64,000 nucleotides of DNA from positions 558,001 through 622,000 of the forward strand of contig NZ_BDCO01000002.1 in NCBI RefSeq assembly GCF_001613545.1, in the 5' to 3' direction. The notes below the pieces were generated by a model, which had not been told where the DNA came from, did no database searches, and worked only from the letters and a program-made list of their open reading frames with translations. Below, in pieces: positions 1-64,000 of the stretch; position 1 is the first letter of the stretch, and every line of letters starts with the position of its first letter. Origin of the DNA: Terrimicrobium sacchariphilum (GTDB lineage Bacteria; Verrucomicrobiota; Verrucomicrobiia; Chthoniobacterales; Terrimicrobiaceae). A program made the position numbers and the translations under genes.

Positions 1-1295
1 TTGTGGCGGCGCGAGATGGTGCGCAGCTCCGCCATGGAGAGCCGGCTGGCGGCGCCGAGAGCCCGGTGAATGATCGACCAGCCGACGTTGATCGCCTTTT
101 CCTCATGCGGCGGGAAGGCTCGCCCGGTCAGCCACGTCGCGGCGTGGGGGAGTTCCTCCGCAGGCAGGGCGCGGAGGTAGGTGGCGAGGAAGCGTACCTT
201 GCGGAGCTTGCCCGTGGACTGGCGGATTCTTTCGCAGACGGAGCAAAAGCGCTCGAAGCCATGCGCCGGGCGGTCGCGCAAGGGGACGGCCTCGGGAGTC
301 TTGCTCCGCCGGGATTCCACGATGGAGAACTCCAGCTGGTTCGCCCCGGTGAGCGCCCAGGCATCGATGCCACGGGCGCGGAGGTCGCGGGCAAACTCCT
401 GTGCAAAGCCATGCAGCGTGAGCACGCGGCGGGGCTGGACGGTTTCCACGAGCTGCACCAGGTCGTCGTACCCCGCGTGGTCGGAAAGCGGAAAGGCTGC
501 ATCGACCTGGAGGCGGTAGCGTGCGGCGGGATCGAGAGCCCAGCCCGTGAGCACAGCCACGCGGCGTTTCTTGATGCGCGTGAGCAGGCGCGAGCCATTC
601 GCGCTCGGCGGGCAGATCAGGACATGGCCGGAGAGTTTCTCCGGGTCATACTTTTCGTAGGCAGGAAAGGTGACGCCAAACTCCTCGTAAACCTGCGCGA
701 CGGTATAGACTGAGCCGTGCAGCATGATGGGCAGCCCGGCGCTGTGCAGGACGGAGAGGATCTCCTGGGCCTTGCCGAGGGCGTAACCCAGCAGGACGGG
801 CGTCTCGCCATCCTCGAGCGTTTCGGTGCAGAACTTCAGCACGTCGGCGATGACTGCCTCGGCGGGCGGAAAGACGTAATGCGGGAGGCCGTAGGTGGTC
901 TCCATCACGAGGGTATCGGCCCGCGGGGCTTGGAAGACCTCCGAGGAAAGGCCCTTGCGGAGCTTGAAATCTCCCGTGTAGAGCAGGGAGCCCTGGCCAT
1001 CCTCGTAGAGAAGCTGGGCCGAGCCGAGTACGTGACCGGCGGGGAAGAGCGTTCCCGCCCAGGAGCCGAAGGCGCGACGTTCGCCGAAGGGCAGGATATC
1101 CAGTTGCCCGATGTCGCCGCCCATGCGGGCCTGCATCAGGCGGGCGGTGGGGGCGGTGCAGATGAGGTGACGGTGCCGGCCGGTATGGTCGCTGTGAGCG
1201 TGGGAAACAAAGGCGCGATCGCAGGGAATCCAGGGATCGAGCCACAGATCGGCATCAGGCAGATGCAGCCCTTTGCGATATTCGATGGCGACCAT
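1..1295 (-). CDS. MBL-fold ligase-associated exonuclease fused to ATP-dependent DNA ligase N-terminal domain (partial)
   Basis: Reading the minus strand from the ATG at 1295 gives an open frame of about 431 codons that leaves the window without a stop. Residues 1-325 are a metallo-beta-lactamase exonuclease: HAHSDH at about 32-37, then GHVLGSAQ, YTGDF, METTYG and a late SDHAGYDDLV. In many bacteria this exonuclease is a separate protein encoded beside a nick-sealing ATP-dependent ligase and an Lhr-type helicase. Here the frame continues after a short linker (about 325-345) into a stretch matching the all-helical N-terminal domain of such ligases (RFLATYLRALPAEELPHA, LTGRAFP). The product is therefore probably a nuclease-ligase fusion for DNA end repair. 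The nucleotidyltransferase core would lie outside the window. It begins 22 bases after lgt, same strand. The exonuclease assignment is firm; the fusion is read directly from the uninterrupted frame. Confidence 0.85.
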   Translation of the reverse strand, partial: MVAIEYRKGLHLPDADLWLDPWIPCDRAFVSHAHSDHTGRHRHLICTAPTARLMQARMGGDIGQLDILPFGERRAFGSWAGTLFPAGHVLGSAQLLYEDGQGSLLYTGDFKLRKGLSSEVFQAPRADTLVMETTYGLPHYVFPPAEAVIADVLKFCTETLEDGETPVLLGYALGKAQEILSVLHSAGLPIMLHGSVYTVAQVYEEFGVTFPAYEKYDPEKLSGHVLICPPSANGSRLLTRIKKRRVAVLTGWALDPAARYRLQVDAAFPLSDHAGYDDLVQLVETVQPRRVLTLHGFAQEFARDLRARGIDAWALTGANQLEFSIVESRRSKTPEAVPLRDRPAHGFERFCSVCERIRQSTGKLRKVRFLATYLRALPAEELPHAATWLTGRAFPPHEEKAINVGWSIIHRALGAASRLSMAELRTISRRH

Positions 1296-1317
1296 GGATA
1301 AGAGAGCGGAGGTCTTT

Positions 1318-2298
1318 TTAACTCCGGCCCCGAGGATAGGACGGCTTGATCATCGCCGCCACCAGAAAGCCCACCCCTATAAGGATCAGGAAGATCGAGA
1401 GAAACTGCCCGCGAGTGAGGGAGCCGGTGAGCGGGGCGTCGGGCTCGCGGAAAAATTCCGCGACACTGCGCAGCAGCGCGTAACCGAAGAAAAAAATCGC
1501 CGTCAGCACGCCGTTGGGCATGCGGACTCTCGTGCGCAGCAGCCAGAGCACGGTGAAGAGCAGGGCGCCCTCGAGGAAAGCCTCGTAGAACTGGGATGGA
1601 TGCCGGGGCGACAGGATGCCAGCGAGGGCCGCGCGGAGCGGTTCGGAGTCGCGCGATGCCTCGATGATGGCGTCGACGGAGTTCCACGCCGGATTGATCG
1701 ATGTGCTCTCCTGCAGGGCGAGGGAGACGGTTTCCTGCGGAGCGGTATAGAGTTCCTTGGGGAACTGGACGGCCCAGGGAACATTGGTGACGCGGCCGTA
1801 GAGTTCGCCATTGATGAAGTTGGCCAGGCGCCCCAGGAGCAGCCCGAGCGGCGCGGCAACGACGACGTTGTCCCCGATATTGCGCCAGGAAATCCTGGCA
1901 TGCCGCGAGTACCACCAGGTGTACAGCGTGAGGCCGATGATGCCGCCATGGGCCGACATGCCGCCATCCCAGACCCGGACGATGGAGATGGGGTCGTGGA
2001 TGAGGCCGTCCCAGTTGTAAAAAAGCATATACCCCAGCCGACCGCCGAGCAGTACGCCAAAGATGGCTCCGCCAATGATGAAGTCGGCGACCTTGGCCTC
2101 CGGGATATCGCAATACCCGCGGCGGGAGAGCGACTTGACGACGAGGATGCCGAGAAAAAATGCAGCAACATAGGCCAGGCCGTACCACCGCAGCCCGAAG
2201 ACCTCGGTGAAGCGTATGAGATACGGGCTCAGGTCATGGACGTAATAGGCGAGCATAAAACCGGGCAGAACGATGGGAGAGCGATGCCCCGAGCGCAA
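1318..2298 (-). CDS. lgt: Prolipoprotein diacylglyceryl transferase
   Basis: Lgt is the inner-membrane enzyme that moves diacylglycerol from phosphatidylglycerol to the lipobox cysteine of prelipoproteins, the first step of lipoprotein maturation. The 326-residue protein has several hydrophobic segments and the family hallmarks: HGGIIG, the signature RLANFINGELYGRVT, and RHPSQFYEAFLEG before the last helices. An internal ATG at 2256 would remove 14 residues (giving MLAYYVHDL) and fits the usual Lgt N terminus better, so the exact start is uncertain. A stretch of about 30 residues after the signature (LQESTSINPAWNS) is longer than in compact homologues. The window encodes many lipoprotein substrates. 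The exonuclease-ligase gene follows closely on the same strand. Confidence 0.95.
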   Translation of the reverse strand: MRSGHRSPIVLPGFMLAYYVHDLSPYLIRFTEVFGLRWYGLAYVAAFFLGILVVKSLSRRGYCDIPEAKVADFIIGGAIFGVLLGGRLGYMLFYNWDGLIHDPISIVRVWDGGMSAHGGIIGLTLYTWWYSRHARISWRNIGDNVVVAAPLGLLLGRLANFINGELYGRVTNVPWAVQFPKELYTAPQETVSLALQESTSINPAWNSVDAIIEASRDSEPLRAALAGILSPRHPSQFYEAFLEGALLFTVLWLLRTRVRMPNGVLTAIFFFGYALLRSVAEFFREPDAPLTGSLTRGQFLSIFLILIGVGFLVAAMIKPSYPRGRS

Positions 2299-2331
2299 CC
2301 CGGAAATGGTGCGGCGTGACAGGCTCGCGGA

Positions 2332-2361
2332 TTGACAGCACGGGCGCGGACCGCGTTTACT
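2332..2361 (+). promoter_or_regulatory. Sigma70-type promoter of the small lipoprotein gene
   Basis: TTGACA at 2332-2337, an 18-base spacer and TTTACT at 2356-2361. The predicted transcription start (about 2368) falls one base before the GTG start at 2369, so the mRNA would be essentially leaderless. The divergent lgt gene begins at 2298. Inferred from sequence only. Confidence 0.5.
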
Positions 2362-2368
2362 CTGCCGA

Positions 2369-2584
2369 GTGAAATCTGCCCTCTACCTGTCTGGCGCGGT
2401 GGGCGCCCTCATTCTCACAGCTTCCTGCACCACCCTGGAAAATCGGCGCGACCTGTACTCGCCGCAGCCGGTTAATGGACCGTACACCCAGATGGTGCGC
2501 AACGGCCTCCCGACCCCGGCGCCCAAGAAGAGCGCCGTGACCACGGAGACATCGGTCAGCGATTACAAGAACGTCGTCCGCTAA
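2369..2584 (+). CDS. Small lipoprotein of unknown function
   Basis: A 71-residue protein starting at GTG. It has a short basic start, a hydrophobic stretch and the lipobox LTASC, so after Lgt and signal peptidase II action the mature protein would be about 50 residues and membrane-anchored. The rest is polar, with no recognised domain (NRRDLYSPQPVNGPYTQM). No Shine-Dalgarno sequence is visible, and a good promoter ends about seven bases before the start codon, consistent with leaderless translation. It lies divergent to lgt. Function unknown. Confidence 0.7.
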   Translation: MKSALYLSGAVGALILTASCTTLENRRDLYSPQPVNGPYTQMVRNGLPTPAPKKSAVTTETSVSDYKNVVR

Positions 2585-2590
2585 GGACGG

Positions 2591-3301
2591 CTACTGCATC
2601 ATCTCCGGGCCGCCGACTTCCGGCGGTTTCGGAGGCTGGAGCTTGATCAGGATCTCCTCGATGGTGGGGTCCTGCTTGACCATGGCGTCGTGCATGGTTT
2701 TGCGAAAAGCCTCCGCCGCGGAGCGGCGATCTTCCGGCGTCGCTGCCGATTGCATGGTTTCCCGGGCCTTGGCCACGGCGGGATCCGCCTTGGCTTTTTC
2801 GCGTGCGGCATCCAGCCGCTGACGCTCCGGGGGCGAAAGCTTTTCCATACCGGCTCCCTCCGGTCCGCGAGGCGGGCGGGGCCCTTGTCCTTTGTCGAAG
2901 CCGTTTTTCTTGATGATCTCGTCCAGGCCGGGATCGAGCTGCTGCATTTTCTGTCGGACAGCGTTGAAAAATTCATCGCGTGCGTCGTCCGCCTTTTTGC
3001 GCAGTTCCTGGATCTTTGGGTCCTGCAGGGCTTTCTCACGGACATTCTCGAAGCGCATGCGCTCGTCCTCGGTGAGCTTGTCGAGGAAGCGCTTCATCAT
3101 GCGCTCGCGCGGGAACTCCCGGGCCTGCTCCGGGTTGGGCGCGCCGGGTCGCGGGGCATCCGGCGGAGGTCCCGGCGGCTTCTGGTCCGACATGGCCGGA
3201 GCAGGGGCGGGGGACGGGTTGGCGCCTTCCATCTGGGCGCGTGCTGCGTGGGTGGCGAGGATAGTGCCGACCAGCGCGAGGATGACGGGACGGATTTTCA
3301 T
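2591..3301 (-). CDS. Secreted helical Pro/charged protein of unknown function
   Basis: The start is placed at the ATG at 3301 (MKIRPVILALVG), because this gives a typical signal peptide cleaved near AARAQ; an upstream ATG would add 20 unlikely residues. The mature protein begins with a proline-rich linker (PAPAPAMSDQ, PPDAPRPGAP). Two similar charged helical segments follow, at about 65-125 and 150-215 (FLDKLTEDERMRFENVREKA and KLSPPERQRLDAAREKAKA), suggesting an internal duplication. The pattern loosely resembles periplasmic Spy/CpxP-like helical chaperones, but I see no LTxxQ signature, so no function is assigned. It lies 56 bases downstream of the histidine kinase gene on the same strand. 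Confidence 0.7.
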   Translation of the reverse strand: MKIRPVILALVGTILATHAARAQMEGANPSPAPAPAMSDQKPPGPPPDAPRPGAPNPEQAREFPRERMMKRFLDKLTEDERMRFENVREKALQDPKIQELRKKADDARDEFFNAVRQKMQQLDPGLDEIIKKNGFDKGQGPRPPRGPEGAGMEKLSPPERQRLDAAREKAKADPAVAKARETMQSAATPEDRRSAAEAFRKTMHDAMVKQDPTIEEILIKLQPPKPPEVGGPEMMQ

Positions 3302-3357
3302 GGCGATAAAGGTAAAACCCCCTGGCAAAGGTAAAGTTGCTGGAAAACGCCTCCAGT

Positions 3358-4641
3358 TCAAGGGGTGGGATGGGTCTCGGTCGCGGCCTGTGCGACGGGG
3401 AGGCGGACCTTGAAGGTGGCTCCCTGCCCGGGGACGCTCTCGACCGAGACGGCCCCACCATGGGCCTGGATGACATGCTTGACGATCGATAGCCCGAGCC
3501 CGGTGCCTCCGGCCACGCGGGACCGATCCTTGTGCACGCGGTAGAAGCGCTCAAAGATATGCGGCTGGTCCTCCAGAGGGATGCCGGGGCCGTTGTCCTG
3601 AAAGGAAATGACGACGTCGTCGGCGTCGCGGATCACGGAGATGGCGACCAGCACCTGGTTGGCGGTCCCGTAGCGGAGGGCGTTTTCCAGCAGATTGGCA
3701 AAGACCTGGTCCAGATGGCGGGCGTCGCCTTCGAGGTAGGAGACCTCCTCGGGGCAGTCGATCGTGACCTGGGCGTTGCGCTCGGCGACGGCGGACTGGA
3801 GGCGGTGGAGGATTTTCCTAAAGACCTCCCGGAGATCGAGCGGGCGAAACTCCAGCATGGCGGAGCGGTGCTCCATCTTGGAGATGGTCATCAGGTCCTC
3901 GATCAGCAGCGTGAGGCGCTGGCCGTTCTTGTACATGACCTTGAGAGATTTCTCCGCCATCGGTCGGTCGTCGAGCGCACCGTCGAGCAGGGTCTCGATA
4001 TAGCCATTGATGATGGCGAGCGGGGTGCGGAACTCGTGCGAGACATTGGCGACGAATTCGCGTCGGACGGACTCGAGGTTGCGCACCTTGGTGACATCGT
4101 GAAAGACGATGACTGCGCCCGGCGGGCGGCCCTGGCCGCGCGGACTCAAGCCGCCGACATGGATGTCGAAGTGCGTGGTGCCGCCGAAGGTGATGGAAAT
4201 CTGGCGGCTTTGTCCGGAGGTGAGCGTCTGCTCGATGGCATTTTGCAGCTGGTGGCTGCGAAAGACCTCCATCACCGAGCGATTCACCGGCGACTGGCGC
4301 AGATCAAACATGCGCTGGAGTGGATCATTGCAGAGGCGAACTCGCAGGGAACGATCGACGATGAGCACGCCCTCCACCATGCTGGAGAGAATGGCTCGCA
4401 GGCTGAAGCCCTCGTCGGCCACCTGCCGGTCGAGCTGCTGGAGCAACTCGGAGATACGGCGGACGTTGGCGGCGATCTCGCGAAACACTCCCAGCCGGGA
4501 GCGAAGCAGCACGGGGCGGAAGTCGTAGGCGGCCAGGCGCTTGAGTGATTCCCGCACCTCGTTGAACGGGGCGATGATCTGGTAATAGACGTAGCTGGCC
4601 AGCAGGATGCCGACGGCTCCGCCGACAATGGCCCAGATCAT
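3358..4641 (-). CDS. phoR: PhoR-type sensor histidine kinase
   Basis: Membrane histidine kinase of 427 residues. A single N-terminal transmembrane helix (about 2-22) is followed by a HAMP-like helical stretch and a PAS domain (about 85-180, FDIHVGGLSPRGQG). The phospho-acceptor H-box FVANVSHEFRTPLAII (about 200) follows, then an HATPase domain with N-box NLLENALRYG, DNGPGIP and GGTGLGLSIV. The layout matches PhoR/WalK-type kinases, but there is no sizeable periplasmic domain, so the signal is probably sensed in the membrane or cytoplasm. The start overlaps the stop of the response regulator by 4 bases, so the two are translationally coupled. A phosphate-starvation role is an inference from similarity; no pst or phoU gene is in the window. 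Confidence 0.9.
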   Translation of the reverse strand: MIWAIVGGAVGILLASYVYYQIIAPFNEVRESLKRLAAYDFRPVLLRSRLGVFREIAANVRRISELLQQLDRQVADEGFSLRAILSSMVEGVLIVDRSLRVRLCNDPLQRMFDLRQSPVNRSVMEVFRSHQLQNAIEQTLTSGQSRQISITFGGTTHFDIHVGGLSPRGQGRPPGAVIVFHDVTKVRNLESVRREFVANVSHEFRTPLAIINGYIETLLDGALDDRPMAEKSLKVMYKNGQRLTLLIEDLMTISKMEHRSAMLEFRPLDLREVFRKILHRLQSAVAERNAQVTIDCPEEVSYLEGDARHLDQVFANLLENALRYGTANQVLVAISVIRDADDVVISFQDNGPGIPLEDQPHIFERFYRVHKDRSRVAGGTGLGLSIVKHVIQAHGGAVSVESVPGQGATFKVRLPVAQAATETHPTP

Positions 4642-5330
4642 TCGCCGGAGGCCTGCACGTTGAAGCGATACCCTTCGCCGCGCACCGTCTCGAGACGGGA
4701 GGCGTGGTCGCCGAGCTTCTCACGGAGGCGGCGCATGTGGGTGTCGACCGTGCGGGTGTCGATGGCATTCTGGTATCCCCAGACGTCAAAGAGCAGCGAC
4801 TCGCGGCTCTGGATACGGCCACGGCGATCGATAAGCAGGGCCAGGAGCTTGAACTCGGTCGTGGTCAGGTCGAGCCGCTTGCCATCGAGGCGAATCTCAA
4901 AGGCATTTTTATCGACCTCAAAGGCGTCGACGGTGACCAGGTCGTTGCTCCGGCTGGAGCGCAGACGGCGTAGCAGGGCTTGCACGCGCAGGACGAGTTC
5001 CCTCGGGCTGAAGGGTTTGGTGACGTAATCATCCGCACCGAGTTCCAGGCCGCCCACACGCTCGTTGGGTTCGCTCTTGGCGGTGAGCATCACGATGGGC
5101 ATCGTCTCGGTTTCCGGCTCACGTTTCAAAGCCTTGCAGACGGCGAGGCCATCCATGCGGGGAAGCATGAGATCGAGGACAATGACGTCGGGGCGGTTCT
5201 TGCGAGCCATTTCCAGGCCCTCGACTCCATCGTTGGCAATGATTACGCCAAACCCGGCGCGCGACAAATTGTAGCGCAGCAAATCAACGACATCGGACTC
5301 ATCTTCTACGACTAGAACCGTATCCTGCAT
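4638..5330 (-). CDS. phoB: PhoB-type response regulator (OmpR family)
   Basis: A 230-residue two-domain regulator. The receiver domain (1-120) has the acidic pocket ED near residue 10, the phosphorylated Asp in VIVLDLMLPRMDG, the switch Thr in MLTAKSE and Lys in DYVTKPFSPREL. The C-terminal winged helix (about 135-225) has the OmpR pattern LTTTEFKLLALL, and RTVDTHMRRLREKLG with GEGYRF at the end. When phosphorylated by the downstream kinase it would bind direct repeats and activate target promoters. It is the first gene of the pair, transcribed from the 5331-5522 interval. The assignment to phosphate control rests on the PhoBR-like architecture. Confidence 0.9.
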   Translation of the reverse strand: MQDTVLVVEDESDVVDLLRYNLSRAGFGVIIANDGVEGLEMARKNRPDVIVLDLMLPRMDGLAVCKALKREPETETMPIVMLTAKSEPNERVGGLELGADDYVTKPFSPRELVLRVQALLRRLRSSRSNDLVTVDAFEVDKNAFEIRLDGKRLDLTTTEFKLLALLIDRRGRIQSRESLLFDVWGYQNAIDTRTVDTHMRRLREKLGDHASRLETVRGEGYRFNVQASGE

Positions 5331-5522
5331 GCAGAGTCGGGTGATAGCTGTCCGACCCCCCGGCTGGCAAGCCGATGCGGAAAAAAGATTCGGGCCACTC
5401 GCGATGAATGCTCAGAACAAAGGAAACTGAACCGCGGTGGCCCGAATTGCTGCCTTAACCATAGAGTTTGACCCCCCAGGTGGCACCGCGTTCAATCTTT
5501 CGAAGATTTTTTTGAGAAAAAT

Positions 5523-6107
5523 CTACTGCAGCCCGGATTCCGGGAATCGCAGGGGCTGGAACGGCTGGGGTTCCTGGCTGTTTGGGTCCCAATAAACCTC
5601 GGAGACGCGCTTCCAGATGGCGGCCGGCTCGGCTTTGAAGAGGGTCTTTTCCTTCAGCTTTCGACGCAGATCCGTGCGGAGCTGGTAGCTCGAGGCGTCC
5701 GGTGCGGCATCGAGTTGCGGCTGGCGGATCGCGATGCGATTCTGGTTCAGCAACTGATAATGGAGGAAGACGTAGCTGCCCTGCGGGATGTCGCCCGGTC
5801 CTTCATCGCAACGCAGCGTGAGGAACACCGCGGAGCCGACGCGGGAAATCCACCCCTCGAAACGCCACTTCTTCTTCGGTCCGGACTTGGGCTCGCTCTC
5901 GTACCAGACGGTATAGCGAGCGCCCGTAAGGGGAAGAACCGTGGCGCGATCGAGGTCGCCCTTGTCGTTGGTGTGTTCCCAAACGCCTAGGAGCCAGGTG
6001 TTTATGTCCTTGGACGGCGTATCGGTCAGCGGATGGTCGTAAAAGCAGCCCGTGAGGACTGAACAAATGATGGCCATCAGCGCGGCCGCGCAGGAACGAG
6101 AAATCAT
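5523..6107 (-). CDS. Lipoprotein of unknown function
   Basis: The ATG at 6107 is chosen because it gives a signal peptide ending in lipobox LTGC (MISRSCAAALMAIICS then VLTGCFYDHP); the frame is open further upstream but would lose the signal sequence. The mature region (about 170 residues) is soluble and rich in aromatic residues (NTWLLGVWEHTNDKGD, KKWRFEGWISRVGS), giving the impression of a beta-rich, lipocalin-like fold. That is an impression, not an assignment. The gene begins 16 bases after glgC on the same strand, so it is probably cotranscribed. No catalytic motif seen. Confidence 0.7.
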   Translation of the reverse strand: MISRSCAAALMAIICSVLTGCFYDHPLTDTPSKDINTWLLGVWEHTNDKGDLDRATVLPLTGARYTVWYESEPKSGPKKKWRFEGWISRVGSAVFLTLRCDEGPGDIPQGSYVFLHYQLLNQNRIAIRQPQLDAAPDASSYQLRTDLRRKLKEKTLFKAEPAAIWKRVSEVYWDPNSQEPQPFQPLRFPESGLQ

Positions 6108-6123
6108 AGCGTACGGGCGCCTG

Positions 6124-7422
6124 CTATAACCAAGTTCCCGACGGAATGACACTGTTTTTCGGCACGACCACGATGCCATCGCGAATGTAAAAGCCCTCGC
6201 CGTCGTAATCCGCCGCCTTTCCGGCAGGAGAGATGACGACGTTGTCCCCGATGCGGGCATTCTTGTCGATGATGGCGTTTTCGATATGGGTGCCCTGGCC
6301 GATGCCGATGCGGGGATGGCCGTTGGCCGGGGACTCCGAGAGGTCGGACTCGTAGTAGTCCGCGCCCATCATGATGACATTCTTGAGCTTGCAGCCGGGA
6401 TTGATGATCGAGCGGATGCCGATGATGGCGCGGTCGATGGTCGAGTCGGTGATGACGCACCCGTCGGAGATCATGGCCTGGTCGATCTTGGTATTGCTGA
6501 TCACACTGGCCGGCAGGAAGCGCGGATGCGTGTAAACCGGAGCGCCCGGGATGTTGAAGCTGAAAGATGGGTTCGTCTCCGCCAGGTTGAGATTGGCATC
6601 GAAGAAGGCTTTGATCGTGCCGATGTCCTCCCAGTAGCCCTGGAAGATATAGGCGTTGACCTGGTATTTCTCGATGGCGGCAGGGATGACGTGCTTGCCG
6701 AAGTCGACGAGGTCGTTGTCGAGGCACTCGATGAGGACCTTGCGGCTGAAGACGTAGATACCCATGGAGGCCTGGAAGAGCTCCTCTGTCTCGGGGTGGC
6801 CGATGGAGCGGAGGAGGTCCGGCGGGATGCGCAGGCTGTCGAGGACGGCGGGGTCCTTGGGCTTCTCCACGAACTCGATGACGCGGCGCTGCTCGTCGGT
6901 GTGCATGATGCCGAAGCCCGAGGCGTCGGCGCGATTCACCGGGATGGTGGCGAGCGTGATGTCGGCCTTGGTCTCGATGTGCTGGCGGAGCACGTCGCGG
7001 TAATCCATGCGATAGAGCTGGTCGCCGCTGAGGATCACGAGGTAATCGGCCTGGCGCTCGAGGAAGTAGCGCATGTTTTGCCGTACGGCGTCGGCCGTGC
7101 CCTGGTACCAGCGGGAACCCTCGGGGGTCTGCTGGGCGGCCAGGATCTCGACGAAGCTGGGCGTGAAGTTGTCAAACTTGTAGCTCGCGTTGATATGCCG
7201 GTGCAGCGACATGCTGTTGAACTGGGTGAGCACGTAGATGCTGCGCAGGCCGGAGTTCAGGCAGTTGCTGATCGGGATGTCGACCAAGCGGTATTTGCCG
7301 CCGAGCGGGACCGCGGGCTTGGCGCGTTCCTTGGTGAGGGGGAAGAGTCGGGTGCCAGCACCGCCGCCCATGATGATGGCGAGGGTGCGATTAAGAGGGA
7401 GAAGGATGGGTCGTGCGCTCAT
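6124..7422 (-). CDS. glgC: Glucose-1-phosphate adenylyltransferase (ADP-glucose pyrophosphorylase)
   Basis: GlgC makes ADP-glucose from ATP and glucose-1-phosphate, the committed step of glycogen synthesis in the cytoplasm. The 432-residue protein has the nucleotide-binding signature GGGAGTRLFPLTKERAKPAV near the N terminus, the substrate-binding segment VDIPISNCLNSG, the SGDQLYRMDY region, and FVEKPKDP containing the conserved Lys. A left-handed beta-helix follows, holding the trimerising allosteric part (ISDGCVITDSTIDRAIIGIRS). Length is normal for the family. It is divergent from glmS with 67 bases between them, so both use of glucose-1-P for storage and hexosamine synthesis start from one intergenic region. 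A lipoprotein gene follows. Confidence 0.95.
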   Translation of the reverse strand: MSARPILLPLNRTLAIIMGGGAGTRLFPLTKERAKPAVPLGGKYRLVDIPISNCLNSGLRSIYVLTQFNSMSLHRHINASYKFDNFTPSFVEILAAQQTPEGSRWYQGTADAVRQNMRYFLERQADYLVILSGDQLYRMDYRDVLRQHIETKADITLATIPVNRADASGFGIMHTDEQRRVIEFVEKPKDPAVLDSLRIPPDLLRSIGHPETEELFQASMGIYVFSRKVLIECLDNDLVDFGKHVIPAAIEKYQVNAYIFQGYWEDIGTIKAFFDANLNLAETNPSFSFNIPGAPVYTHPRFLPASVISNTKIDQAMISDGCVITDSTIDRAIIGIRSIINPGCKLKNVIMMGADYYESDLSESPANGHPRIGIGQGTHIENAIIDKNARIGDNVVISPAGKAADYDGEGFYIRDGIVVVPKNSVIPSGTWL

Positions 7423-7489
7423 CGCGAGAGAGGAAACGGGAATTGCATCTTGCCCGGCTGTATGGCTCTTGTCACGATCCTAAAGAGAT

Positions 7490-9337
7490 ATGTGCGGAAT
7501 TGTTGGATACGTTGGCAAGGCTGAGGCGGTGCCCGTTCTTTTGGACGGCCTGCGCAGGTTGGAGTACCGTGGATACGATTCCGCCGGGGTGGCGACACTC
7601 AACGGTCATGGCATCGAGGTTCGCAAATCGGTGGGCCGCATCGCGGAGCTCGCGCGGGTCATCGGCGAGTCGCCCGTGCATGGTCGCATCGGCATCAGCC
7701 ACACGCGCTGGGCCACGCATGGCGGCGTGACGAATGAGAACGCCCACCCGCACTACGACCAGAGCGGCAAGCTCGTCCTCGTGCACAATGGCGTGATCGA
7801 GAATTACCAGACCCTCCGTGAGCAACTCGAGGAGCGGGGGCATGTTTTTAAATCCCAGACGGATACCGAGGTGCTGGCGCATCTCATCGGCGAGGCCTTT
7901 GAGCGCAATGGCGACATCAGCCAGGCGGGACTCGTCACCGCGGTGCGCGAAGCCCTGCGGCAGGTGATCGGTACGTATGGCATCGGGGTGCTGCACTCGG
8001 CGTTGCCCGGCGTGCTGGTCGGCGCGCGGCGCGGCAGCCCGCTGGTCGTCGGCATCGGCAAAGGCGAGCATTTCCTCGCCAGCGACGTGAGCGCGATCGT
8101 GGCGCACACCCGCGAGGCGGTGTACCTGAATGACTACGAGATCGTGGCCTTGCGCGAGGATGGGTTTGATATCTCCACGCTGGCCGGGTCGGGCGTGAGC
8201 TTTCAGGTGAGCAAGGTCGAGTTCTCTGCTGAGGACGTCGACAAGGGGACGTACCCCCACTACATGCTCAAGGAGATCTACGAGCAGCCGAATTCCGTGC
8301 GCGACGCGATGCGCGGCCGCCTTTCGCCCGAGGAGGCGACGGCCAAGCTGGGCGGGCTGAACATGACGAACGCCGACCTGCGTTCCGTCGAGCGCATCAT
8401 TCTCTGCGGCTGCGGCACGGCGTTTCACGCGGCGATGGTGGGCGAGTACCTTATCGAGTCGCTCGCGCACATCCCGGTGGAGTGCGAGTTTGCCAGCGAG
8501 CTGCGCTATCGCAACCTGCCGACCGACCGCGACACGCTGGTCTTTGTCATCAGCCAGAGCGGCGAGACGGCGGATACGCTGGCGGCCTTGCGCGAGAGCC
8601 AGCGCAAGGGTCACCGTACCTTAGGCATCTGTAACAGCGTCGGCAGCACGATCGCCCGCGAGAGCGACGGCGGCGTCTACATGCACGCCGGGCCGGAGAT
8701 CGGCGTGGCGGCGACGAAGTCCTTTACCTCGCAGCTCACGATCATGACGCTGCTGGCGACCCTGCTCGGCCGCATTCGTTACCTTAGCTATGCCGAGGGT
8801 TTGGAAATCCTCGCCAACCTCGAGCGCCTGCCTGCTCTGGTCTCGCAGACACTGGAACTCGACGCCCAGGTGGCAGCCATCGCGAAGAAATACGCGAAGG
8901 CGCCCAACTTCCTCTTCATGGGCCGCCAGGCGAACTACCCGATCGCTTTGGAAGGTGCCCTCAAGCTCAAGGAAATCAGCTACATCGCCGCCTCGGGCTA
9001 CCCCAGCGCCGAGCTGAAGCATGGCGTGATCGCCCTGGTCAACGAGGTGACGCCCTCGGTCTTCATCGCGCCGCGAGACGCGGTCTTTGAGAAGAACGTG
9101 AGCAACATCGAGGAGGTCAAGGCGCGCAAGGGTCCGGTGATCGCCATCGGCACCGAGGGCAACGACCATCTCGACAAGGTGGCCGATGAGGTAATCCGCA
9201 TCCCGCAGTCGCCCGATTATATCACCCCGATTCTCGCCTCGATCCCGCTCCAGTTGCTCGCCTACCACATCGCCGCCGAACTCGGCTGCGACGTCGACAA
9301 GCCCCGCAATCTGGCGAAGAGCGTGACGGTGGAGTAG
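7490..9337 (+). CDS. glmS: Glutamine-fructose-6-phosphate aminotransferase (isomerizing)
   Basis: GlmS converts fructose-6-phosphate and glutamine to glucosamine-6-phosphate, the entry to peptidoglycan and lipopolysaccharide amino sugars. The 615-residue protein starts MCGIVGYVG, so Cys2 becomes the N-terminal nucleophile of the Ntn glutaminase domain (1-240; RRLEYRGYDSAG, HTRWATHGG). Two SIS sugar-isomerase domains follow (about 290-430 with CGTAFHA and SQSGETADT; 460-600 with EGALKLKEISYI). The C terminus is the conserved DKPRNLAKSVTVE. The spacer of 67 bases to glgC is too short for a GlmS ribozyme, so no ribozyme-type control is suggested. A weak purine-rich ribosome site (AAAGAGA) precedes the ATG. 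Confidence 0.97.
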   Translation: MCGIVGYVGKAEAVPVLLDGLRRLEYRGYDSAGVATLNGHGIEVRKSVGRIAELARVIGESPVHGRIGISHTRWATHGGVTNENAHPHYDQSGKLVLVHNGVIENYQTLREQLEERGHVFKSQTDTEVLAHLIGEAFERNGDISQAGLVTAVREALRQVIGTYGIGVLHSALPGVLVGARRGSPLVVGIGKGEHFLASDVSAIVAHTREAVYLNDYEIVALREDGFDISTLAGSGVSFQVSKVEFSAEDVDKGTYPHYMLKEIYEQPNSVRDAMRGRLSPEEATAKLGGLNMTNADLRSVERIILCGCGTAFHAAMVGEYLIESLAHIPVECEFASELRYRNLPTDRDTLVFVISQSGETADTLAALRESQRKGHRTLGICNSVGSTIARESDGGVYMHAGPEIGVAATKSFTSQLTIMTLLATLLGRIRYLSYAEGLEILANLERLPALVSQTLELDAQVAAIAKKYAKAPNFLFMGRQANYPIALEGALKLKEISYIAASGYPSAELKHGVIALVNEVTPSVFIAPRDAVFEKNVSNIEEVKARKGPVIAIGTEGNDHLDKVADEVIRIPQSPDYITPILASIPLQLLAYHIAAELGCDVDKPRNLAKSVTVE

Positions 9338-9433
9338 GAGCAGTCCTCCTCCTTCGGATCGGCAAGATTCTGGCGGAGGCGGCGGATCGGACGACGAAAC
9401 GCCGCTTGGCTAAGATTTTTCAATTAACTGGTC

Positions 9434-10084
9434 GTGCAAGTTTTCGACTTCTCCGCCGCGGAGAAACATCTCGCGAAAGCCGATCCGGTGATGCGCGGGT
9501 TGGTCCGTCAGTTTGGGCCGGTGTCGATCGGGGAGGAGGAGCGGCGGCAGAGCCTGTTTGAGTCGCTGGTGCGGGCGATTGCGAATCAGCAACTGAGCGG
9601 GCGGGTGGCGGATGTGATCCTCGGGCGCTTTGTGAAGTTGTTCCCGGGGAAGAAGTTCCCGGCGGCCAGGGACCTGGCGGCGGTGACGGATGAGGAGATT
9701 CGCGCGGCGGGGTTTTCATGGGCGAAGATCGCAGCGGTGCGCGACCTCGCGGCCAAGGTGATCGATGGCACGGTGCCGACGGCGGCAAGGATTCATAAGC
9801 TTTCCGACGCGGAGATCATTGAGCGGCTTACGGCGGTGCGGGGCATTGGGCAATGGACGGTCGAGATGTTGCTCATTTTCAAACTCGGCAGGCCCGACGT
9901 CCTGCCCGTCGACGATCTCGGCGTGCGCCAGGGGTTTACACGCGCCTATGGATTGGGTGAACCCGTGAAGCCCAGGGCGCTACGGGAATACGGCGAACTC
10001 TGGCGGCCGTATCGCACTGTGGTCACGCTGTATCTGTGGCGTGTGATGAAGGCTGCGGGCGACGGTGGCGCACCGGCGATTTAG
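9434..10084 (+). CDS. AlkA-type DNA-3-methyladenine glycosylase
   Basis: Base-excision repair glycosylase of the helix-hairpin-helix superfamily. The 216-residue protein lacks the N-terminal domain of E. coli AlkA and matches the compact type. It has FESLVRAIANQQLSGRVAD (helical core), the HhH motif LTAVRGIGQWTVEMLLIF, and the catalytic Asp in DVLPVDDLGVRQG. Substrates would be alkylated purines such as 3-methyladenine. The start is GTG at 9434. It lies about 100 bases downstream of glmS on the same strand with its own interval, so cotranscription is possible but not shown. Confidence 0.9.
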   Translation: MQVFDFSAAEKHLAKADPVMRGLVRQFGPVSIGEEERRQSLFESLVRAIANQQLSGRVADVILGRFVKLFPGKKFPAARDLAAVTDEEIRAAGFSWAKIAAVRDLAAKVIDGTVPTAARIHKLSDAEIIERLTAVRGIGQWTVEMLLIFKLGRPDVLPVDDLGVRQGFTRAYGLGEPVKPRALREYGELWRPYRTVVTLYLWRVMKAAGDGGAPAI

Positions 10085-10378
10085 CGCGTGGATCAAAAAA
10101 ACTGCGTATCCCGGAGTGGCTGGGTCGCCCGGCTGGTAATCGGGTGAGTGGGCGGTGTTGCGGAGATCCCGGGTCGGTTTGATGGGAGCGCAAGCCATTG
10201 GCCGAAAAGGACAAGCTCTTCAGCTTGAGGTTTTGTTGTGAAGCGTTGTTGCAAAAGGTGGGTGTGGGATGATTAGAGTTCCGGTGAATTTGCAAGGGGG
10301 ATTATCTAAGTTTTTTTAAGCTAAATTCCGGTGGTTCCCTTGACAAAGGAAAAGGCTGCATGACCTTTCTTCAGTGCT

Positions 10379-10975
10379 ATGTGTCGCCGGTATACGCGAT
10401 TCGTGGTGCTTGAAGGAGTGGTGTTAGCGATAGTGGTAGGGGTATTGTGGTCCGGCTGTGCAGATCCTGCTTTTCAAGCCTATCAGTCCACTCCCATATT
10501 CGGGAAGTCGCGCGGCATTGTGCGCAACGGGCATGCCTATCAATATCAGTTCCGGTATCGCGGCGGCCTGGTTACCTATGAAGGGTGGAGGGGCGGCGTC
10601 TGGTCCATGGATGGAAGTCGCAGACCGGTCGGCGTGGCGCACGCCATGGAGCCCGGGCAGGCTCCCCCGTTTCCGAATGGATGTCTGGTCTATGCCTGCA
10701 TGAGGGCGGAGGAAATGCGCATCGGGTGGCAGCCGGGAAGGCGTTCCCAGGTGATCGCCTATTATCGAGGGGATGGATCAGGTCATGCATTTGTGGTCTA
10801 TGACCTGCCCGAGGGGGTGTTTGGGGAGGATAACCTGGGGCGCAAGGTGAGGCTCCCGGACTGGAAGAACCGTACCTCGAGCGAGGCGCTGCGGCTGGCG
10901 ACGGCTTTTTGTCAGCAGACGAAGGCGCGGCGCTCCTCCTATCCCCGGGAGGCTTCCTTTATCGGAATGTACTAA
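10379..10975 (+). CDS. Lipoprotein, possible transglutaminase-like cysteine-protease fold
   Basis: A 198-residue protein with a signal sequence and lipobox LWSGC (Cys27). The second half has the spacing of a papain/transglutaminase-like triad: Cys102 in FPNGCLVYAC, His136 in DGSGHAFVVYD and Asp151 in FGEDNLGRKV. The segment GHAFVVYD...EDNLG resembles the GHAVLVV...LDNL pattern of bacterial transglutaminase-like cysteine proteinases. I regard this as a suggestion only: the protein is short and the Cys context is not typical. A TTGACA at 10340-10345 could be a -35 element, but no convincing -10 follows. It stands alone between the glycosylase gene and pckG. Confidence 0.6.
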   Translation: MCRRYTRFVVLEGVVLAIVVGVLWSGCADPAFQAYQSTPIFGKSRGIVRNGHAYQYQFRYRGGLVTYEGWRGGVWSMDGSRRPVGVAHAMEPGQAPPFPNGCLVYACMRAEEMRIGWQPGRRSQVIAYYRGDGSGHAFVVYDLPEGVFGEDNLGRKVRLPDWKNRTSSEALRLATAFCQQTKARRSSYPREASFIGMY

Positions 10976-11142
10976 GCCTTGTGCCCGGTGAGTCATGGGC
11001 GGGCTTGTCTGACTAATGCAACGGATTGCTTAGTTTCGGAGATGCCTGGGTTGTTCTTTGGGTGATGCGTTTCTGGCGCAGGCCATTTGAGGTTTGCAAT
11101 CTGCGTGCGCTCTCGCTTATTTGCGGGGAACCTCACAGAGAG

Positions 11143-12996
11143 ATGAAAAACCCACGGAAATCCGGGAAGGCTGCAGTGCGGGCCGGCTCCCGACCCCTCG
11201 CCAAGAACAAACACCTCCTCAAGTGGATCGACAAGATCGCTGCATTGACGAAACCCGACGCCATTCACTGGGTGGATGGCTCGCAGGAAGAGTACGATGC
11301 GCTTTGCGAACAGCTCGTCCAGGGAGGAACCTTCACTCGGCTGAACCAGGAAAAGTGGCCGGGCTGTTTTTACGCCAAGTCCGATCCGACCGATGTGGCT
11401 CGCGTGGAGGATCGCACATTCATCTGCTCGCTGTCCAAGGATAATGCCGGGCCGACGAACAACTGGGTGAACCCTTTCGAAATGCGGCGCACGCTGAAGG
11501 GACTCTTCGACGGCTGCATGAAGGGGCGCACGATGTATGTGCTGCCCTTCTCGATGGGGCCGATCGGCTCGCCCATGTCGCAGATCGGCGTGGAATTGAC
11601 CGATTCCCCGTACGTGGTCGTCAATATGCGCATCATGGCGCGCATCGGCCTCGAGGTCTTCCGCGAGATCGATGCCAGCAACAAGCGCGTGGTGCCGTGC
11701 GTGCACTCGGTCGGCGCTCCGCTTGAACCCGGCCAGGCCGATGTGCCATGGCCGTGTAATAAAGAGAAGTACATCGTCCATTTCCCGGAAACCCGTGAGA
11801 TCTGGAGCTACGGCTCGGGTTACGGCGGCAACGCGCTGCTGGGCAAGAAGTGCTTCGCCCTGCGCATCGCCTCCAACATGGCCCGCGACGAAGGCTGGAT
11901 GGCCGAGCACATGCTCATCCTCGGGGTTGAAGCCCCGACGGGCGAAAAGACCTATGTGGCGGCGGCTTTCCCGAGCGCCTGCGGCAAGACGAACTTTGCC
12001 ATGCTCATCCCGCCGAAGCATTTCCAGGATCAGGGCTGGAAGGTCTGGACGGTCGGCGACGACATTGCCTGGCTGAAGCCGGACGCCCATGGCCATCTGC
12101 GGGCGATCAATCCGGAGGCGGGTTTCTTCGGTGTCGCGCCGGGAACCTCGGCCAAGACGAATCCCAACGCCATGGCGTCGCTTTCCAAGAACACGATCTT
12201 TACCAACGTCGCGCTCACGCCGGATGGCGGAGTGTGGTGGGAGGGAATGACCGACGAGCCGCCAAAATCCTGCCTCGACTGGCAGGGCAAGAAGTGGACG
12301 CCGGCCATTGGCGCGAAGAAGGGCACGAAGGCAGCGCACCCGAATGCGCGCTTCACCGCCCCGGCCTCGCAGTGCCCGTCGATCGATCCCGCGTGGGAGG
12401 ACCCCGAGGGCGTGCCGATCAGCGCCATTATCTTTGGCGGACGCCGCGCCACCACGATGCCGCTCATCTTCCAGGCCTTCAACTGGAGCTCCGGTGTCTA
12501 TATCGGTGCGACCATGGGTTCCGAGATGACGGCGGCCGCTGCCGGCACGATCGGCAAGGTGCGCCGCGACCCGATGGCGATGCTGCCCTTCTGCGGATAC
12601 CACATGGGCGATTACTTCCGCCATTGGATCAAGATGCAGCGCACGCTCAACGAGACGCCGCGCGTCTTTCACGTGAACTGGTTCCGCAAGGACAAGGACG
12701 GCAAGTTCCTCTGGCCCGGCTTTGGCGAAAACATGCGTGTCCTGCGCTGGGTCGTCGATCGTGCCCGGGGCCGAGGCATCGCCAAGGAGACTCCGCTCGG
12801 CTGGCAGCCGCGGTATGAAGATATCGACTGGGAGGGACTGAAGTTCCCGAAGGAGAAATTTGAGGAGCTCCAGGCCGTGGAGCGCGACTCCTGGAGGCAC
12901 GAGGTGCTGGGCCAGGAAGAACTCTTCCTCGACCTCCATGATCACCTGCCGAAGGAGATGGTCTACGAGCGCGAGCTGCTGATCTGTCGTCTCTAG
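11143..12996 (+). CDS. pckG: Phosphoenolpyruvate carboxykinase (GTP)
   Basis: Catalyses GTP-dependent oxaloacetate to phosphoenolpyruvate, for gluconeogenesis and anaplerotic balance. The start at 11143 ([15 protein letters not shown]) follows a purine-rich AGAGAG and gives 617 residues, the normal length. An upstream in-frame start would add 39 unlikely residues. Family features: [27 protein letters not shown], the GTP-class P-loop FPSACGKTN (about 276), the metal/GTP segment [10 protein letters not shown], and the C-terminal [14 protein letters not shown]. The presence of the GTP enzyme rather than the ATP (PckA) type fits several Verrucomicrobiota. It is monocistronic as far as visible. 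Confidence 0.96.
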
Positions 12997-13103
12997 GATT
13001 GCAAAAGATCCGCCAGTCCGGTAGATAAAGCCGGACTGGTCAGGATCTTACGCACCCAGCGAAAGAGCGGAACGGTGGCGGGAGAAGTTCAGTAACTTTT
13101 TCC

Positions 13104-13131
13104 TTGCGTCCCCGTGCGCCCTGCCTAGTAT
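13104..13131 (+). promoter_or_regulatory. Promoter of rpsL-rpsG
   Basis: TTGCGT at 13104-13109, a 16-base spacer and TAGTAT at 13126-13131. The predicted start near 13138 leaves a leader of about 87 bases before rpsL. The leader is purine-rich but I see no clear S7 binding-site mimic. Confidence 0.5.
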
Positions 13132-13224
13132 CTACCCTCCCTCGTCAAACCGAGGAGAAAAGAGGCTTGGCACCGGCCAGCTCTTCGTCTCACAGAGTTT
13201 CACCCGAGGAAACCGGATTACTCA

Positions 13225-13638
13225 ATGCCCACTATTAATCAATTGGTCCGCAAAGGACGCAGCAAGGTGACTGTGAAGTCGAAGTCGCCGGCGCTCGTGA
13301 AGTGCCCGCAGCGTCGCGGCGTTTGCGTGCAGGTGATGACCCGCACGCCCAAGAAGCCCAATTCCGCCCTCCGCAAGGTCGCCAAGGTTCGTCTCACGAA
13401 CGGGCAGGAAGTCATCGCCTACATTCCGGGCGAGGGACACAATCTTCAGGAACACTCGATCGTTCTCGTCCGTGGTGGACGTGTGAAGGATCTGCCGGGT
13501 GTTCGTTATCACATCGTACGCGGTACGCTCGACAGCCTCGGGGTTGACGGTCGCCGTCGCGGACGTTCCAAGTACGGAGCCAAGCGCCCGAAACCCGGTC
13601 AGGAAGACACCAAGGGTGCGAAGGGCAAGAAGAAATAG
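13225..13638 (+). CDS. rpsL: 30S ribosomal protein S12
   Basis: S12 sits at the decoding centre of the 30S subunit and governs translational accuracy. The 137-residue sequence is complete: [11 protein letters not shown] start, the CPQRRGVC and [17 protein letters not shown] blocks, [24 protein letters not shown] and a lysine-rich tail ([10 protein letters not shown]) longer than E. coli S12. The streptomycin-site lysine in TPKKPNSA is wild type. It is followed six bases later by rpsG, as in str operons. Confidence 0.98.
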
Positions 13639-13644
13639 CACGCC

Positions 13645-14118
13645 ATGTCACGTCGTCGCCGAGTCATTCACAAGGAAGTCAAGAAAGACGCCCGCTACGC
13701 CAGTCCGGTCGTAGCCCGTCTCATCAGCGCAGTCATGAACTGCGGCAAGAAGAGCATCGCCGAGCGCATCGTCTACACCGCGATCGACAAGTCCCGCGAG
13801 GGAACCGATACGGTCGACCCGCTCGAGACACTGCACAAGGCCATCGAAAACGCCAAGCCGCGTCTCGAGGTGAAGAGCCGCCGCGTGGGTGGCGCCACCT
13901 ACCAGGTGCCGATGGAAGTGCCGGCCGATCGTCAGATCGCCCTCGCCATGCGCTGGTTGGTCACGTTCGCGAACAACCGCAAGGGTGTTCCGATGGAAAA
14001 CGCTCTCGCTTACGAGCTTAAGGACGCAGCTGCCGGTCAGGGCAACGCGATCAAGAAGCGCGACGATATGCACAAGATGGCCCAGGCCAACCGTGCGTTC
14101 GCTCACTTCCGCTGGTAG
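13645..14118 (+). CDS. rpsG: 30S ribosomal protein S7
   Basis: S7 is a primary 16S rRNA binder that organises the 30S head. It has 157 residues, the full family length, beginning MSRRRRVIHKEVKKD, with LISAVMNCGKKSIAERIVY, the beta-hairpin VGGATYQVPMEV and ALRWLV-type helices. Six bases separate it from rpsL. A strong terminator directly follows, so fusA and tuf, the usual next genes of the str operon, are not part of this transcript. Confidence 0.98.
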   Translation: MSRRRRVIHKEVKKDARYASPVVARLISAVMNCGKKSIAERIVYTAIDKSREGTDTVDPLETLHKAIENAKPRLEVKSRRVGGATYQVPMEVPADRQIALAMRWLVTFANNRKGVPMENALAYELKDAAAGQGNAIKKRDDMHKMAQANRAFAHFRW

Positions 14119-14141
14119 TTCTCCAATCTCCAGTTGGTTTT

Positions 14142-14176
14142 AAAAAAGAGCGGCCTGAAAAGGTCGCTCTTTTTTT
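14142..14176 (+). terminator. Intrinsic terminator after rpsG
   Basis: An A-run (14142-14147) precedes the 9-bp stem GAGCGGCCT / AGGTCGCTC (14148-14156 with 14161-14169, one G-T pair) closed by a GAAA tetraloop, followed by seven T. The A and T tracts make it plausible in both directions. Confidence 0.9.
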
Positions 14177-14806
14177 GTGCCCGGATGGCAGGGCTTTCAC
14201 GCGAGAATCGTTGCCCCGTCGGGATGCCGCGATATGTGGTGGACGCGCGAGGGGAGCGTAAGGCGCCCGGTCGGAATGGGCTGGAGGCGGGTCGGGGCGG
14301 TTTCATTTCCATCTCTCACTGATTCCTTGCGGCGCTGGGAGGTATCCCCTGTCCTCGTGACCCTCGGGCGGCAGCCCGGTGGGATCGCGGCCTGGCTTCT
14401 GTCGATTTGGCGGCCATCTGGCACGCTCGCTATCTTTCATCCAGACGCCGTAACGGCTGAACAATATGGCGGATCATCGAACTGCGAGGCGGTCGTTCGA
14501 TGGCGTCGGGTGACGCGATGGGCGGCTCGCTTTCCTTTGCCTGCGCCGGGATGCCGCCGCGATCTCATCCGATCCGACAGGGTGCGCGCGGGCATGTGTC
14601 GCTAGCGGTTGCGGCAATCACCCAAGCTGCCGGTGACGTTGAGCCGTGGGAAGAGCGAAGGGCGTGTTGTCACGCCGGGCGGGGGCGTTGCGCTGCCATC
14701 GTGCGCTTGATCCAAGCTCTCGTCAGGACCCGAGCCCCTCCTTTTCCAAAGGCCTGCCAGCCCGCTGTGCCTGTCCGCTTTTGGAAACTGTCTATGGGAC
14801 GAAGTG
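14177..14806. other. Intergenic interval without a supported gene
   Basis: About 630 bases between the rpsG terminator and the LysR gene. Open frames exist on both strands but overlap one another, have arginine/proline/serine-rich low-information products and no recognisable motif. I see no RNA gene or clear repeat. Confidence 0.5.
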
Positions 14807-15709
14807 CTAGCGTTTCCCGGGCGACCCGAGTAGCCGCACAAAATCCGCGAGAGGCGGAGCGGGGCTGGCCTTTTTATAGACGAAGGTGTGGTCGAGGGTG
14901 GGCGGTTTGCGGCCGGGGAGGGGGCGGATGGTGACGCCTTGCGCGAGGAATCTGCCCATCGTCACGGGGAGGAGGCTGATGCCCTGGCCTGCGGCGACCA
15001 TGGTGAGCACGGCGGCGACGCGCTCGGACTCCTGCACGATGCGGGGCTTGAAACCCTCGGCGGCGCAGAGGGTATCGAATTGACGTCGGAAGGCCGGGGC
15101 GGCTTCGCGGGAGACCATGATCCAGCCTTCGTCGCGGAGGCGGGCGATGGGGAGCGAACGCGCGGCGGCCAGCGGGTGCGCGGCGGGGAGGGCGATGCCG
15201 AGGGGTTCGCGCTGCCAGATGAAGCTCGCGAGACCGCGGCGCAGGGAATGCGGCGGCGCGCCGAGGAAGGCCCCGTCGATCTTCCCCTCCGACAGTGCCT
15301 CCAGCTGCGCGGCGGGCGAGAGATCCTCAAGAGCGATCTGGCAGTGCGGGTGCGCCTCGCGAAAGGTCTGGAGCAGGCGGACGAGGGATTCGTCGAGCAG
15401 CGCGCCGACGAACCCGATGCGCAGCCGCGTGACCTCGCCCCCGGCGGCGCGGAGCACGGCATCGCGCGCGGCGTCGAGGCGCTGGAGCACGGCGCGGGCG
15501 TCCTCCAGGAAGAGCCGCCCGGCGGCGGTGATCGCGACCGAGCGCGTGCTGCGCTCCAGCAGCGGGCAGCCGAGCTTTTCCTCCAGCGACTGGATTTGCC
15601 GCGTGAGCGGAGGCTGGCTGAGATTCAGCCGACGCGCGGCGCGGGAAAAGTTCAGCTCCTCCGCGACGGCGGTGAAGCACTCCAGCTCGCGGATGGTCGG
15701 GCGATTCAT
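14807..15709 (-). CDS. LysR-family transcriptional regulator
   Basis: A 300-residue regulator with the N-terminal winged helix of LysR proteins (IRELECFTAVAEELNFSRAA, LNLSQPPLTRQIQSLEEKLG, ITAAGRLFLEDA). The effector-binding domain of two alpha/beta lobes follows (LRIGFVGALLDES; DGAFLGAP; GISLLPVTMG). It is divergent from a SAM methyltransferase gene, the usual LysR arrangement, so that gene is the likely target. A T-N11-A dyad overlaps its own start codon, consistent with autoregulation. The effector is unknown; the pattern near the hinge resembles BenM/CatR-like members, but I would not assign a ligand. Confidence 0.9.
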   Translation of the reverse strand: MNRPTIRELECFTAVAEELNFSRAARRLNLSQPPLTRQIQSLEEKLGCPLLERSTRSVAITAAGRLFLEDARAVLQRLDAARDAVLRAAGGEVTRLRIGFVGALLDESLVRLLQTFREAHPHCQIALEDLSPAAQLEALSEGKIDGAFLGAPPHSLRRGLASFIWQREPLGIALPAAHPLAAARSLPIARLRDEGWIMVSREAAPAFRRQFDTLCAAEGFKPRIVQESERVAAVLTMVAAGQGISLLPVTMGRFLAQGVTIRPLPGRKPPTLDHTFVYKKASPAPPLADFVRLLGSPGKR

Positions 15710-15722
15710 ACGTAAAAGGTAT
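15708..15722. promoter_or_regulatory. Candidate LysR operator
   Basis: ATAC-N7-GTAT, which contains T-N11-A, overlaps the LysR start codon and faces the divergent methyltransferase gene. It matches the family's generic box; one site only, so moderate support. Confidence 0.4.
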
Positions 15723-15780
15723 TAATCCGATGCAATACTGGCAATTCCGAAATACCGGAGGGGGCGGTAAAGTGCGCGGC

Positions 15781-16509
15781 ATGACGACAGCAGCAGCATT
15801 CGCCGGGAAATCGACGCTCGAGGAAATCCGCGAGCGGTTCGACCACGACGTGGAGCGTTTCAGCAACCTGGAGACGGGCCAGCAGGCGACGATCGACGCG
15901 CCGCTGGTGCTCGACCTGGTGGCGGCTGCCGCCGCGAGCCATGTGCCGCGCGACGGGCGGCTGCTCGACCTCGGCTGCGGCGCGGGAAATTTCACCCTGC
16001 GCGTGATGCAGGAGACCGGCCCGCTGCATTGTCACCTCGCGGACCTGAGCCAGCCCATGCTGGACCGGGCGCGGTCGCGCGTGGAGGCGGCAGGGGCGCG
16101 GAGCGTGGAGACGCGGCAGGGCGACCTGCGCGAGCTGGAGTTTGCCGACGGGACTTTCGACGTGATCCTGGCCGGGGCCGTGCTGCACCATCTGCGCGAG
16201 GATGCGGACTGGGAGCGCGTGTTTGCCCTGCTCCACCGCTGGCTGAAACCCGGCGGCCGCCTCTACGTGGCCGACCTGGTGTATTTTGACTCACCCGCGA
16301 TGCAGGCGATGATGTGGGCCCGCTACGGCGCGTACCTGGAATCCCTCGGTGGCCCGGCCTATCGCGAAAAGGTCTTCGCCTACATCGAGCGGGAGGACTC
16401 CCCGCGCTCGCTCCACTACCAGCTCGGCCTGTTGCAAAAAACGGGCTTCACCTCCTGGGACGTCCTGCACCGCAACAGCGTCTTCGCGTGCTACTTCGGA
16501 GAGAGGTAA
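15781..16509 (+). CDS. Class I SAM-dependent methyltransferase
   Basis: A 242-residue methyltransferase. Motif I is LLDLGCGAGNFTLRV, followed by the acidic end of strand 2 (LADLSQPMLDRA), motif II/III QGDLRELEFADGTFDVILAGAVLHHL and LKPGGRLYVADL. This is the UbiE/Methyltransf_25-like layout; the substrate cannot be told. The start is placed at MTTAAAFAGKS (15781) rather than the ATG at 15730, because the longer version would run through the LysR operator region. The C-terminal part (SLHYQLGLLQKTGFTSWDVLHRN) resembles small-molecule methyltransferases. It is likely controlled by the divergent LysR protein. Confidence 0.85.
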   Translation: MTTAAAFAGKSTLEEIRERFDHDVERFSNLETGQQATIDAPLVLDLVAAAAASHVPRDGRLLDLGCGAGNFTLRVMQETGPLHCHLADLSQPMLDRARSRVEAAGARSVETRQGDLRELEFADGTFDVILAGAVLHHLREDADWERVFALLHRWLKPGGRLYVADLVYFDSPAMQAMMWARYGAYLESLGGPAYREKVFAYIEREDSPRSLHYQLGLLQKTGFTSWDVLHRNSVFACYFGER

Positions 16510-16514
16510 TACCG

Positions 16515-16563
16515 GAACGGAAGGAAGAGGTCGAACAGAAGGAAGCGAAGGAAACGAAGGGCT
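16515..16563 (+). repeat. Dispersed AAGG-phased repeat, copy 1
   Basis: Just after the methyltransferase stop: GAACAGAAGGAAGCGAAGG with flanking copies of AAGG at about 9-base steps. Related copies lie at about 32.1, 34.8, 49.1, 49.2, 49.8, 49.9, 56.0-56.6 and 57.5 kb. Confidence 0.7.
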
Positions 16564-16649
16564 GCAACCTCCGGTGCTATTTCTCGGGGAGACGGATATC
16601 TTTCATCCAGTCACGTCTTCGTCTCGCTTCGGGATTTTCTCGGGGGAGG

Positions 16650-16988
16650 TCATGGCTGACGTTGATTATCCTCCTTGCTCTTCGGGGATGGGGGAAACCA
16701 AAACTGGGTCTCGTTGCCGGGCGTCCGGATGACGAGGCGCTGCGGTGTGTCGGCCCAGGAGGGATTGGAAAGGAACGGGCGCGGGTTGATCTGGATCAGC
16801 ATTGCCTCCACGAAGGCGGCGGGAGCGAAGACGCAGACCTCCCACGCGTGGGGAAAATCGCGGTAGTGAAAATACTCCCCCGCTCCGCGCGCCCGGCCGG
16901 AGTCCCTGGTGGCGAGCAGGACGTACGTCCCCACGTAGGCCACGACGGCCAGAGCCGCGAGGATGAGGACGACGCGCGCGCGCTTCAC
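16650..16988 (-). CDS. Small membrane-anchored protein
   Basis: A 112-residue protein starting at a GTG (16988) whose first bases overlap the TGA of the upstream lipoprotein gene (GTGA), a translational-coupling arrangement. It has one N-terminal transmembrane helix (ARVVLILAALAVVAYVGTYV) followed by an extracytoplasmic part with aromatic residues (EYFHYRDFPHAWEVCVFAPA, LIQINPRPFLSNPSW). No family recognised. The coupling argues that it works with the upstream lipoprotein. Confidence 0.6.
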   Translation of the reverse strand: MKRARVVLILAALAVVAYVGTYVLLATRDSGRARGAGEYFHYRDFPHAWEVCVFAPAAFVEAMLIQINPRPFLSNPSWADTPQRLVIRTPGNETQFWFPPSPKSKEDNQRQP

Positions 16989-17320
16989 GGTTTGGCAGGC
17001 GTTGGCGTCGCGGACGGGCGCGGGCCGATGTACATGAAAGAAAGGATCGGCGGGTGGCCGGAAATCTCCATCGTCTGGGCAAAGTACTCGATCTCGTCTC
17101 CGATGGCGCGGGGCGTGCCGCCGAGCGGGGAACTGACGACGATCTCCTGTCCCTTGCGCTCGACGACGTAGGCGAGGAAGGTGGCCGTGCCCTCGCTGGC
17201 CTGGTAGACCTTGAGAACTTTGCCTTTCTCGGTGGAGCTGGCGGTGGTCTTGGGGAGGAAGTTGCACGAGCTCAGGAGCAGGGCGGCCAGCAGAAGGCTG
17301 GCGAGGGTGGTCACTCTCAT
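16985..17320 (-). CDS. Small lipoprotein
   Basis: A 111-residue protein with signal sequence and lipobox LLSSC at about residue 19. The mature region looks like a compact beta domain (VLKVYQASEGTATFLAYVVE, IVVSSPLGGTPRAIGDEIEY) with a Thr/Pro-rich tail. No family recognised. Its stop overlaps the start of the following membrane-anchored gene, so they form a two-gene unit of unknown function. The divergent neighbour begins at about 17410. Confidence 0.7.
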   Translation of the reverse strand: MRVTTLASLLLAALLLSSCNFLPKTTASSTEKGKVLKVYQASEGTATFLAYVVERKGQEIVVSSPLGGTPRAIGDEIEYFAQTMEISGHPPILSFMYIGPRPSATPTPAKP

Positions 17321-17409
17321 GGCGGGCGAGGGTACTTTGCTTAGTGGGAAAAGCAGAGTTTTTTCGGAGGGGAATTGGAAATGGGGCGCAACTCTGCTCT
17401 GCTGGCCGG

Positions 17410-17838
17410 GTGAAAGTTTTGCTTATGCTGCTGATCGTTTCGGGCTCCGCTTTGGCCGAGGATTTTAGCGGTATAGGATCGACACCTCTGTCAGCGCGAG
17501 CGATGGGGGACAGGGTGACATTTTCCGTGGTAGCGTTGCCTCCGGACAACTCGCTGTACTGGCGGATCGTGCGGGACCGGACGGGAGACAAACTGGATCC
17601 GGACATGAGGACCATTACTTCGGGAGAGGCGGTGAAGGCCGGAGAGCGGTATGCGTATTACTGGGACTCTGCCCAATCGATCCTCTGGTTTGCCACGCGT
17701 CGCTCTCTGATGAAATTGGATCTGACGGACTGGAAGTCGACGCACTGTCTCTATCGAGGCACAGCGGGCTATGAAAGCTTCGAGGATTTGCCAGATCAGT
17801 TTCGCCGCGAGATCCCGAAGGTGCTGGAGAAAGAGTAG
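17410..17838 (+). CDS. Secreted protein of unknown function
   Basis: The GTG at 17410 (KVLLMLLIVSGSALA then EDFSG) is chosen because it gives a clean signal peptide; an ATG at 17344 would add 22 residues in front. The mature part is about 125 residues (DRVTFSVVALPPDNSLYWRI, YAYYWDSAQSILWFATRRSL), probably beta-rich, with no recognised domain. It ends with a charged helix. The outer-membrane barrel gene begins about 80 bases downstream on the same strand. Confidence 0.6.
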   Translation: MKVLLMLLIVSGSALAEDFSGIGSTPLSARAMGDRVTFSVVALPPDNSLYWRIVRDRTGDKLDPDMRTITSGEAVKAGERYAYYWDSAQSILWFATRRSLMKLDLTDWKSTHCLYRGTAGYESFEDLPDQFRREIPKVLEKE

Positions 17839-17915
17839 GCAACAGGATGAAGCGCCGTTGAAAGGAAGCACCGCCGGGGTTGACATATCCGGGAATGGCA
17901 TGTTTGGTCGCTGGC

Positions 17916-18902
17916 ATGAAATGGCTGCTTTTCCTCCTGCTGCTCGGTGCCGCGACGGCGCGAGGGGCGGAGGTGGAGATGGCGGCGCAGTGGATCGAAC
18001 TGCCGACGGCCTCGCCGCAGACGCGGGAGGTGACGTTTGATGAACCGCATGAGTCCTTTGCGGTGAATGCGTCGGAGGGAGCGGTGTCGAAGTCCTTTTC
18101 GCAGCCGGTGAGCTATGAATTTCACCCCGTCGAGGTGGATTGGGTTTCGGTGCGCTACACGGGCGAGATGCGGGTGGAGAATGTGTGGGGCGACTCGTAT
18201 TTGCAGGGCAATCTCGGCTGCTCAAACCGCGTGGCCTTCGACCTCGATGTGACGCGCATGGTTTCCAACGAACTCTCGCTCGAGACGGTGAACCGCTTCG
18301 TGGACCGGGGGACGTCGACGATCAATCGCGCGGAATGGCGCGCGAAGGGAAAGACGCCGGTCGGCCTCACCTATGGCGTGACAGGCGGCGTGGCCGCGCA
18401 GACGGATGCGGCGGGAGCGATGCTGAATACGCGCTACGCCAGGCTGGAGCTGGCACAGGAGCTGCCCTTCGTTCCCGTGCGGCTGCGGGTCGCGCCCAGC
18501 TTTAGCACACAGGAGACGGCGACCTCGGGGCAATCTCTAGCGGGAGTCGATGCCTCGATCACCATCCGCGCGGCGGCGCAGACCCGCGTGAGCCTGGGCG
18601 CGGCGGAGACGGAGACTTACGATACGGATGAACTCGATAGCACGACGTACCGCGCAGTGTACGCCCAGGCGGAGCAAAAACTCCTGCCCGACGCGGCGCT
18701 GAAGCTGCGGGCCTCCTACGAGGATCGCGGCGCGGCCTCGCCGGAGAGCGGGCGCATGTACGTGGGCATGGAGTCCACCTTTGCGCTGACGGATTCCATC
18801 CTCGGGGCCTTCCGCCTGCGGCACGGCCTCGGCACGATGATCTCGGGCGCGCAGAATCTCTCGGAAACCCTGCTGTCGTTTTCACTCGGCGGGGGATTTT
18901 AA
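17916..18902 (+). CDS. Outer-membrane beta-barrel protein
   Basis: A 328-residue protein. The ATG at 17916 gives the signal peptide MKWLLFLLLLGAATARGA; an earlier ATG (17880) would bury it. From about residue 100 the sequence alternates polar and hydrophobic residues in strand-like blocks (VAFDLDVTRMVSNELSLETV, VRLRVAPSFSTQETATS, ALKLRASYEDRGAA). It ends in LLSFSLGGGF, with a terminal Phe as needed for BAM-mediated insertion. No close family is recognised. It could be a porin-like or structural barrel. Confidence 0.75.
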   Translation: MKWLLFLLLLGAATARGAEVEMAAQWIELPTASPQTREVTFDEPHESFAVNASEGAVSKSFSQPVSYEFHPVEVDWVSVRYTGEMRVENVWGDSYLQGNLGCSNRVAFDLDVTRMVSNELSLETVNRFVDRGTSTINRAEWRAKGKTPVGLTYGVTGGVAAQTDAAGAMLNTRYARLELAQELPFVPVRLRVAPSFSTQETATSGQSLAGVDASITIRAAAQTRVSLGAAETETYDTDELDSTTYRAVYAQAEQKLLPDAALKLRASYEDRGAASPESGRMYVGMESTFALTDSILGAFRLRHGLGTMISGAQNLSETLLSFSLGGGF

Positions 18903-18914
18903 GGCAGGCCCCGA

Positions 18915-19202
18915 TCAGGAGACGAGAAATGCCAGGCGCGGGTCGGCGCGACCGGGGTCGATCTCGATGATCTCGGTCTGCACGATGCCCTCGGCCACGA
19001 ACGGGTCCGCCGCGAGGCGCGTCTCGAGTTCCTCCCTCGAAAGCTGGTGGGCAAGGATCGCGCCGCCCTGGCTCGGCTCGATGCCGCCTGCGAGGAGGAA
19101 GACGCCGTCGGCAAAGCCGCCCTGCACCCAGTGCTTGTGCTCCTCCATGTATTGACTGGCTCGGCTGCGGGCTTCGGTGAATCTCAGGAGGGCGATGAAC
19201 AT
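18915..19202 (-). CDS. YciI-family protein
   Basis: A 95-residue ferredoxin-like (dimeric alpha-beta barrel) protein. It shows the YciI pattern: N-terminal strand MFIALLRFTE, the histidine in EEHKHWVQGGFADGVFLLAGG, and the segment DPFVAEGIVQTEIIEI. YciI proteins are small putative enzymes or fused modules whose reaction is mostly unknown. The conserved His-Asp pair seems present. It lies 32 bases downstream of the tetR gene on the same strand and is likely cotranscribed with it and so under its control. Confidence 0.85.
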   Translation of the reverse strand: MFIALLRFTEARSRASQYMEEHKHWVQGGFADGVFLLAGGIEPSQGGAILAHQLSREELETRLAADPFVAEGIVQTEIIEIDPGRADPRLAFLVS

Positions 19203-19234
19203 GCGATGTGGTTGGTTGTGGGTTTACGGAAAGC

Positions 19235-19825
19235 TCAGGCGCGTCTCCGGCGCGGCGAGGGAGAGGCAATACCATCGAGCCAGTCATGGAGGGCACGCAC
19301 CTCCTCGCGGAGGAAGGCCTCGTCGCGAAGGGCGCTGGCCAGCGTGGCGATGCCCTGGCTGCGGGCGAGGAGATGGAGGGCGAGCGCGTCGGCCTCTTTC
19401 TTCAACCCGAGGGCGGCGAACTGCGTGGCGAGCCAGCCCTTGAAGAGTGTGAAGAGCGCGCTGGCGTGGCTGAGCGCGTCGTGCTCCAGCTTGGCGAGCT
19501 CGGCGCAGAGCGTGCCGACCGGGCAGCCGTGGAGCATGATTTTTGCGCGATTGGCGATGAGGATGTCGATGAAGCTCTTGATGCGGGCTGCCGGGCCTTC
19601 GCCGCCCGCCTCCCAGTGCTCCAGCAGCGCGGCGGTGCGTGCGAGCCGACGGTCGATCACGGCGTCGAGGATCGCGTCCTTTGTCTGATAGTGAAACGTC
19701 ACATTGCCGCGGGAAATCCCCACCGCCTCCGCGATGTCGGCAAAGGCGGTGTGCTCGTAGCCGCGTTCATAGAAAAGCCGGTCGGCCTCCTCGAGGATCC
19801 GGTCGCGCGTGGATGTCGGCTTCAT
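19235..19825 (-). CDS. TetR-family repressor
   Basis: A 196-residue regulator. The N-terminal helix-turn-helix domain (RDRILEEADRLFYERGYEHT, IAEAVGISRGNVTFHYQTKD) is typical, followed by an all-helical ligand domain with a conserved HGCPVGTLCAELA segment. That segment, with its two cysteines, is common in TetR members near reductases and redox-type enzymes. It probably represses its own operon with yciI: its promoter contains a perfect 20-bp palindrome. Ligand unknown. Confidence 0.9.
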   Translation of the reverse strand: MKPTSTRDRILEEADRLFYERGYEHTAFADIAEAVGISRGNVTFHYQTKDAILDAVIDRRLARTAALLEHWEAGGEGPAARIKSFIDILIANRAKIMLHGCPVGTLCAELAKLEHDALSHASALFTLFKGWLATQFAALGLKKEADALALHLLARSQGIATLASALRDEAFLREEVRALHDWLDGIASPSPRRRRA

Positions 19826-19838
19826 GCGTTGCGGACTA

Positions 19839-19867
19839 GCACTAGGACAATTGTCCTAGTCTGTCAA
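19839..19867 (-). promoter_or_regulatory. tetR promoter with overlapping 20-bp palindromic operator
   Basis: On the minus strand, TTGACA (19867-19862), a 17-base spacer and TAGTGC (19844-19839). The perfect palindrome ACTAGGACAATTGTCCTAGT (19841-19860) fills the spacer and reaches into the -10, as expected for autorepression. The predicted start lies about 7 bases before the ATG. Confidence 0.75.
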
Positions 19868-19993
19868 TACGTTCCTGCCGCCTCCCGGAAACCGGGTAGG
19901 GGTGGCTCCCTGATATTTACGAAATCACCGGTTTTTTTCCGTGTGTTTGGCGGTTTCGTTTGCTAAGGCGGAGGGCAGTCACTCCACAGACTA

Positions 19994-22387
19994 ATGAAAA
20001 CCACCCGGCAGCTTCTTGTCGTTGCCATCTCGGGCTTCTGCGCCCTTGCTGGCAGGTCACTCCAGGCTCAACAGACCTCCTTTAGCGTAGCCACGGCGGC
20101 AGAGCTGGAGACGGCGCTTCACCAGGTTTATCTAAACAACGCGTCCAATCCCGCGCTGCAAAACACGATCACGCTCACGGCCAACATTTCGGCAACGAGC
20201 CAGATGGTGGTGAACGCGAATGTGACGATCGATGGCGGGTATTTCTCCATCGACATGAATAACTCCGACCGGGCGTTCTTCATTGCCGGTGGCACCGTGT
20301 CCATCAGCAACCTGACCATCGCCAATGGTAACGCCACGGGCGGCAACGGCAGCCTGGGCGGCGGCGGTGGTGCGGGGTTGGGCGGAGCGATCTTTGTCGG
20401 CAGCGGGTCGTACTATTCGGGCACGGGGGCGCTCGCCGCGCAGGGACTCAGTGCGCCGGCGGTGACGCTCAGCGGGGTGACATTTTCAAACAACAAGGCC
20501 GTGGGCGGCTCGGTGGGATTCACCCTGAGCGACCAGTTTCTCAGCGGTGGCGGCGGCATGGGAGGCAATGCCTCCGGTGGCGGCGGCGATGGCGCGGGCG
20601 GCGGTGGCGGCGGATTTGGCAATGGAGCCAACGGCGCGGGTGGCACGGGGAGCAACGGTTCGGCGGGAGCCTTTGTCAATGTCAGCGCGGTCAATAGCAC
20701 GAGCCTCTCGGCCGGCGGTGGCGGCAGCGGCGGCGATGGTAGCGGGGGTTCCGGCGGCGCGGATGGCGGCGGCGGTGGAGGTGGCGGCAGCACGAGTTTT
20801 ACCTATCCCGGAACGGGCGGAGGCGGCGGTGTGGCCGGAGGCTATGGGCACTATGCCGATAGCGACACGCCAAACAGCGGCGGCAATGGCGGCTTCGGCG
20901 GAGGAGGCGGCTCCGGTGCGGGATCGTATAGCGAGTCGGGTGGCAATGGCGGTTTCGGCGGAGGCGGCGGCGCGTCGTCCCAGAGCGGCGGTAATGGCGG
21001 CTTCGGCGGAGGCGGTGGAGCGTACTCCACAGGCTCTGCGGGCGTGGGTGGCTTTGGCGCGGCGAGCGCGACGCCGAGCGAAGACACGGGCCTTGACAGC
21101 TCGGGAGGCGGCGGCCTCGGCGCGGGCGGCGCGGTGTTTGTCATGGCGGGAGCGACCGTGACCGTGCAGGACGGCGGCTTCTCCGGCAACACGGTGACGG
21201 GGGGAGTCAGCTCGGGCAATCGCAACAACGGCTCGGCCTACGGCGCGGATCTCTTCCTCGGTGGGAATGCGACCTTCAACGTCTCGTCCACCCTCAATGT
21301 CACGGCCCTCGGCGGAGCAGGCAATCTCAGTGATGCCAATGTCTCGAAGAATGCCGATGATGCCAACGCCCAGGGCGGCGTGATCAAGACCGGCGCGGGA
21401 AATCTCATCATGAATGGGGACAACTACTACGCTGGCGTGACAACGATCAACTCCGGCACAGTCACCCTGGCCGCCGGGGCGGTCGAGAAAGGCACCAGCG
21501 TGGTGACGGTGGGGCAGGACTCTGGCGATAACGCGACCCTCGCCCTGGGCAGCAGTTCCCTGCTTCAGCTCAAGGGCTTCAACAGCAGCGATCCGCAGGC
21601 CTCCACGGATGCCGCGGTGCAGGTCGCGCAGGAGGCCGGCTCGACCGGCCAGATCGTGATCGGGGCGGGAGCCGGCACGAGCGGTGCGGATATCGGAGCG
21701 CGGGTCTTCAATGGTGGCGAGGGCACGGCATCCATCGCCTTTCAGCAAAACTTCGCGGCGGGTTCCTCCTCCAACACGGTCTACGAGTTTTACACCACGC
21801 TCACCGGGAGCATGAACCTCGTGCAGAGCGGACCCGGCACCACGGTGCTCAATCCCCTCTATGGTGCGAATACGATGACCGGCGATGTCTCGATCACCGG
21901 TGGCACGCTCGCCACGGCGGGCAGCGTGGCGTCGCTCGGCTCGGTGGGCCAGATCACGATCGATGGCGGCAATCTCCAGCTCGGCCAGTCGGAGGGTATT
22001 GCCAACTCCGCAGCGCTGAACCAGGGCAGCGGCCGGGTCGTCATCGGCGCGAGCGCCATCCAGGAGACCATGGGCGCGTGGGTGGTGTCGGACGCGGCGG
22101 TGGTGGATTTTAACAACTTCGCCGCCGGGCTGACCTTTGCCTCGCTGGAGATCGACGGCACGCTGGCGATCTACAACTACCAGGGCGCGTCGACGACGAT
22201 CACGATCCTGAGCGGCTCGGCGGTCGGCGATCTCTCGCAGGTCGCCTTTTACTCCGACGAGGGCTCGACCTACCTCGGCTCCGGCGAGATCGTCGGCACA
22301 TCGCTCCAGGTCGTGCCCGAGCCTGCGACGTTTCTGCTCGTGGGCCTCGGCGTGACGGCGCTCTGGCTCCGTCGCCGCCGGGAGTAA
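19994..22387 (+). CDS. Glycine-rich PEP-CTERM secreted protein with beta-helix/autotransporter-like repeats
   Basis: A 797-residue exported protein with signal peptide MKTTRQLLVVAISGFCALA. The N-terminal part is a pectate-lyase/polymorphic-protein-like beta-helix (ITLTANISATSQMVVNANVT, ISNLTIANGNATGG). It is interrupted by an extremely glycine-rich region (about 115-380) with three near-identical GGNGGFGGGGG blocks. The second half contains passenger-type repeats (GGVIKTGAGNLIMNGDNYYA, GVTTINSGTVTLAAGAVEKG). It ends with a PEP-CTERM sorting signal: VPEPATFLLVGLG, a hydrophobic helix and WLRRRRE. Such proteins are processed by an exosortase and anchored or released at the surface, often with extracellular polysaccharide. 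No exosortase gene is in the window. Confidence 0.85.
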   Translation: MKTTRQLLVVAISGFCALAGRSLQAQQTSFSVATAAELETALHQVYLNNASNPALQNTITLTANISATSQMVVNANVTIDGGYFSIDMNNSDRAFFIAGGTVSISNLTIANGNATGGNGSLGGGGGAGLGGAIFVGSGSYYSGTGALAAQGLSAPAVTLSGVTFSNNKAVGGSVGFTLSDQFLSGGGGMGGNASGGGGDGAGGGGGGFGNGANGAGGTGSNGSAGAFVNVSAVNSTSLSAGGGGSGGDGSGGSGGADGGGGGGGGSTSFTYPGTGGGGGVAGGYGHYADSDTPNSGGNGGFGGGGGSGAGSYSESGGNGGFGGGGGASSQSGGNGGFGGGGGAYSTGSAGVGGFGAASATPSEDTGLDSSGGGGLGAGGAVFVMAGATVTVQDGGFSGNTVTGGVSSGNRNNGSAYGADLFLGGNATFNVSSTLNVTALGGAGNLSDANVSKNADDANAQGGVIKTGAGNLIMNGDNYYAGVTTINSGTVTLAAGAVEKGTSVVTVGQDSGDNATLALGSSSLLQLKGFNSSDPQASTDAAVQVAQEAGSTGQIVIGAGAGTSGADIGARVFNGGEGTASIAFQQNFAAGSSSNTVYEFYTTLTGSMNLVQSGPGTTVLNPLYGANTMTGDVSITGGTLATAGSVASLGSVGQITIDGGNLQLGQSEGIANSAALNQGSGRVVIGASAIQETMGAWVVSDAAVVDFNNFAAGLTFASLEIDGTLAIYNYQGASTTITILSGSAVGDLSQVAFYSDEGSTYLGSGEIVGTSLQVVPEPATFLLVGLGVTALWLRRRRE
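20878..21020 (+). repeat. In-frame glycine-rich tandem blocks
   Basis: Three blocks encoding GGNGGFGGGGG (near 20878, 20939 and 20987), separated by variable short segments, inside the PEP-CTERM gene. GC- and G-rich on the coding strand; a likely site of length variation. Confidence 0.7.
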
Positions 22388-22412
22388 CCTGCGGGTCTCT
22401 GGTTGCGGGACT

Positions 22413-22434
22413 GGCTCCGCAAGAGGGCGGAGCC
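22413..22434 (+). terminator. Hairpin after the PEP-CTERM gene
   Basis: Perfect 8-bp stem GGCTCCGC / GCGGAGCC with a six-base loop, 26 bases after the stop. No T-run follows, so termination is only suggested. Confidence 0.4.
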
Positions 22435-22638
22435 GGTGCCGGGTGACAGGCGATGAGTCGCTCGGCCGCGCCTTGGCGTCTCAGGGAGGGAGTAGTCGAT
22501 ACGCGCTCCTTCCTGCTGGCAGACCTCGGGGGCGCGGCTTGCGGGCGACACCTCGCCGCTTTCTCGAAGCGCTCTCGCCTTGGCGGGGGCAAAAGCATGC
22601 TGGTTCCAGCGCGGTGGGCCTGGTACCATCGTCTGCCT

Positions 22639-23202
22639 ATGGCAAAGCGCTCCCTCCTGCTCGCCCTGGTGATCGTTTTTTCCACGGGGCATGCTGCCTG
22701 GGCGGAGGATGTCGGGAACAGGCCGATCATTGTTCCCTTGAACGCCCTGCGCGATGTGAGCGAGGTGGAGATCTACGACCGGCTGGCCTGGGTGAAGGCG
22801 ACCGATCTCCTCGATGCTCTCGGGCGCTTGAAACCCGAGGGGGCGCAGCCCTCGTATCTGGCAGAGCGCATGATGGTGAGCCTGTCGGGCGAGTATTTCA
22901 TCGTGGGAGTGTTTCAACGCCACGGCAACGGCATGGAGGTCATGCCGGTGGTGATCGTGCTTTTTGACGACTCTTATCGTCCGATCGCCTGGGGGAAGTT
23001 TGAGTCGGCCGGCTCGGTGGTCTGGGCGGGCGCGCTGCAATCAGTTGCCGGCACGGAGAGCGAAGCCGGACTGGTGGTCATCATGGAGCCGGAGCGAGCT
23101 TTGAAGAGTGAACTGCACTTTCAAAAATACGCGCTCTCGCGGAGCGGGATCAGACTGCTCGGCCAGGGGCGTCGCTGGCCGCTGCCCGACGAGGAAAAAT
23201 AG
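22639..23202 (+). CDS. Secreted protein of unknown function
   Basis: The start at 22639 (MAKRSLLLALVIVFSTGHAAWAED) gives a clear signal peptide; the open frame extends upstream without a plausible protein. The mature protein is about 165 residues with mixed alpha/beta character (DVSEVEIYDRLAWVKATDLL, YFIVGVFQRHGNGMEVMPVV, GLVVIMEPERALKSELHFQK). No family recognised. It stands alone on the plus strand. Confidence 0.7.
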   Translation: MAKRSLLLALVIVFSTGHAAWAEDVGNRPIIVPLNALRDVSEVEIYDRLAWVKATDLLDALGRLKPEGAQPSYLAERMMVSLSGEYFIVGVFQRHGNGMEVMPVVIVLFDDSYRPIAWGKFESAGSVVWAGALQSVAGTESEAGLVVIMEPERALKSELHFQKYALSRSGIRLLGQGRRWPLPDEEK

Positions 23203-23314
23203 GGTCGAAGAAAAGGCGCGGTCGCCTAGACCGGGAGACGCCTGCTGGGTCAACGCCGCGAAAGCGTGTGATGCTCTCGCGGCGACAGCGGGGAATCAGG
23301 AAATACGGATCGCC

Positions 23315-23875
23315 CTACGGCAGGAGGCCGTCCTTTTGCATCTGGGCCTGCACCTTCTGCGCGGCGGAGAGATGCTTGGCGATGATGGGTGTGATCTTCT
23401 CGGCAAAGGCCTTCATCTTGGGATTCGGGCAGGTGGCGGCGAAGGACTTTACCATGGCGAGGACCTGTGTGTGGCCGGCGACCATGGCGGGGATGTAGGC
23501 TTTGTCAAAGGCGGGACCCTTGAGCGCGGAGAGCTTCTTCAGTGTGGCCTGGCTTGGGGCGTCGAGCTGGGTGGGCAGCGGGATATTGCACTCGGCCGCG
23601 ACCTTTGCGAGCCGGGCATTGATCTCGGTGTGGCTGGCGGTCATGAACGCGCCGAATTTTTTCACCGAGGGCAGCGAGGCGTTGGTCTGGGCGACCTTGC
23701 CTAGTTGGATTTCCAGCAGATCGACCATGGCGACCTTTTGGGCAAAGGCCGGGCAGGTCATCGTGCCCGAGGGCATCTGGCCGCAACACGAGGCGGGCGC
23801 GGGGGCTGATGCGGCGGTGGCGAGGACGGGGGTGAGCGCGAGAAGCGCGGCGGGCAGGATGTGGTGGAGTTTCAT
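23315..23875 (-). CDS. DUF4142-type secreted protein
   Basis: A 186-residue exported protein (signal peptide MKLHHILPAALLALTPVLATA) with the four-helix, ferritin-like pattern of DUF4142: AQKVAMVDLLEIQLGKVAQT, KKFGAFMTASHTEINARLAK, FDKAYIPAMVAGHTQVLAMV and a final long helix. The family keeps conserved His residues in helices 2 and 3, present here (ASHTE, AGHTQ), but its function is not established. Two adjacent cysteines (SCCGQM) follow the signal peptide. The gene is monocistronic. Confidence 0.85.
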   Translation of the reverse strand: MKLHHILPAALLALTPVLATAASAPAPASCCGQMPSGTMTCPAFAQKVAMVDLLEIQLGKVAQTNASLPSVKKFGAFMTASHTEINARLAKVAAECNIPLPTQLDAPSQATLKKLSALKGPAFDKAYIPAMVAGHTQVLAMVKSFAATCPNPKMKAFAEKITPIIAKHLSAAQKVQAQMQKDGLLP

Positions 23876-24189
23876 GATGTGGGTATGTGCAGGTGGAGGT
23901 TTCAGGAAAGCGTCGGGTCGTTCCCGGCAGGTGGAGCGGGAAATGGCTGGCGGCTGGAGCGCGGCTCGCAGTCGTGGAGGAGGAGGGGATTCATGACTCC
24001 CGGGTAAGGGTGTGCCTGAGCACTAGGAAAGCACCTGCGCGCGCGAGTGCAAGGCGAATGCGCGACGTACCGCCTTCGCTGCACGTGCTGCCTGCATGAT
24101 TGAGGATGGCGGCCTGGATGCCGGGGTGTGTCGGGTGGGGCGGTAAGCGTATTTCTACGGCATCGCTCCCTCGGGGCCGGATGTCTCCA
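23876..24189. other. Intergenic interval, nothing recognised
   Basis: 314 bases between the DUF4142 gene start and the EAL gene stop. Short frames on both strands are low-information. No promoter, hairpin or repeat stands out. Confidence 0.4.
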
Positions 24190-24942
24190 TTAGCCCTGGG
24201 CAAAGGCCAGGAACTCGCCTGCTCGCAGGGCCTTGGAAAAGTACCACCCCTGGCCGAGCGGGATGCCCAGCTCGCGCAGGAGGGCGGCTTGTTCCGGGCG
24301 CTCGATGCCCTCGGCGATGATCTCGATGCCGCGCTCCCGGGTCATGCGGACGATCTGCTCGATGAGCGGGATGCTGCTTTGCCCGCCCTCCTCGAGGCGG
24401 TCGACGAGGGATTTGTCGAGTTTCACGATGTCAAAGGGAGCCTGCTGGAGGAGGGCCGCCCAGTGGTCGTTCACCCCCACGTCATCGAGGGCGAGGCGCA
24501 CGAGGCGGCGGCGGCCCGTGCGGTGGATCATGGCGTCGAGCGCGATCTCGTCGGGTACTCCGCGCTCGGTGACCTCGAGGACGAGCTTGTCGGCGACTGC
24601 GGCAAGGCCGACGCGGCAGCCCGCATACTCCATGCCGCCCCGCCCGATAAGCTCGGGAGGCGTGTTGATCGCGACGTGCGCGTCCTCCGTGCGGAGGAGC
24701 CAGTCGCCCAACTCGCCGGCCACGGTTTCCAGTACCCAATAGGTGAGCAGCCCGGCCACCGGCGTCCGTTCGACGATGGGAATGAACTCCGACGGCGGCA
24801 CCAATCGCCCATCGGTTCGCCGCCAGCGGGTCAGCGCCTCGGCTCCCGCGCACACGCCATCGCGCAGCCGCACGGTGGGCATGTATTCCAGGAAAAGCTC
24901 CTTCTCCTCGATGGCTTCGCGGACTGTGTCGACTGTGATCAT
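24190..24942 (-). CDS. Stand-alone EAL-domain cyclic-di-GMP phosphodiesterase
   Basis: A 250-residue protein that is only an EAL domain, cytoplasmic, with no sensory module. Metal and substrate residues look intact: EAL motif in GAEALTRW, Asn in VAINTPPE, Glu in LEVTERG, the Asp pair in LALDDVGVND, Lys in FDIVKLDKSL, Glu in AEGIER, and Gln in GQGWYFSKAL. It should hydrolyse c-di-GMP to pGpG. Loop 6 reads DDVGVND instead of the usual DDFGTG, which may weaken activation by dimerisation. No GGDEF gene is nearby. Confidence 0.9.
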   Translation of the reverse strand: MITVDTVREAIEEKELFLEYMPTVRLRDGVCAGAEALTRWRRTDGRLVPPSEFIPIVERTPVAGLLTYWVLETVAGELGDWLLRTEDAHVAINTPPELIGRGGMEYAGCRVGLAAVADKLVLEVTERGVPDEIALDAMIHRTGRRRLVRLALDDVGVNDHWAALLQQAPFDIVKLDKSLVDRLEEGGQSSIPLIEQIVRMTRERGIEIIAEGIERPEQAALLRELGIPLGQGWYFSKALRAGEFLAFAQG

Positions 24943-25420
24943 CCTGCGCGCACTCTATCGAGCTGCGCCGACCGCGCCATGGGAAATCGCTCCTCGTGGA
25001 GCTGAGGCCGATCCGCGCGGATGAGGCCGCGCCACCAAGGCGACACCAGGGGCAGTGGGCGCGTGGCCGCCATGCTTTGAGCATCTCATCCGTCCCAATC
25101 CTGACCGGCAGGGCGAGGTCAAGGCGGGAGCCGACGCTCCTGGAGGGCTGGCGAAATGCGCCCTGGAGTTTGGCCGAGCGGCGCAGGAATGCGATGGCTG
25201 GGTGGCTTTCTCTCCGGGGTGCTCTGGAGCAAATGGAAGCCTTTAGCCGAGGCTCGGAGACGGCGAGGGCTGCGGGGAGGCATTGGTCGCCAGGGCAGTC
25301 GGTATCCCTGCCGACGCGCTCCCGGCCTGCCTCTCCGTTCACCGATTCCCTGTTTATGGAAAATCGCCCTAAGGGAAAGTTCCTCGACCGTTGATGCGCT
25401 TTGCTTATGATAATGGACTT
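24943..25420. other. Intergenic interval, nothing recognised
   Basis: About 480 bases between the divergent EAL gene and a secreted-protein gene. Overlapping open frames on both strands have arginine-rich, unrecognisable products. No RNA gene or clear repeat seen. Confidence 0.4.
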
Positions 25421-25882
25421 ATGCCGTCCCTGCTCACCGCCCCCGGTCGTCGCTGGTGCATCCTGGCGATCATAGCGATCGTCCTCGCTCCTCTCTCTGC
25501 TCCGCTGCGCGCGGATGAGGACGACTACCGCAGGTACCTCGCCGCGACCCCGGCGACCCCCGAGCAGATGAGCAAGATCCTCTCAAGGATGAACATTCTG
25601 ACCAACTACTTTCCGGTGCTCCTGCAAACCGAGGTCCAGAATGGCCTCACGGATCAGATCGTCGTCGGCGCGATCGTCGCCGTGACCTATACCGATCCGG
25701 CCACCGGCAAGGAAAAGACGCTCGATGTCTTTGCCGCGCTCCCGGAGATCCTGCCTTTGACGGCATCCAGCTGCACCTCCCGGCTCTTCGATGGCGAGGA
25801 GATTGCCAAGCTCTCTCCGACCCTGACTCTGAAGGAAGTGCGGCTGCGAAAGATGAATCTCGCGAAGGGCGCGTCAAAGTAA
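25421..25882 (+). CDS. Secreted protein of unknown function
   Basis: ATG at 25421 is preferred: MPSLLTAPGRRWCILAIIAI followed by a hydrophobic stretch and cleavage near LRADED. An ATG at 25394 would add nine residues. The mature protein of about 115 residues begins with a helical stretch (DDYRRYLAATPATPEQMSKI) and has a probable beta portion (LTDQIVVGAIVAVTYTDPAT). No family recognised. Its stop faces the stop of the DUF3592 gene at 25921 (convergent). Confidence 0.65.
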   Translation: MPSLLTAPGRRWCILAIIAIVLAPLSAPLRADEDDYRRYLAATPATPEQMSKILSRMNILTNYFPVLLQTEVQNGLTDQIVVGAIVAVTYTDPATGKEKTLDVFAALPEILPLTASSCTSRLFDGEEIAKLSPTLTLKEVRLRKMNLAKGASK

Positions 25883-25920
25883 TCTCGTCTCGCGCCACGG
25901 GACATCGGTTCGCCGCGAAG

Positions 25921-26412
25921 CTAGCTCAGCCAGGCCAGCGCGCAGAGGGCGAGCAGGGTCACGAGGACCGCCCAGCCAAAGTAAAGCGGAGCCTGGGAGC
26001 TATGCCGCAGGAAGGCCTGCGTGGGATCGTCGGGATCGTAATACACCGTCACGTCTCCGCCGCGATGGAGCTGCGCGAGATAGCGCAGGGCCCGCTGCCG
26101 TTTGTGGAAGCCGACGGGTTCGCTGGGTGGAACGTACAGATGAATGCTTTCGATGACGCGCCCCTCATAGACTGCATCGCCCACCTGATACTGATACCGG
26201 ACGTTAACCGTATGGTCGTCCTCCCACCCGTGCCGGAACTCCTCCGTGCCGGCGGAGAGCAGGCGGCCCGGTACGGATGGCCATGTGCGGAATTTGCGAA
26301 ACGCCCGCAGGTAGCCCGAGGAGAGCCAGATCCAGATAATGAAGAACCCCCCGAACAAAATCGAAAACCACCAGACGCGGGGCATCGCGGCGAGATAAGC
26401 AGGCAGACTCAT
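25921..26412 (-). CDS. DUF3592-type membrane protein
   Basis: 163 residues with two transmembrane helices, one at about 14-32 (WWFSILFGGFFIIWIWLSSG) and one near the C terminus (YFGWAVLVTLLALCALAWLS). The soluble domain between them has the DUF3592 pattern: WPSVPGRLLSAGTEE, VRYQYQVGDAVYEG, and VTVYYDPDDPTQAFL. Function of the family is unknown. The adjacent upstream gene on the same strand is a second, divergent DUF3592 protein, so this is a paralogous pair. Confidence 0.85.
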   Translation of the reverse strand: MSLPAYLAAMPRVWWFSILFGGFFIIWIWLSSGYLRAFRKFRTWPSVPGRLLSAGTEEFRHGWEDDHTVNVRYQYQVGDAVYEGRVIESIHLYVPPSEPVGFHKRQRALRYLAQLHRGGDVTVYYDPDDPTQAFLRHSSQAPLYFGWAVLVTLLALCALAWLS

Positions 26413-26472
26413 CGAGGCGTCTGGACGTATTCCTTGGCGGATGACCAGCCAGTGCGAGGAGGAGTCATTACC

Positions 26473-26937
26473 CTACGGCGTAAAGAGCCAGCCAATGAGG
26501 CCGAATAACAGCCCGTTGAGCGCAAAGACCGCGCCAAACGCGACCAGGATGAAGGCCCTCTTGCTCACGCCCGGCTCCAGCACGGAGGTCTGCGGGCGGG
26601 CCGGATCGTACGCCACGGGAACGGTCGAGCCCTCGGGGTATTTGTTGTCGTAATACTGGGCAAAGCTGCGGCTGGCGGAGGAACCCTTCAGCCCATACGC
26701 GATGAGATCGCCGCAGTACTCCGTGCCGTCCACCGTGTAGGTGTAGGTGACCTCGGGCTTGTAGGTCCTGCCGCCCTTGGACCCGCGCTGGCTGGTCACC
26801 GTCGAGGTGCGAATGATCCCCTGCGCCGAAGGCCACGCCGCGCTCTCCCGCGCCTGGAGCACCGTCCGCACGCCGAAGCCCGCGACAGTGACCCCGACGA
26901 GGAAAAAGATACCGAGAAAGATGGCGACAAAGTTCAT
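26473..26937 (-). CDS. DUF3592-type membrane protein (paralogue)
   Basis: 154 residues; ATG at 26937 (MNFVAIFLGIFFLVG) is chosen as the first start next to the hydrophobic segment. Two transmembrane helices flank a DUF3592 domain: WPSAQGIIRTSTVTSQ, VTYTYTVDGTEYCGDLIAYG, STVPVAYDPARPQTSVLEPG. It is the paralogue of the gene at 25921-26412, 60 bases away on the same strand. Function unknown. The region upstream leads into the AT-rich island. Confidence 0.85.
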   Translation of the reverse strand: MNFVAIFLGIFFLVGVTVAGFGVRTVLQARESAAWPSAQGIIRTSTVTSQRGSKGGRTYKPEVTYTYTVDGTEYCGDLIAYGLKGSSASRSFAQYYDNKYPEGSTVPVAYDPARPQTSVLEPGVSKRAFILVAFGAVFALNGLLFGLIGWLFTP

Positions 26938-27337
26938 GATGTGATGGTTTCGCTTATACATCATCGCTTCCGCAAAAGCGATCCTAACCTTAGGAAATCT
27001 GTCGAAAACCATGCTAATACGGCAACCCTTGCAAGTTTGGCATGGGGGGATTTTTGCCAGTGCGTGCATGCCTGCCTCGACGAATCCGCGCGAGGTGTTG
27101 GGGAATTCGCTCCGGACGAAGCAATCCACCCACCCGCCGCGCACCCCTGGCTCGCGATGCCCCAACCATCCGTTCGCGGGAAAGAACCGCCCTCCGGTGT
27201 TTCCGAAAGGTTTTCAAAAAAACACCATCGGGAGCGAGAGGGAGAGAGCAACCGCCCGCCGCCCGCAGCGGCGACCCGTGGAATCCCACGCCGCCCGTAC
27301 TCTCTCTCTGGTTGGGTACTGTACTGTTCTGTGTAGC
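26938..27337. other. Intergenic interval before the phased array
   Basis: No supported gene. The end (27316-27335) holds short TACTGT/TTCTGT iterations running directly into the GTGAC array. Confidence 0.4.
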
Positions 27338-27425
27338 GTGACGTCACCGTGACAGGGCGTGACATCCCGTGTGACATGAGCGTGACGTCACAGTGACAAC
27401 AGCGTGACATGCCCGTGACAGGTCC
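27338..27425 (+). repeat. Array of eight GTGAC motifs in helical phase
   Basis: GTGAC begins at 27338, 27349, 27359, 27371, 27382, 27393, 27404 and 27415: steps of 11, 10, 12, 11, 11, 11 and 11 bases, so all lie on nearly the same face of B-DNA. Units 1 and 5 extend to the perfect palindrome GTGACGTCAC, 44 bases (four turns) apart. The array ends about 110 bases before the start of the nuclease-NACHT gene. It looks like an iteron or operator array for a cooperative DNA-binding protein. Confidence 0.85.
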
Positions 27426-27536
27426 GATCGGGAATCGCTAGCGGTCTAAATCTTGTGAGTATGATCCGCTTTGCTGAATGGGCGCACTCTTTTTACTCGT
27501 AAGATACACCGAAAAATTTAGATTTTCCATCCATCT

Positions 27537-30500
27537 ATGCACGACTATCAGCTGGAACGTCTTAATACCCGCTCATTTGAGCAGCTTATTCAAGCTCTTG
27601 GCTTGGAAATAATTGGTAAGCAGTTGATGGTTTTTGGTGACGGTCCGGACGGCGGACGAGAAGCTTCGTTTGATGGTTTGATAAATTATCCTAGTGGGGG
27701 AAAGTGCTGGGACGGATGTGGCATTGTGCAAGCCAAGTTTCGACAATACCCGGATGCTCTTGCCAAGGTCAATGCCGATTGGGCTATTAAACAGTTGAAT
27801 TCGGAGCTTTCGAAATTTGAGCCGCGACGGGAGAGCGAGAAGCAGGTTGTGCGAGGAGAAAGAATATGTCCCGAATACTACGTATTTGCTACAAACTTGT
27901 CTCTAAGTTCTGTAGCGAAAACGGGAGGAAAGGATCGTATATGTTCTATTCTAGACAATTTCAAAAAATCTCACGGGCTGAAAGATTATGCTGTGTGGGA
28001 CCGTGATCAGATATGCCGATTTCTAGATGTATATCGTGATATTCGTTCCACTTATGCAGCGTGGTTGCTTTCGGGTGATGTTCTGGCGGAAGTTGCAGAT
28101 TTTGTTCGGCTTAAGAAAACAGACTTTCTTAAAACTATTCGACGATATCTAGAAGTTGGGTTGCTGGATGATCAATTTGCGAAGCTTAGTCAGGGTGGAT
28201 ACACGGACGCAACCGCAATTCCTCTATCCAGAGTTTTTGTAGATCTGCCCGTAAAGGTGTCAAATGAACGAAATTATATAGATTCATCTTCTGACGAGTA
28301 CGATTTTAATGATCTCTCTGATGAGGAGTTGGATTTAAATGAGCAGGAACGAGTGACCTTTCTCGATCTATTTTTTGAAGAAGGTCGTCAGGTATTGAAG
28401 CCTTCGGCTAATTTCAACAATAAATTGGGAAGTGCTGGTCTGAGGCAGACAGCTGGAAGGGTGGTTTTGGTTGGTGGTCCAGGCCAAGGCAAGACTACAA
28501 TTAGTCAATTTGCGTGTCAGTTGTATAGAGCTGCGCTACTTCAAGAAGATTCCGCTAAACGGTCCCCTCAGGTTCGAGCTGCGTTATCTCATATTGAAAA
28601 TCAGGCTGGCGACATTCCGAAACCGAAGGTTCTTCGCTATCCGCTGCGTATTGATCTGAAGAAGTTGGCTGAATCGCTCGCCGGGGAGGGTGGTCTTTCG
28701 TCCAGTTCACTTCTTGATTATCTGGTAAAACATATATCGGAGAGAACCGACTGTGAATTAAGTAAATCTGAATTTCGCAAATGGCTATCGAGTTATCCTT
28801 GGTTGATTGTTCTTGATGGTCTTGATGAAGTGCCTGCCTCAAGTAATCGCAAGAGAATGATGGATGCAATTCGTGATTTTGTTAGCTCGGAAGTGCACGA
28901 TGAGGACGCAGACATATTAATTCTAGCAACTACGAGGCCTCAAGGTTATTCCGATGAATTTGATCCAAACTTCTATCTTCATCTTCCGCTTGCTTCGCTT
29001 AATGCAAATGAAGCGCTGAAGTATGGTAGTAGGCTCGCGAGTGCACGTCATCCTAATAATAATTTAAGGGTTGATGATCTCTGTAGTGCTCTGAAGAGAG
29101 CTACGGAAAACCCTGCTACCGTGCGTTTGATGGAATCTCCCTTGCAGGTAACGATCATGCTTGCACTTATTGAAGGCGGAGGAGAGCCGCCTGAACAGCG
29201 GTGGAAGCTTTTTCACGATTATTATGATGTGATTTATCGAAGGGAAAAGGAGCGAAACACAATTTTTTCAAAAATTCTTAGAACATATGAACCAGATATT
29301 CATTGGCTTCATCATCGCGCGGGTTGGGTGCTGCAACAGCGGAACGCTGCGATTGGTTCTACCGCAGCGCGGCTTTCTCATTCTGAATTTGAGGAAATCG
29401 TGGAAACTAGACTGCAAAAGCGTGGGCACTCGGAATCGGAAGGGCGCGCAACACTTGTAAGGCAAATACGGGAAGCTGCAACCGATCGACTTGTGTTTCT
29501 AGTAGGGAATAGCGCCAACGAGATTGGATTCGAGATTCGTTCCCTTCAGGAGTTTATGGCGGCTGAACATATCTTTTCGGGGCCAGAATCATGCGTGCTA
29601 GAAACAATTCGTGAAATAGCTCCTCACTCTTACTGGAGAAATGTATTCCTGTTTGCAGCTGGTAGGATATTCTTTGAAAAAGAACATCTAACGGATTCCT
29701 TAATTGGTATCTGTGGACGGTTGAATGAGGTGATTGTCAACCAGGAGCGCAAATTTATTGCTCCGGGTTCCCGGCTTGCGTTAGCAATGCTGGAAGATGG
29801 CGTGTCGAGAAATCAACCGGAGAATTCTCGTGCCCTTTCGCGTTGTGCAGCACGAATACTGGATGTGCTGCTTCCCGATGAGACTTCGAGGTTGCTCGAA
29901 TTATTTTCAAGCGAGGCTAAGGAGGTGTGGAATGAAGAGCTTGGGAGAAGATTGCAGGTAGATGAAGGATGTTTTCCTTATGCTCTTTGGAAGCTGTGTT
30001 TGGATCTGGTTCGAGGAGGTAACAAATTTGCCGAGAATCTGATGCTAACAGGCTTTCCGTGGAAGAGTGATAGTGTTGGAGTGTTTCTTTCGGAGGTGGT
30101 TCCGGAAATCTCGAGAATTCCGTCGGAATTTTGGATTTCATTTAGGAATTATATTTATGTGCATTCTCCGGCTATATGGAGGCGGATGTTTGCTGGAGAA
30201 ATGCTGCCGCAGTCGTTGAGATTTTCACCGATCAAAGAGCTCTTTAATATATACTCTCAAGACTTTGAAAGTGATGGAATTACTTTGCTTGATAACGATG
30301 GGGCGGAAACCTGTAATGCTCTAGTCTATAATGGTGACCGAAGACTTGCTCAATGGGCGGAATTGGGAAATCTTCCAGAAGAGGTGAGTGCGGATGTGCA
30401 TCCGGTCTGGGGTGATTTTTGTTTGGTTTCCGAGTTTGCTCGCAATTGCTCATCGGAAAACTTAATCCGACAGTTTTCGTTAATGAGTAGCGATTTTTCT

Positions 30501-30797
30501 TGTGGAGAGTCGGTCTCTGGCGAGTTTCCGTGGCAAATAAATGCGTGCCTTATTGCTCGGCAATTAGGGTTTTCAGTTGAGGAGATTTGCAAGGTAATTC
30601 ATGGTGGAGGATTGGGGCATGTTGCTGACTGGGAGCGCTGGGGTGCCGCTTGGAGGGGTGGTATTAGAATTTCTGAATTGGGATTCCCGAAAGATAAGTT
30701 TAAGTTAGTTTCCGATCAGCATCAAGGTATTGTGTTTTCTGCGAATGCATGGCGTCATAGCGGGGGGGTGATGAGGCGCAGTTTGCTGTTGCTTTAA
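27537..30797 (+). CDS. Mrr/PD-(D/E)XK-like nuclease fused to NACHT (STAND) NTPase, frame 1 of a split gene
   Basis: The frame gives 1086 residues. Residues 1-180 look like an Mrr-type restriction-endonuclease fold: FEQLIQA helix, GDGPDGGREASFDG and QAKFR (catalytic-type D/E and Q-x-K). Residues about 313-330 carry Walker A (GGPGQGKTT) and about 422-432 the NACHT-type Walker B (LIVLDGLDE); further downstream SLQEFMAAEH is a common NACHT hallmark. The rest is a long alpha-helical region, presumably the sensor. This layout is that of bacterial STAND/NACHT (Avs-like, bNACHT) anti-phage proteins, in which phage-protein sensing triggers the nuclease. DNA is much AT-richer than the neighbours and codon choice differs, pointing to transfer. 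The frame ends just after a G7 run; the next frame continues the protein. Defence role is inferred. Confidence 0.8.
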   Translation: MHDYQLERLNTRSFEQLIQALGLEIIGKQLMVFGDGPDGGREASFDGLINYPSGGKCWDGCGIVQAKFRQYPDALAKVNADWAIKQLNSELSKFEPRRESEKQVVRGERICPEYYVFATNLSLSSVAKTGGKDRICSILDNFKKSHGLKDYAVWDRDQICRFLDVYRDIRSTYAAWLLSGDVLAEVADFVRLKKTDFLKTIRRYLEVGLLDDQFAKLSQGGYTDATAIPLSRVFVDLPVKVSNERNYIDSSSDEYDFNDLSDEELDLNEQERVTFLDLFFEEGRQVLKPSANFNNKLGSAGLRQTAGRVVLVGGPGQGKTTISQFACQLYRAALLQEDSAKRSPQVRAALSHIENQAGDIPKPKVLRYPLRIDLKKLAESLAGEGGLSSSSLLDYLVKHISERTDCELSKSEFRKWLSSYPWLIVLDGLDEVPASSNRKRMMDAIRDFVSSEVHDEDADILILATTRPQGYSDEFDPNFYLHLPLASLNANEALKYGSRLASARHPNNNLRVDDLCSALKRATENPATVRLMESPLQVTIMLALIEGGGEPPEQRWKLFHDYYDVIYRREKERNTIFSKILRTYEPDIHWLHHRAGWVLQQRNAAIGSTAARLSHSEFEEIVETRLQKRGHSESEGRATLVRQIREAATDRLVFLVGNSANEIGFEIRSLQEFMAAEHIFSGPESCVLETIREIAPHSYWRNVFLFAAGRIFFEKEHLTDSLIGICGRLNEVIVNQERKFIAPGSRLALAMLEDGVSRNQPENSRALSRCAARILDVLLPDETSRLLELFSSEAKEVWNEELGRRLQVDEGCFPYALWKLCLDLVRGGNKFAENLMLTGFPWKSDSVGVFLSEVVPEISRIPSEFWISFRNYIYVHSPAIWRRMFAGEMLPQSLRFSPIKELFNIYSQDFESDGITLLDNDGAETCNALVYNGDRRLAQWAELGNLPEEVSADVHPVWGDFCLVSEFARNCSSENLIRQFSLMSSDFSCGESVSGEFPWQINACLIARQLGFSVEEICKVIHGGGLGHVADWERWGAAWRGGIRISELGFPKDKFKLVSDQHQGIVFSANAWRHSGGVMRRSLLLL
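30762..30768 (+). repeat. Run of seven G at the frame break
   Basis: The first frame reads AGC GGG GGG GTG ATG here and stops at 30797. One extra G, or a -1 ribosomal slip, would read on into the downstream frame without a stop, giving about 1337 residues in all. Confidence 0.85.
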
Positions 30798-31549
30798 CTA
30801 AAGCTTTGCCTTATCTGAAAGCCGATAGCGCTGTAGTTAGGAGTCTGCTTGATGTGTGCTGCTTTGGGCTTGGAAATTGTGCGGATGAGTGGGGAGGTGG
30901 CATTTTCCCGACGATTGAGAATTTGATTGAGGTGTGTTCCAAGCTGGGAGCTCAGTTGCCGCGCGCCCTTGTGGCTGCTATTCTTCAATCTCCTTTTGGG
31001 GTGGACGAAAAAATGAGGCTCGTCGGTTTAATCGGTCCTAACGTGGAGTCGCGGTCATGGTTGTCTTTTGGCGGGGGACGTTCTGATAGGGTAAATGCAT
31101 CGTCTCAACTTCTCGTTGAGAAGTTCGGTGAATCCGAAATCCTAGATGAATTCTTTGGCGCAATTTCTTGTCTTCCACCGCTTGCGTTTCTCCGTATGAT
31201 GCCAACAGGCTATCTGCAAAGCTGCCGGTTGCGTGGCGGTCTCTACAGGCGGGCAGCAAGTGTCCTTAGAATTAACAGTCTGCGATGGGAGGGAGCTGAA
31301 AATGAAATTGCGACTGAGGCATTGCAGCTGAGTTCAAAATTTCCAAGGCTTCTTGAAGAGCTGTTCAGATTTATAGATCTACAAGGGCTATGTGGTAGCG
31401 ACATCGAGGAGGTTGTTGTTCTTTTGTTGCAGGCTTCATGTCCGGCGTTATCTGTTTCGCTGAAGCATAGTGGGCTCCGCCTGCTTGTTAAGCTTGTCGA
31501 GCGTCGACCGGCAATGACAGTCATTCCTGATCCTTTGATGGCGAAATGA
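30770..31549 (+). CDS. C-terminal part of the nuclease-NACHT protein, second frame
   Basis: From 30770 this frame is open to a stop at 31549, about 259 residues (DEAQFAVALTKALPYLKADS and onward). A TTG at 30806 could start it separately, but no ribosome site is evident. AT-rich composition and helical-repeat character (VVRSLLDVCCFGLG, LQLSSKFPRLLEELFRFIDL, LRLLVKLVERRPAM) are the same as in the preceding frame. It is best read as the continuation of one gene interrupted at the G7 run. It may belong to the sensor region. Whether it is expressed as a fusion, a separate chain or not at all cannot be decided here. Confidence 0.7.
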   Translation, partial: DEAQFAVALTKALPYLKADSAVVRSLLDVCCFGLGNCADEWGGGIFPTIENLIEVCSKLGAQLPRALVAAILQSPFGVDEKMRLVGLIGPNVESRSWLSFGGGRSDRVNASSQLLVEKFGESEILDEFFGAISCLPPLAFLRMMPTGYLQSCRLRGGLYRRAASVLRINSLRWEGAENEIATEALQLSSKFPRLLEELFRFIDLQGLCGSDIEEVVVLLLQASCPALSVSLKHSGLRLLVKLVERRPAMTVIPDPLMAK

Positions 31550-31599
31550 TAAGATGATCCATGTGTAGCTGCGCCTTGCGGGAACGGGCGGATCTCGGG

Positions 31600-31855
31600 G
31601 ATGTAGGAATAGCTTAATAGGACTATATAGGAGACCGGTTTTTTGCTGGCGCGCCGGGCAGAGGAGTCTGAGCGATGCGCAGAAGGTGAAGAGGGCGTGG
31701 AGGTCTTCGGTGGGGTCAGCGGGGTTTTGTTCCTGCGGGGCGAGGGATTCGGCGAGGGTGCGGCCTGCTGCTAATGTCTGAGGAGGGTGTATTGACTGGC
31801 ATTAAGGAGCCTTAAGTAGGCGCTGTGGTCGGCTCGGTAGACGAAGAGGTGGATG
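31600..31855 (-). pseudogene. Possible DUF2063 (HvfC-like) C-terminal remnant, frameshifted
   Basis: On the minus strand one frame reads HLFVYRADHSAYLRLLNASQ YTLLR and stops. One shift later a second frame continues LAAGRTLAESLAPQEQ and then DLHALFTFCASLRLL. Joined, this resembles the C-terminal domain of DUF2063 proteins (a strand-rich RxDxxxYxRRLxxxExALLxALxxGxxLxEA pattern). I see no N-terminal half or partner gene. It is a tentative call for a decayed gene. Confidence 0.35.
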
Positions 31856-31992
31856 GCCTCGGGGCGGAAGCGGTGGGCTATGGCCGGGCTGGTTGCTTCG
31901 GTCCGCCCGGGCGCTGGTGTCGGCGCGGAGGTGGTTGCACATGAGGCGGATGACGATGTCGTAGACGGGGTAACGGAGCGCGAACAGCGGGC

Positions 31993-32076
31993 GTGGAACT
32001 GGAAGCGCGGATCACCGCCGCGACGAAGAAACACAACAAGTACCTCAAGGAACTCGGCCTCCCGCCGCTGCCGTAG
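31993..32076 (+). pseudogene. Possible C-terminal remnant of a type I DNA methylase (HsdM-like)
   Basis: A short open tail ending TAG at 32074 reads VELEARITAATKKHNKYLKE and then LGLPPLP. The pattern of a helix ending KHNxxLxELGLPPLP is one I associate with C termini of N6-adenine (HsdM-type) methylases. Nothing upstream in frame continues it; a stop lies at 31957. If right, it is the end of a lost restriction-modification locus next to the NACHT gene. Confidence 0.35.
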
Positions 32077-32082
32077 GGGCAG

Positions 32083-32190
32083 GGATTTTTACAAAAGACC
32101 GCCAAGGCAGGGACGAACAAAAGGAAGCGAAGGAAACGAAGGGGGAGGCAGGAAGGCCGTCAACCGAAGGGCGCGAAGGGTTTGGCTGCG
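32083..32190 (+). repeat. Dispersed AAGG-phased repeat, copy 2
   Basis: Begins TTTTTACAAAAGACCGCCAA and includes GAACAAAAGGAAGCGAAGG; AAGG recurs at about 9-base steps, ending near GAAGGGCGCGAAGGG. Same family as the copies at 49 and 56 kb. Confidence 0.7.
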
Positions 32191-32459
32191 CGGGACTCCG
32201 CGCAGGCCGGGCCGTACAAGGGCGTTTTCAAGCTGCGGGCGAAGTAATCTTTCCGAAGGATAACACTTTGTTTTTACGCGGGTTACATCCTTCGTGTCCG
32301 GGCATCGGGTTTGCGTACCCTTGGTCTATGCCGGGAACGGTGAGCCGATTTGCCGGGCAGGCCGGGCGGTGGGTCCAGGGGTGGGGTTTTTGTCGGAATG
32401 GCGCGGGCGGGGGTGGGGTTCGCGGGGAAATGGCGTCGAAAACGTAAAAAGGCGCTCTA

Positions 32460-32488
32460 TTGACAGGGGGGCAGTGGCTCCGCATAGT
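32460..32488 (+). promoter_or_regulatory. typA promoter
   Basis: TTGACA at 32460-32465, 17-base spacer, CATAGT at 32483-32488. The predicted start near 32495 leaves a 21-base leader before the typA ATG. Confidence 0.6.
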
Positions 32489-32515
32489 GCTCCGCCCGTT
32501 CAATCCGGGATCGCC

Positions 32516-34336
32516 ATGCAAAATATTCGAAATATCGCCATTATCGCCCACGTGGACCACGGTAAGACCACGCTGGTCGACCAGCTCCTTAAACAAGCGG
32601 GAACCTTCCGCGCCAACCAAAAGACCGACGAGCGCATGATGGACTCGATGGACTTGGAAAAGGAGAAAGGCATCACGATCCGCGCGAAGAACGCCGCTTT
32701 CCGCTGGCATAATTACCATGTGAATATCGTCGACACTCCCGGCCACGCCGACTTTGGCGGCGAGGTGGAGCGCATCATGAAGATGGTCGACGGCGTGCTG
32801 CTGGTGGTGGATTCCCACGACGGCCCGCAGGCCCAGACGAAGTTCGTGCTGCGCAAGGCGATGGAAAACGGCCTCAAGCCGATCGTGGTGATCAACAAGA
32901 TCGACCGTGAAAACGCGCGTCCGCACAAGGTGCTCGACATGGTGTTTGAGCTTTTCATGGAACTCGAGGCGACGGATGAACAGCTCGACTTTCCGCATAT
33001 TTACGCCAGCGCCAAGGCGGGCTTCGCCAAGCGCGAGATCGACCACGAGAGCGACAACATGGAGCCACTTTACGAGGCGATCGTGAAGCACATCCCGCCG
33101 CCGCCAAAGGCCGACAAGGATTACTTCCAGATGCTCGTGTCGAACCTCGACTACAGCGATTACCTCGGTCGTATCGCCTACGGGCGCATCATCAGCGGTT
33201 CCGTCAAGGTGGGCCAGAGCATCGTGTGTGTACACAAGGATGGCCGCAAGGAGCGTGGTAATGTGACGGCGCTCTTCAGCCACGAGGGCCTGGAGAAGGT
33301 CCAGATCGAGAGCGCCAGCGAGGGCGACATCATCGGCCTGACGGGATTTGAGGAAGTTTTCATCGGCGAGACGCTGGTCGACAACGAAGAGCGCGAGGCG
33401 CTGCCCTTTGTCGACATCGACCCGCCGACCATCGCGATGAAGATCTGCGTGAACGACTCGCCGCTGGCGGGTCGCGAGGGCAAGCTGCTGACGGCGCGCC
33501 AGATCAAGGATCGCCTCGTCCGCGAGACCCGTACGAATGTGTCGATCATCGTCGCGGAGACGGAAACCGCCGGCCACTTTGACGTGAAGGCGCGTGGTGA
33601 GATGCAGATCGCGATTCTCGTCGAGCAGATGCGCCGCGAGGGCTTTGAGCTGCTCGTTTCGCGTCCCGAGGTCATCTTCCGCCGCGACGAGGCGGGCAAC
33701 CTCCTCGAGCCGATGGAGACGCTTTACGTTGACGTGCCGCCGGACAACCTCGGCGACATCCTGCAGTCGCTCGCCAGCCGCAAGGCCGAGATCGTGAACA
33801 TGCAGCACAACCCGCACAGCGTGCTCGTCGAGGCGACGATCCCGACGCGCGGATTGATCGGATTTGAGACGGACCTCGTGAACGTGACGAAGGGTCACGG
33901 CATCGCGAGCCACCTCTTCAAGGAATACGGACCGCACAAGGGCGACATCCCGAGCCGCAACAACGGCGTGCTGGTCTCCATGGAAGGCGGCACGAGCACG
34001 GCCTACGCGCTGGACAGCATCCAGGAGCGCGGTCGCCTGTTCATCGGGCCCCAGGAGGAGATTTACGAGGGAATGATCGTGGGTGAAAACGCCCGCCCGG
34101 ACGACATGCCGGTGAATCCCTGCAAGGCCAAGAAGCTCACTAACATGCGAAGCCAGGGTGACGGCAAGGGCATTCAGCTCGCCCCGCCGCTCGTGCTCTC
34201 GCTCGAGCGCTCCCTCGAGTACATCGCTCCCGATGAATACGTCGAGGCGACCCCGAAGAGCCTGCGCCTGCGCAAGAAGATCCTCGATGCCAACGCCCGC
34301 AAGCGTGCGCAGACGAAGGTCAACGTGGCCGAATAA
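32516..34336 (+). CDS. typA: Ribosome-associated GTPase TypA/BipA
   Basis: Translational GTPase related to EF-G and LepA, binding the ribosome and helping 50S assembly and growth at low temperature or stress. The start at 32516 ([20 protein letters not shown]) gives 606 residues, the family norm; the frame runs further upstream, but through the promoter. Motifs: G1 [10 protein letters not shown]2 region EKGITI, G3 [15 protein letters not shown]4 NKIDR. Domain II, EF-G-like III and V domains and the C-terminal TypA domain ([17 protein letters not shown]) follow. It is the first core gene after the AT-rich island and appears monocistronic, with a terminator. Confidence 0.97.
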
Positions 34337-34369
34337 GCCCCGTCTTTAGACAACTTCGAAAACGTCTTG

Positions 34370-34412
34370 TTGAGCGTCCCAGCCACCCGGCCGGGGCGCT
34401 CAATGCGTTTTT
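34370..34412 (+). terminator. Terminator after typA
   Basis: Inverted repeat TTGAGCGTCCC (34370-34380) with GGGGCGCTCAA (34393-34403), one mismatch, followed closely by GCGTTTTT. Confidence 0.7.
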
Positions 34413-34796
34413 GGGGAGTTGCTTTTTGGAAGGCCGGGAGTAATTTTCGCCCGTGATTCTCCGTGCATTGTTGGCGCAATGGGAGAGCAGGAGACTCTTA
34501 ATCTCCTGGTTGTAGGGAGGGATCCTACGCGATTAGCTCCCCGGCGATGGCCGGGTGTTGGCACGGCAATGGAGCGTTGTGATCTCGCTCTGCTCTGGTT
34601 CCAGAGACAGACTTTTCTATTTATCACTCAGAAATGCCGCATTTCATGAGTAATAAATCGGGCGGATATTACTCATGCGCTGCTCAGTGGTGTTTCCACA
34701 ATGGGCTGGCGACAAGCTGCAATCGCCCATAACCGGCGGGGCATGCCCCGCCTTGGTGTCCTTTGCGACGTTGGCTTCGCCTGTCTCGCAGACTCG
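34413..34796. other. Intergenic interval with an 18-bp palindrome
   Basis: No supported gene between the typA terminator and the repeat near gatB. It holds the perfect palindrome GGCGGGGCATGCCCCGCC at 34735-34752. A 76-codon plus-strand frame (34419-34649) has no recognisable product. Confidence 0.4.
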
Positions 34797-34862
34797 GCTC
34801 TGTAAAAGGTCTGCCTGTCTTTCTCTTCGTTTCCTTCGCTGCCTTCTGTTCAGAAGGTTTGA
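34797..34862 (-). repeat. Dispersed AAGG-phased repeat, inverted copy
   Basis: On the minus strand it reads GAACAGAAGGCAGCGAAGG, AAACGAAG and then the arm ending in TTTTACAG. This is the same composition as the plus-strand copies, in the opposite orientation. Confidence 0.7.
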
Positions 34863-34866
34863 AGGC

Positions 34867-34889
34867 GGGAGGGCGTTGTCCGCCCTCCC
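34867..34889 (-). terminator. Hairpin downstream of gatB
   Basis: Perfect 9-bp stem GGGAGGGCG / CGCCCTCCC with a five-base loop, 15 bases beyond the gatB stop. No T-run, so a stabilising or weak termination role. Confidence 0.45.
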
Positions 34890-34903
34890 TGTGATGCGGA
34901 GAA

Positions 34904-36361
34904 CTAGGAGGCGAGTTTTTTCTCGAGGATTTCGCCGACGAGGGCGGGGTTGGCCTGGCCTTTGGAGAGCTTCATGACCTGGCCCTTGATGGCGTTGATG
35001 GCGGCGAGTTTGCCCGCCTTGTACTCGGCGACGGCCTTGGCGCTGTTTGCAATGGCCTGGTCGCAGAGGGCCTCGATGGCTCCGGTGTCGCTGACCTGCT
35101 CCATGCCCTTTTCCTTCACGATGACGGCGGCTCCCTTGCCGGAGGTGAACATCTCGGCGAAGACTTCCTTGCCCTGGCGGGAGTTGATCTTGCCATCGTC
35201 GATGAGGTTCACGAGTTCGTCGAGGGCCTCGGGAGCGACGGGACATTCGGCAATGGATTTGCTGGCTCCGGCGAGGGCGCTCTGGAGGTCGTTGAGAATC
35301 CAGTTGGCGATGCTCTTGGGCTTCTTCGCGCCCTTGGCGGCGGTCTCGAAGTAGCGGGAGGTCGGCAGGTCGTTGGAAAGGACGGCGGCGTCGTATTCCG
35401 TGACGGCGTATTCGCTCACGTAGCGGGCGCGCTTTTCCCACGGGAGCTCGGGCTTGCGGGAAACCGCATCCTCGATGAGGTGGGCGGTCTTGACCGGGAG
35501 GAGGTCGGGATCGGGGAAGTAGCGGTAGTCGTGCGCGCTTTCCTTGATGCGCATGAGGGTAGTCTCGCCGCGGACGTCGTCCCAGCGGCGGGTCTCCTGC
35601 TGGAGCACCTCGCCGCGCTCGAGGGCCTCGATCTGGCGCGGGATTTCAAAGAGGAGGGCGCGGCGGACGCCGGAGATGGAGTTGAGGTTCTTCAGCTCGA
35701 TCTTGGTGCCCCATTTGTCGCTGGTCGACGGGCGCACGGAGACGTTGACGTCGCAACGGAGCTGGCCTTTTTCCATGTCGGCGTCGGAGATGCCGCCGTA
35801 GATCATGACCTGCTGGAGGACGGTGAGGTAGGCAAAGGCCTCCTCGGCGCTGGCGATGTCGGGCTCGCTGACGATCTCGACGAGCGGGGTGCCGGCGCGG
35901 TTGTAGTCGATGCCGGTGGAGCTTTCCATGTGGAAGCTCTTGGCGACGTCCTCCTCGAGGTGGATGCGGGTGAGGCGGATCTTCTTGTCCTTGGTCGCGA
36001 TGTTCTTCTGGACGTCCTTCGGGTAGGCGAGGTCGTGGAGCGGGACGGCGCCGCCGAGACAGAGGGGCAGATCGTACTGGCTGATCTGGTAGTTCTTCGG
36101 CATGTCCGGGTAGAAGTAGTTCTTGCGGTCAAACTTGCAGGTGACCGGGGTTTCGCAGCCGAGCATGAGTCCGGCGAGGGCGGTGAGGCGGAGGGCCTCA
36201 TCGTTCATGACGGGGAGGGCGCCGGGGAGGCCGAGGCAGACGGGGCAGACATTCGTATTCGGCTCGGCGCCGTACTCGACCGCGCAGGAGCAGAACATCT
36301 TGGTGCGGGTCTTGAGCTGGACGTGAACCTCGAGGCCGATGGTGGCGATGTAGTCGGGCAT
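34904..36361 (-). CDS. gatB: Aspartyl/glutamyl-tRNA amidotransferase subunit B
   Basis: GatB binds misacylated Glu-tRNA-Gln or Asp-tRNA-Asn and, with GatA and GatC, converts it to Gln- or Asn-tRNA. The 485-residue protein has the catalytic cradle with IGLEVHVQLKTRTKMFCSC, the zinc-type cysteines (CSCAVEYG, NVCPVCLG), GALPVMN, KNYFYPDMPKNYQISQ and DYNRAGTPLVEIVSEPD. The helical and YqeY-like tail ends with AINAIKGQVMKLSKGQANPA. gatA and gatC are not in the window. It is followed 13 bases upstream by the CvpA-like gene on the same strand, part of a run gatB-cvpA-aroC transcribed leftwards. Confidence 0.97.
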   Translation of the reverse strand: MPDYIATIGLEVHVQLKTRTKMFCSCAVEYGAEPNTNVCPVCLGLPGALPVMNDEALRLTALAGLMLGCETPVTCKFDRKNYFYPDMPKNYQISQYDLPLCLGGAVPLHDLAYPKDVQKNIATKDKKIRLTRIHLEEDVAKSFHMESSTGIDYNRAGTPLVEIVSEPDIASAEEAFAYLTVLQQVMIYGGISDADMEKGQLRCDVNVSVRPSTSDKWGTKIELKNLNSISGVRRALLFEIPRQIEALERGEVLQQETRRWDDVRGETTLMRIKESAHDYRYFPDPDLLPVKTAHLIEDAVSRKPELPWEKRARYVSEYAVTEYDAAVLSNDLPTSRYFETAAKGAKKPKSIANWILNDLQSALAGASKSIAECPVAPEALDELVNLIDDGKINSRQGKEVFAEMFTSGKGAAVIVKEKGMEQVSDTGAIEALCDQAIANSAKAVAEYKAGKLAAINAIKGQVMKLSKGQANPALVGEILEKKLAS

Positions 36362-36374
36362 GGGAAAAATGGGA

Positions 36375-37313
36375 TTACTTCTTCTTCGTGGCGGTAGTGG
36401 GTGAGGGTGCCGGAGAGGGGGAGGGTTTTTCCAGCGCGAAATTCATGGCGGCGCGAAGATCGACCTTGGCGAGCTGCTCGGCAAAGGCGGGGTCCTGCAC
36501 GGCGGCGATGAGGGCTTTATTGGAAACGAGGGCGGGGAGATCCTTGCGCTGGGCGGCGTCGATGACGGTGGGATCGCCGAGGGCGGCGACGAACTTCGGG
36601 CTTTGCACGACGCGCTGGATATCGGGGTACTGGAGAAAGCGAGCCATGATCTCGGGGTCGGTCGAGATGCGAGTCAGCTCGGAGAGGAGCTGGTAGGCGT
36701 CGTCGGGGATGGGGTCGGTGGCGGCGATGAGCTTCCCGGCAGGACCCATCTCGAGGGATTCCTTGGTGCTGGCGAGGGCGGCGAGGAGGCCGGAGGGGGT
36801 GGGCTGCGGTTGAGCGCCGACGACATGAGGGCCGATATGAGGGCGGGCGGTATGGACGGGAGGAGCGGCAGCCTGGCTTTTCAGGGAGGACTCGGCAAAG
36901 GTGCCGAAGGTGCGGATGATCGACACGCCGCCCCAGACAACGAGGAGGCCGAGGATGAGTCCGCAGATGCCGCCGCCGAGGCCCCAGAGGAGCCGAAAGA
37001 GGAAGGTGCGCTGGTGTTCCGTGCGCTTGAAGAGTACCGCGCCGAGAATCCAGATCGCGGCAAAGACGACGATGGCGACGGCGAGGCCGACGAGGACCCC
37101 GGTGGTGAGGCCGGTAAAGGAATCCGCCCCGCCAAAGAGGGACGCGGCGACGCGCCCGGCGACGAGGCCGAACATGCTGGAGGCGACGATCGCGCCGAGG
37201 TTCAGCCCGGCCCGGACGAGTCCCGCCCGCCAGCCGCGCCAGAACTCGAAGGCGAGAAACAGCGCGGCGATGCCGAGGAGGATGGCCTGGAGATTGGGCG
37301 AACCCTGGATCAT
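36375..37313 (-). CDS. CvpA-family-like membrane protein
   Basis: 312 residues. The N-terminal half has four transmembrane helices in the CvpA pattern ([60 protein letters not shown]), followed by a soluble, proline-linked helical part ([39 protein letters not shown]). The tail is Pro/Ser/Thr/Lys-rich. CvpA is associated with colicin V production and cell-envelope functions; exact role unknown. Its start overlaps the aroC stop by 4 bases, so it is translationally coupled to chorismate synthase. gatB follows. Confidence 0.7.
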
Positions 37314-38407
37314 TCTTCCCGGGGAAGGGCGTCCTGCGCGCGCTGCCGGAGCAGGTGGTCGACGAGGACGAGGGCCGTCATGGCCTCCACCATGGGAACG
37401 GCGCGCGGGAGCACGCAGGGATCGTGGCGGCCGCGTGCGGCGAGGCTGGCGTTTTCACCCGTGACGGTCACGGTATCCTGCGCCCGCGAGATGGTGGCGG
37501 TGGGTTTGAAAGCGACGCGGAAGACGATGGGCTCGCCATTGCTGATGCCGCCCTGGATGCCGCCGGAGAGGTTTGTGGTCGTGCGGACCTGGCCGTCGAC
37601 GATGCGGAAGGGGTCGTTGTGCTCGGAGCCGCGGAGTTTGCTGCCCGCGAAGCCGGAGCCGATTTCAAAGCCCTTCGTGGCCGGGAGGCTGAGCATGGCC
37701 TTGGCGAGGTCGGCGTCGAGCTTGTCAAAGACCGGTTCGCCGAGTCCACGCGGGCACCCGCGCACGACGCACTCGAGCACGCCGCCGACGGAGTCGCCGT
37801 CGCTGCGCACCTCTTTGATGCGCTCGATCATGGCGGCGGCGGTGGCGGCGTCGGGACAGCGCACGGAATTCGCCTCGATGGCCTCGGAGGTCACGGCCAG
37901 CGGATCAATGGCGACGCTGATGTCGTGAATGGCCGTGATGTAGGAAAGGATCTCGATCCCCGGGTGCAGGGTGCGGAGGATTTTCTTCGCGACCGCGCCG
38001 GCGGCGACGCGGCCGATGGCCTCGCGAGCGGAGGAGCGCCCGCCGCCCTCCCAGTTGCGAATGCCGTATTTCGCCTGATAGGTGAAATCCGCGTGCGACG
38101 GGCGGTACATCGTCTGCATCTCGGTGTAGGCCGAGGGACGGGCGTCCGTGTTGCGCACCATGATGGAGATGGGCGTGCCGAGGGTGCGGCCCTGGAAGAC
38201 GCCGGAAAGGATCTGGCACTCATCGGCCTCTTTGCGCGGGGTGACGATGTCGCTCTGGCCGGGGCGGCGGCGGTCGAGGTCGGGCTGGATGTCGGCCTCG
38301 GAAAGCGGCAGCCGCGCCGGGCAGCCATCAATCACCACGCCAACGCCCCCGCCATGGGATTCCCCCCAGGTGGAAATGCGGAATACTTCTCCGAAGTTGC
38401 TCGACAT
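37310..38407 (-). CDS. aroC: Chorismate synthase
   Basis: AroC converts 5-enolpyruvylshikimate-3-phosphate to chorismate using reduced FMN, the last common step to the aromatic amino acids. The 365-residue protein has [31 protein letters not shown], the FMN segment [20 protein letters not shown], and [16 protein letters not shown]. The C-terminal [20 protein letters not shown] is typical. A complete enzyme. It is coupled to the CvpA-like gene by a 4-base overlap. An aroE-like gene lies 20 kb away. Confidence 0.97.
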
Positions 38408-38481
38408 AAAGGGGTCTAAAATACCTCACCCGGGCGGGAGGGGATAGGGGAAAATGGGGGGCGCGAGTTTGCGCGATCGCC

Positions 38482-41274
38482 CTATCTGGCGGGAACGAGG
38501 TCTTTCTTCAAAACCACGCGGATGTCCGTGGTGCCGGGCGAGAGATTTTTCGCAGCGGCGGCTAACTCGAAACCCGGAGCGGAAACGACTATTTGAAAGC
38601 CTTCATCGGGAAGCAGGTGCGGGAGAGTGAAGCGTCCGGCGGCGTCAGTGGACACGCTGTTGGCTCCCCAGGCGCGTTTATGAGCAGAGTGGGATGATAC
38701 CGACGCATTGGCCACCGGATGGCCTTTTTCATCGACCACGATGCCGGCAGCGGTCGCATTGGCGGGGCGGAGGACGAAGTCTCCCAAGTCATGCCGGGTG
38801 CCGGAGCCTGTTTCAAATTTCCTCTCGGCAGAGCTTTGCGTCACACCGCCGACGGCAAGGATGTATTTGCAGTCCGGGTAGAGAGTGACCTCAAACGCAC
38901 CATCAGTGTCGCTCGACCCCAGCGGGCCGCTTTGTGATCCCATGGGATTTGCTGGAGAGAGCGGGTCAAAACGCGCGGAGATGAGCACATTGGCCAAGGG
39001 GCGGCCCTTTTCATCGACGACGCGCCCTGTCGCTTTTGCCGCGCGGGCAGGCCGGGCCTTCTCGACAGCCAGGGTGATGTCTGTGTCGCCGGTTGCCACC
39101 TTGCCATCCTGGATCGAGACGATGCGTCCCGCCTGCTTTGCAGGATAGGCGAATCCCGCAGGGACGGAGGATATGTAGATGAGCGAATCGCCGGGTGGGA
39201 GGAGCAGGGAATAGCGACCGTCGGAGCCGGTCTGCGAGGAGTCGAGTCCCTGCCCGCCGACATCGTTGCTCACGGCGGAGACCAAAGCTCCTGCGATGGG
39301 TTTGCCGGTGTCCTGTTCCGACACGATACCGGAGACGACGGTTCCAGCCTGGCGCTGAAGGGTGATGGATTTTGTCTCTCCGTTTTTCACTACGACATCC
39401 ACGGGCTGCATGGTCCATTTGTCGGTCCAGTCCAGCGAAACGGTGTATCCTCCCTCCTGGAGCGAGCCGATGCGGAAGCGGCCTTGCGCGTCGGCGCGCG
39501 CCTCGAAGGGAATCAGGTCGCCACGGAGACCCGATTTGGGATCGGGCCTGGCGGTAAGGCGGGCTCCCGCCGCCGGGGTGCCTGTCCCTGCGTTGGTGAT
39601 CGTGCCCTCAATGAAAGCCTCCTTTTCCAAGGTAATCTCCAGCGGGGAGGAGTGGCCGGGCATGGAGATTCGCTGGGCCAATCCATAGCCAGGTCCGAAG
39701 GCCGCGACTGCGGCGGAGGCGCTCGCCGGGAGGTCGGTGAGTTCAAAACGACCCTCCGCGTCGGGGCGTGTCTCCATGAAGGCGGGAAACTGATCGTGCT
39801 CGAGCGAGGGATAGGCGGTAAACGCCTCGTAGCGCTCCGTTTGCATTAGCATCCATCGCAGGAGGCGCACTTTTACTTTAGCAAGACTCCCTCCTTCGCT
39901 CGTGGTGACCCGCCCGGTGATCCGACCGCTGGGGTGCAGCTTGATCTCAAAGGGGGTGTCTTTGGGGAATTCGCTCGCATAGGTCCCGCCGACAAGTTTT
40001 CCCGGCAGTCGGGCGAGGAGACGTGCGGCGAATGGTTCGCCGTCTTTTGCATGCAGCGTAAAGGATGCTTCTCCCTTCAGGTCGGTTTTTAGCGGGCCGT
40101 GGGCAAACTCTTGAAGGTCAGAGCCGTGTTGATACAGCAGGCGCTTTCCGATCATTTCATAGAGATAAACCTCGGCCTCCGGCACGGGATTTCCCTGCTC
40201 ATCGAAACATCGGACGAAGAAGGTTTTTCCCGCGGCGGGAGCGGAGGTAGTTTCCGCTGCGACGGGACGCACAATGGTGGCGACGAGCGTGGTGGCGATT
40301 GCAGCGACCAAGGCCATCGCCCGTGTCGCGGACCTCGGGGCGGACCTGTCCACGCCTCCATCCAGTACACGGGACAGACGCGAGCTGATCTCGGAACTCC
40401 CAGCCATGCGGGATGCTGGAAAGAGGCGATGATCGGCCATCCGCAAACGGCGCACGGTGGCAAGAAGGGTCTCAGCATAGTCGGCCGGGGGGATCGCGCC
40501 TTTCAGCGCGTCGTCGTCAGCTGCTCGTTCCGACTCGGCGCGGAGTCTCGCCGCCGCGATCCAGACGAACGGGTTGAACCAGTGAATGGCCGATACAAGC
40601 CTCACAACAATGAAAAACGCGACATCGCCTCGCCTCACGTGAGCGGTCTCGTGGAGCAATACCGCTCGCAGAGAGTGGTTCGACTCCGTGAGCAGTTCCC
40701 CCGGAATGAGAATCGCCGGAACGAAGAGACCGGCAGCCATGGGGGTCCCGATTTCTCCGGAGGAATATACCGCCACTCCGCGCGTCGCATCGGCGGAGAG
40801 AAAGCCATGGTCGTCCGTGCGTCCGAGATAAGTCGCGCGCCGACTCACGCTGCGCAGGATCAGGAAACCGATGACAGTGCGGACGATCGTGAACGAAACA
40901 CCGAAAGTCCAGACCGTCCAGATAAGGGCGGCCCAATCGAATGATGAAGCGTTGGAGGAAATTGACTCGTCCCCGGGCGGGATGTTGACGGACGTGCCGA
41001 CGGGCACCGAAGGAACTGGCTCGTGAGGCTCGAGCGATGACGTCGCTGATGACGACGCGGCGGCCGGTGCACTTTGCGCCGGCAGGATCGGGAGAGGCAG
41101 ACTCAGGTGCAGGAACGCCAGCGGGACACAGGCGGCGACTGCCGCAAAGGAAGCCTGCCAGACGAGTAGTCGTCGCGCGGCAGAGAGACGCGGCAGCAAT
41201 GCCAGGACTGCAAAGGTGAGGACAAACAGGCTGGACGAGCCGATGAGGAGAAACAGGAGCGGGGAAAGGCTCAT
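38482..41274 (-). CDS. BlaR1/MecR1-type M56 peptidase with carboxypeptidase-regulatory repeats
   Basis: A 930-residue membrane protein. The N-terminal part has transmembrane helices and the M56 metalloprotease motif HETAH (about 208-212) in LLHETAHVRRGD, with ESERAADDDAL as the third-ligand helix. Instead of a penicillin-binding sensor, about six tandem carboxypeptidase-regulatory (Ig-like) domains follow from about residue 350: GRVTTSEGGSLAKVKVRL, IEGTITNAGTGTPAAGARL, VVSGIVSEQDTGKPIAGALV, GRVVDEKGRPLANVLISARF, GIVVDEKGHPVANASVSSHS. It overlaps blaI by 4 bases. The likely role is to sense an envelope signal and cleave or inactivate the BlaI-type repressor. The ligand is unknown. Confidence 0.85.
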   Translation of the reverse strand: MSLSPLLFLLIGSSSLFVLTFAVLALLPRLSAARRLLVWQASFAAVAACVPLAFLHLSLPLPILPAQSAPAAASSSATSSLEPHEPVPSVPVGTSVNIPPGDESISSNASSFDWAALIWTVWTFGVSFTIVRTVIGFLILRSVSRRATYLGRTDDHGFLSADATRGVAVYSSGEIGTPMAAGLFVPAILIPGELLTESNHSLRAVLLHETAHVRRGDVAFFIVVRLVSAIHWFNPFVWIAAARLRAESERAADDDALKGAIPPADYAETLLATVRRLRMADHRLFPASRMAGSSEISSRLSRVLDGGVDRSAPRSATRAMALVAAIATTLVATIVRPVAAETTSAPAAGKTFFVRCFDEQGNPVPEAEVYLYEMIGKRLLYQHGSDLQEFAHGPLKTDLKGEASFTLHAKDGEPFAARLLARLPGKLVGGTYASEFPKDTPFEIKLHPSGRITGRVTTSEGGSLAKVKVRLLRWMLMQTERYEAFTAYPSLEHDQFPAFMETRPDAEGRFELTDLPASASAAVAAFGPGYGLAQRISMPGHSSPLEITLEKEAFIEGTITNAGTGTPAAGARLTARPDPKSGLRGDLIPFEARADAQGRFRIGSLQEGGYTVSLDWTDKWTMQPVDVVVKNGETKSITLQRQAGTVVSGIVSEQDTGKPIAGALVSAVSNDVGGQGLDSSQTGSDGRYSLLLPPGDSLIYISSVPAGFAYPAKQAGRIVSIQDGKVATGDTDITLAVEKARPARAAKATGRVVDEKGRPLANVLISARFDPLSPANPMGSQSGPLGSSDTDGAFEVTLYPDCKYILAVGGVTQSSAERKFETGSGTRHDLGDFVLRPANATAAGIVVDEKGHPVANASVSSHSAHKRAWGANSVSTDAAGRFTLPHLLPDEGFQIVVSAPGFELAAAAKNLSPGTTDIRVVLKKDLVPAR

Positions 41275-41669
41275 TTCGAGCGTTCCTTTCGCGCATCGGT
41301 TATCAGCTTTTCCAGGCGAGCGAGTTCCTTGTCGGAAACCGCGAGCTCGCGACTACCGACCAGTGTAGCCACGACACTCGAGGCGGAGTTGTCAAAGAAG
41401 GCCTCCAGCACGCGCTTGAGCACGGAGACCTTGGCTTTCTCTGGCGATACCACCGGCTCGAACAAATACTTGGCGCCCGCCCGGCTGTGGGTGAGCAGAC
41501 CCTTCTTTTCCAGCAGGCTCAACGCTGCCCGGACAGCGGAATAGCTCGGAGGCGACTCCAAACTCTCCAGGACCTCCTGGGCGCTGGCCCGGCCTCGGGA
41601 GTAGATGATTTCCATGATCTGGCGCTCGCGGCGACTGAGGTTGGCGAGTGAGAACTTCGCTCGGGGCAT
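41271..41669 (-). CDS. BlaI/MecI-family transcriptional repressor
   Basis: 132 residues. The winged-helix DNA-binding domain reads LSRRERQIMEIIYSRGRASA, QEVLESLESPPSYSAVRAAL, LEKKGLLTHSRAGAKYLFEP, and the C-terminal helices serve for dimerisation and cleavage (KRVLEAFFDNSASSVVATLV). As in BlaI/MecI pairs, the repressor gene precedes and overlaps the M56 peptidase gene. Two TGCTGA-type dyads lie around its promoter. The predicted transcription start is one base ahead of the ATG, so translation is probably leaderless. Confidence 0.9.
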   Translation of the reverse strand: MPRAKFSLANLSRRERQIMEIIYSRGRASAQEVLESLESPPSYSAVRAALSLLEKKGLLTHSRAGAKYLFEPVVSPEKAKVSVLKRVLEAFFDNSASSVVATLVGSRELAVSDKELARLEKLITDARKERSK

Positions 41670-41673
41670 GAAA

Positions 41674-41728
41674 GTGCTGATAAATCAGCACCAAGCTTCC
41701 GTCAATTGGAAATGCTGAAAATTCAGCA
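41674..41728 (-). promoter_or_regulatory. blaI promoter with two dyad operators
   Basis: Minus-strand TTGACG (41705-41700), 17-base spacer, TATCAG (41682-41677). The dyads GTGCTGATAAATCAGCAC (41674-41691) and TGCTGAAAATTCAGCA (41713-41728) have centres 38 bp apart. The first covers the -10 and the second lies upstream of the -35, so the repressor would block transcription of its own operon. Confidence 0.75.
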
Positions 41729-41789
41729 GTAATGGGTGGACCCTGCGGTGGTGGACTTGAGAGCCGGAATTGTCGTGGTGAGCGAGCCG

Positions 41790-42536
41790 TCAGGTGATGA
41801 CAGGCAATGAGAGCGCCACCAGTGCGCCGAGTACGGTGAGCACGCTGATGATGGCGAGGATCGTGCTTTTTCGCCGCAAGGCCAGCGCATTGGCGAGGAG
41901 GATCAATGGGGCGATGAGCACGCCAAAAGCAACCACGGCATTCAGGAGCGGCGGGATGTAATAGCTGTTCCTCGGGAGGTAATAGGAGAGGAATGCCGAG
42001 CCGATAACTAAAGGCTCAAGAATGCACCAGGCGAAGTGCGCGGGACTGGTGGCGAGGCGATAAAAGGCGGGCGTGGCGGGGTCTCGCGGCCTGAGCAGCA
42101 AGCAACTCAGGCGAAAAACGAGAATCGCGAGGGCGAGCGGAAGGGCAGTTTGAAACAGCCAAAGACTGGTGGCGATGAGATCCATGTCCGTGCTGGGAAG
42201 GAGCAGGCATGCGCTCGTGATATAAAAGACGAGGATGCTGCACAGGAGGCCTGCGAGGGAGGCGAAATCCAAGGGCGTAGTTTGTGCTGGCCTGGAAGGT
42301 GCTTCGCGGGTCGGGATGTTCGTCAGCAGTTTGCCAAAGACAAGGCAGATTAGCCGATAGCTCAGAGCGGCAAGGATGAAGGGAAATATAATCCGAAGAA
42401 CCAGGGAGATTCCGCCGCCGTAGCGAATCTCCGTGATAGATAGGGGCAGCCAACGTGGAGCGGAGAAGAAGACCAGAATGCCGACGATCGTGGCGAGGAT
42501 GTGCGCGGGTCTGGAGGTCCGGGCAGAGGGAGGCAT
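41790..42536 (-). CDS. Polytopic membrane protein of unknown function
   Basis: 248 residues with about seven hydrophobic segments (ILATIVGILVFFSAPRWLPL, GISLVLRIIFPFILAALSYR, LAGLLCSILVFYITSACLLL, LWLFQTALPLALAILVFRLS, LLNAVVAFGVLIAPLILLAN, TILAIISVLTVLGALVALSL). No transporter or enzyme motif is recognised. It lies downstream of the FRP-like gene on the same strand with a short spacer of 11 bases and may be cotranscribed. It could be a small integral membrane regulator; no function is assigned. Confidence 0.6.
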   Translation of the reverse strand: MPPSARTSRPAHILATIVGILVFFSAPRWLPLSITEIRYGGGISLVLRIIFPFILAALSYRLICLVFGKLLTNIPTREAPSRPAQTTPLDFASLAGLLCSILVFYITSACLLLPSTDMDLIATSLWLFQTALPLALAILVFRLSCLLLRPRDPATPAFYRLATSPAHFAWCILEPLVIGSAFLSYYLPRNSYYIPPLLNAVVAFGVLIAPLILLANALALRRKSTILAIISVLTVLGALVALSLPVIT

Positions 42537-42547
42537 TGGGGCGTGGT

Positions 42548-42865
42548 TTATTTCCGATAGCCGGTTTTTGCACGGATGCGCTCCCGACGTGGGTCGGAAA
42601 GAGCGGCGAGATCGCCAGGATTCAGCCAGCCTCTATGGAGCCACTCGGAGAGTTGATCCTCGGCCCTGTCAAAATTGAGGGTAAAGGCGTGTCTGCGGTC
42701 TCTCCGCCATTCACGAATCTGGAGTTCCAAGCTCCAAAGGTCATCGGCTTTCCTGACGGGATAGGCTCGGAAAAGATCAAGTACCTCGGCCTCGGCGCTG
42801 GCCTGAGCGCGAGCGGCGGCTTTGTGGGCGACGTTTTTATCGGTCGCTGACCAACCTTGGGACAT
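42548..42865 (-). CDS. FRP-like small helical protein
   Basis: 105 residues, all alpha. The order of features WSATDKNVAHKAAARAQA, DDLWSLELQIREWRRDRR and SEWLHRGWLNPGDL resembles the cyanobacterial fluorescence recovery protein. FRP detaches the orange carotenoid protein from phycobilisomes, and FRP-like homologues occur in bacteria without phycobilisomes. Here no OCP or carotenoid gene is visible, so the role would be different (perhaps a chaperone-like binder). The assignment comes from pattern memory and needs a profile search. Its stop lies 11 bases before the membrane protein gene starts. Confidence 0.5.
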   Translation of the reverse strand: MSQGWSATDKNVAHKAAARAQASAEAEVLDLFRAYPVRKADDLWSLELQIREWRRDRRHAFTLNFDRAEDQLSEWLHRGWLNPGDLAALSDPRRERIRAKTGYRK

Positions 42866-42966
42866 CCGTGAGAGAACTTAGCAAAGTGTGCGGTGGTCGT
42901 AAAGTTGCGAAACAGCCCCGGAGCGGGGACAGGCTTTTCTCATCGCCTCCGGATCGGATCGGCGAT

Positions 42967-43611
42967 ATGCAGGCGGGCAAGCTGATGCCCGGATTACCTG
43001 AAATACTCAAGGCGTTGATCGCCATCGTCGTACTCATCAATCCGCTCGAGGGGGTGCCGATTTATCTCTCGCGGGCGGCGAAGCTGTCGGATGCGGAGCG
43101 GCTGAAAACGGCTCGCAAGGCCTCGATCACCGTGCTCATCCTGCTGCTGGCGGCGATGGCGGGAGGCAAGGCGGTGCTGTATCTCTTTGGCATCCAGATT
43201 GCGTCGTTCACCATGGCGGGAGGGCTGATCATTCTCCTCATCGCGTTGAACATGGTGCTGTCGTCGCCGAAGGACGATCCCTCGAGCGGCGGGAGCGGGG
43301 ATTTTTCCATCGTGCCGCTGGGCACCCCGCTGCTGGCGGGGCCGGGGCCGATCAGCAGCGTGATCATTTTTTCCAGCCAGGGAATCGGCGGCCACGACAC
43401 GCTCTGGATGAGCGACGTGGTGCTGCTCGCGATCATCATCGCAGCGTCGGCGATCACGTACCTGTGCCTGCGCGTGGCGATTCCCGTCGGCAAGCTGCTC
43501 GGCACGACGGGCATCAACGTAATGACCCGGCTGGCCGGCATCCTCGTCGCGGCTATCGCGGTGCAGATGATCGTGAGCGGCGCGTTGAAGTCCTTCCCCG
43601 CCTGGCAGTGA
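42967..43611 (+). CDS. MarC-family integral membrane protein
   Basis: 214 residues with six transmembrane segments. The first copy begins ALIAIVVLINPLEGVPIYLS and the second GTPLLAGPGPISSVIIFSSQ, and each half carries the conserved N/G-P signature of MarC proteins (NPxxxxP and GPGxxS). MarC was once linked to multiple antibiotic resistance, but its function is unknown. The start at 42967 (MQAGKLMPGLPEI) is chosen because the longer frame has no sensible N terminus. Its last 59 bases overlap, on the opposite strand, the end of the next gene. Confidence 0.85.
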   Translation: MQAGKLMPGLPEILKALIAIVVLINPLEGVPIYLSRAAKLSDAERLKTARKASITVLILLLAAMAGGKAVLYLFGIQIASFTMAGGLIILLIALNMVLSSPKDDPSSGGSGDFSIVPLGTPLLAGPGPISSVIIFSSQGIGGHDTLWMSDVVLLAIIIAASAITYLCLRVAIPVGKLLGTTGINVMTRLAGILVAAIAVQMIVSGALKSFPAWQ

Positions 43612-44251
43612 GCGAGGTACGGCTCCGCGAGAAGCCCGGCCGGGCTCGGAGATAAAGGCTGTCGATCGATCGCGGCGAAGGAAGCGTGTTGATATAGCGG
43701 GCAAGCGAGATCAGGGTCAGGAAGAGGCCGATCAAGCCCTGGATATGGATGAGAGTCTCGAGGAGGTTGTCGCTGCCTAAGGGAATGTCAAAGAGGTTCA
43801 GAGTTGCCGAGAGGCTGGAAAAGAGCATGTCCGGGTAGTTTTGGAATCGGATTTGGCGGTTGAACGTGATGTAAAAGACCGAGAACCAGAAAACGATCTC
43901 CGCGAAGTTGTGGAGGAGCAGAATGAGCAGCCGCCGGAGGCTGATGACGGAATAGCGTTTGCCGTTGGCGGTCGCCCGGACTTCATCAAACAGCAGAACA
44001 TTGATCTGATAGACGATGACTTCGAAGATTCGAAGCGAACCGTAAGCTGTAAGGGCATAAGCCAGCCACTTGAGGGGCAGGAAATAGAGCAGGATCGAAG
44101 CGAGGATCGCCAGAAAAAGGTGCCCGAGGACATAGATATCGATGAGAAAGCCGGTCCGCCACCTTTTGGGAATCCAGTGGCTGACTGAGATCATGGCCAG
44201 CCATCCGAAAATGGCGGCCCACCACTGTACGACAAAGGAACTTTTGCGCAT
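43553..44251 (-). CDS. Membrane protein of unknown function, C terminus running into marC antisense
   Basis: 232 residues. The first about 185 residues have transmembrane helices (FLAILASILLYFLPLKWLAY, LIHIQGLIGLFLTLISLARY) with a charged loop (VRATANGKRYSVISL). The last 45 residues are Arg/Ser-rich and read antisense to the MarC gene (RPGFSRSRTSLTARRGRTST), which suggests run-on beyond an original stop. Family not recognised. It lies upstream of a hairpin-rich intergenic region. Coding potential of the hydrophobic part is convincing; the tail is not. Confidence 0.65.
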   Translation of the reverse strand: MRKSSFVVQWWAAIFGWLAMISVSHWIPKRWRTGFLIDIYVLGHLFLAILASILLYFLPLKWLAYALTAYGSLRIFEVIVYQINVLLFDEVRATANGKRYSVISLRRLLILLLHNFAEIVFWFSVFYITFNRQIRFQNYPDMLFSSLSATLNLFDIPLGSDNLLETLIHIQGLIGLFLTLISLARYINTLPSPRSIDSLYLRARPGFSRSRTSLTARRGRTSTRRSRSSAPR

Positions 44252-44798
44252 AAATTATCGAGACGCACTGCGATCGCAGCGGTCGCAGGAAGATGTCACG
44301 AGTCGCGCGACCTTTTACAGTAAAAAGTCAGGCTTAGAGAGATTTGAGCGAAGCCATGAAAGCTTAAGCAGGCGGCTCAGTACTCTGCCTGCGGTGCTGT
44401 GCGCGCTCCAAGGTGAGGCTTAGGCAGTGAACGACTGAAAGCCTGGGGGACGGCTTCGTCTCCAGGGGCCATGCTCTTGTTGAGCATGGGATCGATGCCG
44501 CGAGAGGCAGCGGGGAGAGGGCGGTACGAGCTAAAAAAGTGCGCCCACAAAGAGGAGATCGCGGCTCGCGAGCCAGGAACCGTGCGAGAAGAGGCTGTTT
44601 CCAACCGTGCGGTTGCTTCGTACGATGACACTCCGCAGTTTCGGAAAAGCCGGAAAGAAAAAGAGGCGGTCGAAACTTCAGGAATACAGCAGGGCAGCCC
44701 CGACAGGGAAAGCTCACCCCGTCCGGGCGCCCCGGCTCCTTCGGTCTCCGTCCCGTGTGTTGACCGCTGGGGAGCCGGGGCGTAATCGGGAGAATCGG
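44252..44798. other. Intergenic region with three strong hairpins
   Basis: No supported gene in 547 bases. Inverted repeats: 44442-44466 (CCTGGGGGACG / CGTCTCCAGG, one bulge, four-base loop), 44469-44489 (CCATGCTC / GAGCATGG, five-base loop), and the 12-bp perfect pair at 44728-44782. They could be terminators, an RNA gene or REP-like elements. Confidence 0.5.
44728..44782 (-). terminator. Long inverted repeat downstream of the BamE-like lipoprotein gene
   Basis: CGCCCCGGCTCC (44728-44739) pairs perfectly with GGAGCCGGGGCG (44771-44782), with a 31-base loop, 17 bases beyond the lipoprotein stop on the minus strand. No T-run. It may protect or terminate the transcript. Confidence 0.5.
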
Positions 44799-45101
44799 TT
44801 ACTTCTTTGCGGGGAAGTGGCCTTCCTTGGACTGGACGGTGTCGTTCTTCAGCACGATGACGACGTTGGCCCCTTCGGAGTTTGTGTAAGTGTAGGTGGT
44901 CTTGGTGCCGCCGACGACGGGAATGGGCTCTTCCTTGGACTCCGTGGGAGCGCCGAGGATGGTCTTTACCTGGGTGGCGGACATGCCGTCCTGGATCTTG
45001 TCGAGGTTTTCCTGCGTGAGCGTCACGGAGGAGGCGACGTTGCAGCCCGCGAGCACGGCGGCACATCCGACGGCGAGGAGGGAAAGAGGTAGTTTCATCA
45101 T
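44799..45101 (-). CDS. BamE/SmpA-like outer-membrane lipoprotein
   Basis: 100 residues from the ATG at 45101 (MMKLPLSLLAVGC), with lipobox VLAGC. The mature domain has the BamE/SmpA pattern: LTQENLDKIQDGMSATQVKT, ILGAPTESKEEPIPVVGGTK, TYTYTNSEGANVVIVLKNDT. BamE-like proteins help the outer-membrane assembly machine, but this family also contains unrelated small lipoproteins. Start-codon choice between two adjacent ATGs (45101, 45098) does not affect the mature protein. An unrelated 12-bp inverted repeat follows. Confidence 0.75.
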   Translation of the reverse strand: MMKLPLSLLAVGCAAVLAGCNVASSVTLTQENLDKIQDGMSATQVKTILGAPTESKEEPIPVVGGTKTTYTYTNSEGANVVIVLKNDTVQSKEGHFPAKK

Positions 45102-45410
45102 GGGGTAGTTCGCTTCGCGGTTTGCGGCCGGATGGGTGAAAGTTGCGTCAGGTGACAGCAACTGGTTGCGCGGGATTTCAACATGTGCCCGGCTGTCGCG
45201 GCGCGTGAATGTATTGACTGATCGAGCGGAAAAAATCTGCATTGTTACGATCTTGTCAAAGATACCGGCTTCGCTTTGAGGCTGATGGGGTTGCGTGTTT
45301 CCGGATCGAGAGGTGGGGGCGGGGTGTATTGACGGTCTCCATTTTTTAATGGCCTGAGCGGCGTGGTTTGCCTAGACGTTCGCGGAACATTTTCAGGGAG
45401 GAGATTTGCA
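45102..45410. other. Intergenic interval with two TGTATTGAC words
   Basis: Between divergent genes. TGTATTGAC occurs near 45210 and again near 45325; either could contain a -35 element for the PEP-CTERM gene at 45411. No convincing -10 is placed. No gene supported. Confidence 0.4.
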
Positions 45411-47222
45411 ATGGTGAGGAAGGGATTGCTGGTGGTGTTGCTTTGCGGTGCGGGCCTGGGGCTGGAGGCGGAAGTGAGGGCGGCGGAACTGACCCCGTCG
45501 AGCGGGGTGCCGGGGACGTTATTTGGCACCGGAGCCAGCATGGATGGCGGCATCCTGGTTTTTGGCGCGACGGGATCATCGCTGGCGATCGGCGAGGCGT
45601 ACTTGTATCGCGGACTCGACCCGGAAACGGGCGAGGCGACGGAGGCGGCAAAGCTGGTGGCCTCGGATGGCGCGCAGGATGATTTGTTCAGCGGCCCGGG
45701 GAGGAATAGTGTTTCTGGGACGATGGCCCTGATCGGCGCGCTGCGGGGTACGGTCGGGTCCAATGTGAACCAGGGTGCGGGCTATATCTTCCGGAATCTG
45801 GATACGGCAAGCGGGACGGTGACGGAAACGGCGAAGCTGGCCGCATCGGACGGCGCGAATAACGACCAGTTTGGGACTTCCGTCGGACTTGTTGGCAATA
45901 TGGGACTCGTTGGAGCCTCCAATAAGCGAGCGGCCTATGTTTTTCGGAACCTGGACACGGCGACCGGCACCGTGACGGAAAACGCAAAACTTGTCGCCTC
46001 GGATGATGCTGCGAGCAGTCAGTTCGGCGGGTCGGTGGCAATCTCCGGGAGCATCGGGGTTGTCGGCGCCTATTGGGCCAGCATCAATGGCAACTCCCAG
46101 CAGGGGGCCGCGTACATCTATCGCGGCCTGAATACGGTCACAGGCACGGTGACAGAAAATGCGAAGCTCGTGGCCTCCGATGGCGGGGCGGGAGACCGCT
46201 TTGGCGGTGCCATGAGCATCTCGGGCAATATGGCTGTGGTGACCGCTCCGCGCACGACTGTGGGCGCTAATACGAGACAGGGAGCAGTCTATCTTTATCG
46301 CGACCTGGATACGGCGACAGGTACGGTGACGCAAAATGCCAAACTTTCGTCCTCGGATGGCGTGGCGAGCGGCAACTTTGGCGATTCCGTGGCGATCGAT
46401 GGCACGGTGGCACTGGTAGGCAGCCTGTCGACCAAGATCGGCGCCAACTCGGCCCAGGGGGCGGTGTACCTCTTTCGTAATCTGGATACGGCGTCGGGCA
46501 GCGTGACGGAAAATGTGAAGATCTTTGCCTCGTCGGGAACAGCGGATATGAACTTCGGGTCCTCGGTGGCGATGAGTGGAGACCAGTTTGCCATCGGGGC
46601 GCGTGGGGTGGACTCCAAGACCGGCGCGGCCTTCACGGGCAGCGTGAGCAGCATGACGACGATGGATTTTGGCAATACGCAGCGCACGATCGAGGGCATC
46701 AGCTTTATCACGCAGGATGACTGGACGATCGGCGGCACGACGAGCGGCAACATCGTGGCGCTCTCCGCAGGCGACGCGGCGCAGGTGGTGGATGGCCGCT
46801 CGCTGTACATCGGCAAGGGCGCGGGATCGAATACCAACGCGCTGGCCCTGAGCGGTTCGCTCACGGCGGAGGAGGTCGCGATCGGCAGCGTGGCGGGGAA
46901 TGTCGGAAATGCGCTCGTGCTCAATAGCGGTTCGCTCCTCACGGTGGATACGATCCGGCTCGCGGGCGGCAACTCGATCGTGATCGAGGGCGACTACACA
47001 GACCTCGCCAGCTTCCTCGGCTATCTCGGCAGTGCCGCGCTCAATGTCTGGAACGGCGCATCATGGCAGACGGCGGACAACGCGAATGTGTCGAGCCTGC
47101 TCACAGCCTCGCTGGAGGCCGACTACACCCGTATCACGGCGGTGCCGGAGCCGGGTTCTCTCGCGCTCCTCGGTCTCGGGTTGGCGGCTGCTGCGGTCGC
47201 CTGGCGACGTCAGGTCGCCTAG
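45411..47222 (+). CDS. PEP-CTERM secreted protein with FG-GAP-like repeats
   Basis: 603 residues from the ATG at 45411, which has a good ribosome site (GGGAGGAG eight bases upstream). After a signal peptide (VRKGLLVVLLCGAGLGLEAE) come about seven imperfect repeats of some 55-60 residues of the FG-GAP type: ASDGANNDQFGTSVGLVGNM, then QGAAYIYRGLNTVTGTVTEN and similar, expected to fold as a beta-propeller. After about residue 400 comes a beta-rich region with CBM/autotransporter-like wording (NTNALALSGSLTAEEVAIGS). The C terminus is a PEP-CTERM signal (VPEPGSLALLGLG, hydrophobic helix, AWRRQVA). It is probably secreted or surface-anchored. No known exosortase here. Confidence 0.85.
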   Translation: MVRKGLLVVLLCGAGLGLEAEVRAAELTPSSGVPGTLFGTGASMDGGILVFGATGSSLAIGEAYLYRGLDPETGEATEAAKLVASDGAQDDLFSGPGRNSVSGTMALIGALRGTVGSNVNQGAGYIFRNLDTASGTVTETAKLAASDGANNDQFGTSVGLVGNMGLVGASNKRAAYVFRNLDTATGTVTENAKLVASDDAASSQFGGSVAISGSIGVVGAYWASINGNSQQGAAYIYRGLNTVTGTVTENAKLVASDGGAGDRFGGAMSISGNMAVVTAPRTTVGANTRQGAVYLYRDLDTATGTVTQNAKLSSSDGVASGNFGDSVAIDGTVALVGSLSTKIGANSAQGAVYLFRNLDTASGSVTENVKIFASSGTADMNFGSSVAMSGDQFAIGARGVDSKTGAAFTGSVSSMTTMDFGNTQRTIEGISFITQDDWTIGGTTSGNIVALSAGDAAQVVDGRSLYIGKGAGSNTNALALSGSLTAEEVAIGSVAGNVGNALVLNSGSLLTVDTIRLAGGNSIVIEGDYTDLASFLGYLGSAALNVWNGASWQTADNANVSSLLTASLEADYTRITAVPEPGSLALLGLGLAAAAVAWRRQVA

Positions 47223-47234
47223 ACGCGGCCTGCC

Positions 47235-47252
47235 CGGGAGAGAAATCTCCCG
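47235..47252 (+). terminator. GAAA-capped hairpin after the PEP-CTERM gene
   Basis: CGGGAGA / TCTCCCG with a GAAA tetraloop, 13 bases after the stop. Stable but without a T-run. Confidence 0.45.
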
Positions 47253-47583
47253 ATCCACTGGGGACTTTCGCAAAGCTTCGATCAAGTCGTCTACAAACAG
47301 CGCCGCATCGGGATGACCTTTCCCGAGAGGTGCGGCTGCCATCGCGGAACCTCGGGAGTGAGATGATGCACTTCATGTCGTATTGCCTGCCGTTTGGGAG
47401 ATGCCATTTTTCTCGTGGTCAGGAATCATGGATTTCTTAATATCGCGCGCATGTTTCCAGAAGGAGGCATGAGGTTGGCAAGAGGGCGGGATTTGGCCTT
47501 TGCAGTGAGCGTTGTACCGGGAGGTCTGCCGGATGAAAGAGGGCTAATAAATAGAAGACAGACCCTTTTGAAGGAGTGACGAG
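47253..47583. other. Intergenic interval, nothing recognised
   Basis: About 330 bases before the FUSC-like gene. A 61-codon frame (47394-47579) has no convincing product. AAGGAG about eight bases before 47584 is the ribosome site of that gene. Confidence 0.4.
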
Positions 47584-48114
47584 ATGGAGATACTAAAGAA
47601 GCTGGGAGAACGGTACGTGCGCGGCTCGTGGTTTGATGTCGTGGCGGTGCTGGCCGGGAGCCTCGTGCTGGGCGTGGGTTTTTGGTCGCTCGGGCGGCAG
47701 GACCCGATGTGGGCGATCATCGCCTTTGTCCTGGTCTATGAGCCGGGGGAGGGCGAGGTGTTGGATCATGCATTGACGCGGCTGTGCTGGACGGTAATCG
47801 GCTCCGTGCTGGCGGTCGCCGCGCTCACGCTGGGTGGTGTGCAAAAATGGGTGCTGCCTGCCAGTCTTGCGATCGCGATGATGCTCGGGATCTTTTTCAC
47901 CCCGAGCCTCGCAGCCCGCCGGGTGCTGCTGGTGACGGTGGCGCTGATCGTGGGCTCGACGCTGATGCAACCGTCGTCGGATCTGTTTATCGCGATCACG
48001 CGGTCGGTCGAGGTCGCGGTGGGAAGCTTCCTTGCGGTCGGGGTCTCCGCCGTCTCGGTGCGCTGGGTGCGGCGCGGTGGGCCACGCCAACGGAAGCGCT
48101 TTCTGGAAAAATAG
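47584..48114 (+). CDS. FUSC-like membrane protein (aromatic acid exporter family)
   Basis: 176 residues with about five to six transmembrane segments (WFDVVAVLAGSLVLGVGFWS, DPMWAIIAFVLVYEPGEGEV, LCWTVIGSVLAVAALTLGGV, WVLPASLAIAMMLGIFFTPS, VLLVTVALIVGSTLMQ). This is the half-size type of FUSC_2/ArAE proteins, which in larger versions export aromatic acids. A ribosome site AAGGAG precedes the ATG. Substrate unknown. The C terminus is basic (RRGGPRQRKRFLEK), consistent with a cytoplasmic tail. Confidence 0.65.
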   Translation: MEILKKLGERYVRGSWFDVVAVLAGSLVLGVGFWSLGRQDPMWAIIAFVLVYEPGEGEVLDHALTRLCWTVIGSVLAVAALTLGGVQKWVLPASLAIAMMLGIFFTPSLAARRVLLVTVALIVGSTLMQPSSDLFIAITRSVEVAVGSFLAVGVSAVSVRWVRRGGPRQRKRFLEK

Positions 48115-48373
48115 GACCAAATGTGAGGGGGCTATAATGGGCTTGCCCGCTCTTTGAGGGGGGGCGACATCCCTGCCGCCCGAGTCATTCAGGATGTGAT
48201 ATGGGTTCTTTGGCCTGGGTAAGAGCCGCCTGCCAACTCTCGAAGTCCCGGCTCATCTCCCGGTCGAGGGAAAGCCGGGAGAGCCGACTGGACGAGCCAC
48301 GCCACGTGTCGGATGCCGGATTTGAAATGTATTGACCAATCCCTCCTCGTTTTATGAAGGAAAAGGGAGCGGA

Positions 48374-49003
48374 CTAGGGGATAAGCGCGGCGCTGTGGAG
48401 CTTGGCCACGAGGGCGGAGGCGAGCTGGTCGACCTGGGCGGGGGAGTCATTCACCATGTGGGTGAAGGTGGCGGACCAGAGGAGCGTGCCGGAGGGGGAT
48501 TCGTAAAAGGTGGCCTGCGCGCCGATCACGTTGCCGACCTGGACGTTCTCGGGATTCGTGACAAAGGCGGAGGGGGCGCTGAAGAACTCAAACCAGTTCT
48601 GCCACGGGGCGAGGGTTTTTCCGTTATTGCCGGGGGAGATTTGCACGACCTTGAGGGTCTCGCGGTCGACCATGCGCACGGCGAGCACGGCCTTGACACC
48701 GAGAGCCCGGGCGCGCTCGATGGCGGCGGGTTTGTTGGAGACGATGGTCTGGGTGTCGACGACAGGGTAGGTCGCGCGGGCGTTGACGCCCTGCTGGCGG
48801 AGGCGGGCGACGAGGGCGTCCTCGACCTCCTTGCGCACATCGGCGTGATAGGCGAGCACGGCGACGGCGACGGATTTCTTGGGTCCGCCAAAGTAATCGG
48901 GCCTGCGCCAGATATTGGCCGAGGCCTCGGGGCTGCTCTGGCAGCTGGTGAAGATCGTGCCGAGCAGGAGCGCGGCGAAAAGGGCGGGGAGGGAGAGCTT
49001 CAT
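48374..49003 (-). CDS. Lipoprotein of unknown function
   Basis: 209 residues with signal sequence and lipobox IFTSC near residue 21. The mature part resembles a periplasmic alpha/beta domain (VAVAVLAYHADVRKEVEDAL, ALGVKAVLAVRMVDRETLKV, VGNVIGAQATFYESPSGTLL), a pattern seen in small lipoproteins with TolB-N-like or GNA1162-like folds. No family could be fixed. It stands alone, divergent from the repeat-rich interval upstream. Confidence 0.7.
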   Translation of the reverse strand: MKLSLPALFAALLLGTIFTSCQSSPEASANIWRRPDYFGGPKKSVAVAVLAYHADVRKEVEDALVARLRQQGVNARATYPVVDTQTIVSNKPAAIERARALGVKAVLAVRMVDRETLKVVQISPGNNGKTLAPWQNWFEFFSAPSAFVTNPENVQVGNVIGAQATFYESPSGTLLWSATFTHMVNDSPAQVDQLASALVAKLHSAALIP

Positions 49004-49065
49004 GGCGGGACAGTTCCAAATTCCCGCGCGGCGGGCAATAGTGGTTTTTACGATAGGAAGATAGT

Positions 49066-49267
49066 TTTTAACAGAAGGAAGCGAAGGAAGCTAAGGGATG
49101 GCGGGACGTGGTGGCGGCGAGACGCTGCGGGAGTCGTTGAGGCGGCGAGGCAACCGGGGCGGAAGGCAGGTTTTACAGAAGGTCGCAAAGGACACAAAGA
49201 GGAAGGCCGCGATGGCAGGGGGTGAACAGAAGGAAGCGAAGGGAGCTAAGGGGTGGCGGGAAGTGGT
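49066..49267 (+). repeat. Dispersed AAGG-phased repeat, two copies
   Basis: Copy one, about 49073-49098: AACAGAAGGAAGCGAAGG, then AAGCTAAGGG. Copy two, about 49170-49260: TTTTACAGAAGGTCGCAAAG, GACACAAAG, and GAACAGAAGGAAGCGAAGGG. AAGG keeps 9-base spacing. It fills the interval before the VOC gene; no gene is supported there. Confidence 0.75.
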
Positions 49268-49321
49268 GGTGGCGGGTGCCTTGGAGCTTGGGCGTGCTTT
49301 GCCATCGACTCGAGCAGGGTG

Positions 49322-49720
49322 ATGTGCGATGGCACGCGAATGCTGGATCACTTTGGCTTTTTCGTGACGGATACGGAGCGGAGCTTTGCGTTTTATGAAA
49401 GCTGTCTCGCGCCGCTGGGTGTGCGGACTGTCGAGCGGCAGCCGGAATGGGGCTCGGTGGTGATGACGGGGGAGGCGGATGTGCCGTTTCTCTGGGTCGG
49501 TCCGGCGGAGCGCGATGGGGAGGGAAACCTGCGCCAGGCGGTGAGGACGTTTCACTTTGCCTTCACCGCGCGGAGCCGTGAGGCGGTGGATGAGTTTTAC
49601 CGCGCGGGCCTGCAAAATGGCGGTCGCGACAATGGCGCGCCGGAGGAGGAGGGCGGGGTGTACCACGCTTTTCTCTTCGATCCCGATGGGAACAACATCG
49701 AGGCGATCTTTCGCGGGTAG
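49322..49720 (+). CDS. VOC-family (glyoxalase-like) protein
   Basis: 132 residues from the ATG at 49322, with an alternative at 49340 (MLDHFGFFVTDTERSFAFYE), which is the usual VOC N terminus. The two-beta-alpha-beta-beta-beta modules are seen as MLDHFGFFVTD..FAFYESCL and FHFAFTARSREAVDEFYRAG, then FDPDGNNIEAIF with the C-terminal metal-ligand-type Glu. These are small metal-dependent enzymes or resistance proteins; the reaction is not predictable. Intergenic repeat copies flank it on both sides. Confidence 0.85.
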   Translation: MCDGTRMLDHFGFFVTDTERSFAFYESCLAPLGVRTVERQPEWGSVVMTGEADVPFLWVGPAERDGEGNLRQAVRTFHFAFTARSREAVDEFYRAGLQNGGRDNGAPEEEGGVYHAFLFDPDGNNIEAIFRG

Positions 49721-49751
49721 CGGAGTGGGCATTCGACGCGGAAGACGGGCT

Positions 49752-50040
49752 TCTTACAGAAGGACACGAAGGGAAGGCCGCTAAGGCAGAATCGAACGGA
49801 AGGGAGCAAAAGGGCTAGGCCGAAAGCGGGGTGGCGGCTCGGCGGGAACCTCGATAGTCCGCTGAGGTGGCCCGGGGGAGGGAAAGACAGATTTTAAAGA
49901 AGGTCGCAAAGGACACAAAGGCAGGATCGAACAGAAGGAAGCGAAGGAAGCTAAGGGGAGGCCGGGAGTCGGAGGGTTTCGGATTCGTGCGGCCCGAGCG
50001 GGAGGGTGATTCGGGCTTGCGGCGGGGATGGGGCGGGGCG
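49752..50040 (+). repeat. AAGG-phased repeat, long form (two copies plus core)
   Basis: Two repeat ends near 49755-49830 and 49888-49965 enclose a core also found at 56.1 kb (CTCGGCGGGAACCTCGATAG and on to GGGAGGGAAAGACAGATTTT). A shared TTCGGATTCGTG follows near 49979. The 348-base interval carries no gene. Confidence 0.75.
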
Positions 50041-50068
50041 TTAATCGCGGGCTCTCTCTTTTATTTTG

Positions 50069-50785
50069 ATGTTTGTTGTCGCGCGATTCGTGGAGTGGCT
50101 GGGGACGGAGCTTGATCCGGCCAGCTTGAAGGAAAAGGCCGTTTCCGGAATGGGCGGCGTGCTGGGCATCCTGCTGGTGATGGCGGTGAGCCATTCCGTG
50201 CTGGGGCTGTCGGGCGCGGCGATGCTCATTGCCTCGATGGGGGCGAGCGCGGTGCTGGTCTTTGGCGTGCCGCACGGGCCGCTGTCGCAACCCTGGCCGG
50301 TGCTGGCCGGGCATGGGGTCTCGGCGTTGATCGGGGTCACGTGCGCGCGGTTGATGCTGGATGCGATGTTCGCCGCAGCCTGCGCGGTGGGGCTCTCGAT
50401 CGTGGCGATGCGCGTGCTGAAGTGCATTCACCCGCCGGGCGGTGCCACGGCGCTCACGGCGGTGATGGGCGGCCAGGCGGTGCACGATCTGGGCTATTCC
50501 TTCGTTGCCTGCCCGGTGCTGCTCAATGCCCTCGTGATCGTGGCGGCGGCGGTGGCGGTGAATTACCCTTTCGCCTGGAGGCGCTATCCGGCGGCGCTCG
50601 TGCGCCAGACCGCCCCGCCCACCGATCCGCGCAAGGTGACGCACGAAGACGTGATCGCCGCCCTGGAGCGACTGGACACCTTTGTCGACATCACGGAAGA
50701 CGACCTGCTCCGGCTCCATGCCTCATTGACGAAGCGGGTCGAGGAGCGGGTCCGCGCGGGGCGGAGTGGGCGGGTGACGTCTTAG
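50069..50785 (+). CDS. HPP-family membrane protein
   Basis: 238 residues from the ATG at 50069 (a TTG lies just before). There are four transmembrane segments, with the family motif CIHPPGGATALTA containing HPP. The region LIASMGASAVLVFGVPHGPL is also typical. A soluble C-terminal tail (HEDVIAALERLDTFVDITED) follows. HPP proteins have been linked to nitrite transport in plastids and cyanobacteria; substrate here is unknown. It stands between the repeat region and the serine hydrolase gene. Confidence 0.85.
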   Translation: MFVVARFVEWLGTELDPASLKEKAVSGMGGVLGILLVMAVSHSVLGLSGAAMLIASMGASAVLVFGVPHGPLSQPWPVLAGHGVSALIGVTCARLMLDAMFAAACAVGLSIVAMRVLKCIHPPGGATALTAVMGGQAVHDLGYSFVACPVLLNALVIVAAAVAVNYPFAWRRYPAALVRQTAPPTDPRKVTHEDVIAALERLDTFVDITEDDLLRLHASLTKRVEERVRAGRSGRVTS

Positions 50786-50822
50786 GTTTTTTGCCGGGTG
50801 CTGATATTAGCGTGATTTCAGC

Positions 50823-51995
50823 TTGCGACTGTCTTGCGTGCGGCGATTACTGGTTGCCGTGAGATTATTAGGTCCTTTCCTCCGGCGTGTCTTCTTTGCT
50901 TTGGCAATGGGTGCGTCATTGGGTGTAGCGGCTGATTTTCGAGAGGCGATGGATGCCGGGTACATGCCGACGTCAGCGGAAAGGAGGGCGATTGCCGGGA
51001 TCGTTGAGGGCTTCATGAGGCAATACGATGTGAAAGGACTTTCTCTCGCCATCGCGAGGCACGGGAAATTCGTTTACCGGGAGGGCTTTGGGCTGGCTGA
51101 TGTTTTTGTTGGGAAGAAGGTGACTCCCGAGAGCTTGTTTCGGATCGCGAGCGTGTCAAAGCCGCTCACGGCGGTGGGGATTCTCACATTAGTGGATCAA
51201 GGTCGGCTCAAGTTAAGCGACCGCGTCTTTGGGGAGGGGGGTGTTCTCGGGTTTGACTATGGAGAGAACTACCCTGAGAGGGTGAAGAAGATCACGGTCG
51301 ATGATTTGCTGACCCATAGTGCCGGGGGCTGGGCAAATGACCGCTATGATCCGATGTATCGCGACCCAACCTGGAGCGCTGCGGAGCTGATCACCTGGAC
51401 CCTGAAAAATCAGCCGCTTGATCACGAACCGGGTACGACCTACGCGTATTCCAACTTTGGATACTGCATTCTAGGCCGGATCATCGAGAAAGTCACCGGA
51501 CAGCCTTATGCCGACTGGATGCAGCAAAACATGCTGGCGAAATGTGGCATTACCGACATGCGTATCGCTGCAGGTACACGATCCAGCGGTGCAGGGAGCG
51601 AGGTCGTTTATTACGCGAAGACTGGCGATCCTTATGCATTCAATATCAGTCGCATGGATGCACATGGCGGCTGGATCGGAACACCAAGCGATCTGGTGCG
51701 ATTCGCCATCCGTGTGGATGGCTTTAATACGCCGAGCCTGTTGCGACCCGAGACCATCCGGCTGATGACGACTCCCGGCATGGCATCGCCCGAATACGCG
51801 AGAGGCTGGATGATCAATGCCGAGCAAAACTGGTGGCACAACGGGCGACTGGATGGAACAACGTCCATCCTCGTGCGAACTTCCGATAATTTCTGCTGGG
51901 CCGCATTTGCGAATACCTCCGGCCCTGACATGGGCCACGCGCTCGATCAACTGATGTGGAAGATCAAGAATGTAGTGTCGCGATGGAGGCGGTGA
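50823..51995 (+). CDS. Beta-lactamase-family serine hydrolase
   Basis: Up to 390 residues; the first codon is uncertain (TTG at 50823, or GTG at 50838 or 50859), but all give a hydrophobic export signal (VFFALAMGASLGVAA). Class C/penicillin-binding motifs: SxxK in RIASVSKPLT, YxN in YAYSNFGYCI, and HNG near the C terminus (WWHNGRLDGTTS), in place of KTG. Such proteins are D-alanyl-D-alanine carboxypeptidase or esterase-like, periplasmic; a true beta-lactamase role is not implied. It ends before the AbiE toxin-antitoxin locus. Confidence 0.85.
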   Translation: MRLSCVRRLLVAVRLLGPFLRRVFFALAMGASLGVAADFREAMDAGYMPTSAERRAIAGIVEGFMRQYDVKGLSLAIARHGKFVYREGFGLADVFVGKKVTPESLFRIASVSKPLTAVGILTLVDQGRLKLSDRVFGEGGVLGFDYGENYPERVKKITVDDLLTHSAGGWANDRYDPMYRDPTWSAAELITWTLKNQPLDHEPGTTYAYSNFGYCILGRIIEKVTGQPYADWMQQNMLAKCGITDMRIAAGTRSSGAGSEVVYYAKTGDPYAFNISRMDAHGGWIGTPSDLVRFAIRVDGFNTPSLLRPETIRLMTTPGMASPEYARGWMINAEQNWWHNGRLDGTTSILVRTSDNFCWAAFANTSGPDMGHALDQLMWKIKNVVSRWRR

Positions 51996-52017
51996 GAGGA
52001 AATGTGGTAGTCTTTAA

Positions 52018-52047
52018 TGTCAAGTAAGAGAGTTCAAAAACTTGACA
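52018..52047. promoter_or_regulatory. Inverted repeat before the AbiE locus
   Basis: TGTCAAGT (52018-52025) and ACTTGACA (52040-52047), 14 bases apart. The right arm includes TTGACA, a -35 candidate. An AbiEi antitoxin would be expected to bind such a site for autorepression. Confidence 0.5.
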
Positions 52048-52076
52048 ATAATTGGCAAGAAGCGGAACCTTCTCGC

Positions 52077-52814
52077 ATGGCAAAGCGCTCCCGGGATGAA
52101 TCTGTCGCCGCCAAGATCCTGCAGCGGATCTTGCGAGGCGGGGCGGATCGTCTTTGGGGGTTGCGGGATTTTCTCGATATCGATACGGCGACTGCTGCGG
52201 GGGTGGCGGCGACGCTTTCCCGTCTCTCTCGGCAGGGAACTTTGCGGCGTATTCGGCGAGGAGTTTACTATCGACCGGGGAAGACAGCCTTTGGAGAGAG
52301 CCAGCCTGCGGCGGAGGCGGTGGCGAAGTTTCTGCTGCGTGATCGGAAGACCGTGCGCACTGGTGAGTTTAACCGGCTCGGCCTGACGACTCAGATGAGC
52401 AATGCGCTGATCAATGCCTCGGATCGGCCCGTGCGAATGAAGGGACTGAGCGGGGTGGGCCTGCGCTTTGTGAACAGGCCATTGTCGGATCAGAAAGGCA
52501 TTCTGGCCGAGGAGCGTACGGCGCTCGATTCGCTGCGGATGCTGGAGAAAATTCCTGACGCAACGCCGGAGCAGACGCTTTCTCGTCTGCTCGGTCTGGT
52601 GAGGCACGGGAAGCTGGATTTTGATCGCCTGGCCCGTTTCGCCCTGGCGGAACCTCCTCGAGTGAGGGCGCTGCTGGGTGCGATTGGCGAGACTGCTGGA
52701 GTCGATGCGGGAAAACTCGCCCTGCTGAAGAAGTCCCTGAACCCCATCACCACCTATCGGATCGCAGGGGCTGCGTCTGTATTGGCAAATCCCACGACTT
52801 GGAATATCAAATGA
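52077..52814 (+). CDS. AbiEi-family antitoxin
   Basis: Type IV antitoxin of 245 residues, starting at 52077 (MAKRSRDESVAAKILQRILR). A longer version from 52017 would cross the inverted repeat. The N-terminal winged helix reads DRLWGLRDFLDIDTATAAGV, AATLSRLSRQGTLRRIRRGV, YYRPGKTAFGE. The rest has the predicted antitoxin domain that counteracts the AbiEii nucleotidyltransferase without direct binding. The toxin gene follows with an ATGA overlap. The pair may stabilise the local region or act as abortive phage defence. Confidence 0.8.
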   Translation: MAKRSRDESVAAKILQRILRGGADRLWGLRDFLDIDTATAAGVAATLSRLSRQGTLRRIRRGVYYRPGKTAFGESQPAAEAVAKFLLRDRKTVRTGEFNRLGLTTQMSNALINASDRPVRMKGLSGVGLRFVNRPLSDQKGILAEERTALDSLRMLEKIPDATPEQTLSRLLGLVRHGKLDFDRLARFALAEPPRVRALLGAIGETAGVDAGKLALLKKSLNPITTYRIAGAASVLANPTTWNIK

Positions 52815-53809
52815 AAACGCTCGATACGCATCCCGAGTTTAGCCAGCTCGTTAACATCACAGCGCAGGAGTTGGGCATTCGGACCGAGTTTGTGGTCAAA
52901 GACTATTGGGTGACGCGGATTCTACGCGCCATCGCCACGGATGATTCTATGCGTCGTCAGGTGATCTTCAAAGGTGGTACCAGCTTGTCCAAAGGGTGGA
53001 AGTTGATCGACCGATTTTCCGAGGATGTCGACCTTTTGGCGACTGGACCGGATTTCTCTGGTCCTCCGGGAGGCAAGGCACGCGAGCGGCTCTTCAAGGC
53101 GATTCGGAGTCGAGTTGAACGCGAGACTCCTCTTCGACTGCCGGAGATGAGTGATATTGCGCCCGGAGACCGGAATTTCCTTTATCTTAGGGGACCGCAT
53201 AAATGCGACATTCGTTACCCGCTCCCAGGTCGAGTGATTAGTAGGAGCAGTGCATACACGGAGTTTGTCTTTCTGGAAATGGGTTTCCGAGGCGGGCCGA
53301 ATCCGCATGTGGCGGTCGCATTGAATTCGTTTGTCGGCGAGTATATCCTCGGCCTCGCGGCGGACCAACACTCAGCGCTGGCAGATTATGCGGAGGATTT
53401 TGCCGCCTTCGAGATGGAGTTGCTTGATCCGGTCCGTACCTTTGTCGAGAAGCTGCTGGTTCTCCATGGTTCGCTGGCGAAAGGCATCAAGGGCGTGCGG
53501 ACGCGACATTTCTACGATCTCGATTCGTTGTTTCGGAAAAGTGAGTCTGTGCGCACATCGCTGCAGAGCGAGCAGTTTCCTGCTCTAGTGAAAGATGCCT
53601 TGCGGATCACGAGAGAGTATTTCGATGCCGATCTCGACCCGAACCTGAATCTCGCGGAGAGCCCTGTGCTCAACCTGACAGCGGAGCAAATTAGCGAGTT
53701 GACGATCCAGTATCGCGGGGAGCGGGATTACTATTTTGGCCGACAACCGCCATTTGGCGAACTGGTGGAAACGTTGGCGGAGGTCAGGGCATTGCTACGA
53801 GATCGCTGA
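52811..53809 (+). CDS. AbiEii/AbiGii-family nucleotidyltransferase toxin
   Basis: 332 residues from 52811, overlapping the antitoxin stop (ATGA). The DNA polymerase-beta-like nucleotidyltransferase motif is FKGGTSLSKGWKL with RFSEDVDLLA, the GSx10DxD-type signature of AbiEii. The catalytic Lys is in GVRTRHFYDLDSLF. The toxin adds nucleotides to tRNA 3' ends or otherwise blocks translation, causing growth arrest when unopposed. Coupled translation keeps the antitoxin in excess. Assignment of the family is firm; target is inferred. Confidence 0.9.
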   Translation: MKTLDTHPEFSQLVNITAQELGIRTEFVVKDYWVTRILRAIATDDSMRRQVIFKGGTSLSKGWKLIDRFSEDVDLLATGPDFSGPPGGKARERLFKAIRSRVERETPLRLPEMSDIAPGDRNFLYLRGPHKCDIRYPLPGRVISRSSAYTEFVFLEMGFRGGPNPHVAVALNSFVGEYILGLAADQHSALADYAEDFAAFEMELLDPVRTFVEKLLVLHGSLAKGIKGVRTRHFYDLDSLFRKSESVRTSLQSEQFPALVKDALRITREYFDADLDPNLNLAESPVLNLTAEQISELTIQYRGERDYYFGRQPPFGELVETLAEVRALLRDR

Positions 53810-53875
53810 GCTAGCGTTTTTCTCTCTAATCGCGGCTGAATTTCTTGGGAGGAATTTTCGGTCCTATTAGAGCGT

Positions 53876-54094
53876 TCAAAGGAGATCAGTTTTAGCCCGT
53901 TGAATAAAGCGTTCCATTATGTCTAGGGGAATATCTGGTTCGAATGTGCTCAAAGTCATTTCATGTGTGATGTCGGAGTGGAATATCTCCGAAAGGAGCT
54001 TTCCCGATTTCGAATGGTAAAGCTCAAGTCCAATGCCGTCTCGGATGATATCACTGGCACGGAGCGTGTGATACTCGGGGGCTAACTCAGCCAT
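53876..54094 (-). CDS. Small protein of unknown function
   Basis: 72 residues (MAELAPEYHTLRASDIIRDG, then IFHSDITHEMTLSTFEPDIP). It is compact and charged, with a mixed pattern that looks like a real small protein rather than chance. Its start lies inside the last codons of the BatA-like gene (8-base overlap), so it is probably translationally coupled to it. I recognise no family. It could modulate the neighbouring vWA-type protein; that is only an inference from position. Confidence 0.6.
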   Translation of the reverse strand: MAELAPEYHTLRASDIIRDGIGLELYHSKSGKLLSEIFHSDITHEMTLSTFEPDIPLDIMERFIQRAKTDLL

Positions 54095-55976
54095 TTTTAT
54101 GTGTGCTTTTTGAGTTTGATGCCCACCAGCTCCCCACCATGCAGCCGACCAGGAGCAAGGCCCAGAGGGGGTCGAGGTGGGAGCCTTGGGCGTTTTTTTG
54201 GCGTTGGGTGGTGAGGGTGGGGGTGGATTGGGTGAGGGTGGCGGCGGTGGCGAAGTCGGATTCGCGGAGGTCGGTGAAGCTCACGGCGGCGTCGAGGAGC
54301 GGGGTGCCGTCGGGGCTGGTGACTTCGTAATAGCCGGGGGTGTCGGGGGCCTGGTGTTCGGGCGGGGTTGCTCCGGCGACGGTGAGGGGTTGGGAGGTCT
54401 GGAGCTGGGCGGTTTGATAGACGGGTTTGCGGTCGCGGACTTGGGCGATGAAGCGGTGCAGGAGGAGGGGGAAGGCGGGGAGGCGCGCGAGGTTTGACGC
54501 GGCGGGGTCGAAGGTGAAGATGAGCTGCGGGGCGGTGGCGGCGTGGCGCAGGAGGATGAGCGGGCGGTCGCCCTGCCAGAGGAGCGGCGTGTCGCCGGGG
54601 GCGGCGGGAAGGAGGGCTGTATCGGGGCGGAGGACGAGGCCCTGCCAGTTCAGATCCTCCATGAGCGGGGTGCGTTCGGCGATGAGGAGGGTGTCGGGGC
54701 GCGGCGCGGGTTTCGCGGGTTCGCTCGTGGCGTTGCTCGTGGCGTTGCTCGTGGCGTTGCTCGTGGCGTTGCTCGTGGCGTTGCTCGCGGTGTTGCTCGC
54801 GGTGTTGCTCGCGGTGTTGCTCGCGGAGGTCGCGGAGGTCGCGGAGGTCGCGGAGGTCGCGGAGGTCGCGGAGGTCGCGGTGGGGGTGTCCCCGGCAGGG
54901 GGAAGGGGGGTGGTTTTGGCGGATGGGGGGAAGAGGATGGCGGGGGTGGTGGATTGGAGCGGGTTGGCGGGGTCGTAAAGGCCGAGGAGGAGGTCGGCTC
55001 CGGCGCCGGGGATGGGGCGCGAGGGGGCGGCGAGGCGGAGGATCTGGTCGACGAGCGCGGGGGCGGCGTCGGCGGGGGGGGTGGTGGTGAGGAGGAGCTT
55101 CGGCTCGGGGCGGATGAGGGGGAGGGTGTCGTCGAGGGCGAAGCGGTCGGGGTCGAGCCGGAGGGTGAGGCGGCCGGAGGCGGGCCAGCGTCCGCTGAGC
55201 GTGGTGAGCTGGCCGGGCTGGAGGGTGATCTCTTGCGCGGGGCCGTCGTCGATGCGCCAGCGGGCGGTTTGCGCGGTGGGGCTGAAGTTTTTGAGATACG
55301 CCTGCCAGGTGGTCTCGGTGGCGAGGGAGCCGGTGAAGCCGAGATTGGGGACTGGTTCGCCGACGGCTAGCCAGGTGGTGCGGGGATCGAGGAGGTCGGG
55401 GGTGGCGGGGGCGTGGTCGGTGAGGAGGATGACGGGGCCGGTGGGTCCGGCGAGGGTGCGGGCGAGGCGGAGGGATTCCGCGAGGTCGTGGCTGTGGCGG
55501 GCGGGGGTCCAGGCGCGGAGGGCGGCGTCGAGAGTGGTGGAAAGGTCGGTGCCGGAGGCGAGGCGGCGGGTGGTGGAGTCGAGAATGATCCACTGGGTGC
55601 GGGTGGCGTCGCGGGAGCGGTCGGCGAGTTGCGTGGCGAGGGCGTCGGCGGCGCGGTCGCGGAAGGCGCTCAGCGAAGCGCTGGAGTCGAGGACGGTGAC
55701 GACGGTCTGGGCGCTGGTTTCGTCGAGCCAGCGGGGTTGCGCCCAGAGGAGGGTGAGGGCGAGGATGGCGAGGAGCTGCCACCAGAGGGCGGGGGATTGG
55801 CGGAGCCAGCGGAGGCGGCGGCCTCCCTCATGCGAGGGCGGGACGCGCTGGAGGAGGAAGAGCGTGCTGACGCGCACCTGCCGCGACCGGCGGCGCAGGA
55901 GGTGAATGGCGAGCACGACCGGCAGCCCGAGCAGGGCCCAGAGGGCGAGGGGATTGGCCAGAAAGAGTGCCGGCAT
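54087..55976 (-). CDS. BatA-like protein with vWA-type domain and low-complexity linker
   Basis: 629 residues. The N terminus is the BatA/aerotolerance type: two hydrophobic segments and LLRRRSRQVRVSTLFLLQRV, WWQLLAILALTLLWAQPRW. A von Willebrand A-like domain follows with the MIDAS-like VVTVLDSSASLSAF, then SLRLARTLAGPTGPVILLTD. Residues about 355-430 are a low-complexity linker of SAT and SNAT repeats encoded by two minisatellites. A C-terminal transmembrane helix ends the protein. The family participates in envelope or stress functions together with MoxR ATPases and other Bat proteins, none of which are here. Codon use in the linker is strongly biased. Confidence 0.8.
   Translation of the reverse strand: MPALFLANPLALWALLGLPVVLAIHLLRRRSRQVRVSTLFLLQRVPPSHEGGRRLRWLRQSPALWWQLLAILALTLLWAQPRWLDETSAQTVVTVLDSSASLSAFRDRAADALATQLADRSRDATRTQWIILDSTTRRLASGTDLSTTLDAALRAWTPARHSHDLAESLRLARTLAGPTGPVILLTDHAPATPDLLDPRTTWLAVGEPVPNLGFTGSLATETTWQAYLKNFSPTAQTARWRIDDGPAQEITLQPGQLTTLSGRWPASGRLTLRLDPDRFALDDTLPLIRPEPKLLLTTTPPADAAPALVDQILRLAAPSRPIPGAGADLLLGLYDPANPLQSTTPAILFPPSAKTTPLPPAGDTPTATSATSATSATSATSATSASNTASNTASNTASNATSNATSNATSNATSNATSEPAKPAPRPDTLLIAERTPLMEDLNWQGLVLRPDTALLPAAPGDTPLLWQGDRPLILLRHAATAPQLIFTFDPAASNLARLPAFPLLLHRFIAQVRDRKPVYQTAQLQTSQPLTVAGATPPEHQAPDTPGYYEVTSPDGTPLLDAAVSFTDLRESDFATAATLTQSTPTLTTQRQKNAQGSHLDPLWALLLVGCMVGSWWASNSKSTHKNG
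54723..54875 (-). repeat. Two coding minisatellites in the batA-like gene
   Basis: Five copies of GCTCGTGGCGTT (54723-54782) and three of GCTCGCGGTGTT (54783-54818), both 12 bases, then six copies of the 9-mer CGCGGAGGT (54822-54875). They keep the reading frame and encode Ser-Asn-Ala-Thr and Ser-Ala-Thr runs. Confidence 0.9.
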
Positions 55977-56029
55977 GGGAACCGGAGTTTACAGGAGCGG
56001 GGGACGCGAAGGAAAGACTGCCCATACGG

Positions 56030-56580
56030 GATTGAAACAGAAGGACTCGAAGGCAGGGATCAAACAGAAGGAAGCGAAGGAAGCAAAGGGCTAGGCCGAA
56101 CGGGGTGGCGGCTCGGCGGGAACCTCGATAGCCCGCTGAGGTGGCCCGGGGGAGGGAAAGACAGATTTTACAGAAGGACGCAAAGGACACAAAGGGGAAG
56201 GACTCAAAGGCAGGGATCAAACAGAAGGAAGCGAAGGAAGCAAATGGCTAGGCCGAAAGCGGGGTGGCGGCTCGCCGGGAACCTCGATAGTCCGCTGAGG
56301 TGGCGCGAGGGAGGGAAAGACAGATTTTACAGAAGGTCGCGAAGGACACAAAGGGGAAGGACTCGAAGGCAGGGATCAAACAGAAGGAAGCTAAGGAAGC
56401 AAAGAGGGAGACGAAGTCGGAGGTGGGAGGCTGGAAGTTTTCGGATTCGTGTGGCTGAGTGGCGCGGTGGAGTTCGGTCGCGCGGTGCGCAGGCGGGGGA
56501 GGAAGGCGGATTTTTACAGAAGGTCGCGAAGGGGGAGACCGCTAAGGCTGGAAGTCAATAGAAGGAAGCGAAGGGTTGGA
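56030..56580 (+). repeat. About 158-bp tandem repeat built on AAGG-phased ends
   Basis: CAAACAGAAGG recurs at 56061, 56218 and 56377, i.e. intervals of 157 and 159. Each unit contains an AAGG-phased part and a core GGTGGCGGCTCGGCGGGAAC. A further degenerate copy ends near 56570. It fills 55977-56602, where no gene is supported. Confidence 0.85.
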
Positions 56581-56602
56581 CCCCTTCCGAAACCCAAGTC
56601 GC

Positions 56603-56971
56603 CTATGTGTTTTCGTCATCTTTCTTGAAAGGGATTAATTCATCGACCGTTGGCAAAGGGCCGGGAGTTTCGTCAAAGCCATAGACTTCCAGGCCGGACA
56701 ACATGTCTTCCTCAGTGAAAACAAACACACCGAAGTGACCGTTCGCCCCGCGCTGGAAGGCATGGTCGGAGATCACCGTAAGGCCTGGCTTGTAATGAGC
56801 AGGCTTGTCGCCAATCTGGAAATTAATGCTGGCACATCCGCAGCGGCAGCCCGATATCACGACAGCCTCTTCGAGTTGGGCGAGATAACGATCCGCACCC
56901 GGCTCGCCGTGTTCAAGCATCCACTTGACGAGCGTCCGCTCCTCAGATGTCAGACTACGGGGAAAGCTCAT
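56603..56971 (-). CDS. Small soluble protein with a Cys cluster
   Basis: 122 residues from the ATG at 56971 (MSFPRSLTSEERTLVKWMLE). An ATG at 57004 would add 11 residues. It contains VISGCRCGCASINFQIGDKP, a CxCxC-type cluster that could hold a metal, and an acidic C-terminal tail (DETPGPLPTVDELIPFKKDD). Similar cysteine-cluster proteins exist in other bacteria, but I do not recall a family name. Function unknown. Confidence 0.6.
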   Translation of the reverse strand: MSFPRSLTSEERTLVKWMLEHGEPGADRYLAQLEEAVVISGCRCGCASINFQIGDKPAHYKPGLTVISDHAFQRGANGHFGVFVFTEEDMLSGLEVYGFDETPGPLPTVDELIPFKKDDENT

Positions 56972-57089
56972 ATCGGAAACCTGCTTTGGATTTATCTTTT
57001 GCACAAAAGGAAATCACCTGCTTCCAAAACGAGACGAAACCAAGATATCGTGCCTTCCTAAAGGACAACACAGCTCCCCAGTCGACCCC

Positions 57090-57434
57090 ATGAAATCCCC
57101 CTCACAGGAAACCTTTGCCCAGGTCATGTTCTGGACGGGAATGGGCTGTTTTCCGCTCTCCATCATCCTGATCACCGTCGGCGCTCGCGCCAGAAAGGTG
57201 CGGCAGGCCGCAGCGCTCTTCTTTCTCGCTGCCCTCACCTTTACCCACTTCGTCTGGTACTTCAATGTGCTGGGCGGGGCGCTGGGCACCAAAGTCGGGC
57301 GATACGAACCGCCCAACTGGTTCTCGTTCCTCCCCTTCCCCCTTGTCGGCTTTATCGTCGTGATGGCGGTGTGGGTGGCCAATGACCGACGCCGGAAACA
57401 AGCCCTCCTGCCCCCGCCTTTGCCGCGACAGTAG
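57090..57434 (+). CDS. Small membrane protein
   Basis: 114 residues (MKSPSQETFAQVMFWTGMGC) with three transmembrane segments, the last at LPFPLVGFIVVMAVWVANDR, and a basic, proline-rich tail. No family recognised. The start follows the divergent gene at 56971 after about 120 bases. It ends just upstream of the inverted dispersed repeat and the duplicated mnmA promoter. Confidence 0.5.
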   Translation: MKSPSQETFAQVMFWTGMGCFPLSIILITVGARARKVRQAAALFFLAALTFTHFVWYFNVLGGALGTKVGRYEPPNWFSFLPFPLVGFIVVMAVWVANDRRRKQALLPPPLPRQ

Positions 57435-57472
57435 ACAACGCCAGTCCCGATAACCATTGGTGCTCGCTTCCC

Positions 57473-57535
57473 GCCTCGTCCCTTTGTTTCCTTCGCTTCC
57501 TTCTGTTCAAACCTGCCTTTTCGTCCTTTCCCGCA
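57473..57535 (-). repeat. Dispersed AAGG-phased repeat, inverted copy
   Basis: On the minus strand GAACAGAAGGAAGCGAAGG is followed by AAACAAAGGG. It abuts the duplicated mnmA promoter region at about 57511-57600. Confidence 0.7.
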
Positions 57536-57600
57536 ACATTTGACGCCCCCTTTAGTCGGGCAGTACTCCCCGGGTGAATGGAAACGGAGAGCGCGCCCTA
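57511..57600 (+). repeat. Imperfect copy of the mnmA promoter and start codon region
   Basis: It matches 60787-60896: CCTGCCTTTT, then CCGCAACATTTGACGCCC, TACTCCCCGGGTGAA and GGAAACGG, with a few substitutions and an indel. The copy ends where the aroE-like gene stops. Its own GTG leads into a frame antisense to that gene and is unlikely to be expressed. Confidence 0.8.
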
Positions 57601-58494
57601 CCGCCGCAGCGGCGGCCCCGACAGTTCGCAGGCGTAGGCCTCGATGGCTTCGCGCGGGACGGTCACGCCGAATCCCGCGAGGGCGACATGCACGATGTCG
57701 ACCAGCATGTCGACTCCATCCACGGTGAGCAGGCCCAAGGCATGCGCCTGGCGCAGGAAGGGCGTGGTGCGCGGCCCGGTAATGACATCGACGGCCATCG
57801 CCGCCTTGTTCAGCGTGCTCCAGTCGAGGTCGAGAGTCCCCTCGTCGGGAAAGGCTCCGACCGAGGTGGCGTTCAGCACGATGTCCGTGCCGTCGGGAAT
57901 CTGGAGCGGCCCGTTCCAGGGCAGGACGTCCGCCGCGAAGCCCGCCGTGCCAAAGCGCCGTAGCGCCTCCGCCACCGGCTGGCCTTTGGACACATCCCGC
58001 GCCACGATGGTGATCGACGCCGCGCCCTGCCGGGCGATCTCCGCGCCGATGCCGCGCGCCGCTCCGCCCGCCCCGAGAATAAGGAAGCGCCTGCCCGCGA
58101 TCTCCATCTGCTGCCGGATGGAATTGCAAATCGCGACACCGTCCGTGTTCCTGCCGACCGCCCTGCGCTCCGGCCCTTCGAAAGTGATGAAATTCACCGC
58201 CCCCACGCCCTGGCTCGACTCGAGGATTTCGTCGCAATGCGGGACGATGGCCATCTTGTAAGGCACCGTGATGGCAAATCCGGCAAACCCCATCTTGCGA
58301 GCCCCCTCCACGCAAACCCCGAGATCCTCCGCGCGCTCGACCCGGATCTTCAAAAACCGATAAGGCGCCCCCTCCTGCTCAAAGAACCGATTGAACAGCA
58401 AATCGATGGGATTCTCCTCCACCGGATTGCCCACCATCGGCAAAATCCGCACGAGAGGAAACAGCCCGCTACCATCCGTCTGGTCGAGTTTCAT
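57598..58494 (-). CDS. Shikimate dehydrogenase-like protein with altered substrate site
   Basis: 298 residues of the AroE/SDH fold. The nucleotide-binding domain has LGAGGAARGIGAEIA and the C-terminal NATSVGAFPDEG. The catalytic Lys is in AITVPYK (K80) and the paired Asp in GRNTDG (D118), with Asn101 in AVNFIT. The substrate-binding serines of canonical AroE (the HSxSP block) are replaced by VEENP at 25-29, and the late Gln of MLVxQ is absent (MLVDIVH). This suggests altered or relaxed substrate use, for example an SDH-like paralogue. It is followed by the duplicated promoter copy; upstream on the same strand are the ParA and AlbA_2 genes. Confidence 0.8.
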   Translation of the reverse strand: MKLDQTDGSGLFPLVRILPMVGNPVEENPIDLLFNRFFEQEGAPYRFLKIRVERAEDLGVCVEGARKMGFAGFAITVPYKMAIVPHCDEILESSQGVGAVNFITFEGPERRAVGRNTDGVAICNSIRQQMEIAGRRFLILGAGGAARGIGAEIARQGAASITIVARDVSKGQPVAEALRRFGTAGFAADVLPWNGPLQIPDGTDIVLNATSVGAFPDEGTLDLDWSTLNKAAMAVDVITGPRTTPFLRQAHALGLLTVDGVDMLVDIVHVALAGFGVTVPREAIEAYACELSGPPLRR

Positions 58495-58580
58495 GATTCC
58501 GCCCGTCCTAGCGGAAGGGAGCGCGGTCTGCCAGAAAGGACTATGCGCCTTTCCGACAACTCAGATATGGGCAGGGATAA

Positions 58581-59558
58581 TTATATCCGGGAAAGAATGC
58601 ACTCTGCCAAAGTGCGAAAGTCATCTTCCGCGTCTTTGACGCTATAAGTATGAGCTCCGATGGCTCCGTCTGACGGTTTGAGTTTGAAAATCGGTTTGCG
58701 CGCCTCCATGGCCATGGGCATCAAACTGCGATAGTGCTTGAGCAGGCCGAGGCAATTCGGATCGGCCTCACAAGTTTCAAATGATTCTCCCGACTCACCC
58801 AGGACCTTCTCGCAAAACGTGGAGGGAATTCTCTTCGCCCACTTTTCGTAGGCGCTGACGGGCCGGTTATCACGGATGCCGAATTGAAGCACCACATATC
58901 CGAGAGGGCGCATAACGGCAGAAGGCAGAACGAGGTCATCCGCAGGATTTAGCTCCAAACGCGTCTGCCACTCACGCCTCCAATCCATCAAGGTGGGGCC
59001 AAGGTTGCGAAGACCCTGAATGGAGAATAAATCCGGGGCAACGGGAATCACCACGGCATCAGCAGAAATGAGCGCTGCCCGATTGATAGCTCCAAAATTT
59101 GGCCCGACATCGATCAGCGCTATGTCGGCACGAAAGCTCTCGCCCGATTCCCGAATGATTCTGTAAAAGGCGCTGGTCGTTCGAAAGGCTGGCTCCTGCC
59201 TGTCCAAACACTTGGCCCAAGCTTCCGAAAGATTTGACTCAAAGCTGGAAAGCGCCAGGTCTCCAGGAACAAGGCGGATATTGGGATCAACACTACGGAA
59301 AGGAGCAGGCCCAATATCTCCCAACCCTCGGACGATCGGCTTGAGAGCGGCCATGATACTCTGGTTATCCCTACCCTCTCCTCCCCATAAGTCCTCGAGT
59401 TCCCGCTCGACGAGGAACATCGAAGTCAAATTCGCCTGCGGGTCAAGGTCAGCCACCAGCACGCGCTTGCCCATATCCGCAAACATCCACGCCAGATGAT
59501 AAAGCAGCGTGGTCTTGCCGACACCGCCTTTGTTGTTGAAGAAGGCTATGGTTTTCAT
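58581..59558 (-). CDS. ParA/MinD-type Walker ATPase
   Basis: 325 residues with the deviant Walker A KGGVGKTTL near the N terminus (FNNKGGVGKTTLLYHL), switch I VADLDPQANLTSMF, and Walker B IALIDVGPNFG. Its C-terminal half (about 190-325) is unusual for chromosomal Soj (FGIRDNRPVSAYEKWAKRIP, NCLGLLKHYRSLMPMAMEAR), and no parB or parS is nearby. The start is overlapped by 4 bases by the end of the AlbA_2 gene, so the two form one operon. It could act in an ATP-dependent switch with the partner protein rather than in partition. Confidence 0.85.
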   Translation of the reverse strand: MKTIAFFNNKGGVGKTTLLYHLAWMFADMGKRVLVADLDPQANLTSMFLVERELEDLWGGEGRDNQSIMAALKPIVRGLGDIGPAPFRSVDPNIRLVPGDLALSSFESNLSEAWAKCLDRQEPAFRTTSAFYRIIRESGESFRADIALIDVGPNFGAINRAALISADAVVIPVAPDLFSIQGLRNLGPTLMDWRREWQTRLELNPADDLVLPSAVMRPLGYVVLQFGIRDNRPVSAYEKWAKRIPSTFCEKVLGESGESFETCEADPNCLGLLKHYRSLMPMAMEARKPIFKLKPSDGAIGAHTYSVKDAEDDFRTLAECILSRI

Positions 59559-60748
59559 CGGAGCGGATGCTTGGGAATTACGACAAGGAATTGGTTTCCT
59601 GGATAGTCAAATATGAGCTCTCCGCTACCGTTTTCCTTCATGGCCTTTCTGGCACGGGCGATGCCTCGCCCGAATCGGTTGACGTATCCCAAGACATGCA
59701 TTGCCTCCGCGATGATAGGGTTGCGATAGGCATTTACCCGGGGAAAGTTTTCCGGAGCAGCATCACCGTAAAGACCCCCGGAATTCTGAATCTCAATGCG
59801 GTCGCTGAATTGATAGAACCGGATCGGACTCGTGGACTGGTAGTCACGATGAAGCACGGCATTCATCAACAACTCGCGCACTGCCTCTGGAGGATAATCA
59901 AATACAGCCTCTTCCCTAAGGTCCGATACAGCCACCGGGCGGGAGGTAAAGCGTCCTTTCAGAAAGCTATCCAGCTCCGCGAGTATGGTGATCAGATTGC
60001 CCGTAAAGGTTTTCTCCGCCAGCACATCATCCTCCAGGTCCGTCCCGTCATACTGGACAAACTGAATTTTCGCTCCCGGGAACAAGTCCAGGGGATCAAA
60101 GGCAAACACCAGCATGCCCGCGTTGGTCGGACATTCGCGTTTCAGGTTGTAAAACCGAAGAGCCGCGAGCTGCTCCGGTAGGTCACGATGATTTTCCGCA
60201 ATAACCTCGGCTGCGACAGCCTGGGGACGATAGGTTTGCCGGAATGTTTCCAGGTCCAGTCTATCCAAATCCCCTTCGGGGCAAGGTGTGGCATCAAAGG
60301 TCGGAAAATTCGATGTTCGGCGCTCTATCAAGATCCTCTCTTCCGCCTCCGTCGCATGTCCCTTGCGCGGACCCACCCGGATGCAAATCCGCCCTTTGTA
60401 GCGAACGGGCGGCAGGGCATGAGGAAGAACCTCTACGACGATGACATCCCCCCCACCTTCGGGATGCGGGACGCTTTGCACATTCATCACGGGCAACGGC
60501 ATGACCTGACCGTCATCGCGATAGGCAGTGAATTGCTTCAAAAGATCGTCTGTCGCTTGCAGCCGGAAAGACGCATCCTTCTCATCCACCCCTATCAGCA
60601 GATAACCGGGCAACTTACGCCCCGCCATATCGTTGGAAAAAGAGCAGATGGCCTCACGAAACTTGTCCGTGTCTGTCGTCGAGCGGGTTTTCTCGATACG
60701 ATCAGCCTCCTCAGACTGTATCAGGGAGCGGAGGTCATCTGCTGTCAT
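59555..60748 (-). CDS. AlbA_2 (Schlafen-like) / HATPase_c_4 protein
   Basis: 397 residues from the ATG at 60748 (MTADDLRSLIQSEEADRIEK). The N-terminal half is an AlbA_2 domain: EEADRIEKTRS, FREAICSFSNDMAG, YLLIGVDEKD, and the following VRYKGRICIRVGPRKGHATE. The C-terminal half is the HATPase_c_4-like domain: YPPEAVRELLMNAVLHRDYQ, SDRIEIQNSGGLYG, YRNPIIAEAMHVLGYVNRFG. Such proteins appear as transcription-regulator-like or defence-associated genes, often next to a ParA or helicase gene. A 4-base overlap couples it to the ParA gene. Role unknown; a defence function is an inference. Confidence 0.8.
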   Translation of the reverse strand: MTADDLRSLIQSEEADRIEKTRSTTDTDKFREAICSFSNDMAGRKLPGYLLIGVDEKDASFRLQATDDLLKQFTAYRDDGQVMPLPVMNVQSVPHPEGGGDVIVVEVLPHALPPVRYKGRICIRVGPRKGHATEAEERILIERRTSNFPTFDATPCPEGDLDRLDLETFRQTYRPQAVAAEVIAENHRDLPEQLAALRFYNLKRECPTNAGMLVFAFDPLDLFPGAKIQFVQYDGTDLEDDVLAEKTFTGNLITILAELDSFLKGRFTSRPVAVSDLREEAVFDYPPEAVRELLMNAVLHRDYQSTSPIRFYQFSDRIEIQNSGGLYGDAAPENFPRVNAYRNPIIAEAMHVLGYVNRFGRGIARARKAMKENGSGELIFDYPGNQFLVVIPKHPLR

Positions 60749-60835
60749 GGGAAAAGAATCACGAGTACGGGAAAATTGTCGAGCCCTGCCTTTTGTTCCT
60801 CCTGAAACGCCGATTATAGCACGCCGCCGCAACAT

Positions 60836-60863
60836 TTGACGCCCTCTTTCCCGGGGCTATACT
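60836..60863 (+). promoter_or_regulatory. mnmA promoter
   Basis: TTGACG at 60836-60841, 16-base spacer, TATACT at 60858-60863. The predicted start is 60870, the G of the GTG start codon, so the mRNA is predicted to be leaderless. Confidence 0.7.
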
Positions 60864-60869
60864 CCCCGG

Positions 60870-61967
60870 GTGAACGGAAACGGCAAACGCGTCCTTGTGG
60901 GGATGAGCGGGGGGGTCGACTCGAGTGTGACCGCCCATCTGCTCAAGCAGCAGGGATATGAAGTCATCGGCGTGACCATGAAGGTCTGGCCGCAGGACTG
61001 TATTTCGCGCGCCGAGGACAAGTGCTGCGGCCCCTCCGCCATCGCGGATGCCCGGGGCGTGGCTCATCGGCTCGGCGTCCCGCATTATGTGGTGGACGAG
61101 GCGGACCAGTTCGAAAAGCTCGTCATTGATTATTTCGCCAGCGAGTACCGCGCCGGGCGCACGCCGAACCCGTGCGTGATGTGCAATGAGAAGCTGAAAT
61201 TTGGCAACCTCTGGGAGAAAGCCCGCGCGCTCGGGGCGGATTACATCGCCACGGGCCACTACGCCATCATCGAGCATCACGCGAATGAGGTGGTGCTGCG
61301 CAAGGGCCACGACGGGCGCAAGGACCAGTCGTACTTCCTCTTCAGCCTCAGCCAGCAGCAGCTCCGGCACGCGCTCACGCCGCTCGGCGGCATGACGAAG
61401 CCCGAGATCCGCGAGATCGCCCGCGAGCTGGGCCTGCGCGTCGCCGACAAGGAGGACAGCCAGGAGATTTGTTTCGTGCCGGGGAATGACTACAAGGCCT
61501 TCCTGCGGTCGCACCTCGGCGAGAAGGAATTCCATCGCGGCGGCATTTACGACGTGGATGGGAAGTTCCTCGGCGACCACGAGGGCATCGAGATGTTCAC
61601 CATCGGCCAGCGCAAGGGGCTGCCCGGCGGTTCGCCGAAGCCGATCTACGTCGTCGACATCGACCCCGAGACCTCCCGCGTGATCGTGGGCGGCGAGGAG
61701 GATCTGGTGCGCGAGGAATTTGAGGTCAACCGCGTGACGTGGCATGTCGATCCCGCCACGCTGACCGGCGAGCTTTCCGTAAAGATCCGCTACGCGCACC
61801 CGGGAGCACCGGCGCGGGTGGAGCCTCTCACCTCCGACACGGCACGTGTGGTATTGACCACGCCGCAACGGGCCATCACGCCCGGGCAGGCGTCGGTCTT
61901 CTACGACGGCGACCGAGTGGTCGGCGGCGGGTGGATCGTGCGCAAGCCGTCGCTCGTTCCCGCCTGA
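60870..61967 (+). CDS. mnmA: tRNA-uridine 2-sulfurtransferase (2-thiouridylase)
   Basis: MnmA adds sulfur to U34 in Lys, Glu and Gln tRNAs. The 365-residue protein starts at GTG (VNGNGKRVLVGMSGGVDSSV). The PP-loop SGGVDSS is followed by the active-site Cys in NPCVMCNEKLKF and the second Cys in SQEICFVPGNDY. Conserved DQSYFLF and FTIGQRKGL are present. It is a complete enzyme. The transcript is predicted to begin at the start codon, and no Shine-Dalgarno is seen upstream. The cutA gene follows 16 bases later. Confidence 0.96.
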   Translation: MNGNGKRVLVGMSGGVDSSVTAHLLKQQGYEVIGVTMKVWPQDCISRAEDKCCGPSAIADARGVAHRLGVPHYVVDEADQFEKLVIDYFASEYRAGRTPNPCVMCNEKLKFGNLWEKARALGADYIATGHYAIIEHHANEVVLRKGHDGRKDQSYFLFSLSQQQLRHALTPLGGMTKPEIREIARELGLRVADKEDSQEICFVPGNDYKAFLRSHLGEKEFHRGGIYDVDGKFLGDHEGIEMFTIGQRKGLPGGSPKPIYVVDIDPETSRVIVGGEEDLVREEFEVNRVTWHVDPATLTGELSVKIRYAHPGAPARVEPLTSDTARVVLTTPQRAITPGQASVFYDGDRVVGGGWIVRKPSLVPA

Positions 61968-61983
61968 TTGGCGCTTTTTTCCG

Positions 61984-62295
61984 ATGAAACTCGCCCTCAC
62001 CACCTTTGCCACGCAGGAGGAGGCGGCGGCCGTGGTGCGCCAGCTCCTGGAGGAGCGCGTCATTGCCTGCGGCACCATCCTGCCCCCGGCAAGGTCGCTC
62101 TACGTGTGGCACGGCAAGGTGGAGGACTCGACCGAGAGCGTCGTGCTGCTCAAGACCGGCGCGAGCCGCCTCGACGACCTGCGCGAGCGCCTGCTCGCCC
62201 TGCATCCGTATGACACGCCGGAGTTCGTCGTGCTCGATCCCGAGACCGCGTCCCCGGCCTATCTCGCCTGGGTGCGCCAAAGCTGCGGGGAATGA
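61984..62295 (+). CDS. cutA: CutA1 divalent-ion tolerance protein
   Basis: 103 residues: the trimeric, ferredoxin-like CutA1 fold with EERVIACGTILPPARSLYVW, GKVEDSTESVVLLKTGASRL and HPYDTPEFVVLDPETASPAY. CutA1 has been linked to copper tolerance and to cytochrome-type functions, but its role is uncertain. The stop overlaps the start of the next gene by 4 bases. It probably shares the mnmA transcript. Confidence 0.93.
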   Translation: MKLALTTFATQEEAAAVVRQLLEERVIACGTILPPARSLYVWHGKVEDSTESVVLLKTGASRLDDLRERLLALHPYDTPEFVVLDPETASPAYLAWVRQSCGE

Positions 62296-63557
62296 ACGAG
62301 ACCTTCTGGCGGGACCGGGCGCGGCGCGAAGCCGGGCGGTTTAATTTCGCCTGGTGGCTCCAGCGGTTTCTCCCGCTCTTCGTCGCGTCGGCCATCATCT
62401 CCACCGTGCTCGTGCTCGCCCTGCGGGCCATGCACTCGGCCACCGCTCCCGCGCTCTGGCTGGCGGGCGTGCTCGTCGCCGCTTCCGCCGTGGCCGCCTG
62501 GGTGCGCGGGCGGAGCCAATACCTCACCGCCGCCGAGGCGCTGACCCGGCTCGACGCCGACCTGCGGCTGCACACGCGTCTGACCTCCGCCGCCGAGGGC
62601 GTGGGCGACTGGCCCGCGCCGCGCGATGATGCGCGGTTCCGCCTCGGGTGGGATTGGACGCGCCTCGCCTGGCCGCCCGTCGCCGCCGCCGCGCTCTGGA
62701 TCGCCGCATGGGCGATTCCCGTTCCCGCCGCGCAGGCCGCTCCGAGCGCCAGCGTGACCGAGCCGCCCGCCTGGACCGCCGTGGAGGAAAAGCTCGAGGA
62801 GATCAAGGAAACGAAGCTCCTCGAGGAGCAGGCGCGCGAGGAATTTGCCCAATCGCTGGACGCCCTTCGCGACCAGCCGAAGGAGGACTGGTATTCCCAC
62901 GAAAGCCTGGAGGCGGGCGACCATCTGGCCGAGCAGCTCGACACCTCGCTCGCCGCGCTGGGCAAGGATCTCTCCGCCGCGCTCGACGCCATGGAGACAG
63001 CGCGCGCGCTTTCCGAGCAGGAATTCGCCGCCCTTTCCCCCTCGCTCAACGAGGCACTCCGGCAATCCGCCACCGCACTGGAAAAAGGCCAGCTCAACGC
63101 CGAGCTGGCGAAGCAGCTCAAGGCCCTCGACGCCTCGAAGCTCCGCCAGCTTTCCTCCGCCGAATACAAGGCCCTCTGCGAGCGCATGGGCGAGGGGTGC
63201 AAGGTGTGCGATCGCATGGGCTACAAGCGCGGAGAAAAAGCCACTCGCGTGTCGGATACCGTCGTGCAAATCGGCCAGGGCGGCGTCTCACGCGGCCCCG
63301 GCGCGGCTCCGCTCACCATGGGCGACAAGCCGACCGACCTCGGCACGAAGACGACCGAGGGCATCTCAAACGACGACCTTTCCCGCGCCACACTCGGCGA
63401 GGTAACGAGCCTCGGCCTGTCCAAGCCCAAGCCGAACACCGAAGCACCTGCCACCACCGCGGGCGGCACGATTACGACGGGCAAGGGCGGCGAAACCGGC
63501 CTCCAGCAAACCGCCACTCCCGAGGAACAGGAAGCCTTAAGGAAATTCTTCGACTGA
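62292..63557 (+). CDS. Membrane-anchored coiled-coil protein of unknown function
   Basis: 421 residues, coupled to cutA by a 4-base overlap. The N terminus has two transmembrane helices (FLPLFVASAIISTVLVLALR; ALWLAGVLVAASAVAAWVRG) and a third near residue 140 (AAAALWIAAWAIPVPAAQAA). A long acidic coiled coil follows (WTAVEEKLEEIKETKLLEEQ and on to about residue 300), with a CxxC-like CKVCDRMGYKRG near 305. The C terminus is low-complexity (KPNTEAPATTAGGTITTGKG). It may be an envelope or stress protein, and its coiled coil resembles those in genes near MoxR/Bat clusters. No function is assigned. Confidence 0.65.
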   Translation: MNETFWRDRARREAGRFNFAWWLQRFLPLFVASAIISTVLVLALRAMHSATAPALWLAGVLVAASAVAAWVRGRSQYLTAAEALTRLDADLRLHTRLTSAAEGVGDWPAPRDDARFRLGWDWTRLAWPPVAAAALWIAAWAIPVPAAQAAPSASVTEPPAWTAVEEKLEEIKETKLLEEQAREEFAQSLDALRDQPKEDWYSHESLEAGDHLAEQLDTSLAALGKDLSAALDAMETARALSEQEFAALSPSLNEALRQSATALEKGQLNAELAKQLKALDASKLRQLSSAEYKALCERMGEGCKVCDRMGYKRGEKATRVSDTVVQIGQGGVSRGPGAAPLTMGDKPTDLGTKTTEGISNDDLSRATLGEVTSLGLSKPKPNTEAPATTAGGTITTGKGGETGLQQTATPEEQEALRKFFD

Positions 63558-63773
63558 GCCGAAGCGGGATCTCGGAACGCGGAAGCCGGAAGTTTCGATG
63601 CGCCACGCCCGGCTCGGAAACGGCAGGCTGCCGATTTCCCAAGGGAGCAGGCGGGGCTGACGTCGCGTAGACAGCGGGTAAGGCGTGGTTCCGGGGGCAG
63701 GGAAGGGGGCTGTGCTCGGAAGTACCGCTAAGCGGAGAAAGGGAAAAGGCACGTGATTTTTCCCTGACGCGCC

Positions 63774-64000
63774 TCACAGAGAGCTGTCTTTTTTCAAAGC
63801 GGACCAGTCGAGCTCGGAGCAAAGGCGTGTCGCTCGCAGGATGGTTTCCCCGGCTTCCTCCATGCGCCGGCAAAAGGCGAGCAGGTTCAGCCATTGTGCG
63901 GGTGGCAGCCGAGGCGCGTTTTCCCGGCAGAGATCGGCGATGGCGGATTTTTTGGCGTTGAATGCCGTCTCGAACTGCGCCACCGAATCGGCGGGCGCCG
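63774..64000 (-). CDS. C-terminal end of a gene that continues beyond the window
   Basis: The minus-strand frame is open from the window edge to a stop at 63774, about 75 codons (DSVAQFETAFNAKKSAIADL; the end reads LCSELDWSALKKDSSL). A GTG at 63983 could start a small protein, but residues before it continue in frame. The sequence is helical. No family is recognised from the fragment. Confidence 0.4.
   Translation of the reverse strand, partial: APADSVAQFETAFNAKKSAIADLCRENAPRLPPAQWLNLLAFCRRMEEAGETILRATRLCSELDWSALKKDSSL

Follow-up and report, generated by a model that had tools for sequence, protein, structure and literature searches.

The phased GTGAC array in the window, by which we mean the whole 64,000-nucleotide stretch of the Terrimicrobium sacchariphilum genome analysed here, is in all likelihood a stranded non-coding copy of origin repeats of the kind found within the genes of one family of phage replication initiators. 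The features of the locus on which this reading is based are as follows.

26473 to 26964, minus strand: DUF3592 gene (Pfam PF12158, 5e-18), by synteny a neighbour of the orphan arrays in 3/3 congeners
27102 to 27301, minus strand: decayed remainder of initiator linker-coding sequence, located by tblastn
27302 to 27335, minus strand: tract ACACAGAACAGTACAGTACCCAACCAGAGAGAGAG, the counterpart of the NACC-rich tract after the iterons in initiator genes, by sequence identity with the linkers of initiator genes L003 and L006
27338 to 27419, minus strand: orphan iteron array, eight GTGAC units (GTCAC on the minus strand, the sense of the initiator gene) in an 11-bp register
27338 to 27347, no strand: palindrome GTGACGTCAC, first copy
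27382 to 27391, no strand: palindrome GTGACGTCAC again, 44 bp after the first copy
27420 to 27436, no strand: limit of the homology to the orphan array at the syntenic place in sister species G194 (AGGTCCGATCG...), beyond which cargo specific to this species starts
27537 to 30797, plus strand: accessory gene of nuclease-NACHT-like type, regarded as cargo, with no counterpart found here in the other congeners

GTGAC starts were mapped in the window sequence to 27338, 27349, 27359, 27371, 27382, 27393, 27404 and 27415, which reproduces the eight motifs at intervals of 11, 10, 12, 11, 11, 11 and 11 bases given in a preliminary description of this DNA, and both palindromes were located as it had reported them. 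The units are tandem direct iterons 10-12 bp apart, which is helical spacing. When the whole window was searched for three GTGAC motifs separated by gaps of 5-7 bases, six overlapping matches were obtained, all of them within the array, and none was obtained in 100 shuffles; in random first-order Markov sequences (n=60, 20 kb each) the longest run of any 5-mer at such spacing was 3, as compared with 8 in the array. Chance is far too weak to account for the eight-unit arrangement. The array was also said to lie upstream of a nuclease-NACHT gene where GC-rich sequence gives way to AT-rich sequence, and this was borne out, with the ATG of the ORF at 27537, 118 bp past the last GTGAC, and a GC content which falls from ~62% to 44-47% across 27-31 kb. 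Two things had been overlooked, namely the minus-strand tract (~27302-27335) adjoining the array and the fact that the array forms one end of a decayed gene fragment extending to ~27102. An Rfam scan and a tRNA scan of the window returned nothing.

A DNA search of the same genome using the array and its flanks returned one other place, 365 kb away, which is not intergenic and lies inside a replication initiation protein gene (L003), an ORF of 600-odd residues containing MAWIESHQEMARHPKTRRVALRLG. The N-terminal part of this chromosomal initiator matches phrog_9474 'replication initiation protein' (E 1.9e-37), and the match to the array falls in the linker directly past the predicted N-terminal winged-helix region; a PDB fold search with the predicted domain (pLDDT 88) produced only weak, non-significant matches to winged-helix regulators (E > 0.05) and does not enter into the argument. 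In the minus-strand reading, ACACAGAACAGTACAGTACCCAACCAGAGAGAGAG comes after the array of the window and ACACAGAACAGTACAGAACAGAACCAGACC...GAGAGAG after that of the initiator gene. The minus-strand ACAGAACAGTACAGTACCCAACC of the window matches the tract of L003 and of its G194 orthologue L006, a tract of distinct composition which is not A+T-rich as in lambda. At the protein level, residues 148-266 of L003 align to window 27419-27102 (E 3e-5) and residues 123-201 of L006 to window 27439-27228 (best E 2.5e-7), these matches being modest (E 1e-7 to 1e-4) and within low-complexity linker. Tblastn of the initiator proteins against the window reached the linker part only (27102-27439); no N- or C-terminal domain was detectable around the array, which is not enclosed by an intact initiator ORF. 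The window therefore holds a linker/origin relic of an initiator gene without its N- and C-terminal domains, and with both domains missing the array was classed as an orphan copy, outside the phage in-gene origins proper. Comparison of the sequences also demonstrated that the frame relation between array and tract in the window differs from that in the initiator gene.

Within the phrog_9474 family the linker-coding DNA carries 11-bp-phased iterons and then a NACC-rich tract. IMG/VR provided 309 relatives, and 68 distinct genes, drawn from the best 80 of the 309 plus genomes, were tested. A significant array in 11-bp register was present at nucleotides 300-480 of the gene, corresponding to the linker, in 34/68, as against 1/68 in the domain-coding control at 60-240, while the count of [AT]ACC downstream of the iterons had a median of 6.5 versus 0 in the first 200 nucleotides of these 68 genes. 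The iterons of the relatives are of the types GTCAC, GGAC/GTCC, GTAAC/AACGC, CACGTG and GCACGTGC, with the 11-bp phase and the NACC tract constant. At least four iteron types occur inside this one initiator family (IMG/VR loci L092-L171), and the N-terminal domain and its iterons may be matched by a specificity code. In Paenibacillus phage Harrison (NC_028746, HARRISON_65), the coding linker of the replication initiation gene contains GTCAC iterons and a CTAACC tract, and the N-terminal domain of its product is 53% identical to that of the chromosomal initiator. That gene is an intact phage gene with SSB, ERF and DnaC-like loader genes adjoining, whereas the window holds a linker relic only. 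No description of the 11-bp intragenic iterons of phrog_9474 was found in the literature covered, outside which most subscription journals fall.

The 11-bp GTGAC motif alone was dropped as a criterion, as fixed-gap scans show GTGAC/11 arrays in many unrelated contexts; among the matches listed, 2/117 four-unit 11-bp GTGAC arrays in bacterial genomes were inside such an initiator gene. Since GTGAC/11 arrays are not specific to the family, the case rests on homology and synteny and not on the motif.

The closest known arrangement is that of the lambdoid phages (lambda, P27, 933W), in which the origin is inside the O gene and direct iterons bound by the initiator in mid-gene are followed by a tract of different composition (PMC7466680). 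The in-gene relatives of phrog_9474 follow the same plan, with iterons in the middle of the initiator gene and then a distinct tract. They differ from the lambdoid origin in their 11-bp-spaced GTCAC/GGAC/GTAAC iterons, in a tract which is NACC-rich and not A+T-rich, and in belonging to another protein family, and the window array differs further in standing outside any initiator gene. The cooperative binding on one DNA face put forward in the preliminary description fits iteron biology.

Congeners were compared across three genomes only, namely the present one, the sister species G194, and G286. The orthologous chromosomal initiator of G194 (L006) has a 95% identical domain, and its linker contains nine GTGAC/GTCAC units spaced exactly 11 bp apart. 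At the place syntenic to the window array, two orphan arrays adjoin the DUF3592 gene of G194, one with 17 GTGAC units and the other made up of GTTAC/GTGAC units, and the typA side is 97% identical to the window. A 10,12 spacing pair is common to the window array and the 17-unit array of G194, and the two are therefore orthologous. Two orphan arrays were also found at the DUF3592 locus of G286, where synteny is that of the DUF3592 side only, typA not being seen within the 15 kb examined. The present species thus has one array of 8 units as against two arrays each, of up to 17 units, in the congeners, and its second array appears to have been lost by deletion between CTCTCTC tracts. This conserved chromosomal synteny of the left flank in three species argues against plasmid or integrative-element iterons still in use for replication or integration, as does the immediate neighbourhood of the array, where the DUF3592 gene and the NACHT ORF lie and neither a Rep gene nor a tRNA was found. 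The iteron form of the array and the adjoining low-GC accessory cargo would suit such an element, which we nevertheless regard as highly improbable.

The cargo beside the arrays is the nuclease-NACHT gene in the present species, RhuM together with a SeqA-like gene in G194, and in G286 a type ISP/IIG restriction-methylation enzyme of 1636 residues; in 3/3 species the cargo gene next to the array points away from it. The SeqA-like protein (Pfam SeqA 6e-14) is encoded beside RhuM at G194 L031 1599-2141. SeqA is an origin-sequestration protein in enterobacteria. With respect to the NACHT gene, no DNA match was obtained in G194 and no protein match among 387 other genomes of the phylum. The homologues of its protein are plasmid-borne and 34-36% identical at best, and an inspection of the region upstream of six of these distant homologues revealed no phased array in 6/6. 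The refuting condition in the preliminary description, which asked for the array to be missing beside close homologues, was thus applied here to distant ones. Arrays beside different genes in the congeners and none at these NACHT homologues indicate that the array is not a feature of NACHT genes; it is present in two congeners without the gene and does not accompany the six homologues, and the tie between the two which had been proposed is not upheld.

These observations bear on the possibility that the phased sites are an operator for the NACHT gene, 118 bp from the array, whose transcription a protein bound to them would control. The position of the array upstream of the NACHT gene and the orientation of the next gene, which runs away from the array in all three species, are in keeping with such control, but the congener arrays have other genes in place of the NACHT gene, the six homologues are without the array, and no sigma-70-like promoter was found, which is weak evidence; we consider an operator improbable. 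Of the three options offered earlier, an iteron left by a mobile element is well supported, through homology to the in-gene iterons of phage-type initiators, and control of the NACHT gene is not. The NACHT ORF itself stops at 30797 and is followed by a 247-aa ORF in another frame (window 30780-31549). The plasmid homologues are single proteins of 1326-1334 aa, and a tblastn with them stopped short of the second ORF. Either a frameshift in the gene or a different C-terminus is possible.

Several other features of the window were recorded. At 31654-32004 lies decayed sequence without a single open frame which is common to G286 (3' of the restriction enzyme) and G194 (C1:369244), and which we read as a shared pseudogene adjoining the cargo. 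Dispersed GAAGGAAGC/AAAGGAAACG repeats are found at window 32121-32142, 49074, 49934 and 56040-56404 and at many places in G194, as well as close to the orphan arrays of the congeners. At 52017-53809, ~25 kb from the array, two genes form a unit which includes an AbiEii-type nucleotidyltransferase (Pfam 1e-23) and is judged to be an AbiE-like type IV toxin-antitoxin pair. GC skew turns from strongly positive to negative at ~56-57 kb, and a link of the array to the chromosome origin or terminus by way of this flip near 57 kb was rejected, the 20-kb samples along the contig being too noisy to place either.

The present genome has three initiator genes, one of which is the chromosomal gene with GTKAC-type iterons at C2:949837. 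It neighbours hipA and a T5orf172/DUF4041 gene, has no phage structural genes in sight, and is not in an evident prophage. Its iterons are now mainly of the GTTAC type as against the GTGAC type of the orphan array, and its product would need to accept both types. The two further copies (L004, L005) are in prophages, with terminase and head-tail genes downstream and, in one case, a RecT-like gene upstream, and carry 11-bp-phased GGACGTCC-type iterons at the same linker position together with CAACCCAACCCAAC tracts. These prophage genes use iterons of the GGAC type, and a search for orphan arrays of the GGAC type returned solely the prophage gene itself.

The iteron types are relevant to the suggestion that the orphan iterons act as an origin decoy, titrating the initiators of incoming phages with the same iterons, hindering their replication and persisting where defence genes gather. 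The analogy is with ectopic lambda origins, which block lambda replication when placed on experimental plasmids (PMC4488673; PMC3349717); as in that system, the window would have extra initiator-binding iterons (here predicted) away from the phage genome, in this instance as a natural chromosomal copy with a putative effect. Phages with GTCAC-type iterons do exist (Harrison and several IMG/VR contigs), the cargo is defence-like in 3/3 species, and G194 has 17 units. Against this, the known decoys are carried on plasmids and the array is a single chromosomal copy of 8 units, no GTGAC-iteron phage is known here to infect the genus, and the prophages of the genome itself carry GGAC-type iterons. 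We therefore rate a decoy as unlikely. Slightly less likely again would be a broader arrangement in which a phage initiator has been domesticated in the genus and its binding sites are maintained separately, as a non-coding array at an anti-phage-gene spot, the array serving as a decoy or sensor which titrates phage initiators or switches the adjoining defence gene.

A phage-type initiator with in-gene iterons is kept in the chromosomes of the three congeners (L033, L032, L173), with no phage structural genes nearby, and it is under purifying selection in the genus, with Ka/Ks of 0.11-0.18 in the domain and 0.06 in the C-terminal part. Among the orthologous orphan arrays, 0/75 bases of the 5-base cores had changed as compared with 8/90 in the spacers (Fisher p 0.008), a test in which the units were aligned by hand and in which array units can be copied by slippage. 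With a flank divergence of 12-16%, the probability of 75 unchanged bases is <= 7e-5. Unchanged cores beside changed spacers are therefore a hint that the sites are still being bound, the conserved initiator of the chromosome being the probable binder. The main competing explanation shares the same origin and holds that the array is a non-functional relic, in which a fragment of an initiator gene decays where it landed, with inherited spacing and nothing bound to it. The loss of both protein domains, the single array of 8 units where the congeners have two and up to 17, and a frame relation of array to tract unlike that of the gene are all consistent with such decay. The unchanged cores amid diverged spacers and flanks are not what it would lead one to expect, nor is retention of the array in three species whose initiator genes have a synonymous divergence of ~0.26-0.29, and we hold a mere relic to be possible but the less probable outcome.

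Our preferred explanation, to which we assign a high probability from comparison of the sequences, is that the array is a phage-type intragenic origin in orphan form, kept as a secondary or titrating initiator-binding site. The genus has one phrog_9474-type initiator fixed in its chromosome (beside hipA in 2/3 species), and the linker/origin part of a gene of this type would have landed, long ago, upstream of the DUF3592 gene. Both protein domains would then have been lost, leaving the iterons, the tract and the decayed linker, and cargo genes, the NACHT gene included, would have been swapped in beside the array later. We infer that the orphan iterons are still occupied by the initiator, supplied by the chromosomal gene or by a prophage or phage relative and loaded cooperatively along one face of the DNA, and that the array would thereby act as a secondary or titrating site for it.

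If this is correct, in-gene phage origins can remain in a bacterial chromosome as free-standing arrays which are kept for long periods, whether as a fossil or as a working part. The conserved initiator and the orphan sites would constitute a test pair for the idea that hosts keep phage origin sequences as decoys. In the wider phrog_9474 family, varied iterons with a constant 11-bp phase and a NACC tract may be useful for locating the origins of uncultured phages.
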